Positions 1-36,266 of a stretch of DNA of 36,266 nt are shown here, piece after piece (the first letter of the stretch is position 1; every line of letters begins with the position of its first letter). The notes beneath the pieces are model-generated. The model saw only the letters and a list, made by a program, of their open reading frames with translations, had not been told where the DNA came from and did no database searches. A program made the position numbers and the translations under genes. Origin of the DNA: an uncultured bacterium (lineage in GTDB: Bacteria > Patescibacteriota > Minisyncoccia > Moranbacterales > GWC2-37-73); the NCBI GenBank assembly GCA_903824515.1, contig CAIJXA010000079.1, positions 1 to 36,266 of the forward strand, given 5' to 3'.

Positions 1-141
1 AAAAGGGTATTAATACCCCAGGGCAAGCCCTGGACCCTTCAGGCTCACGAGGCAAGCCTCGTAGGCAAATCACCTTTTGCTGCGTCGCTCGCTGCGAAAT
101 GAAAGATTACTTTCATTTCGCTCACTTTGCTAGATAATAAA
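1..141 (-). repeat. Family A complex palindromic intergenic repeat, copy 1 (3' of aldolase gene)
   Basis: Contains palindrome GGGTATTAATACCC, hairpins CCAGGGC-AA-GCCCTGG and ACGAGGC-AA-GCCTCGT, and the shared blocks ACCCTTCAGGCTCAC, ACCTTTTGCTGCGTCGCTC and GCTAGATAATAAA; the same blocks recur at 5707-5844 and partly at 34651-34733. Confidence 0.85.
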
Positions 142-146
142 TATTT

Positions 147-180
147 GACAATGTAACAATATAACAATATAGCAATTCGA
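147..180. repeat. 8-nt period array (TAACAATA/TAGCAATT units)
   Basis: TGACAATG TAACAATA TAACAATA TAGCAATT; same units at 26511-26559. Confidence 0.8.
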
Positions 181-181
181 G

Positions 182-1045
182 TTAAATCCTCCCGCCGCTG
201 CCAAAATATCCAATTTTTTTCATCACCGCATTTTTCACTTCATTTTGAGCATCCCCCAGAAGTTTTCTAATGTCAAAAGACAAATTATGCTGGTCGCGGA
301 ATGAACCAGCCAAGCTATTTACAAAAGCCAAGCGAGTTGCTGTGTCAACATTGAAACAACAAATTCCCCTACTGATAACTTCTTTCACTTTGCCATTCTC
401 CCAGTCAGAAGCACCATGCAAAATAAGAGGGATACCAACCAATTTATGAATTGCTTCGAGTCGATCATAATCAGGAATGGCGCGTTCTTTGAAAAATCCG
501 TGCGCATTACCAATTGCCACTGCCAATGCATCAATGCCCGTTTCCTTGACAAACTGAGCGGCTTGCTGCGGATCAGTCATATATTTTTCCCAATCAATTT
601 CGCCCATTTCGCCTTCTCCGATATATGGCACACTGCCTAATTCTCCCTGCACGCAGATGTCTTTTTCATGACAAAAATCCACAATTTTTTTTGTTAGCAT
701 TAAATTATCCTCATAACTTTTGCGTGACCCGTCAAACATAACCGATGGAAATCCAATATTAATGCAGCGTTGAATAATTTCGGCACTTTTACCGTGGTCC
801 AGATGAATTCCGACTGGAATTTCTGGAGCATAAAATTCAGCGATATTTTTCACCAGATTAAAGATTGCTCGACCACCCGCATAATCAAGTGTCTTTTCCG
901 TAATTTGAATAATAACCGGACTTTTCATGTCTTTAGCCGCCTCAACAATCGCCCTAGTTGTTTCCATATTGGTCGTGTTAAAAGCGCCGACAGCGTAACC
1001 TCCCTCTTTTGCATTGCTTAAAATTTCTTTGACTGATGTTATCAT
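182..1045 (-). CDS. fba: Class II fructose-bisphosphate aldolase-type protein
   Basis: 287 aa; GAFNTTNMET, HLDHGKS, LILHGASDW motifs of class II aldolases. Confidence 0.85.
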   Translation of the reverse strand: MITSVKEILSNAKEGGYAVGAFNTTNMETTRAIVEAAKDMKSPVIIQITEKTLDYAGGRAIFNLVKNIAEFYAPEIPVGIHLDHGKSAEIIQRCINIGFPSVMFDGSRKSYEDNLMLTKKIVDFCHEKDICVQGELGSVPYIGEGEMGEIDWEKYMTDPQQAAQFVKETGIDALAVAIGNAHGFFKERAIPDYDRLEAIHKLVGIPLILHGASDWENGKVKEVISRGICCFNVDTATRLAFVNSLAGSFRDQHNLSFDIRKLLGDAQNEVKNAVMKKIGYFGSGGRI

Positions 1046-1049
1046 TTTT

Positions 1050-1140
1050 CATGGAACATAGAGCATGGAACACATAACATTAGATAATTATGCCAACTAT
1101 CTAGAATTCTTGTTCCATGTTTCATGTTTTATGCTATGTG
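1050..1140. repeat. Family D 7-nt inverted array, copy 1
   Basis: Left ATGGAAC ATAGAGC ATGGAAC ACATAAC; right GTTCCAT GTTTCAT GTTTTAT GCTATGT. Confidence 0.8.
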
Positions 1141-1902
1141 ATTATTAAGAATCTCCACTATTTTCAAAAACTCATTTGGAATCAAGCTCTCACGTCCCAC
1201 CAGCACGCCGTCCATTTGGGGATCCAAGCAAACTTGATTAATATTTTTTGAGTTAACTGAGCCTCCATAAAGAATTTTAACTTTCTCAGCCAAGGATGAA
1301 CCATATTTTTCAACCAACATTTTTCTTATGGTTATTTTAACTTCCAAAATATTATCACCGGTCGGAATTACATCGCTGCCAACAGCCCAAATAGGTTCAT
1401 ACGCAAAAACAATTTCTGATATTTTAGAAATAGGCACGTCTTTCAAGCGCTGATCAATTTGCTGGACAATTACCTTCGCTGTTTCACCATCATTCCTCTC
1501 AATTTGCGACTCACCGACACAAACAATTGGAATCAAATTATCCTGCAAGGCAGCCTTTAACTTAGCATTAACGACTTCGCCATTTTCAGCAAAATATTTT
1601 CGCCGTTCGCTATGACCCAAAATGACATATTTGGATCCGACATTTTTCACCATTAAGGATGAAACCTCTCCTGTATATGATCCCCGATCTTCCCAAAAAA
1701 TATTTTGTGCACCAACGAAAACATTTTTCATTTTCAGTTTTTCCGCAAATTTTTCTAAATGTACAAAGGGAGGACAAAGTACAATTTCAACAGAGTTTTT
1801 GGACAATTTCTCGAAGTCTCGCTGAAAAGCCTCCAAATAACAATCGCGCTCAGCGATAGTTAGTAAATTCATCTTCAAATTTCCGACAACTAATTTTTGC
1901 AT
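1129..1902 (-). CDS. tpiA: Triosephosphate isomerase
   Basis: VGNLKMN start, VILGHSERR, AYEPIWAVG, LYGGSVN motifs. Confidence 0.97.
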   Translation of the reverse strand: MQKLVVGNLKMNLLTIAERDCYLEAFQRDFEKLSKNSVEIVLCPPFVHLEKFAEKLKMKNVFVGAQNIFWEDRGSYTGEVSSLMVKNVGSKYVILGHSERRKYFAENGEVVNAKLKAALQDNLIPIVCVGESQIERNDGETAKVIVQQIDQRLKDVPISKISEIVFAYEPIWAVGSDVIPTGDNILEVKITIRKMLVEKYGSSLAEKVKILYGGSVNSKNINQVCLDPQMDGVLVGRESLIPNEFLKIVEILNNHIA

Positions 1903-2027
1903 ATGGTTCTAAGTTAATTAGAGAAATTTCAACCGAAAATTGATCATTCACTAACTGACATCTTTAAATTTTCAACAATTATTTTTGCAGACATTATCAG
2001 ATAAATACGACCCAGTTTTCAAAAAAA

Positions 2028-2507
2028 TTAAAAATAAATTGTTACCCCAGTCACAATCAAACCGGAAACTATTGTTCCAATCAAAAGCAGTGGCAACGAT
2101 TTTTTCAGTGGCACATTGAAAATAAATGCCGCCAGAGCACCAGTCATCCCGCCCAACAGTGGAATCGGAGTAGCAGCCAAAATGAAAATTGCCCACTCGC
2201 CATATTTTTCCATTTTCCCGTTAGCCCGTTTGCGAGTATGTTCAAACAGCCAAGCAAAAAATTTTTTAAAAATAGGGATATATTTGGAGAGCAACTTTGA
2301 GATTGGATTCAAAAGAAGCACAATGATTGCCATTGAGGAAAAAGTTCCCGCCACAGAATAAAACAAGGCCACCGTCGGCGACAAACCATAAACCTTGATT
2401 GCCAAGGGAATCGAAGCGCGCAGTTCTGTAATTGGAATCAGAGCAATCAAAAAAGTTGCCAATTCTTTCGGAAAACCCAGAAACATATTTATGATAATTT
2501 CGTGCAT
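2028..2507 (-). CDS. Small multidrug export-type (COG2426-like) membrane protein
   Basis: ORF 2028..2639; likely start MHEIIINMFLGFPKELATFL at 2507; hydrophobic, ELRASIPLAI and AATPIPLLGGMTGALAA segments. Confidence 0.65.
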   Translation of the reverse strand: MHEIIINMFLGFPKELATFLIALIPITELRASIPLAIKVYGLSPTVALFYSVAGTFSSMAIIVLLLNPISKLLSKYIPIFKKFFAWLFEHTRKRANGKMEKYGEWAIFILAATPIPLLGGMTGALAAFIFNVPLKKSLPLLLIGTIVSGLIVTGVTIYF

Positions 2508-2649
2508 AATAGATAATTCAAAAATTAAATATCCAAATGGAAAATGGAAAATATTATTAAGAAAATATGTCGCAAAACGACTCAATAATTTTCCATTTTG
2601 AGATTCACATTTTACATTTGCAGATATCCTTACCAACAACTATTTACCG

Positions 2650-2713
2650 ATTACTAGTGACTAAACCCCTAAACCCCAATTACCGATTACCGATTACTAG
2701 TTACCGATTACTA
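2650..2713. repeat. Family F 7-nt array (TTACCGA/TTACTAG)
   Basis: TTACCGA TTACCGA TTACTAG TTACCGA TTACTAA, preceded by TTACCGA TTACTAG TGACTAA; runs into the galT stop codon. Confidence 0.8.
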
Positions 2714-3819
2714 ATCTGCTTTCGCAGGTATTCCGCTGCTACCTCTGGCTGAATAGTTGAAATTTCAATGCCAGTTTCCAGTTCAAATCCGGCCCAAATT
2801 GCAGTATGTGGCAAAATTTCAATATGCCAATGGAAATAAGGATAGTCCTTACCATCACAAGGCGCAGTGTGGATATAGAAGTTATACGGCGGATCATTCA
2901 GCGCAGTATAAATAGCATTAAGACTCTTGCTAAAAACCTCTGCTAGCTTGATTTTTTCTGTATCTGTGATGCGTTCAAAATATGGGCTATGCTTTTTTGG
3001 CATCACCCAAACCTCAAAGGCCGACCGAGAAGCAAAAGGACAAAAAGCAATAAACTCTTCATTTTCAAAAACAACTCTCTTTTCGCAATCGCTTTCATAT
3101 TCGCTCATCACGCAATACACACAATGCTGGTTGCTCTTGTGATACAGCTGCGCTCCGTCGAGTTCCAATTTTACATAGGGCGCCACAACTGGGATTGCAA
3201 TAATTTGTGAATGAGGATGCGGGATTGAAGCCCCAACTTCTTTGCCATGATTGTGAAAAATCGCAATATAGCTGACATTTTTTTTGTTCATCAAATCAAG
3301 ATAGCGTTCTTGAAAGGCATCAAAAACTTCAGCAACTTCAAGCACATTCATCAAGGCAAGTTGCTTGAAATGATCTCTAGTTACCACAATTTCATGAAAA
3401 CCAACACCAGGCATTGAAAAATATGGTCCTTCTGAGATAGCTTTGGCAATTACAGCTGAGGAAACAGCTGGAAATTTATTCGGAAAAACCCGCAGCGACC
3501 AGTGGCCATCTTTGTCAGTATAAATCAAAACATCTTTCTCTTGACCGCTAGTCACCGGATCCTCAAAAAGACACTGATCAATACCCTTATCGTCTTTGAC
3601 CCGTTCAAACTTCGCAAAATCGTCTGGGCGCTTTGCTCGCCCAGTTGCAATGACAACCCAATCACCCGAAGCAATATCTTGCCGCAGCTGCGAAACTTGA
3701 TCATCTTGATTTTCAGTTTCATTTTCGAGCTTATTTTTGTCTTTTGTTTTTATATTCATCTGAATCATTGTAATAAGGTTACCATAATTAGGATTTAGAT
3801 TGTAGAAAATTTCTACCAC
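2701..3819 (-). CDS. galT: Galactose-1-phosphate uridylyltransferase-like protein
   Basis: FPNKFPAV, IFHNHGKEVGASIPHPHSQI, HWHIEILPH motifs; start may be at about 3759 (MNIKTKDKN). Confidence 0.85.
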   Translation of the reverse strand: MVEIFYNLNPNYGNLITMIQMNIKTKDKNKLENETENQDDQVSQLRQDIASGDWVVIATGRAKRPDDFAKFERVKDDKGIDQCLFEDPVTSGQEKDVLIYTDKDGHWSLRVFPNKFPAVSSAVIAKAISEGPYFSMPGVGFHEIVVTRDHFKQLALMNVLEVAEVFDAFQERYLDLMNKKNVSYIAIFHNHGKEVGASIPHPHSQIIAIPVVAPYVKLELDGAQLYHKSNQHCVYCVMSEYESDCEKRVVFENEEFIAFCPFASRSAFEVWVMPKKHSPYFERITDTEKIKLAEVFSKSLNAIYTALNDPPYNFYIHTAPCDGKDYPYFHWHIEILPHTAIWAGFELETGIEISTIQPEVAAEYLRKQISNR

Positions 3820-3885
3820 CTATTAGCTAATTCCAGATACCTATTCTTGTATTTTGTATTTTGAGTTTCCCTAATTCCTGCTAAA

Positions 3886-4641
3886 CTACTTTATCTTTTT
3901 GATGTCATATTTTCCAGTCATCAATCTTCCTTTTGTTTTAAACAAATCAATCAGAACTTGAATAAATCCATTTGGCCCAGTCAAGCTGACAGTTGAACCC
4001 TCTTCATTCAGCCACCGCACTGGCATCTGCGCCACCTTAAAACCAAGCTCCTTAGCAAGTACGATAAGTTCAAAATCAAAACCAAAACGATCAACAACCA
4101 TGCGCTTGGCAACCTCGTGAGCAGCTTTGCCTGTGAGCATCTTGAAGCCACATTGCGTGTCAGGAAAACTCCAGAGACCCAAAACAATCCTAATGAGCCA
4201 ATTTCCACCTTCTCCCATAATCTCGCGATGCTTTGGTTGATGAATCTGAACGAAAGAACCTTTTATTTTTCGAGAACCCACCACAACATCAGCTCCTTTT
4301 TCAAACTCCAACAATGCTTTTTCAACATGAGTAATTGAAGTTGAACCATCAGCATCCAAAAAAACAACGAACTCACCCTTTGCCTCCAAGAGACCTTGAC
4401 GCACAACATAACCCTTACCATGATTTTCTTTATTCCTAATAACCCGCAAATTTTTCACCTGGCTAGCATAATTTTGTGCAACCTGTGCAGTATTATCAGG
4501 AGAACCATCAACAATTACGATTATTTCACAAGTAAAACTTTTTGAACTCAAAAAACTCTCAATCTCCAAGAGATTGCCGCCTATTCGCTCTTTTTCCTTA
4601 TATGCAGGAATAACTATTGATAAATATGGTTTGTTTTCCAT
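3886..4641 (-). CDS. Family 2 glycosyltransferase (dolichyl-phosphate-sugar synthase-like)
   Basis: LSIVIPAYKEKERI, IVIVDGSPDNT, VFLDADGST motifs. Confidence 0.85.
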   Translation of the reverse strand: MENKPYLSIVIPAYKEKERIGGNLLEIESFLSSKSFTCEIIVIVDGSPDNTAQVAQNYASQVKNLRVIRNKENHGKGYVVRQGLLEAKGEFVVFLDADGSTSITHVEKALLEFEKGADVVVGSRKIKGSFVQIHQPKHREIMGEGGNWLIRIVLGLWSFPDTQCGFKMLTGKAAHEVAKRMVVDRFGFDFELIVLAKELGFKVAQMPVRWLNEEGSTVSLTGPNGFIQVLIDLFKTKGRLMTGKYDIKKIK

Positions 4642-4778
4642 TAAAATTTTGTATTATTTATTAGATGTTTTAATTATAGCATATGATTAAAATATGCCTA
4701 GCATTAAAAGCTAGCTTTTCAGGCTTTAGCCTCTAAGAGAGTAAATGCTCACCAAAGTACAAGCTAATATGCTAGCAC

Positions 4779-5213
4779 CTAAAAAGCTGACTCGTCCAAC
4801 CAGCCCTGAAGAATAATTCTGGCAGCCTCCTGATCATCAAACTGGGCAATGTTTTTTCCACCTCTCATTTTGATGTTTGCATGAGCCATTTTGGTTGAAA
4901 ACATTTCATCAGAAAATTCAACCGGAATGCCACAATTCTTTTCGAGTTCTTTTCCAAAATTCATTTTTTCCTCTTCACCTTGTCGATCTTTAGCATGCCG
5001 AGTAATACCAATAATAATTTTTGAAATATTTTCTCGTTGGATAATTACCCCTATACTTGTTTGAAAATTTTTGTCATTTTTAAGTACACCAAAAGCAAAG
5101 GCTATCTTGGTTTCACTATCGGCAATTGCTATTCCAATCTTAGCTTTCCCAAAATCTAACCCCAAAAAAGAGCTTACTTTAGCCATATTTTGACTACCCG
5201 TTGACTTTTGCAT
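4779..5213 (-). CDS. ruvX: Putative Holliday junction resolvase YqgF/RuvX
   Basis: LGLDFGKAKIGIAIAD start, FSDEMFSTKMA, DDQEAARIILQGWLD. Confidence 0.85.
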   Translation of the reverse strand: MQKSTGSQNMAKVSSFLGLDFGKAKIGIAIADSETKIAFAFGVLKNDKNFQTSIGVIIQRENISKIIIGITRHAKDRQGEEEKMNFGKELEKNCGIPVEFSDEMFSTKMAHANIKMRGGKNIAQFDDQEAARIILQGWLDESAF

Positions 5214-5235
5214 AATTATGGTGTATTATTAACAG

Positions 5236-5583
5236 TTGTACCTAGATAATATTAACGCAATCTTAAATGGAGTCAAGTTGAACGCTAAATTAATTACCGG
5301 GACTATTCTTCTTTCCATTTTAATCATTTGCCATTTTCTGAGCCTACTGAAGATTCAGATTCCACTTGAGTGGATAATTTATCCATTGCTATTCTCAACG
5401 GGGATCATCTTAATTCTGACTGGGCTCAGAAAATCAAGCGACAAGCAGGAAGAATTGCAAGTACAAGGTAATCTAGAGGCTTTTGAAGAAAAATTCGGCA
5501 AACTATCTGGTGACACCAGAAGCCTTGAAACTACTTTGCCAAAAATAGTTGAAATCAGCTATACTAATGTTTTTGAGAATTGA
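5236..5583 (+). CDS. Hypothetical small membrane protein
   Basis: 115 aa with two hydrophobic segments; TTG start; followed by a strong hairpin at 5593-5638. Confidence 0.5.
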   Translation: MYLDNINAILNGVKLNAKLITGTILLSILIICHFLSLLKIQIPLEWIIYPLLFSTGIILILTGLRKSSDKQEELQVQGNLEAFEEKFGKLSGDTRSLETTLPKIVEISYTNVFEN

Positions 5584-5592
5584 AAAATCTTA

Positions 5593-5638
5593 TTACAAGC
5601 TATAAGATATCTTTGCAAATATATCTTATAGCTTGTAA
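5593..5638 (+). terminator. 18-bp perfect stem-loop, possible terminator/3' stabiliser
   Basis: TTACAAGCTATAAGATAT-ctttgcaaat-ATATCTTATAGCTTGTAA; a T-run occurs further downstream. Confidence 0.6.
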
Positions 5639-5706
5639 CCCCAACCCCTCCCCAACGTGGACTTACGGGGTCTTTTTTTGTCCAAATTTCAAAAATTAGT
5701 ATCAAT

Positions 5707-5844
5707 GAAAGAGTATTAATACCCCCGAGGCTTGCCCCGAACCCTTCAGGCTCACAAGGCAAGACAGCTCACTCGTGAGCGACGTGTCAAGCCTCGTAGG
5801 CTAAAATACCTTTTGCTGCGTCGCTCACTTCGCTAGATAATAAA
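5707..5844 (-). repeat. Family A complex palindromic repeat, copy 2 (3' of map)
   Basis: Shares ACCCTTCAGGCTCAC, AAGCCTCGTAGGC, ACCTTTTGCTGCGTCGCTCAC and CGCTAGATAATAAA with copy 1; has an extra GCTCACTCGTGAGC palindrome. Confidence 0.85.
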
Positions 5845-5857
5845 CTAGCCTATGCTG

Positions 5858-6622
5858 TTACTGTGTCAAAATCTCGACTCCGTTTTTGGTAATCAAAATT
5901 GTGTTTTCATAATGCGCACTCAATGAGCCATCGGCTGTTTCAAAAACCCAACCGTCTTTTCCTAACACGGTTTTGAAATTTCCAACATTGATCATGGGCT
6001 CAAGTGCCAACGTCATTCCAGCTTTTAACTGCAAATCCCGAAAACCTTTTTCAAAATAATTTGGAACCTGCGGATCTTCGTGAAGATTTCTTCCAATACC
6101 ATGTCCAACCAAATTCTTCACCACTGAAAAACCTTCAGCCATAACCGTTTTTTCAGCAGCTTTTGAATAATTACTAAGTACACAGCCCTCTTTCAACTCG
6201 CCAATACCCCTCCAAAAAGCTTGCTGTGTGACCTCGATTAATTTTTTTGCTTCTTGAGAGATTTCTCCAACAGCAAAAGTTCGAGCCATGTCAGAAAAAA
6301 AACCTTCTATTTCTAGCCCCATATCAACCTTAAAAATATCGCCATCCCTAAGAATTCGCTGGGAGCTTGGAATTCCATGCACAATTTCATTGTTTATCGA
6401 AGCGCAAATAGTGGCAGGAAATGGATTTTTTCCTCCTCCATAACCCTTAAAGGCTGGTCTTCCACCCAGGTCCAGGATTAGTTTTTCAGCGAGCTCATCC
6501 AATTGCAAAGTTGAAATACCAGGCTTGATTTCTGTCTCAAGACAACGCATAACCTGCGCTAACATTTTTCCAGCTCGGCGCATAATTGCTATTTCTGATT
6601 CAGTTTTGATATGAATAGCCAT
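5858..6622 (-). CDS. map: Methionine aminopeptidase type I
   Basis: IKTESEIAIMRRAGKMLA, NNEIVHGIPS, GHGIGRNLHEDPQVPNY, ALEPM. Confidence 0.96.
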   Translation of the reverse strand: MAIHIKTESEIAIMRRAGKMLAQVMRCLETEIKPGISTLQLDELAEKLILDLGGRPAFKGYGGGKNPFPATICASINNEIVHGIPSSQRILRDGDIFKVDMGLEIEGFFSDMARTFAVGEISQEAKKLIEVTQQAFWRGIGELKEGCVLSNYSKAAEKTVMAEGFSVVKNLVGHGIGRNLHEDPQVPNYFEKGFRDLQLKAGMTLALEPMINVGNFKTVLGKDGWVFETADGSLSAHYENTILITKNGVEILTQ

Positions 6623-6757
6623 ATTTAAAAAATTTTGAATTTAGAATTTTGAATGTCTACCTCATACCGCTAAGGCATTGGCTTAAATTTAACTTTTTTT
6701 AATCAATGCTTCAGACATTCAGGTATAAAAATTTTATTTGAAATTTGAAATTCAAAA

Positions 6758-7396
6758 TTAGATCTGCCGTATAATATCCTCGAAAACCGCCTCCATTGGC
6801 CTGTTTCCATCAACCTCAATCAGTATTCCCTTGTCGCGATAGTGGCTGATAACGGGAACCGTGACCTCGTAGAAAGTCTTCAGGCGCTTTGCGATGCCAT
6901 CTGGGGTATCATCTCCACGTTGAGTAATTAGGCCACCGCAAATTGGACATATATCATGTTGAGATTGAATATGCTTTCCCAACACAATATGGTTAAGGCA
7001 AACAGTGCATAAATAACGCTTTGTTATTCTTGCAACAGATTCATCATATGGCAACCTTATGTAAATAGCTTTATCAATTGATCTGCCATCAGCTTTCATT
7101 AATTTTTCAACAGGATCAATTTGGCCAATTGTTCGCGGTGCGCTATCAAGAATAACTCCCTTTTCAATTGAGATTTTTTTCAGGCATTCCTGCAAAGTTG
7201 TAACTGTAATATCATCAGGAACCATTTCCTTTTGATCATCAAATTTTTTTACTATTTTTCCAAGCTCAGTGTCTCCTCTTCCCATATCACGAAAAATCTG
7301 TCCGGTTTCGATATGGGACAGATCAAATTTTTCAGCCAGCATGTCGGCCTGTGTCCCCTTTCCGCTTCCCTGAGGACCAAAGATAATTAAATTCAT
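6758..7396 (-). CDS. adk: Adenylate kinase
   Basis: IFGPQGSGKGTQA P-loop, LDSAPRT, Cys-containing LID (CTVC...CPICGG). Confidence 0.95.
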   Translation of the reverse strand: MNLIIFGPQGSGKGTQADMLAEKFDLSHIETGQIFRDMGRGDTELGKIVKKFDDQKEMVPDDITVTTLQECLKKISIEKGVILDSAPRTIGQIDPVEKLMKADGRSIDKAIYIRLPYDESVARITKRYLCTVCLNHIVLGKHIQSQHDICPICGGLITQRGDDTPDGIAKRLKTFYEVTVPVISHYRDKGILIEVDGNRPMEAVFEDIIRQI

Positions 7397-7530
7397 TAAA
7401 TTAAAAAAATAATATTTTTTAAAATTTTCAATTCACAATTTTCAAATAATTTTCAATGAATTAATTTCAATCATTTAGTCATTTAGATTTTATTGAAAAT
7501 TGTGACTTGGAAATTGGAAATTACCGCGAA
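7397..7530. repeat. AT-rich TTTTCAA/TTGAAAA-type array region (family E-like)
   Basis: AATTTTCAATTCACAATTTTCAAATAATTTTCAATG ... TTGAAAATTGTGACTTGGAAATTGGAAATT. Confidence 0.5.
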
Positions 7531-7535
7531 GCGGG

Positions 7536-8807
7536 CTAGAATCCTTCATAGTCACGCATCACCAATTGACCCTCAATTTGCTTAATTGTTTCAATCACGA
7601 CTGAAACAACGATTAGGATGCTGGTTCCACCAATTCGCAGTGTTTGAATATTAGTCATCCCTTGAATAATAAAAGGCAGAACTGCAATTGCGCCAAGAAA
7701 TAATGCGCCAGCTAAGGTTATCCTATTCATTATTTTATACAAATAATCTGCTGTATTTTTTCCCGGTCGAATCCCTGGAATATATCCTCCTTGTTTTTGA
7801 AGATTTTCAGAAATTTTCACTGGATCGAAAACAACTGCGGTATAAAAATATGTAAACAAAACAATCAAAACAAAATACATACTGCCATAAAAAAATTGAT
7901 TTTGAAACAAACTGTTAACGTTAGTTGCAATATGTGCCACTGTCTGATTGCTAGCTCGCATCAAAAAAGTCGCAATCATGCCAGGAAAAAGCATAATTGA
8001 CATTGCAAAAATAATTGGGATAACCCCAGCTTGATTAACTCGCAGTGGCAAGTGAGATGAAGCACCTCCATAGGTATTGTCGCCATGAACACGTTTTGCA
8101 TATGAAACGGCAATATTGCGCTGTCCTTCAGTAACTAAAACCACCCCAGCTATTGTTATCAGCATTACAACAAAAATAATAGCGTAAGTGAAAAATTGAG
8201 AAGAATCAAATGTCAAAAAAAGCTTCGAGATTGATGACGGCAAGCTACTCACAATGCCAGCAAAAATGATAAGTGAAACACCATTGCCAATTCCTTTTTC
8301 AGTGATAAGTTCACCCAACCACATAAGGAAAATAGTTCCGGTAGTGGCTATCAGAACAAGCACTGCTAAATTGAAAGGCGACAAAGTTCCAATAACGTTT
8401 TGCGATCGAAGCAAAGTAACTAAACCAAAAGTCTGCATTATCGCAAGCGGAACAGTGAGCCACCTAGTCCACATGTTGAATTTTTGCCTGCCAGCTTCAC
8501 CTTCTTCCTTATAAATCTGCTCTATACTAGGAACTATCATTGTCAAAAGCTGCATAATAATAGAAGCTGTGATATATGGACCGACTCCCAACATCACTAT
8601 TGAAATATTGGTCAAGCCTCCGCCGGAAAAAACATTCAGCATTCCAAGGAGCTGATTACCATCAAAAAGTCTCCTGAGCTGCTCCGTGTCAACACCCGGA
8701 AGTGGGATATTAGCTGCGATACGGAAAACAATAAGAACTCCAAAGATAAAAAGGATTTTATCGCGGAGTTCTCTTATTTTGAAAATTTGTGTTATTTTGT
8801 CCAACAT
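7536..8807 (-). CDS. secY: Preprotein translocase subunit SecY
   Basis: 423 aa multi-TM; IPLPGVDTEQL, YLYKIMNRITLAGALFL; spc operon context. Confidence 0.97.
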   Translation of the reverse strand: MLDKITQIFKIRELRDKILFIFGVLIVFRIAANIPLPGVDTEQLRRLFDGNQLLGMLNVFSGGGLTNISIVMLGVGPYITASIIMQLLTMIVPSIEQIYKEEGEAGRQKFNMWTRWLTVPLAIMQTFGLVTLLRSQNVIGTLSPFNLAVLVLIATTGTIFLMWLGELITEKGIGNGVSLIIFAGIVSSLPSSISKLFLTFDSSQFFTYAIIFVVMLITIAGVVLVTEGQRNIAVSYAKRVHGDNTYGGASSHLPLRVNQAGVIPIIFAMSIMLFPGMIATFLMRASNQTVAHIATNVNSLFQNQFFYGSMYFVLIVLFTYFYTAVVFDPVKISENLQKQGGYIPGIRPGKNTADYLYKIMNRITLAGALFLGAIAVLPFIIQGMTNIQTLRIGGTSILIVVSVVIETIKQIEGQLVMRDYEGF

Positions 8808-8829
8808 ATTAAGCAGATTCTTAGAATTT

Positions 8830-8902
8830 AGCTTCTCAACTTTTCAGGAATACGTAGGTTTTCAGTTCTTTTCTAAAAAGCTAACGCCTAAGAAGCTATT
8901 AA
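8830..8902. repeat. Family I array (TTAGCTTC / GAAGCTAA inverted arms)
   Basis: TTAGAATTTAGCTTCTCAACTTTTCAG ... CTAAAAAGCTAACGCCTAAGAAGCTATTAAC; related text at 20946-20981. Confidence 0.6.
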
Positions 8903-9340
8903 CTATTCCAGAATTTTTCCACCTGCTTTCATAATAGCATCTTTAGCAGTTTGTGAAAGTAGAAGTTCGCTGTTAATAGAAAGTTTTTTTGTAAGCTCCC
9001 CAGTTGATAAAATTTTTACACCATCCTTTGAGTCCTTCTTTGAAATAACTTTTGCAGCTACAAGAGTTTCAATCGAAATAACATCTCCGTTTTTAAAATT
9101 TTTCTCAAGATCGAAAATTTTCACCACTGTTTTCTTTGGAGTTCGAGATTTGAATCCTCGCACTTTCTTAAGACGTTCGGTTAGGGAAGATCTTCCTCCT
9201 TCAAACAAAGGGTCAATAGCTGCTCCAGATCTTGCTTTTTGACCTTTATTTCCACGACCTGAATATGTACCGCGTTTTCCTCCGCGACCAACGGTCTTTT
9301 TTGGTTTTCTCTTCTTGAGAGTAAGTTGATGAATTTGCAT
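8903..9340 (-). CDS. rplO: 50S ribosomal protein L15
   Basis: KRKPKKTVGRGGKRGTYSGRGNKGQKARSG. Confidence 0.97.
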   Translation of the reverse strand: MQIHQLTLKKRKPKKTVGRGGKRGTYSGRGNKGQKARSGAAIDPLFEGGRSSLTERLKKVRGFKSRTPKKTVVKIFDLEKNFKNGDVISIETLVAAKVISKKDSKDGVKILSTGELTKKLSINSELLLSQTAKDAIMKAGGKILE

Positions 9341-9349
9341 ATGTTTATC

Positions 9350-9422
9350 GTTCTAATTGTTATAATTGTTCTATGCGTTCTAGTTGTTTTTTCGTTTACA
9401 ACAGTTACAACATTTAGAACAT
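9350..9422. repeat. Family B 9-nt inverted array, copy 1
   Basis: GTTCTAATT GTTATAATT GTTCTATGC GTTCTAGTT ... TTTACAACA GTTACAACA TTTAGAACA. Confidence 0.85.
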
Positions 9423-9430
9423 AACTACCT

Positions 9431-9976
9431 CTAAGCTTCTTTAGTAACCCCCTCTTTGGCTATTTCTTTAACAACTTCTTTTGCCACAACAACTTCGGTC
9501 TTAATCCTGGGTTCTTTCAAGCTTCGTAACGCCTCGATGGTTGCTCTAGCTACATTCAATTTATTTGAAGTCCCCAATGACTTAGAAACAATATCCCGAA
9601 TACCAACCAAATCAACTACAGCCCTAACTGCACCACCAGCAATAACCCCTCTTCCTTCCGGGGCCGGTTTCAAAAGAATTTTTGCACTGCCCATTTTCAT
9701 TTTAACATCATGGGGAATAGTGTTTGCGGATAGTTTAACCGTGATCATGCATTTTTTAGCATCATTATAGGCTTTCTGGATTGCATCAGAAACATCGGAT
9801 CCCTTTGCCACTCCGACACCAACCTGTCCTTTACGATTGCCAATCACGAGTGTTGCGCGAAAACGGAATCGCCTTCCACCCTTAACCACACGAGTAACTC
9901 TAGCCAAATCCAAAAGCTTCTGCTCAAATTCTGGCTTTTCTCTTCTTATTGGTTTTTTTCCTGATCTTTTGTCCAT
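9431..9976 (-). CDS. rpsE: 30S ribosomal protein S5
   Basis: VVKGGRRFRFRATLVIGNRKGQVGVGVAKGSDV. Confidence 0.98.
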   Translation of the reverse strand: MDKRSGKKPIRREKPEFEQKLLDLARVTRVVKGGRRFRFRATLVIGNRKGQVGVGVAKGSDVSDAIQKAYNDAKKCMITVKLSANTIPHDVKMKMGSAKILLKPAPEGRGVIAGGAVRAVVDLVGIRDIVSKSLGTSNKLNVARATIEALRSLKEPRIKTEVVVAKEVVKEIAKEGVTKEA

Positions 9977-10085
9977 AATATTATAAATCTCTAATTAACG
10001 CTAATCTTATCACTAATTATCTCTGATGTTTTATAATTATTCGCGAACATTTGAGAAAATTCGAATCGATTCGCGATTTATATCC

Positions 10086-10436
10086 TTAAAATTTGAGTCC
10101 GCCTTCTCGAGCACCATCCGCCAGTGCTTTAATTTTTCCATGGTATTGATATCCCGATCTGTCAAATGTTACAGTCTCAATCTTCAAAGCAAGGCATTTT
10201 TCCGCAATTAATTTTCCAACTGCCAATGATCCATCAATGGTATTTGAAGCCTTTTTGATTTCTGAAAGTTTTGCACTTGCAAGAGTTTTTCCAGAAATAT
10301 CATCAATAACCTGAGCATAAATCCCCTTTAAACTCTTAAAAACTGAGAGTCTTGGGCGCTCAGCGTTACCTGAAATTTTTGCGCGTACGCGACGCTTTCT
10401 TTGCAATCGATTGCTATTGTTGCTTATTTTTTTCAT
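10086..10436 (-). CDS. rplR: 50S ribosomal protein L18
   Basis: RVRAKISGNAERPRLSVFKS; start MKKISNNSN at about 10436 (ORF extends to 10487 into the repeat). Confidence 0.97.
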   Translation of the reverse strand: MKKISNNSNRLQRKRRVRAKISGNAERPRLSVFKSLKGIYAQVIDDISGKTLASAKLSEIKKASNTIDGSLAVGKLIAEKCLALKIETVTFDRSGYQYHGKIKALADGAREGGLKF

Positions 10437-10443
10437 AATATAT

Positions 10444-10511
10444 CGTGAAACGTAGAGCGCGTAGCGTGAAGCGTTTTGCATTCCCACGTTATGCGTTATG
10501 CGTTATGCAAT
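10444..10511. repeat. Family D 7-nt inverted array, divergent copy
   Basis: GTGAAAC GTAGAGC GCGTAGC GTGAAGC GTTTTGC ... CGTTATG CGTTATG CGTTATG. Confidence 0.75.
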
Positions 10512-11048
10512 TTACTTCGATGATTTCTTTCCTTCTTTTCTTCTTACATGCTCTCCTACATATTTAAATCCCTTGCCTTTATATGGTTCTACAGGTTTAA
10601 GCGCTCTAATGTTCGCAGAAAATTGTCCCACCTCATGCTTATCAATACCCGAAACAGTCATCGTGTTTCCCTCAATCACAACTTCAATTCCGGTTGGAAT
10701 TTCAACCTCCACCGGATGAGAAAATCCAAGTGCAAGTGTAATTTTTCTTCCAGCTAGTGCCATACGAAAACCAACACCATTGAGTTCGAGTTGTTTTTTG
10801 AATCCAACTGTCACACCCTCAAACATGTTCCCAATAATTCTTGCAGTGGTACCCCAAATTGCCGGAGCATTTTTACCTTTACCAATCTTTTCAACAAGAA
10901 TATTTTCCGGGGTAATTTCAATAGCAACGTCCAAATGATGCTGAAAAGTAAGATTACCCTTTGGTCCCTTAACGGAAACCAAATTATTATCCACATTAAT
11001 AGTCACACCCTGCGGGATAACTATAGGTTTTTTTCCAATTCTACTCAT
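10512..11048 (-). CDS. rplF: 50S ribosomal protein L6
   Basis: MSRIGKKPIVIPQGV, VKGPKG, PYKGKGFKYVGEHVRRKEGK. Confidence 0.98.
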   Translation of the reverse strand: MSRIGKKPIVIPQGVTINVDNNLVSVKGPKGNLTFQHHLDVAIEITPENILVEKIGKGKNAPAIWGTTARIIGNMFEGVTVGFKKQLELNGVGFRMALAGRKITLALGFSHPVEVEIPTGIEVVIEGNTMTVSGIDKHEVGQFSANIRALKPVEPYKGKGFKYVGEHVRRKEGKKSSK

Positions 11049-11060
11049 ACTATTTTTATC

Positions 11061-11132
11061 GTTCTAATTGTTATGATGTTTTGACATGTTCTAGTTGCAT
11101 CTCATCTACAACAATTACAACGATTAGAACAC
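11061..11132. repeat. Family B 9-nt inverted array, copy 2
   Basis: GTTCTAATT GTTATGATG ... GTTCTAGTT ... ATTACAACG ATTAGAACA. Confidence 0.8.
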
Positions 11133-11147
11133 TAGCACGTTTATTTA

Positions 11148-11552
11148 TTACCAAACTTCACAGATTATCTCCCCTCCTAAGCCTGATTTCTTTGCATTAT
11201 CTCCAGTCATCATGCCCCTTGAGGTAGAAACAATAGAAATTCCGTATCCGTTTTTAATTCTCTTTATATCAGTCTTTTTGACATAAATTCTCTGACCTTG
11301 TCTACTTACTCGTTTAATCTCTCTGATTGCCGGATTTTTTTCAGTATTCGAAATAACCTCATATCTTAAGGTTATTTTTAGCACTGGGAACTTATCCCCA
11401 TCTTCCTTCTTTACTGATTGGATAAAATTTCTTTGCTGCAAAATTTGAGCAATTGAATATTTTAATTTCGAAAACGGAACAGAAACTTCTTTATGTTTCG
11501 CTCGTTGTGCATTTCGAATTCTTGTAAGCATGTCTGCTATTGGATCTAACAT
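11148..11552 (-). CDS. rpsH: 30S ribosomal protein S8
   Basis: DPIADMLTRIRNAQRAKH, GYGISIVSTSRGMMTG. Confidence 0.98.
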   Translation of the reverse strand: MLDPIADMLTRIRNAQRAKHKEVSVPFSKLKYSIAQILQQRNFIQSVKKEDGDKFPVLKITLRYEVISNTEKNPAIREIKRVSRQGQRIYVKKTDIKRIKNGYGISIVSTSRGMMTGDNAKKSGLGGEIICEVW

Positions 11553-11586
11553 ATTCTAATTCTTTATCCTAATTATATATAAATTA

Positions 11587-11663
11587 ACCGATACGAATCT
11601 ACGAATTAAATGCGAATCTACGAAACTTTTCGTATGTGCGCTTTCGTAGCGCGCTTTCGGATA
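11587..11663. repeat. Family C inverted array, copy 1
   Basis: ACCGATACGAATCTACGAATTAAATGCGAATCTACGAAAC TTTTCGTATGTGCGCTTTCGTAGCGCGCTTTCGGATA. Confidence 0.85.
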
Positions 11664-11849
11664 CTACCAACTACTCTTTTTAACTCCGGGCAATTCACCT
11701 TTGCTTGCTAACTCGCGAAAGCAAATTCTGCAAATATCAAATGCTCGAAGATAACCATGTTTTCGACCACAACGCCAACACCTTCGAACTTCTCGTGTCG
11801 AAAATTTTGGTTTCTTCTCTGCTCTAGCTTGGGTAGATGTTTTTGCCAT
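11664..11849 (-). CDS. rpsN: 30S ribosomal protein S14 (zinc-binding type)
   Basis: [25 protein letters not shown]. Confidence 0.97.
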
Positions 11850-11866
11850 ATTTCTTTAGTCAATAC

Positions 11867-12415
11867 TTATTCGCTTTTTAGCGGAAATCCTAATAATTTA
11901 AATAATTCCAATCCTTGTTGCTGTGAAACTGCGCTTGTTGAGATTGTTACCTGAAGTCCGAAAGTATGCTTCACGCGTTCTGGGGAAATCTCGGGAAAAA
12001 TCAAATGTTCTCTTATTCCGATATTGATATTTCCGCTTGTATCAACTGACTTTCTCCCAATTCCCTGAAAATCTCGAGTTCTTGGAAGGGTTGCCACAAT
12101 CAATCTGTCGATGAATTGCCACATTCGAGCTCCTCGCAAAGTTACTTTCACACCAACTTCCATTCCTTCTCTAGTCTTGAAACCTGCGATAGCTTTCTTA
12201 GCTTTCGTTTTAACTGGTTTTTGTCCGGTAATTACAGTCAAAGAATTTACTACTTCCTCTATTTTATCATTTTCTTTCACAATCTTTCCAATGCCAACAT
12301 TGACCACGACTTTGAGAATTCGAGGCACCGCCATGACACTTTTATATCCGAATTTCTTTTGCATTTCAATTGCAACTGTCTTCGCATATTTTTCTTTTGC
12401 TGGAATTATTTTCAT
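11867..12415 (-). CDS. rplE: 50S ribosomal protein L5
   Basis: VVNVGIGKI, TGQKPVKTKAKKAIAGFKTREG, RDFQGI. Confidence 0.98.
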   Translation of the reverse strand: MKIIPAKEKYAKTVAIEMQKKFGYKSVMAVPRILKVVVNVGIGKIVKENDKIEEVVNSLTVITGQKPVKTKAKKAIAGFKTREGMEVGVKVTLRGARMWQFIDRLIVATLPRTRDFQGIGRKSVDTSGNINIGIREHLIFPEISPERVKHTFGLQVTISTSAVSQQQGLELFKLLGFPLKSE

Positions 12416-12425
12416 ATAATTTATC

Positions 12426-12496
12426 GCTCTAATTGTTATAATTGTTCTATGCGTTCTAGTTGTCTTTCATTTATAACATTTACAACAGTTAGAACA
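12426..12496. repeat. Family B 9-nt inverted array, copy 3
   Basis: GCTCTAATT GTTATAATT GTTCTATGC GTTCTAGTT ... TTTACAACA GTTAGAACA. Confidence 0.85.
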
Positions 12497-12507
12497 TTAA
12501 AACGTTT

Positions 12508-12813
12508 CTAGATTTCCTTGCCACATTTCTTACAAACACGTACTTTTTTTTCTTTAACAAAAGCATAGGATGTTCTCGTTGCTTTACCACATGAAGGGCA
12601 AATCAACATTGCATTTGAAGCATCAAATGGGGCTGCTATTTCAACTCGCTGTCCCTTCTCACCCTCCCTGCGAGCTTTTTTGTGCTTCTTTACAATATTC
12701 ATTTTTTCGACTACAATTTTTCCCTCGCTCGGAACAGTTCGCAAGACTTTTCCCTGCTTACCCTTGTCCTTTCCGGCAATTTTTTTTACGAGGTCTCCTT
12801 TTTTAATTCTCAT
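12508..12813 (-). CDS. rplX: 50S ribosomal protein L24
   Basis: MRIKKGDLVKKIAGKDKGKQGKVLRT; C-terminal CPSC/CKKC. Confidence 0.97.
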   Translation of the reverse strand: MRIKKGDLVKKIAGKDKGKQGKVLRTVPSEGKIVVEKMNIVKKHKKARREGEKGQRVEIAAPFDASNAMLICPSCGKATRTSYAFVKEKKVRVCKKCGKEI

Positions 12814-12824
12814 AATATTTTAGC

Positions 12825-12898
12825 GTTCTAATTGTTATAATTGATCTACTTGTTCTAGTTGTTTTCACTCACTTATAACAATTACAACAGTTAGAACA
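12825..12898. repeat. Family B 9-nt inverted array, copy 4
   Basis: GTTCTAATT GTTATAATT GATCTACTT GTTCTAGTT ... ATTACAACA GTTAGAACA. Confidence 0.85.
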
Positions 12899-12908
12899 TT
12901 ATTTCAGT

Positions 12909-13274
12909 CTACAATACTTCCGGTGCCAATGAAACTATTTTAGCAAATCCTTTTTCACGAAGCTCCCTAGCTATTGGTCCGAAAATACGAGTTCCTTTTG
13001 GTTCCTTACCATCAACAATCACAGCAGCATTTTCATCAAAACGAATATATGAACCATCTTTTCTTCTATAAGCCTTTCTCTGTCTGACTACAACTGCTCG
13101 AATCTTATCTCCCTTTTTAACTAAGCCTCTTGGTTCAGCTGATTTTACACTGCAAACAATAATATCACCAACGTAGGCGTAACGTCTGCGACTGCCACCA
13201 AGAATCTTGAAGCATTCGATTACTTTTGCTCCCGAATTGTCTGCTGCTCTTAATCTTGTTTCTGCCTGAATCAT
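12909..13274 (-). CDS. rplN: 50S ribosomal protein L14
   Basis: [27 protein letters not shown]. Confidence 0.98.
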
Positions 13275-13283
13275 ATAGTTTTT

Positions 13284-13343
13284 GTTCTAATTATTATAAT
13301 TGTGCTACACGTTCTATCTGTTTTCATTTACAACAATCAGAAC
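13284..13343. repeat. Family B 9-nt inverted array, copy 5 (shorter)
   Basis: GTTCTAATT ATTATAATT GTGCTACAC GTTCTATCT ... TTTACAACA ATCAGAAC. Confidence 0.8.
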
Positions 13344-13348
13344 GACGT

Positions 13349-13588
13349 TTATGCTAATGTGTGATTTTTATCCTTGCTCAATGGCCGACACTGCACAAAT
13401 TCTACCGAATCTCCAATCTTGTGCTTATTTTCACTATCATGAACCTTGTATTTTTTGGTTGAGCGATACTTTTTCAGGTATTTTGGATGAGTTTTAAGAG
13501 ACTGCACAGCAACAACTATAGTCTTATCCATTGAGTCACTTACAACCTTACCCTTTTTCGTTGCTAATTTTTTAGTAGTGTTTGTCAT
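13349..13588 (-). CDS. rpsQ: 30S ribosomal protein S17
   Basis: KGKVVSDSMDKTIVVAVQ, KYKVHDSENKHKIGDSVEFVQCRPLSKDK. Confidence 0.97.
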   Translation of the reverse strand: MTNTTKKLATKKGKVVSDSMDKTIVVAVQSLKTHPKYLKKYRSTKKYKVHDSENKHKIGDSVEFVQCRPLSKDKNHTLA

Positions 13589-13639
13589 ATCCTAATTTTT
13601 ATCCAAATTACATTCTAATTATATCTAAACTTATATATT

Positions 13640-13828
13640 TTATGCCTCTAATTCTTTTAAAATAGTTAGTGCTCGAGCAATATCCTTTTTAATCGCCCGA
13701 TACTCTCGATGATTTTTAAGCTGACGAGCTGCAATATCAAATCTGAGCTTAACTGCTTGAGTTTGTTTCTCAGCAATAAGCTTCTTGATCTGCTCAATAT
13801 TCAAATCTCTAATTTCCAAAATTTTCAT
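13640..13828 (-). CDS. rpmC: 50S ribosomal protein L29
   Basis: 62 aa; MKILEIRDLN...LRFDIAARQLKNHREYRAIKKDIARALT; position. Confidence 0.95.
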   Translation of the reverse strand: MKILEIRDLNIEQIKKLIAEKQTQAVKLRFDIAARQLKNHREYRAIKKDIARALTILKELEA

Positions 13829-13837
13829 ATAATTATA

Positions 13838-13912
13838 ACCGATACGAAACTATGAATTTAGTGCGAATTTACGAAATTTCTAATGTGCGCTTTCGTAGTG
13901 CGCTTTCGGATA
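13838..13912. repeat. Family C inverted array, copy 2
   Basis: ACCGATACGAAACTATGAATTTAGTGCGAATTTACGAAATTTCTAATGTGCGCTTTCGTAGTGCGCTTTCGGATA. Confidence 0.85.
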
Positions 13913-14320
13913 TTATTTTTCCTTAACAACAAACTTCGTTTTAATGCATAGTTTGTGGGATGCAAGCCTCATAGCCTCCTTAGCAACTGATACATCAATG
14001 CCGTCCATTTCAAACAATACCCTGCCTTCTTTTATCTTTGCTACGAAATGATCAACACTACCTTTTCCTTTGCCCATAGGTGTTTCATCACCTTTTTTAG
14101 TCATTGGCTTGTCAGGAAAAATACGTATCCAAATCTTTCCACCTCTTTTAACATACCTTGTCATAGCTCTTCGAGCTGCTTCAATCTGACGAGCTGAAAT
14201 CAATCCTGAGGTTGCTGCCTTAAGTCCAAAGCTACCGAAACTTACGGTATTACCCTTGGTTGCAACACCTCGGATTTCTCCTCCTCGGTGGATTTTTCTG
14301 TGTTTTACTTTTTTTGGCAT
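13913..14320 (-). CDS. rplP: 50S ribosomal protein L16
   Basis: [37 protein letters not shown] extends to 14326. Confidence 0.98.
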
Positions 14321-14368
14321 TAACATATGCGTAGACGTAATTCAAAATGTAAATATATAATCCCTCAA

Positions 14369-15022
14369 TTATTCATTTTCCTTATTAAAAACTTCTCCCT
14401 TATAAATCCAAGTCTTAATTCCAATTGCTCCATAAGTTGTGAATGCTGTAGCTTTTGCGAAATCTATATCAGCCCTGAGTGTATGAAGGGGGACCGTTCC
14501 TCTTGAAAGCCACTCTCGTCTCGCCATTTCAGCGCCACCCAAACGTCCGCAAATTTCAATCTTCACTCCTTTGACAATTCTGTTTTTCTCGACTGTGTCA
14601 AGGGTTGATTTTAATATTCTTCTGAAAGGCACGCGTTTTTCCAATTGTTCAGCCACGCTTTGAGCAACCAAGGAAGCATTTTCTTCAAACTGACGAACCT
14701 CCTGCGCTTCAATTTTTAAATCAATCTTTTTTCCTGCAAAAAATTTGTCCTTAATAATCTTGCTAATATCGCTAATTCCGGTCCCGCCTCTTCCGATCAA
14801 AACTCCAGGTCTGGATGTTTTCAAAATCAATTTCAAAGTGTTAGCGCTGCGTTCAATTTCAACTTCTGCAATCGCTGCACTTTTATATTTTTTCTTGATA
14901 AACTCCCTGATCTGAATATCTTCTTTGAGCTTCTTGGTATAATCCTTATCTGAAAACCACCTTGATTTCCAAGTGTTAGTAATACCTATGCGTAATCCAG
15001 TTGGGTTGACTTTATGTCCCAT
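14369..15022 (-). CDS. rpsC: 30S ribosomal protein S3
   Basis: MGHKVNPTGLRIGITNTWKSRWF. Confidence 0.98.
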   Translation of the reverse strand: MGHKVNPTGLRIGITNTWKSRWFSDKDYTKKLKEDIQIREFIKKKYKSAAIAEVEIERSANTLKLILKTSRPGVLIGRGGTGISDISKIIKDKFFAGKKIDLKIEAQEVRQFEENASLVAQSVAEQLEKRVPFRRILKSTLDTVEKNRIVKGVKIEICGRLGGAEMARREWLSRGTVPLHTLRADIDFAKATAFTTYGAIGIKTWIYKGEVFNKENE

Positions 15023-15030
15023 ATCTTATT

Positions 15031-15140
15031 TCAATTTCTAATTTCTAATTTCTAATTTCTAAACAATTTCTAATTTCAAAATTTTAAAATTGAAACATTG
15101 AAAATTGATTGAAAATTGAAAATTGAAAATTGAAAATTTT
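15031..15140. repeat. Family E 7-nt inverted array, copy 1
   Basis: (AATTTCT)n then spacer then (TTGAAAA)n; near-identical to 24750-24867. Confidence 0.85.
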
Positions 15141-15214
15141 ACACTCTCTTTTTAATTAAAATTAAACTACAACAATACACTATAAATTATTCACAAATAC
15201 ATTTAACAACTATA

Positions 15215-15775
15215 TTATACTCCTGATTTTCTTTGAAAAACTTTATTCAAGAAATTACCATCTGGCTGCTGTCCTTTCTTTGGAACTTCTTTTTTTATAG
15301 CAGCTTTCTTTGCAGGAACCTTACTGTCAGTTACAACCTCCGCATCCTTCACAGCTTCTGTCTTGGCCGCTTTTTTGCTAACCCTTTCTTTCTCTGCTCG
15401 TTCCTTTTCAAGTTGTTCTTTTGATTTACGGTTCTTTCCTTCAACTCTTTCTTCCAGCTCCAGATCAATCAGAGATGTTCTTTTCAAAATCAACGTTGCT
15501 CTTCCTTGAGCCCTTGGAAGCCATCGTTTCAAACTTGGTCCTCCGCCAACTTGGATGTTACTGACAAATAAATTATCTTTGTCTAATCCAAAATTGTTTT
15601 CACCGTTTGCAATGGCACTTCTCAGAAGTTTTTCGAGTGGATTGCTGGTCTTTTTAACAAGATTTTGCAACTGAATCAATGCTTGAGAGCAGTTCATCCC
15701 CACAATACTGCGAGTGACCAATCTGACCTTTCGAGGAGACATTCTTAAATTGTTGAGTGAAGCTTTAACTTTCAT
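15215..15775 (-). CDS. rplV: 50S ribosomal protein L22 with Lys-rich C-terminal extension
   Basis: MKVKASLNNLRMSPRKVRLV; charged/Ala-rich tail; ORF extends to 15790. Confidence 0.96.
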   Translation of the reverse strand: MKVKASLNNLRMSPRKVRLVTRSIVGMNCSQALIQLQNLVKKTSNPLEKLLRSAIANGENNFGLDKDNLFVSNIQVGGGPSLKRWLPRAQGRATLILKRTSLIDLELEERVEGKNRKSKEQLEKERAEKERVSKKAAKTEAVKDAEVVTDSKVPAKKAAIKKEVPKKGQQPDGNFLNKVFQRKSGV

Positions 15776-15787
15776 ATAATCATTAAT

Positions 15788-15860
15788 CATGGAACATGGA
15801 GCATGGAACGTGCGTCCCTTTGTATTCTGCTCTATGCTTTATGCTCTATGTTATGTGGTT
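15788..15860. repeat. Family D 7-nt inverted array, copy 2
   Basis: ATGGAAC ATGGAGC ATGGAAC ... GCTCTAT GCTTTAT GCTCTAT GTTATGT. Confidence 0.85.
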
Positions 15861-15862
15861 TA

Positions 15863-16207
15863 CTATTTTTTCTTTCCTGCTGCTGGCTCAGCCTTTGCTG
15901 CTTTTGCGGCATCTTGAGCTTTCTGTTTTGCTGCTGATTCTATTTCTTTCTGCATCTTACCTCCATGTCTGACAAATTTACGTGTTGGTGAAAATTCTCC
16001 AAGTCTATGTCCAACCGTTTCTTCCGTGATATAAACTGGTGTAAATTCTTTTCCATTGTGAACTCCAAAAGTAAAACCAATCATTTCAGGAGTAATGGTG
16101 CAAGCCCGAGCCCAAGTTTTAATTGTTCCTTGACCTGGCGTTGCGTTTAAAATTTTCTTGGTAACGCGCTCATCCACGTAAGGTCCTTTCTTTAAACTTC
16201 TTGACAT
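15863..16207 (-). CDS. rpsS: 30S ribosomal protein S19
   Basis: [33 protein letters not shown]. Confidence 0.98.
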
Positions 16208-16215
16208 ATTTTTTT

Positions 16216-16293
16216 ACCGATACGAATCTACGAATTAATTACAAATCTACGAAATTTTTCGAATGGGCGCTTTTGTGGTGCGCTTTTCGGATG
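16216..16293. repeat. Family C inverted array, copy 3
   Basis: ACCGATACGAATCTACGAATTAATTACAAATCTACGAAATTTTTCGAATGGGCGCTTTTGTGGTGCGCTTTTCGGATG. Confidence 0.85.
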
Positions 16294-17124
16294 CTATTTT
16301 TTGACTCTTCGTTTAACAATAAATTTATCACTATATCTTTTCTTCTTTCTGGTTTTCTTTCCTAAAGCAGGCTTACCCCATGGCGTTTTCGGATGCTTCA
16401 AGCCGATTCCTTGTCTTCCTTCTCCTCCTCCATGTGGATGATCGACAGGATTCATTGCTGATCCACGAACTTCTGGCCGCTTACCCTTCCATCTGTTTCT
16501 TCCAGCTTTTCCAAGTTTTTCAGCACTATGTTCAAAATTACTTACTTTTCCAATAGTTGCGTAGCATTCTTTACTAACCAACCTTATTTCATTAGATGAC
16601 ATTTTCAATTGAGCCATCTTTCCGTCAATAGCCATCAAAATTGCTCCTGAGCCTGCACTACGTGACAACTGACCTCCCTTTCCAACAACCAACTCAATGT
16701 TTGAAATAATGGTTCCTGAGGGAATATTTTTAAGGACAGTTCTGTTGCCTTTCTTGATTGGAGCATTTTCGCCAGAAACAATTTCCACTTCCTGCTTCAT
16801 ACCTTCTGATGCAAGCACGTATCGTTTATCTCCATCCTTGTATGATACCAACGCAATAAGAGCGCTCCTATTTGGATCTCTTTCAATTGCAATAATCTTT
16901 CCAGGAATATCAAATTTCTGCTGCTTAAAATCCACCAATCGATAACGTCTCTTGTGCCCGCCTCCCTGATGCCTGGTTGAAATTTTTCCATGGCTACGTC
17001 CGGCCTTTTGAGTCATTGGAGCAAGCAAGGATTTTTCAGGCTTTTTACTGGTAAGATCGTCCGGTTTTACAATCGACATATTTCGCCTTCCAGCTGTATT
17101 TTTTTTGTATACTTTAATTGCCAT
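16294..17124 (-). CDS. rplB: 50S ribosomal protein L2
   Basis: GRSHGKISTRHQGGGHKRRYRLVDF, GSAMNPVDHPHGGGEGR. Confidence 0.98.
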   Translation of the reverse strand: MAIKVYKKNTAGRRNMSIVKPDDLTSKKPEKSLLAPMTQKAGRSHGKISTRHQGGGHKRRYRLVDFKQQKFDIPGKIIAIERDPNRSALIALVSYKDGDKRYVLASEGMKQEVEIVSGENAPIKKGNRTVLKNIPSGTIISNIELVVGKGGQLSRSAGSGAILMAIDGKMAQLKMSSNEIRLVSKECYATIGKVSNFEHSAEKLGKAGRNRWKGKRPEVRGSAMNPVDHPHGGGEGRQGIGLKHPKTPWGKPALGKKTRKKKRYSDKFIVKRRVKK

Positions 17125-17130
17125 AATATA

Positions 17131-17235
17131 TCAGTAATCAGTAATCAGTAATCAGTAATCAAGTATTTAAATACTTTCACCGCTCATTGTATTCTGATTG
17201 TTTTATTGTCTCTTGTTTCTTGTCTATTGAATATT
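17131..17235. repeat. Family G 7-nt array with 7-nt right arm
   Basis: TCAGTAA x4 then spacer then TTGTCTC TTGTTTC TTGTCTA TTGAATA TTGATTA. Confidence 0.75.
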
Positions 17236-17237
17236 GA

Positions 17238-17621
17238 TTAGGCTCCTTGGAATAATTCAATCTTATCTCCCTCTTTCAAAGTCACAACCGCTTTTTTGAT
17301 TGCAGATTTACAGCCTTCAAATCTACCGTAAACTCTTTTCTTTGGAATAAAATTCAAAACCGCAACTTTCTGAACACTTACTCTATAAAAACCCTCGATT
17401 GCTTTCTTTACTTGCGCCTTAGTAGCATCTTGCGTAATCCTAAAAACATATTTATTCTCTGCAAGTCCAGCGTGTGATTTTTCAGTAATCCAAGGTTCCA
17501 CAAGAACGCGATAAGCAATATCAGCATTTTCAGCGGTTTGAGGAGCAGCCTTCTTAGCTACTTTTTTAACAACCACTTCTTTTTTTGAAACATTTTCTTT
17601 TTTCTCTTCTATTGCTGCCAT
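17238..17621 (-). CDS. rplW: 50S ribosomal protein L23 with N-terminal extension
   Basis: VEPWITEKSHAGLAENKYVFRI, KKRVYGRFEG. Confidence 0.95.
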   Translation of the reverse strand: MAAIEEKKENVSKKEVVVKKVAKKAAPQTAENADIAYRVLVEPWITEKSHAGLAENKYVFRITQDATKAQVKKAIEGFYRVSVQKVAVLNFIPKKRVYGRFEGCKSAIKKAVVTLKEGDKIELFQGA

Positions 17622-17641
17622 ATATTTAATAAATCTCTAAA

Positions 17642-18271
17642 TTATTTTACAAATTTTTCTTCCAAAAATGCAATCGATGCCTTACTTAAAAGCACATTCT
17701 TATTATTGAGCAAATCATATACATTCAAATCCTTTGTTTCAATATTTGTAATTTTAGGAATGTTTCGACTAGCAATTGCAAGTGCTCGTTCTCCCTCAGT
17801 AAATGAAACTAGTGTTTTCCCAGCCAGTTTAAGGTTTTTAATAACCTCAGCAAAAGCTTTAGTTTTCGCATCCTTAAGTTCAAGCACATCAACTGCTACT
17901 AGGGTTCCGCTTCGAAGTTTCTCGCTAAGCGCAATTCTTACTGCCTTTTGCTTCATTTTCTTGTTTACATCTCTTTTAAAATTCCTATCACTTGTTGGAC
18001 CAAAAGCAATTCCACCACCCTTCATTACAGGATTTCTCTTTTGTCCTTGCCTGGCACTTCCAGTTCCCTTTTGTTTGAAAGGTTTCTTGCCAGTTCCGGC
18101 AACTTCACTTTTATCCTTAGTGTTAGCAATTGAAAATCTTTGATTACCAGCAATCACCATAAAAACCTGGTGTAATAGTTCATCATTTGATTTCACAGCA
18201 AAAACCTCATCTGAGATAGTCAAATCCTCTATTTTTTTTCCTTCTAGATTGTGCAGGGCAATTGTAGCCAT
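17642..18271 (-). CDS. rplD: 50S ribosomal protein L4
   Basis: GTGKKPFKQKGTGSARQGQKRNPVMKGGGIAFGP. Confidence 0.98.
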   Translation of the reverse strand: MATIALHNLEGKKIEDLTISDEVFAVKSNDELLHQVFMVIAGNQRFSIANTKDKSEVAGTGKKPFKQKGTGSARQGQKRNPVMKGGGIAFGPTSDRNFKRDVNKKMKQKAVRIALSEKLRSGTLVAVDVLELKDAKTKAFAEVIKNLKLAGKTLVSFTEGERALAIASRNIPKITNIETKDLNVYDLLNNKNVLLSKASIAFLEEKFVK

Positions 18272-18330
18272 AATATTCGCTTCGCTAAATTATAAATTTC
18301 AAATTTTAAATTTCAAATTATTGTATTTTT

Positions 18331-18891
18331 CTATCCGTGAACCTCAACGATTCTTCCAACAACTCCAGGCACCGAGCCAAGAACGCCAATGAGATTTTTT
18401 TCAATATTCAAATAAACAACTTTCACGTTCTTCACTGATTTCCTTTTTCCACCCATGCGTCCAGCCATTCTTTTTCCTTTGATAACATGCTGTGGTTGTT
18501 GAGCACCGATTGATCCAGGAGCTCGTAAATCATGCTTATGTCCATGCGAAGCAGGAGAACCAGCAAACCCATGACGCTTCACACCTCCCTGAAATCCCTT
18601 AGCTTTAGCGATACCACTAACTTTAACCAAATCTCCAATTGCAAAATTTTCAACGGTAACCTTATCACCAACTGCCAATGCCACTACATCTTCACTGCGA
18701 AATTCTTTCTTGTGAGTAACTTTTTTTGTCTTCTTAGTTGCAAGTTGAACAGCGCTATAGCCATCTCTCTGCGACGTTCTCACGATAGACACAGTGTTTG
18801 GCTCACATTCAATCAAGGTAATATTAAGAGCTCCCTGTTGCTGATCATACAGAGTTGTCATCCCCATTTTTTTTCCTAAAATATTTTTCAT
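18331..18891 (-). CDS. rplC: 50S ribosomal protein L3
   Basis: MKNILGKKMGMTTLYD start; KGFQGGVKRHGF, PQHVIKGKRMAGRMGGKR. Confidence 0.98.
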   Translation of the reverse strand: MKNILGKKMGMTTLYDQQQGALNITLIECEPNTVSIVRTSQRDGYSAVQLATKKTKKVTHKKEFRSEDVVALAVGDKVTVENFAIGDLVKVSGIAKAKGFQGGVKRHGFAGSPASHGHKHDLRAPGSIGAQQPQHVIKGKRMAGRMGGKRKSVKNVKVVYLNIEKNLIGVLGSVPGVVGRIVEVHG

Positions 18892-19105
18892 ATCTGTAAT
18901 TATACTTATATTTCGAACAAAAAACTGGCTTCTCAGCCAGCATGGTCCGAGGAGCAATTCCTCGACTTAGCTAATTGAGTATCCAACTTTGCAGTAGGAC
19001 TTTAACTAGTTTTTTTCTTTTTTCTAACTTATCTATTTTAAATCAATTCTCAAATTTATGCAAGCCCCGACGATATTTACCATTCAAACATACCTACTAA
19101 TTTGT

Positions 19106-19143
19106 GATTCGTATGGTAGCTTTCGTAGTACGCCTTTTACATG
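19106..19143. repeat. Family C partial copy (right arm)
   Basis: GATTCGTATGGTAGCTTTCGTAGTACGCCTTTTACATG resembles TTTTCGTATGTGCGCTTTCGTAGCGCGCTTTCGGATA. Confidence 0.55.
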
Positions 19144-19476
19144 CTACATCTTTATTTCGATATCTACACCAGCTGGCAAATCAAGTCCGGTCAGACTTTC
19201 AATTGTCTTTGCTGTTGGATCCCAGATATCAACTAGACGCTTGTGAATCCTCATTTCATATTGCTCACGAGCATCCTTATGCACAAAAGTTGATTTGTTA
19301 ACAGTCACCTTGTGAATTTCTGTCGGAAGAGGAACTGGGCCAGTTATCCTAGCGCCCGTTCTTTCAGCAGTTTCAACAATTTTTCGCGCTGACTGATCAA
19401 TCACCTTATTGTCATAAGCTTTGATCTTAATTCTGATTCTTGTGGATTGTCCTGATTCTATTTTTTTCGAAGCCAT
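19144..19476 (-). CDS. rpsJ: 30S ribosomal protein S10
   Basis: [37 protein letters not shown]. Confidence 0.98.
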
Positions 19477-19529
19477 CTGGGTGGATTGAGATAAAAATTA
19501 CTATTTAAACTTTGTTCTAGGCAACACAG

Positions 19530-19553
19530 GTAGACATAATCGTTTATGTCTAC
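19530..19553 (-). other. 10-bp stem-loop between tuf and rpsJ
   Basis: GTAGACATAA-tcgt-TTATGTCTAC; no clear U-tract. Confidence 0.6.
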
Positions 19554-19569
19554 ATAGTAAACTAAAACT

Positions 19570-20763
19570 TTATTTGATGATTTTTGTTGCTACACCAGCT
19601 CCAACAGTGCGTCCTCCTTCGCGAATAGCGAACCTCATTCCTTCCTCCATAGCTACTGGCGAAATCAATTTAACTGTCAGACTAATTGTATCTCCAGGCA
19701 TAACCATTTCGGTTCCCTCTGGAAGGATAACTTCCCCAGTTACATCAGTTGTTCGAATGTAAAATTGTGGTTTGTATCCCTTGAAGAATGGAGTGTGTCG
19801 TCCACCTTCTTCTTTGGTCAAAATATAAATCTCTCCTTCAAATTCTGTGTGTGGGGTAATTGAACCGGTCTTTGCAAGAACTTGTCCGCGTTCAACATCT
19901 TCCTTTTTGATTCCTCGCAAAAGTAGTCCTGCGTTGTCTCCAGCTTGTCCACGATCAAGTGATTTGTTGAACATTTCAATTCCTGTTACCACAGTTTTCA
20001 CTGTTGGGCGAAGACCAACTATTTCAACTTCTTCATTGATGTTGATTGTTCCTCGTTCAATTCTTCCAGTTACCACTGTTCCACGACCTTCAATTGAGAA
20101 GATATCTTCAATAGGCATAAGCAATGGTTTGTCAGTATCACGAACTGGATCAGGAATTTTTGCATCAAGCGCATCCATAAGGTCATAAATTGGTTTAGCA
20201 GCGGGATCATCAATAGACGTTGCCACAAGCGCCTTAGTAGCTGAACCTCGCACAACTGCTGCGTTGTCGCCATCAAACTCATATTTTGTCAAAAGTTCAC
20301 GAATTTCAGCTTCTACCAAATCAATCAATTCTGCATCATCAACCATATCAACCTTATTGATGAAAACTACGATTGCTGGCACTCCAACTTGCTTGGCAAG
20401 AAGAATGTGTTCGCGAGTCTGAGGCATAGGGCCATCAGTAGCACTTACCACGATAATAGATCCATCCATTTGAGCTGCACCAGTAATCATATTTTTGATA
20501 TAATCAGCATGACCTGGACAATCAACATGAGCGTAGTGACGAGCCTGGGTTTCATATTCACAATGTGAAGTTGCAATGGTGATTCCTCGTTCTCTTTCTT
20601 CTGGAGCATTGTCAATTTCATTTACACCTCTTTCTTTTGCAAAACCTTTCAAAGATTGGCAATGCAAAATAGCCGCGGTCAAAGTTGTCTTGCCGTGGTC
20701 AACGTGTCCAATTGTTCCAACGTTTACATGTGGTTTTGTGCGCTCAAATTTTGCTACTGCCAT
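19570..20763 (-). CDS. tuf: Elongation factor Tu
   Basis: [34 protein letters not shown]. Confidence 0.99.
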
Positions 20764-20907
20764 ATTAATTTTTTCGCCTCTGCTTGGGGCTATTTTTGTC
20801 CCAAAACTGGCTGATACTTAAAGATTGTTTATTAATAAAAATTTTAACACGATATTCCAAAAAAAGCAATTAAAAAATTCCTTTCAAGGAAAATCGAATA
20901 CTTGTTT

Positions 20908-20935
20908 ATTCTACACGATAAATAAATCCTGTCAA
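20908..20935 (-). promoter_or_regulatory. Predicted sigma70-type promoter of tuf/S10 operon
   Basis: Minus strand TTGACA-N16-TAGAAT upstream of tuf. Confidence 0.65.
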
Positions 20936-20945
20936 GAGCCGTGAA

Positions 20946-20981
20946 TTAGCTTCTTAGTCATTAGCTTCTTAGCTTTTAGAT
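20946..20981. repeat. Family I array (TTAGCTTC units)
   Basis: TTAGCTTC TTAGTCA TTAGCTTC TTAGCTTT TAG. Confidence 0.65.
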
Positions 20982-21120
20982 TTGGCTTAAATAAGGGATT
21001 TATTTGATTTTTTCCTCACACAACCATTCTATGCAAAAATTCTTACCCTTAAGGGTTATTTCAAGCAATTTTATCTAAATTCATAATCTAGATAATATTT
21101 TTAAAAAATTGTGAGTTTTT

Positions 21121-21873
21121 TCAAAAATCTTTCGGGGTAAATGGGAGGCGGATTATTTTTGGCAAACTCTCATTTTTGACATCGGCTGACTTACGCATGC
21201 AAAAAATGAATTTCCCTGAAAACAAATTTGGCCAGAGGTTAAGCAGGGCAGCTCGCAAAAATGTTGGAGTAAGGCGCGTTGGAATCAAGCCCCCACCCAT
21301 AAAATTCAATTGCAATTGCTCAACCTGCCAATTGAACGATTGAAACATTTCTCCAAGATCTTTCAGACTAAAGAAACGAACATGTGAATAATCCCAGGAT
21401 TTCTGACCATACTGCACATTGTCCCAATGAACAATGCCTTTTCCAAAAAACATTCGCAGACGCTGCCTAAGATCAAAATGATTCGGCACCCCAAAAATTA
21501 GCAGGCCACCACTTTTCAAAACCAGTTCAGATTGCTTCAGGATATGCGTCGGGTTATAAAGATGTTCAGCAACATCAGTGCAAATGACCATATCGAAATA
21601 ATCTGGTGCTACCTTCCAAACCAGGGAGAGGTCTTGCTGAATATGGGTGTAACTATCCTTTTTTTCACTGGCAATTTGAGCATCGATTCCAACAACTTCA
21701 TGTCTAAGACCTACAAGATATTCGGCTAGCTTGCCATTTCCACATCCCACATCTAAGATCCTCAATTTTTCACCTTTTTTGAAATCATAAAAACGCCTAA
21801 TTTTTTCATAGGCGCTTTTTCCTGAAAAGGTGGCTCTATTTTCGTGAAACTGCATTTCATTCATATGTTGCAA
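21121..21873 (-). CDS. Class I SAM-dependent methyltransferase
   Basis: LRILDVGCGNGKLAEYL, VICTDVAEHLYNP, GGLLIFGVPN. Confidence 0.85.
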   Translation of the reverse strand: MQHMNEMQFHENRATFSGKSAYEKIRRFYDFKKGEKLRILDVGCGNGKLAEYLVGLRHEVVGIDAQIASEKKDSYTHIQQDLSLVWKVAPDYFDMVICTDVAEHLYNPTHILKQSELVLKSGGLLIFGVPNHFDLRQRLRMFFGKGIVHWDNVQYGQKSWDYSHVRFFSLKDLGEMFQSFNWQVEQLQLNFMGGGLIPTRLTPTFLRAALLNLWPNLFSGKFIFCMRKSADVKNESLPKIIRLPFTPKDF

Positions 21874-21904
21874 TTATACAAAGTTCCCAAAAATAACACA
21901 ACTA

Positions 21905-21932
21905 AAAAGCAGCCTCTCTCGAGGCTGCTTTT
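21905..21932 (-). terminator. Rho-independent terminator 3' of fusA
   Basis: AAAAGCAGCCTC-tctc-GAGGCTGCTTTT perfect 12-bp stem with flanking T/A runs. Confidence 0.85.
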
Positions 21933-21999
21933 AAAAAAGTGCATTTGAATTTCGTATTTTCCTGAGAAACTAAGAAGCTAACGCCTGGTAAGTTGCCCC

Positions 22000-24084
22000 T
22001 TATTTCTTGGCGATAATCGCTTCAGCCACATTTTTTGGAACTTCACTATAGTGACCAAATTCCATCACAGAACTGGCGCGTCCCTGGGTCATGCTGCGAA
22101 GTTGGGTAACATAACCAAACATGCTAGCTAAAGGCACATCAGCTTCAATTTCTTTCACGCGCGCATTCCCCTCTCCACGATCATTGATTTCCTTGATCAT
22201 TCCACGACGAGAATTAATGTCTCCCACAACGTCTCCCATGAATTGTTCAGGACAAGTCACCACCACTTTCATAATAGGTTCCAGAATGATAGGGTCAGCG
22301 CGTTTAACCGCTTCTTGCACAGCCATTGATCCGGCAATTTTAAAAGCAGATTCATTAGAGTCAACTTCATGATATGATCCGTCGTACAAAGTTACCATTA
22401 CATCAACCATTGGATATCCAGCCAGCACCCCATTTTCCAAAGCCTCTTTGGCTCCCATATTGATTGGCTTGATATATTCCTGAGGAATAACTCCACCTTT
22501 AATTTCATCAAAAAATTCATAGCCCTTGCCTTTTTCTTCTTGAGGCTTAACCCTGAGCCAGCAATGTCCATATTGTCCGCGTCCTCCAGATTGTTTAATG
22601 TATTTTCCTTCAGCTTGAGCCTGCCCCTTGATTGTTTCGCGATAAGCAACTTGAGGTTGACCAATGTTTGCCTCAACTCCAAATTCTCGTTTCATGCGAT
22701 CAATAATAATATCAAGATGAAGTTCGCCCATTCCGGAAATGATTGTTTGTCCACTTTCTTCATCTGTTCGAAGACGAAGCGTTGGATCTTCTCCAGCCAA
22801 TTTACGAAGAGCAAGTCCCATTTTTTCTTGGTCAGCCTTCGTTTTTGGTTCCACAGCAATGTCAATCACAGGTTCAGGAAAAACAATATTTTCCAATTGA
22901 ATTTGTCTGGTCTCATCACAGAGCGTGTCTCCAGTTGTGGTGTTTTTAAGACCAACTAGGGCGCCAATGCCGCCAGCTTTGATTTCATCAATTTCCTCTC
23001 GATGATTGGCATGCATCTGCAAAATTCGTCCAATTCTTTCTTTTTGACCATTAGTTGCATTGATCACATATGAACCAGCTTTTAATGTTCCAGAGTAAAC
23101 CCGGAAGAATGTTAATTGGCCCACAAATGGGTCAGTCGCAACCTTGAAAGCCAAAGCCGCAAACGGTTCACTGTCATCAGCCTTACGTGTAATTTCCTCC
23201 CCATTTTTTGGATTGATTCCAGATACTGGAGGAATATCCAATGGAGATGGGAGATAATCAACCACAGCGTCCAAAACCAATTGCACGCCCTTGTTGCGAA
23301 GCGCTGTTCCAGTAAAAACCGGCACAAGCTTGGCAGCAATCACGCCTGCTCTGAGAGCTGCTTTGAGTTCCTCTGTTGAAATTTCTTCACCGTTTAGATA
23401 TTTTTCAGTTAGTGCGTCATTAGTTTCAGAAATTTTCTCAACCATTTTTTCTCTCCACTCCTTAGCCTTTTCAACAAGCTCAGCAGGAATCTCATTTTCC
23501 ACAACTTTAATACCCATTTCACCTTCAAAGCTATAAGCTTTCATTTTCATCAAATCAACCACGCCTGAAAATTCGCTGCGTTCCCCAATTGGAATTTGAA
23601 GTGCCAAGGCGTTTGGAGTCAAACGATTCCAAATAGAACCAAGCACGAAATTAAAATCAGCACCCTCCTTGTCAATCTTATTCACGAAGCAAATGCGAGG
23701 CACATGATACTTGTCAGCTTGTCGCCAAACAGTTTCTGATTGCGGCTCAACTCCTTCTTTTCCATCAAAAATAACCACAGCGCCATCAAGCACGCGCAAG
23801 GAGCGCTCAACCTCAACCGTAAAGTCCACATGACCAGGAGTGTCAATGATATTGATCGGGTGACCTTTCCAGCTGCATTTCGTGGCAGCGGAAGTGATTG
23901 TGATTCCCCGTTCCTGTTCTTGTTCCATCCAGTCCATGGTAGCAGCGCCTTCATGAACTTCTCCAATCTTGTGAGTGATTCCAGTGTAAAACAGAATACG
24001 CTCAGTGGTTGTGGTTTTTCCACCATCAATGTGAGCAATAATGCCGATGTTTCTTAATTTTGCAATGTCATTTTCTGTGGACAT
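22000..24084 (-). CDS. fusA: Elongation factor G
   Basis: [46 protein letters not shown]. Confidence 0.99.
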
Positions 24085-24090
24085 AAAAAA

Positions 24091-24204
24091 TTAATTTCTA
24101 ATTTCTAATTTCTAATTTCTAATCAAATTCCAATATTCCAATGTTCAAAACATGCAGGAATTCAAAATTTATTCAAAATTCAAAATTCAAAATTCAAAAT
24201 TTTA
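24091..24204. repeat. Family E 7-nt inverted array, copy 2
   Basis: (AATTTCT)4 ... (ATTCAAA)4. Confidence 0.8.
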
Positions 24205-24232
24205 ATATTATTTTTTTTGATTATAAAACAAA

Positions 24233-24265
24233 GATAGAAACCCCAAACTAGCAGGAGTTTCTATC
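24233..24265 (-). other. Stem-loop 3' of rpsG
   Basis: GATAGAAAC ... GTTTCTATC 9-bp stem. Confidence 0.55.
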
Positions 24266-24273
24266 GCAAGAAT

Positions 24274-24741
24274 CTATGCAAAGTGAGCAAAGGCTTTGTT
24301 TGCTTCAGCCATTCGATGAGTGTCGTCTCTTTTCTTCATTGCGCTTCCAACCTTGTTTGAGGCATCAATGAATTCATCTGCCATTTTTTCAGCCATTTTC
24401 TTGCCCTTCTTTGCTCTGCAAGCTGCCAGGATCCAACGCACTGCCAAAGTCTGACGGCGTTCTCCAGAAACTTGAATCGGAACTTGATAGTTTGCGCCGC
24501 CAACTCTTTTTGATTTCAATTCCAAAAGAGGAGAAACATTTTTGATTGCTTGTTCAAAAACATTCAGACCGCCTTTTTTGGTGCGTTCATGAATAATATC
24601 AAATGATTCATAGATAACTTTTTCGGCAATACTTCGTTTGCCGTCTTGCAAAATTTTTCCAATAAAACGACCCACCAAAACATTTCCATATCTCGAGTCA
24701 GCCTTCCATTGTTTCTTATATACTCTTTTTCTTCGTGCCAT
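24274..24741 (-). CDS. rpsG: 30S ribosomal protein S7
   Basis: MARRKRVYKKQW, GGANYQVPIQVSGERRQTLAVRWI. Confidence 0.98.
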   Translation of the reverse strand: MARRKRVYKKQWKADSRYGNVLVGRFIGKILQDGKRSIAEKVIYESFDIIHERTKKGGLNVFEQAIKNVSPLLELKSKRVGGANYQVPIQVSGERRQTLAVRWILAACRAKKGKKMAEKMADEFIDASNKVGSAMKKRDDTHRMAEANKAFAHFA

Positions 24742-24749
24742 ATTTTCCT

Positions 24750-24867
24750 TAATTTCTAATTTCTAATTTCTAATTTCTAAATAATTTCTAATGCTTTAAT
24801 TTCAAAATTGAAAATTTAAACATTTTAAAATTGATTGAAAATTGAAAATTGAAAATTGAAAATTTTA
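24750..24867. repeat. Family E 7-nt inverted array, copy 3
   Basis: (AATTTCT)4 AAATAATTTCTAATG ... ATTGATTGAAAATTGAAAATTGAAAATTGAAAATTTTAA. Confidence 0.85.
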
Positions 24868-24929
24868 AGCCCTAATCTTTAATTATAATCTTATTTAATT
24901 CAAATAATTCTCTTAAATCTGCGACAGAA

Positions 24930-25352
24930 CTACTCGGTCTTAGCTTTTGGTCTCTTAGCTCCGTATTTGCTGCGGCCTTGGTTTCGTTTGTCAACGCCGG
25001 CGCTGTCCAAAACTCCACGCACAATGTGATAGCGCACACCTGGAAGATCTTTCACTCTTCCTCCGCGAATCATCACGATTGAATGCTCTTGCAAGTTATG
25101 TCCAACTCCCGGGATATAGGCAGTGACTTCCATACCATTGGTCAAACGAACACGAGCGATTTTTCGCAGCGCTGAGTTCGGTTTCTTTGGCGTGGTAGTG
25201 CTGACTTTGATGCAAACTCCACGCTTAAACGGACTGGCCGTTTGTTTCGGTCGATTTTGCAAGGTGTTGAAAATTGTCATCATTGCAGGTGACTTTGATT
25301 TTTTGGTTGACGATGTGCGTCCTCTCTTCACTAGCTGATTTATTGTTGGCAT
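24930..25352 (-). CDS. rpsL: 30S ribosomal protein S12
   Basis: [51 protein letters not shown]. Confidence 0.99.
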
Positions 25353-25366
25353 ATTACGCTTCGCTT

Positions 25367-25440
25367 TAATTTCTAATTTCTAATTTCTAATTTCTAATCA
25401 ATTTTCAATGATTAAATTTCAAAAACCAAAATTGAAAAAT
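25367..25440. repeat. Family E 7-nt array, copy 4
   Basis: (AATTTCT)4 AATCAATTTTCAATGATTAAATTTCAAAAACCAAAATTGAAAAAT. Confidence 0.8.
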
Positions 25441-25560
25441 ATAAGTTCATTTTTAAATTAAGCATAGCCTGCTGGAAATCCGTCCAGAACGAAACGGACC
25501 TCAATTGACTACTTTCTAAAACAAAACAGCCAAAAAATTGGCTACTTGACTAACAAAAGT

Positions 25561-25589
25561 AGTTTACCTAACTTTTGCAAATATGTCAA
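25561..25589 (-). promoter_or_regulatory. Predicted sigma70-type promoter of str operon
   Basis: Minus strand TTGACA-N17-TAAACT about 210 bp upstream of rpsL. Confidence 0.55.
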
Positions 25590-25683
25590 ACGAAGTGCTT
25601 GTTAATTAATACTTAATTTGTAATCACACTATGATTGCAAGTTACTATTATATTTGAAAAGAGATAATAAGCGAAAAAATGAT

Positions 25684-26388
25684 TTAAATAGTAATCCCAA
25701 AAAACAAACTTAACATAGTGTTCAGGAAGACTCCAAGTGGAGTTGAAAAAATGAAAACAAAAAGCAAAAGTAACATAAAGCCATATTGCTCAAGCATAAT
25801 CATGGTTTCCATTTTGACTGGAAAGAATGTGAACAAAATTTTTGAGCCGTCCAAAGGTGGAAAAGGAATTAAATTGAAAAAAGCCAATAGCACATTCCAG
25901 AAAATTACAATCACCATTAGGGTAAAAATGATAGCACCGATTGAACCAGCCACAAAAGTTGAGAGCTGAGTCCAATTGCCACTTGCAACACTAATAATAA
26001 TATCGCCCTTGATTGCCGCTGGCAAAGTTATCATTTTTCCAGCAATTGCAGCCACAAGTGCCAAAGCGATATTTGAACCAGGTCCACCAAGTGCGACCAA
26101 CATTGGACCCCATTTCTGATCTTTCAAATTAAAGGGATTATACGGCACCGGCTTGGCCCAGCCAAAGGCATAACGAAAACCGGAAGTTGCCAGCATAATC
26201 AAGGGTACCATAATCGAACCGACCGGATCAATATGATTGAGCGGATTAAAATTGAGTCTATCAGCGTATTTTGCAGTCGAATCGCCAAGCCAAAGAGCTA
26301 CGTACCCATGCATGACTTCGTGGATAATGATTGAATAAATCAAAATAACAATATAGAAAGCAATCAAAACGATTGAATTTAGGTCCAT
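25684..26388 (-). CDS. Site-2 protease/M50-family membrane metallopeptidase
   Basis: HEVMHGYVALWLGD, NPLNHIDPVGS, GGPGSNIALA, NLIPFPPLDGSKI; start MDLNSIV at about 26388. Confidence 0.9.
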   Translation of the reverse strand: MDLNSIVLIAFYIVILIYSIIIHEVMHGYVALWLGDSTAKYADRLNFNPLNHIDPVGSIMVPLIMLATSGFRYAFGWAKPVPYNPFNLKDQKWGPMLVALGGPGSNIALALVAAIAGKMITLPAAIKGDIIISVASGNWTQLSTFVAGSIGAIIFTLMVIVIFWNVLLAFFNLIPFPPLDGSKILFTFFPVKMETMIMLEQYGFMLLLLFVFIFSTPLGVFLNTMLSLFFGITI

Positions 26389-26429
26389 AAGGTATATCTT
26401 ATATGTTTTCCATGGAATATTTCCCACAG

Positions 26430-26494
26430 AACCCACAAATCTACAAATTAGCTACCTTGCCTACCGGCAGGCAGGCAAATCTACAAATAAAATG
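26430..26494. repeat. Decayed family C-like array interrupted by a GC-rich palindrome
   Basis: ACCCACAAATCTACAAATTAGCTACC | TTGCCTACCGGCAGGCAGGC | AAATCTACAAATAAAATG. Confidence 0.6.
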
Positions 26495-26510
26495 CAGCCT
26501 GCTTAATGAA

Positions 26511-26559
26511 TTAACAATTTAACAATATAGCAATATAACAATATAGCAATTTAACAATT
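26511..26559. repeat. 8-nt period array (TAACAATA/TAGCAATA)
   Basis: TTAACAATT TAACAATA TAGCAATA TAACAATA TAGCAATT TAACAATT. Confidence 0.85.
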
Positions 26560-26627
26560 CCCCCTTTCAGGGGTTGTCAAAACTCAATAGCTATGATACA
26601 GTAAACCTTGTAATAAATCAACATCAT

Positions 26628-26720
26628 CATAGAACACGTAGCATAAAACACGAAGCATATTTTTCTTAGAACATAAGGAGATTGATTTCTTGTTTCATGT
26701 TTCATGTTCCATGCTTCATA
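26628..26720. repeat. Family D 7-nt inverted array, copy 3
   Basis: ATAGAAC ACGTAGC ATAAAAC ACGAAGC ... GTTTCAT GTTTCAT GTTCCAT GCTTCAT. Confidence 0.85.
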
Positions 26721-26723
26721 ACT

Positions 26724-26891
26724 ATGAGTAAAGTATGCAGCGTTTGCGGTCGCGGAACAACAGCTGGAAATTCCCGAAGCCATTCAAACATCGCCTCTAA
26801 AAGAAAGTTTTCAATCAATATTCAATCAAAGAAGATTGATGGAAAGAAAGCCAAGATTTGCACCAAGTGTATGAAGACTGAGAGCAAATAA
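26724..26891 (+). CDS. rpmB: 50S ribosomal protein L28
   Basis: MSKVCSVCGRGTTAGNSRSHSNIASKRKFSINIQ. Confidence 0.94.
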   Translation: MSKVCSVCGRGTTAGNSRSHSNIASKRKFSINIQSKKIDGKKAKICTKCMKTESK

Positions 26892-26950
26892 GGATTCCGC
26901 AACTTGCTATCCTTGCGAGATAAAAAGCTTTTTTCCAAGCAATAGTTTCA

Positions 26951-26985
26951 AAAAAATCCTCACCGTAATGGTTGAGGACTTTTTT
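26951..26985 (+). terminator. Likely bidirectional Rho-independent terminator
   Basis: AAAAAATCCTCACC ... GGTTGAGGACTTTTTT. Confidence 0.75.
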
Positions 26986-27005
26986 AATGCGTAAAAAAAT
27001 ATTCA

Positions 27006-28763
27006 CTAGAACTTCTGCTTCTCCCAGAGTTCATAGAGCCTGCCCTTGGCGCCGTAGAGTTGCTCAAAACTGCCGGACTCGATCAGCTGGCCATTTTCAA
27101 TCACAAGAATTTTGTCCATTTCGCGAATAGTGGTCAGCCGATGAGCAATGACAACAGCAGTGACTTTTCTGAGAAATTTGTGCAGCGAATCTTTGATTTT
27201 TTCTTCCGATTCCAAATCCAGGTGTGAAGTGGCTTCATCCAAAAACAAAATCTCTGGTCGCTTATAGACCGCTCTGGCGATGCCAAGCCGCTGACGCTCG
27301 CCGCCAGAAAGCTTCACTCCCTTTTCTCCAATAAAAGTTTCCAGTCCGCCGGAAAGCTTTTTCAAGAAATCTGTCACATGCGCAATATCAAGAGCATTTT
27401 TCAAATCCTGTTGGTTTTGTTTTTTTGGACTGACAATTGTTATGTTTTCTCGCAAGGTGAAATTGAAAACCTCAGTATCCTGCAAAACCACCCCAACTTG
27501 CTTGAAATATGAACGCTTCTTTATTTTTCGCAGTGGCACGCCGTCAAACAGAATATCCCCACTGTAGCTCTCATTCTCTTTCATCAATAGCTTCATCAAG
27601 GTTGACTTGCCCGCCCCAGAAAGCCCAACAATGCCAACTCGCTCACCGCGCTTGATCTCAAAGGAAATGTTTTTCAAAATCTCATTTTTCCCATAAGAAA
27701 ATGACAAATTTTTAACAGCGATTGTTTTCCAGTCGCTCGGCAGATTAACTTTATTTTTTTCACTATCAATTAGAATTGGTTCATCCAGTGTTCTCTGCAT
27801 GCGAGCTATGCCATATTTGCAAACAATCAAATCCTGTGCGGCTTCGGACAATTCCTCAACTGATGCAGCAAGATTATTGAAATAGCCATTAAAAAGAACC
27901 AGCAGTCCAACTGCATAATGACCATTCGCAATTCCATAGGCGACCATTATCAAGATGCCAAATCGAAATAAAACAGTCCAGCCACCAAGAATCAATGCCC
28001 GCGTTTGAAAACTAAAAACTCGCTGCTGGATTATCGCAAAAAGTCCAGCAACCTGAATGTTGATCATCTTGAGAATATTTTCCGTCATTGCCAAAACCTT
28101 TACAGTTCTGATGCTATGGATGATTTGAAACATCAAGCCTGAAACATCCTCTTCCATGGCGTCAACCCTTTGAGAGACAGCCTTTGCTCTTCCGAGCATA
28201 AAAAAAGAAATGGCAAAATATGTTATCAAGAAAACGACCATAACAACGCCAATAAGCTTGTCAACAGTGCTCAGGATAAAAATCATACCAATAAAGTCAA
28301 CTGCGATTTGAATAAAGCTATTGATCCACATTTGCAGAATTCGCTTCAAACCATCCCCGCCTTTTTGAATCCTTTTCATTTTATTGCCAGCATTTTCTTT
28401 TTCATGCCAAGCAATGTCAAGCAAAGAAAGATGCCTGACCATCTCGAGCTGACTGTCGAGCGAAACTTTTTCCACGATTTGATAGCCAATATATTTTGCA
28501 GAAAATCTCAAAGAATGATTCACGAGATATGCCACAAACATGAAAAGAGTAACCATCCAAAAATATCGCAGTGATTGTCCAGTATTATACTGACTAAAGA
28601 AAGTCACAATCAAAGCGAAGCCATATGCTATATACAAATGTGAAATATCACTAATCAGCCTGAGCAATGAGGCCACGAAGAAACGCCACCTGTATGGCCT
28701 TAAAAATTTTCCAAGATCTCTGATGAGTGACCAGTTTGAATAAGCAATTAAATCTTTTTTCAT
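27006..28763 (-). CDS. ABC transporter, fused permease/ATP-binding (exporter type)
   Basis: GLSGAGKSTLMKLL Walker A, LSGGERQRLGIARAV signature, ILFLDEATSHLD; start MKKDLIAYSNW at 28763. Confidence 0.93.
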   Translation of the reverse strand: MKKDLIAYSNWSLIRDLGKFLRPYRWRFFVASLLRLISDISHLYIAYGFALIVTFFSQYNTGQSLRYFWMVTLFMFVAYLVNHSLRFSAKYIGYQIVEKVSLDSQLEMVRHLSLLDIAWHEKENAGNKMKRIQKGGDGLKRILQMWINSFIQIAVDFIGMIFILSTVDKLIGVVMVVFLITYFAISFFMLGRAKAVSQRVDAMEEDVSGLMFQIIHSIRTVKVLAMTENILKMINIQVAGLFAIIQQRVFSFQTRALILGGWTVLFRFGILIMVAYGIANGHYAVGLLVLFNGYFNNLAASVEELSEAAQDLIVCKYGIARMQRTLDEPILIDSEKNKVNLPSDWKTIAVKNLSFSYGKNEILKNISFEIKRGERVGIVGLSGAGKSTLMKLLMKENESYSGDILFDGVPLRKIKKRSYFKQVGVVLQDTEVFNFTLRENITIVSPKKQNQQDLKNALDIAHVTDFLKKLSGGLETFIGEKGVKLSGGERQRLGIARAVYKRPEILFLDEATSHLDLESEEKIKDSLHKFLRKVTAVVIAHRLTTIREMDKILVIENGQLIESGSFEQLYGAKGRLYELWEKQKF

Positions 28764-28785
28764 TTTACGCTTGCATAAACACGGA

Positions 28786-29115
28786 TTATTTCTTTCTTTT
28801 TGAGATATTTGTTTCTTTCTTCTTGACCTCGATTTCTTTCTCCTTTTTTTCAACCTTGAAAAGTCTGGTCAAATAAAGTGAAATCACGACCACCAGGATG
28901 GTCATCACGACGGCATAGAGAAACTTGGCTTGCAAGCCATTTCGTGGATCAGAAAAGAATCTTTCAATGAAAGCTTTGATTGCTTCGTTCCAAGCTAGGC
29001 CGGCGACTAGTCCGAAACTCGTGAGAATATAGCCCAAGGTTTTTTCACGAATTTCCCTTTCGAGTTCAATTCCCTTGTCTTTAATTGTTACCATTTTTTC
29101 TTTGATTTGTTGCAT
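28786..29115 (-). CDS. Small membrane protein (DUF5654-like)
   Basis: LTSFGLVAGLAWNEAIKAFIERFF plus one TM and a Lys/Glu-rich tail. Confidence 0.6.
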   Translation of the reverse strand: MQQIKEKMVTIKDKGIELEREIREKTLGYILTSFGLVAGLAWNEAIKAFIERFFSDPRNGLQAKFLYAVVMTILVVVISLYLTRLFKVEKKEKEIEVKKKETNISKRKK

Positions 29116-29266
29116 TTACCCCGTCAAATAAGATTTGAGTTTTCCTGAGAAAAAACAACGCCTATTATATTTTAATTTATTATTATAATTTCATCCTTAA
29201 ACCAATCACTCAAATCTTAATTTTAAAAAATAGTAATTTTTTAAAATTATTTCACTGGGTGAATTT

Positions 29267-29950
29267 TTAAAATAGTTTATTGGCTGGTTTGTCAAAAGTC
29301 ATTTTGCGATATACTGCCCGAGTCGTCTCAACATCTCTTTTGCAATATTCCAAAATATCATTCACTTTTCCATCGGCAAAAAATTGCGCCACCTGTGAGC
29401 CATCGATTCCTTCATCTTTTGGAGATGGAATGTCCAAAGCTAATGCCAACTTCTCAAGACCAATTGAGCTGTTGCTCCATTTCGCCCATTCGCGCATCGT
29501 GTCATAGATTGGGTAATTTCGATAACGAGCAAAATTCAGCTCATAGGCTGGTTTCACATTTAAAACAATAGAGCGTTGATAGATAAATCGCAAATCAAAA
29601 TCCATCACGTTATGGCCAACAAATTGCACGCCATAGTCCGGACCGCCATAGCCGCCGCGTGATGGCGAGCTGATTGAATCCACAATTTCCCAAAAACGCT
29701 TCAGGGTCTGGCGTTCATTGTTTTCATGATAGAGATTCTCTGGTGCGCCATCATCAATCGCAAAACCAATACACAAAATGCGACCAAAAGCCCCGTCAAA
29801 ATTGGTCGCTCCCACAAAAGCTTCAAAAGTTTCGCCTTCATTTTTTTCACTTCCCTGCTTGGCGACTTTTTTTTCATATAGTTTTTTCAAAATTTCCAAC
29901 TTGTCCTCCCCCGCCGGCAAAGTTTCGATGTCTAAAAATATTTTTCGCAT
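29267..29950 (-). CDS. Predicted 3'-5' exonuclease (PolB-like RNase H fold)
   Basis: FLDIETLP, FVGHNVMDFDLRFIYQRS, YCKRDVETT. Confidence 0.85.
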   Translation of the reverse strand: MRKIFLDIETLPAGEDKLEILKKLYEKKVAKQGSEKNEGETFEAFVGATNFDGAFGRILCIGFAIDDGAPENLYHENNERQTLKRFWEIVDSISSPSRGGYGGPDYGVQFVGHNVMDFDLRFIYQRSIVLNVKPAYELNFARYRNYPIYDTMREWAKWSNSSIGLEKLALALDIPSPKDEGIDGSQVAQFFADGKVNDILEYCKRDVETTRAVYRKMTFDKPANKLF

Positions 29951-29998
29951 AATGTTTATTTTTTCAATTTTTATCTTTTAATTATACCATATAAAACA

Positions 29999-30040
29999 GA
30001 AAAACCCACCAACAGATGAGCTTTCTGCGATGGGCTTGTT
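29999..30040 (-). terminator. Probable terminator 3' of the 30062-30283 ORF
   Basis: Minus strand CCCATC(G)CAGA...TCTG(TT)GGTGGGTTTTT. Confidence 0.55.
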
Positions 30041-30061
30041 TATGGTTTGTATTTTTCAACC

Positions 30062-30283
30062 TTAATCCTTCTCTGAAGAATAAAAATCTTCAGGAAGCCT
30101 TGCTGGACATTTTTCAGGCGTGTCCGTTGGCTGATTCACAGACACAATCTTCCCTGCGGGTGTTTCTTCAACTCCTGGAGAATTATAAGGATTCCTCCTT
30201 CTATTAACATGGACTATCCTCACAACTGCTACTCTTGGTGTCCCCGCTGATTCCTGCTTAGATCCCGCATCTTCTTTCTGCAT
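30062..30283 (-). CDS. Hypothetical 73-aa protein
   Basis: ORF followed by a terminator-like hairpin; no family recognised. Confidence 0.45.
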   Translation of the reverse strand: MQKEDAGSKQESAGTPRVAVVRIVHVNRRRNPYNSPGVEETPAGKIVSVNQPTDTPEKCPARLPEDFYSSEKD

Positions 30284-30367
30284 GGCTTCAATTTTTAAAG
30301 AGTTTTTGAGACTATTGTATTTTCAGAAAAATCAAAAAAATATTTCCTACAACCTACCACCTAATTC

Positions 30368-30961
30368 CTACAAAACTCTGAGCTGCTCAACAATCTTCGC
30401 ATATTCAGGGATTGTTTGCGCCACGAGGTTCCAGAAGCGCTTGGAATGGTTAAATTCCTTGAGGTGGCAAAGTTCATGGACGATGATATAGTCAGCGTGG
30501 CGTTGCGGCAACAGCAGGATTTTGTAGTTGAAATTAAGGTTACCTTTGGATGAGCAGCTTCCCCAGCGGGTTTTTTGGTTGCGAATGGCAACTCCCTTAT
30601 AATTGAAACCATAGACTGCATTAAATTTCTCCAGCCGCTTGGCCACCATTTCGCGGGCGTGTTCTTTGAGTTTGAGATATTCCACGTGATCGTGACGGGC
30701 AAAAAGGCTGCTCTTGCCAATTTTTTTCATCGCCTTCATTTTTTCCAAAACCCACTCGGCATTTTTCTTGATAAACTCATCTGCACTCAAAAAGCCCATG
30801 CGCCAAGGCAGGGTAACAACACAGTTTCCGTCGCAATAAATAGCCAGCTTAAGCCTTTTTGCGGTTCGGTGTTTTCTGACGGTATATTCAATTTTCTCGC
30901 TACCCAGCGTTACTTTCTTAATAATACCCATTTCTTCAATTTTATGGCTTAATATATTCAC
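30368..30961 (-). CDS. M48-family/YgjP-like metallopeptidase
   Basis: RWGSCSSKGNLNFNYKILLLP, IIVHELCHLKEFNHSKRFW. Confidence 0.9.
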   Translation of the reverse strand: MNILSHKIEEMGIIKKVTLGSEKIEYTVRKHRTAKRLKLAIYCDGNCVVTLPWRMGFLSADEFIKKNAEWVLEKMKAMKKIGKSSLFARHDHVEYLKLKEHAREMVAKRLEKFNAVYGFNYKGVAIRNQKTRWGSCSSKGNLNFNYKILLLPQRHADYIIVHELCHLKEFNHSKRFWNLVAQTIPEYAKIVEQLRVL

Positions 30962-32148
30962 TATTGTTTGATTAATAAGTTATAGCTTGTTACTGCTTGA
31001 TTGTAAAGCGGGATGAGATTGTTGTACGACCTTACATCCGCTTTATATTTTTTCAATAAACTGTTGTATTTTTCCGCTCCAGTATTATATTTTTCAAAAT
31101 TTTGATCATTTTTCAAATTATCCAGATCATCTTTCTGACTATCCAAATTTGACAATTCTTGAGTTATGACTTTTTTTTGATTCCCAAGCTGAGCAATTAA
31201 AGCTTTCATTTTTGTTTTCAACTGAACAATCTCGGCTTCAATTTTTCTCGTTTCAATAATCCCAGCATATTCTTTTCCGGTTGAACTTTGATAAATCGTC
31301 ACCTGACCAAGCTCTTGAAGATTTTTTTCCTGCTGTTGATTCTGGTCAAAATTTGCAAGCTCTTTGACGTCCACAGTTTTATTGCTTTGAGCGTCAAACT
31401 GTGGAATGATTCCAATCTTATTTCCTACACTCGTAGTCTCGCTGTAACAGTAGCCACTTCCATAAGTTGAATAGCTTTTCGGACACTCAACACCAATAGC
31501 CATGTGGTTGTCCTGCTCATAAGCAAAAATTGCAACCCCGTAGCCCATTTTTCTCAAAATCGCAAGGGCCAACAAACTCTTATCACTGCAGACACCTTTC
31601 TGCTGGAAAAGAGTTTCATATGGATAAAGCATTGTTTCGCTGCCATTTTTAGCCAAGATATTGCTGGCCTTGGCATCGTCATACTCAATAGCTTGCACAA
31701 AAGCCAATGTCAGCTCAACAACTTGATCACTGCTCAAATTGTGCTTATCGCCAAGTGCTTGCAGGCTGGTTGCTAGTTGCGAAATTGTTTGGTCAACCTC
31801 GTTTGCTTTCAAAAACATTCCATAATATTTATCTTCCCAATCTGCAGGAAGCTGGCCACTATAAGAATAAGTCTTGGGCTGGTTTTGATAATATGCATAA
31901 ACAGATTGATACAAAGTGAGTGGCAATTCATATTTCACATCTTTATAGTTCCAGGGGAAGGTTTTGATGGTGGGCTCGGTTAACTGAGGAAAGGGTTGCT
32001 TGGCGACTTGCTGCATCTTTCTTTCCAGTGCTGGTGAAACCTGGCCAATAGTATGAATTCCTCTTTTTTCTGCAATATACCAAAGTACCCCCGTGATGAT
32101 TACGAGTTCAAGGGAAACAATTATAAATTTTTTGAAAAAATTCCTCAT
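30961..32148 (-). CDS. Transglutaminase-like protein with N-terminal TM and C-terminal coiled coil
   Basis: KGVCSDKSLLALAILRKMGY, AYEQDNHMAIGV; long coiled-coil C-terminus. Confidence 0.7.
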   Translation of the reverse strand: MRNFFKKFIIVSLELVIITGVLWYIAEKRGIHTIGQVSPALERKMQQVAKQPFPQLTEPTIKTFPWNYKDVKYELPLTLYQSVYAYYQNQPKTYSYSGQLPADWEDKYYGMFLKANEVDQTISQLATSLQALGDKHNLSSDQVVELTLAFVQAIEYDDAKASNILAKNGSETMLYPYETLFQQKGVCSDKSLLALAILRKMGYGVAIFAYEQDNHMAIGVECPKSYSTYGSGYCYSETTSVGNKIGIIPQFDAQSNKTVDVKELANFDQNQQQEKNLQELGQVTIYQSSTGKEYAGIIETRKIEAEIVQLKTKMKALIAQLGNQKKVITQELSNLDSQKDDLDNLKNDQNFEKYNTGAEKYNSLLKKYKADVRSYNNLIPLYNQAVTSYNLLIKQ

Positions 32149-32227
32149 AAGTGTTTAAAATAATATCTCTAATACGCCAGACACAACTTTATTATTCCGA
32201 AAAATCTCCGGAACGACACAGGGAAGC

Positions 32228-32623
32228 CTATTTGAGAAAATACCCCGTTATTTCATCTTTAATCTCCTGCGGTTTCAAGTCTGTTCCAAGGAGCTCATCA
32301 AAACTGACCCAGGAAAGCTCATAAAAATTCTCTTCACAATTCCTCTCCATTTCGGGGCCTCCCAACTTCTCCTGACCGGAAATGTTTTTAGCCATAAAGA
32401 AATATTCATGTCCTCTTGCGCCATCAAATTCAAAAAACAATTCACCGATCTCGACATTCAATCCTGTCTCCTCCCTGATCTCCCTGACTGCCGCAAGTTG
32501 CGAAGTTTCACCTTCCTCAATCGTTCCGCCAGGAACAGTGAAATATTCCAGACTGTTTTTTCTCCTATGCATCAGAAGAATTTTTTCATTTTTGATTATT
32601 ATTACAGCCGCTCGTAAGCTCAT
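32228..32623 (-). CDS. NUDIX hydrolase
   Basis: GGTIEEGETSQLAAVREIREETGL NUDIX box; start MSLRAAV at 32623 favoured over ORF start 32704. Confidence 0.9.
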   Translation of the reverse strand: MSLRAAVIIIKNEKILLMHRRKNSLEYFTVPGGTIEEGETSQLAAVREIREETGLNVEIGELFFEFDGARGHEYFFMAKNISGQEKLGGPEMERNCEENFYELSWVSFDELLGTDLKPQEIKDEITGYFLK

Positions 32624-32633
32624 ATGATTTTGC

Positions 32634-32658
32634 AAATTTAGTCGGGATGCCGGGAATT
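32634..32658. repeat. Partial duplicate of the tRNA 3' end and flank
   Basis: AAATTTAGTCGGGATGCCGGGAATT vs AAATTTAGTCGGGATGCGGGGAATT at 32769-32793 (24/25). Confidence 0.8.
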
Positions 32659-32706
32659 TCACGTCGCCAAACTCCTTGAAACCTTGCGGTTTCAAATCTT
32701 CCACCC

Positions 32707-32728
32707 CGGGAAAACCCAGGTTTTCCCG
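32707..32728. other. 10-bp-arm palindrome
   Basis: CGGGAAAACC-CA-GGTTTTCCCG. Confidence 0.75.
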
Positions 32729-32776
32729 ACCCCTTTCTTATTCAATTCCCGAAAAATTTAAGTGGTTCAAATTTAG

Positions 32777-32847
32777 TCGGGATGCGGGGAATTGAACCCA
32801 GGCTACAAGACCCCTGGCCTTGCGTACTGCCATTATACTACATCCTG
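32777..32847 (-). tRNA. tRNA-like cloverleaf, Pro-like (anticodon reads AGG), possibly degenerate
   Basis: CAGGATG TA GTAT AATGGCA GTAC G CAAGG CCAGGGG TCTTG TAGC CTGGG TTCAATT CCCCG CATCCCG A; conserved D-loop GG and T-loop, but C33, A2-C71 and U50-C64 mismatches. Confidence 0.65.
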
Positions 32848-32879
32848 ATTACAAACATAATGATATCAAATTAAAAAAC

Positions 32880-32906
32880 AAAAACTGATCACATTGATCA
32901 GTTTTT
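32880..32906 (-). terminator. Bidirectional Rho-independent terminator 3' of ndk
   Basis: AAAAACTGATCA-CAT-TGATCAGTTTTT. Confidence 0.85.
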
Positions 32907-32946
32907 GTCATCTTTCAAAAGCTAGCATTTTCAAGACTAAATGAAA

Positions 32947-33549
32947 CTATTCCAAGATTCCATCCAAATTAACATCATACAACATTTGTTCAGCAATAGA
33001 TCGATAGTTGATGATTTCTTCTTCATCAAACCAAATTTTGATTTCCCTTTCCGCTTCGGAAGGTTTGTCCGAACAATGAATCAAGTTTCGCACTGCGCGA
33101 CCATCGATTCCTGCGAGGTCATATGAATCCAAAGTCAAATCTCCACGGATTGTTCCAATATCAGATGTAAGCGGCTCTGTTCCTCCGACAAGCTTGGTCA
33201 CGATTCCAACAGCCTGATTTCCTTCAATCACCATTGCAAGCACCGGTCCCGATGTCATGAATGTCACCAATTGACCGATGATATCACGACCATATTCAAT
33301 AGCCTCTTTTTCAATCGGCAAATTGTTTTCCTTGCGACCGTTTACAATTCTTTCGCCTTTCGACAAAAACCATACCTCGTCTTTGTTGTAGTGTGCCCAG
33401 CATTGCTCAGCTTTTGGCACCAACAATCGCATCGCTGTGATTTTTAGTCCTGTTCTTTCAAAGCGAGAGATGATTTCACCGATAAAATTCCTTTGAATTG
33501 CATCTGGCTTAAGGATGACAAATGTCCTTTCCTTTTTTGGGTGTACCAT
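32947..33549 (-). CDS. ndk: Nucleoside diphosphate kinase, long form
   Basis: ERTFVILKPDAIQRNFIGEII, GTIRGDLTLDSYDLAGIDGRAVRNLIHCSD. Confidence 0.92.
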   Translation of the reverse strand: MVHPKKERTFVILKPDAIQRNFIGEIISRFERTGLKITAMRLLVPKAEQCWAHYNKDEVWFLSKGERIVNGRKENNLPIEKEAIEYGRDIIGQLVTFMTSGPVLAMVIEGNQAVGIVTKLVGGTEPLTSDIGTIRGDLTLDSYDLAGIDGRAVRNLIHCSDKPSEAEREIKIWFDEEEIINYRSIAEQMLYDVNLDGILE

Positions 33550-33688
33550 AGTTTTTTGATAATTTATGATTTAACTAAAATGTTTTATTTTCAAAGCTTA
33601 GCAGAATAATTAGGTTTAATCAAGACTCCAAGTAATTAATAATTGGTCATCTGTCATCACGAAAGAGTTAGCACAGTGAGTTTATTAT

Positions 33689-33717
33689 TGATTAGTGATT
33701 ACTGATTACTGGTGACT
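33689..33717. repeat. 7-nt array (GATTACT)
   Basis: GATTAGT GATTACT GATTACT GGTGACT. Confidence 0.7.
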
Positions 33718-33732
33718 TTTCTTAAATTATAT

Positions 33733-34599
33733 TTATAAAGTTTTTAAAACACATTTTCCATCATTTTGGCAATCATATTCCACATCGCCTCTTTCATCTG
33801 TTCGAAAAGTATTTATTCTGTGAGCTGACAGTCTTTGCAAAACTTCCTGATTTGGATGTCCATAGGAGTTATTTTTGCCAACAGAAATAATTGCATCAAC
33901 AGGCCGTACCTGATCAAGGAAATAACTGCTGGTTGCATATTTGGAACCATGATGAGCGACTTTCAAGAAATTAGCATTCACATCAACACCATTGTCCAAT
34001 AATTCATTTTCCTGCGTTGTTGGCAAGTCGCCAGTAAACAAGAATTTATTGTCGCCAACTGTCAATTTGGCAACCACGCTATACATATTAGTATCCTTGC
34101 CGTTAATATCAATTACCGATTCAAAAGGATACAAAATTTGCAAAGTTGACCCATTGGAAAAGGTGATGGCCACATCCTTTTTGGCTTCAACTTTTTCAAT
34201 ACCAGCTTCAGCAATCATTCCCTCCAGTTTCTTGAAAGTTTGCGAATCATTTTGCATTTTAGTCTCCATTACACTGCCAACCTTGTATGCGCTCACGACA
34301 TCAACCAATCCTCCAATATGATCCTGATCAGAATGAGTTTCAATGATGGTTTCGATATTGCGATCCCAAAATGGAATATACCTCCCCAATTTTTCCAAGA
34401 GCAGTTTTCCGTCCTTACCTCCATCAATCAGCACCTGCTGTGAGCCTTGCGAAATCAAGATTGCGTCACCTTGTCCAATATCAAGAAAAACGACGCTCAA
34501 GGCCTCATTCTTGCCCTGCAAAACGACAACACTCAGGATTATTGCCAGAGCGAAAAGACCGCAGATGATGGAAAAAAATATTTTACGATTACGCATCAA
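33733..34599 (-). CDS. ComEC-type metallo-beta-lactamase domain protein (stand-alone)
   Basis: VVFLDIGQGDAILISQG, ETHSDQDHIGGL, LKVAHHGSKYATS; one N-terminal TM. Confidence 0.88.
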   Translation of the reverse strand: MMRNRKIFFSIICGLFALAIILSVVVLQGKNEALSVVFLDIGQGDAILISQGSQQVLIDGGKDGKLLLEKLGRYIPFWDRNIETIIETHSDQDHIGGLVDVVSAYKVGSVMETKMQNDSQTFKKLEGMIAEAGIEKVEAKKDVAITFSNGSTLQILYPFESVIDINGKDTNMYSVVAKLTVGDNKFLFTGDLPTTQENELLDNGVDVNANFLKVAHHGSKYATSSYFLDQVRPVDAIISVGKNNSYGHPNQEVLQRLSAHRINTFRTDERGDVEYDCQNDGKCVLKTL

Positions 34600-34650
34600 A
34601 ATTAATTTAAAATGTAAATCTCAAAATGAAAAATGACAATGTAAAAATAT

Positions 34651-34733
34651 AAATGGTATTGATACCCCAACGAGCCCCTGACTCTTCAGACTCACGAGGT
34701 AGGATATGCCACTAGTTTTGCTAGATAATAAAA
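34651..34733 (-). repeat. Family A repeat, shortened/decayed copy 3 (3' of comEC)
   Basis: GGTATTGATACCCC ... CTCTTCAGACTCACGAGG ... TTTTGCTAGATAATAAA. Confidence 0.75.
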
Positions 34734-34760
34734 ATTACATCCCCTCTTTTCATTTTAACA

Positions 34761-36245
34761 TTATAATTTGTCATTTTCCATTTTGATTTTTAAATTTTCC
34801 ATTCTCCGCATATGAGACAAGGAGTAAATCAACAAAAGGTAGTATATGACTATCTGCCATGGCTTTACATTATCAATACTAACACTTGCCCAGGGAAATT
34901 CGGCGAGAACATGAATTAATTTTATCACATAAGCCAGCAGCGCAAATGCCAGCCAAGCAAAAACCAAAGACAACGGCGTCCAGATGAAGCCAAGTATGGT
35001 TACTAAAAATACCAGCAACATCGAAAGTGGAATCACCGGCAAAATAAGAACATTCGCCAGAAGAGAAATGAGCGAAGCAATGTGAAAATTATACGCAATA
35101 ATCGGCAGCACGAAAATCTGAGCGCTCAATGACAAGGTTATGGCCTCCGAAATGCCCAAAGCTTTGTGCTTTTTCACAAAACTTTTTTCCCAAAAAGATG
35201 AGGTCAGCACAATTCCAAGTGTTGCCAAAAAGGAAAGTTGAAAACCCACATCCCAGCGCAAGAGCAAAGGATTAAGTGCTAGCATAATCGCCCCAGCAAA
35301 AATAATTGCATTCTCTGATGAGGCCAATCTTCCATTTTTCATCGCCCAAAGCAAGATGCCGCTCATCACACCTGCTCGCACTGCCGAAGCTGGCAAGCCG
35401 CTCATAATCACAAACAAAGCAATGCCCGCGATTGCAAACCAAATTGCTTGCTTTCGCCAAAACCCAAGAGCAATGCCAAGCAAAATCAGATATTCTGCAA
35501 TGATTGTCACATTATAACCTGAAACGGCCACGATATGTGTCATCCCGGTGCGCGAAAAATCATTTTGAATTTCCTTGGAAAGTCCCCCGCTTCCTCCCAA
35601 TAATAATCCTTCGGCCAATGCGCCATATGGCTGTGGAATGACTCTGGTTATCTTGTTTTCAAAAATTGTCCGCGCCGCAATTATTTTTCCATAAAACCAA
35701 TTGCCGCTGTTTTCTCCAATCTTTCTTGATTTGCCCTTTTCACATTGATAAAGCACGCCTTCTTTTGCCATATACATACGATAATCAAAACTGTCATCTG
35801 AGCCCGCCGAAGAGGCAGGCCGATTTTCAATCGCTTTGGCTGGACAAACTATTTCCAACAAGTCTCCATATTTATACTCTGGATATTGCGGAACCTGCAG
35901 CAAAACTGATATTTTTTCATCATCAAGCTTGGCAATAATATTTTGTCCAAAAGCTGAAACGCTCACTTTTTGCACAACCGCTTTTTCCTCAAAAGTTTTT
36001 CCCGCATAAATCAAATTATTCGCCTTGGCAATTTCTTTGTCAGTTTTCCACAGACCAAAAACAAAAGCGAGCAACAAAAAAGCGACCAGTGTCGCAATTT
36101 TGTTTTTATAAAAAACGAATAAAGTTATCAAAGAAAAAATCAGCAGCAGAAAAATTTGAACCTGAGTGACTGCGAAAAATGAACGCACAAAAACTGCCCC
36201 AATAAAACTCATAAGCAAAAATAAAAGTATTTTTGATTTTGACAT
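34761..36245 (-). CDS. comEC: ComEC/Rec2 competence channel domain protein, lacking the MBL domain
   Basis: LLLGGSGGLSKEIQNDFSRTGMTHIVAVSGYNVTII; multi-TM; no MBL motif in its 494 aa. Confidence 0.88.
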   Translation of the reverse strand: MSKSKILLFLLMSFIGAVFVRSFFAVTQVQIFLLLIFSLITLFVFYKNKIATLVAFLLLAFVFGLWKTDKEIAKANNLIYAGKTFEEKAVVQKVSVSAFGQNIIAKLDDEKISVLLQVPQYPEYKYGDLLEIVCPAKAIENRPASSAGSDDSFDYRMYMAKEGVLYQCEKGKSRKIGENSGNWFYGKIIAARTIFENKITRVIPQPYGALAEGLLLGGSGGLSKEIQNDFSRTGMTHIVAVSGYNVTIIAEYLILLGIALGFWRKQAIWFAIAGIALFVIMSGLPASAVRAGVMSGILLWAMKNGRLASSENAIIFAGAIMLALNPLLLRWDVGFQLSFLATLGIVLTSSFWEKSFVKKHKALGISEAITLSLSAQIFVLPIIAYNFHIASLISLLANVLILPVIPLSMLLVFLVTILGFIWTPLSLVFAWLAFALLAYVIKLIHVLAEFPWASVSIDNVKPWQIVIYYLLLIYSLSHMRRMENLKIKMENDKL

Positions 36246-36266
36246 GAATTTACTATAGCAAAAATT

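Follow-up and report, generated by a model that had tools for sequence, protein, structure and literature searches.

A modular palindromic repeat of Moranbacteria-type genomes is probably a non-autonomous IS200/IS605-type mobile element

The window, which is the whole 36,266-nt stretch of DNA analysed here, opens with copy 1 of a palindromic element at positions 1–141. The S strand of this copy, the TnpA-sense strand, is the minus strand. A class II fructose-bisphosphate aldolase gene follows at 182–1045 on the minus strand (PF01116, E=1e-88), and 40 nt separate its stop codon from the element. The contig start interrupts copy 1, and its remaining three bases (AAT on the plus strand, ATT on the minus) lie with the other flank on contig C6. 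In the relative G003, the aldolase neighbourhood is on one contig with an orthologous copy of a different build. Two other window copies are also on the minus strand, copy 2 at 5704–5844 and the shortened, degenerate copy 3 at 34648–34732.

Copy 1 holds four palindromes. P0 at 5–18 (GGGTATTAATACCC, GGGTATT/AATACCC) lies between H1 and the TTTATT end. H1 at 18–33 (CCAGGGC/GCCCTGG, hairpin CCAGGGCTTGCCCTGG) and H2 at 47–62 (ACGAGGC/GCCTCGT, apical GGCTTGCC) are both read on the minus strand and share an apical GCTTGC. H3 at 94–121 (GCGAAATGAAAG-atta-CTTTCATTTCGC) is an optional, replaceable hairpin of 12 bp that is missing from two otherwise near-identical copies (L014 and L016). At 136–141 on the minus strand is the target-derived left flank, TTTATT with the core TTATT, as defined by copy alignment and an empty site. 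Both strands of copy 1 fold more stably than 200 of 200 dinucleotide shuffles (z of −3.6 and −4.9).

The sequence, coordinates and hairpins that a sequence-only reading had given for copy 1 all agree with these assignments, its "palindrome plus T-run" being P0. It also rightly saw that copy 1 has an extra hairpin, H3, relative to copy 2; copy 2 for its part carries within its H2 loop an insert of 24–28 nt that copy 1 lacks. Copy 2 thus has H2 with the loop insert and no H3.

Other repeats share the window. A separate intergenic repeat of about 100 nt (TTTATCGTTCTAATTGTTATAATTGTTCTA...) recurs between successive genes within 9344–13325, at 9344, 11055, 12420, 12819 and 13278. An 81-nt repeat (ACCGATACGAATCTACGAATT...) with a GC-rich inverted tail has three copies, at 11577, 13828 and 16206. 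A/T-rich runs of AATTTCTAATTTC and AAAATTGAAAATTG units occupy intergenic gaps here (7414, 15031, 24091, 24749 and 25366) and in relatives. Elsewhere, two other families of about 200 nt (L082:8650-8855 and L082:3145-3338) have copies up to 92–95% identical across the genus, and a 209-nt repeat (L088:5916-6124) is 90–94% identical on five other contigs of its genome.

Copy numbers were taken from searches and from genome stretches of the 1.26-Mb genome of the window, G000. Searching the element in its own genome gave 83 matching pieces, and the stretches examined contain at least 33 distinct near-complete copies of 111–190 nt, so the proposed multi-copy family of nested palindromes extends well beyond the window copies. 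Over the length that aligns, nine of the G000 copies are 98–100% identical; the others are more diverged. Several contigs terminate within the element. Two stretches, L043:150-600 and L042:1468-1700, carry copies within a larger duplicated segment with the flanks GTCATCCTGAGCGAAG and AATTAAACTTATCCACCACCCTGTTTAGTATAGAGCC.

Each of the six genomes sampled from the genus has the element, as does most of the family; in the rest of the order it is rare. The named public records that contain it belong to Candidatus Moranbacteria/Moraniibacteriota, a few other Parcubacteria and uncultured bins. A strict pattern search and blastn found no relatives on plasmids, phages or viral contigs, and a literature search for such elements in the Moranbacteria-type lineage found no description.

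The ends are well defined and have no terminal inverted repeats. Along the S strand, TTATT, in most cases as part of TTTATT, immediately precedes the element, which itself ends in TTTATT. Correspondingly, the plus strand of more than 80 copies starts with AATAAA and ends with GATAATAA(A), so that AATAA(A) stands at both ends. Across 83 copies the flank-side AATAA is over 96% invariant and the sixth base 89%. A dozen copies have a deviant flank-side hexamer (AATAAG, AATAAC, AATAAT or AATAGA), and the opposite end is almost always an intact AATAAA. Hence the two ends vary independently, and a target duplication was rejected. The variable 5′-flank target and the fixed 3′ end on the S strand are the IS200/IS605 pattern.

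Insertion is precise, as is evident from the site at C119:11347. It is filled in G000 with AATAAAA at both ends, and cleanly empty in the relatives G004 and G003 with a single AATAAAA. Copy 2 and the C9:33784 copy both lie at sites that are empty in all five remaining genomes of the genus, with diverged flanks in each case. Elsewhere one copy abuts another directly, and the two have one (A)ATAAA-like hexamer in common. Without terminal inverted repeats and target duplication, the element is not a classical MITE.

To relate these ends to known transposases, Y1 transposases were surveyed across the order, and one IS200 subclass was picked out by its end hairpins. Its members (in G005, G037, G029, G070, G078 and G129) have apical hairpins of the GCTTGC type at the IS ends, the left hairpin of G070 having GCTTAC instead. 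The hairpins of the element match those of this subclass in order and strand. Like the element, the subclass is inserted 3′ of (T)TTATT wherever the site is readable, although the IS of G037, G070 and G129 apparently adjoin TTTAAT rather than TTTATT. Three G077 copies are all 3′ of TTATT. The G005 copy (L236, C46:25278-25724) is 3′ of TTTATT within a dinD-like frame, and this frame reads through once the flanks are joined without the insert.

Left-end (LE) and right-end (RE) profiles were built from the subclass IS ends alone and searched in 1.14 Mb, of which the element makes up 2.3%. On the S strand of elements fell 111 of the 119 LE matches, at H2, and 153 of the 159 RE matches, mostly at H1. 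In a census of GCTTGC-apical hairpins over about 1.1 Mb, 157 lie inside elements, without exception on the S strand, and three lie elsewhere. These counts come partly from overlapping loci and related copies and so are not independent events; it is the contrast between inside and outside that carries weight. Within elements there were no or almost no matches to the control loops or to another IS200 subclass used for comparison. Thus, H2 and H1 are homologous to the left-end and right-end hairpins of the subclass, respectively.

The element still differs from the subclass in having no tnpA, a TTTATT end instead of TTCATT, and a longer left arm. The distance from H2 to the cleavage site is about 45–70 nt, against about 20 nt in the IS left end, so the geometry of the IS does not simply carry over to the element. 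Between its recognition hairpins and its cleavage sites the element holds two further palindromes, P0 and H3. A model of guide-sequence pairing at these sites was dropped, as the pairing is not kept in G000-type copies.

The hairpins are also modular. The H2 loop has the optional palindromic insert of 24–28 nt, and H3 is found as GAAATGAAAG..., as GGTCCCGAT..., as another palindrome, or not at all. Among the G000 copies, every state of H3 is found both together with the H2 insert and in its absence. This free combination agrees with the suggestion, already made from the sequence, that hairpin modules are gained and lost independently. The copies at L010, L012 and L013 share a duplicated setting and differ in the H2 insert. 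The stems are preserved across copies by paired changes on both sides. Both kinds of module loss read as falling between short direct repeats (GCTC...GCTC and CAAG...CAAG), as would be expected for slippage at hairpins.

Taken together, the element is most probably a non-autonomous IS200/IS605-type mobile element of the PATE kind, that is, gene-less with fused left and right ends. It is multi-copy, in copies of 111–190 nt, with filled and empty sites, no coding capacity, a fixed 5′-flank target, no terminal inverted repeats, no target duplication, and subterminal hairpins homologous in the same order and on the same strand to those of an IS200 member. At 141 nt it is too short for TnpA and so is not itself an autonomous IS200/IS605 element. 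No autonomous partner with the same ends was found, and no element adjoins any of 32 Y1 loci. The resident intact IS200 of G000 (C112) was rejected as a source because its ends and hairpins mismatch and the control profiles of its subclass find no match in elements.

PATEs, or palindrome-associated transposable elements, are described in Haloquadratum walsbyi (PMC3119063), with a PATE-like element in Halanaerobium (PMC7290912). Like the present element, they are gene-less, lack terminal inverted repeats and target duplication, and have near-terminal palindromes common to IS605/IS200-type elements (PMC3119063, PMC7290912). They also show core deletions between repeats and small palindrome insertions such as SMR-A in Haloquadratum, and have copies in genomes with broken or missing TnpA genes (PMC3119063, PMC7290912). 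The element differs in its Patescibacteria host, in its kinship to a tnpA-only IS200 subclass and in the extra swappable palindromes between recognition hairpins and termini. It is these palindromes in a PATE/IS200-derived non-autonomous element that are new, the element kind itself being known.

The match of hairpins and target suggests that the element is moved by an IS200 transposase, and a Y1 transposase of the G005-type subclass probably mobilises it in trans. The enzyme would act on the S strand in single-stranded form, probably as lagging-strand template, recognise the GCTTGC hairpins and make two cuts, one at TTATT and one at the opposite side, following the element's own TTTATT. The resulting single-stranded circle would be pasted into a new TTATT. 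P0 and H3 may fold out of the way or ride as passengers; they may be lost by slippage between the short direct repeats at the hairpin bases, with unrelated palindromes taking their place. IS608 inserts into the lagging-strand template. Local GC skew is weakly in line with such insertion, as 39 of 60 cases have the S strand on the G-rich side (uncorrected p=0.03).

Among 19 family genomes, the matching TnpA subclass was found in G005 alone, G000 being one of those without it. Moreover, G014, rated 100% complete, has copies 92–98.6% identical and no detectable Y1 transposase. Given these absences and the longer left arm, we only infer mobilisation by the subclass. Small high-copy IS are often lost from short-read MAGs, and in G077 IS fragments are at contig ends; such loss weakens the TnpA absences and does not remove them. 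The same puzzle is met in Haloquadratum, where strain-specific insertions occur though nearly all TnpA genes are broken (PMC3119063). As a tentative extension, and a rather unlikely one, the swappable palindromes might be tolerated with folding restoring the cutting geometry, and the spread without a resident Y1 might come from a transient "hit-and-run" enzyme or a different one.

The G014 case could also mean that the element, still of the same non-autonomous kind, is mobilised by a recombinase or transposase other than Y1 that is present in genomes such as G014, since close copies without any Y1 match lie in a genome rated complete. This is unlikely in view of the specific match to the IS200 subclass in hairpin, strand, order and target, and the transposase may have vanished after use.

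That the element is a REP/BIME-type repeat moved by RAYT-like Y1 proteins of the genus is very unlikely. RAYT-like Y1 genes do exist in G000 (C78, and C19 with a stop) and relatives, and short intergenic palindromes presumably moved by Y1 proteins are common to the element and REP/REPIN (PMC3733652, PMC6006769). However, the element has neither a RAYT gene association, with none of the 32 fetched Y1 loci having a copy nearby, nor, in the relatives' copies, a GTAG or CGTC tag conserved at the foot of the hairpin, and it measures about 141 nt, its ends and its target being defined. Furthermore, G014–G018 have element copies without a RAYT match. Two loci, L164 and L165, encode 230-aa Y1 proteins between inverted GGGGTCAGGTACCTTTTTT repeats and look like RAYT genes that have long terminal inverted repeats. 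By description alone, the element can be likened to BOX, ERIC and similar repeats, which are likewise modular, dispersed, palindromic and intergenic.

The terminator role implied for copy 1 is not supported. The element's plus strand runs with the flanking open frames in 30 cases and its S strand in 27, with 15 mixed contexts, and this lack of orientation bias speaks against a general terminator role. The terminator-like stem has six pairs, three of them G-C, so this is no G+C-rich hairpin with a U-tract placed consistently downstream of genes. The T-tract belongs to the mobile element as its fixed end, TTTATT, and the flank on the mirror side is the TTATT target. In about 20 copies, the AATAAA target has the side effect that the upstream frame (mechanical ORFs) meets its stop codon within the first bases of the element. 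In the sequence-only reading, then, the multi-copy modular palindromes hold, the terminator does not, and the IS200-related mobile nature was missed.

A regulatory or terminator RNA element selected at gene 3′ ends and spread mainly by recombination would suit the mostly intergenic placement, the hairpin and T-run on the S strand and the gene 3′ ends (at least one each) adjoining the element at 64 of 72 scored sites, but it is highly improbable with the unbiased orientation, several lineage-specific sites, no Rfam match, a T-tract accounted for by target and end pattern, and G-T/A-C wobbles in H1–H3 that show no clear strand skew and so point to no RNA function on one strand.

In summary, sites with a hairpin plus T residues of this kind should not be called terminators. 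The element accounts for a conspicuous class of intergenic repeats in Moranbacteria-type genomes and for the assembly breaks there. Its tie to a specific transposase subclass and target makes the mobilisation in trans directly testable, and in the element, as a naturally occurring candidate substrate for single-strand transposition, the exchange of hairpin modules is visible.
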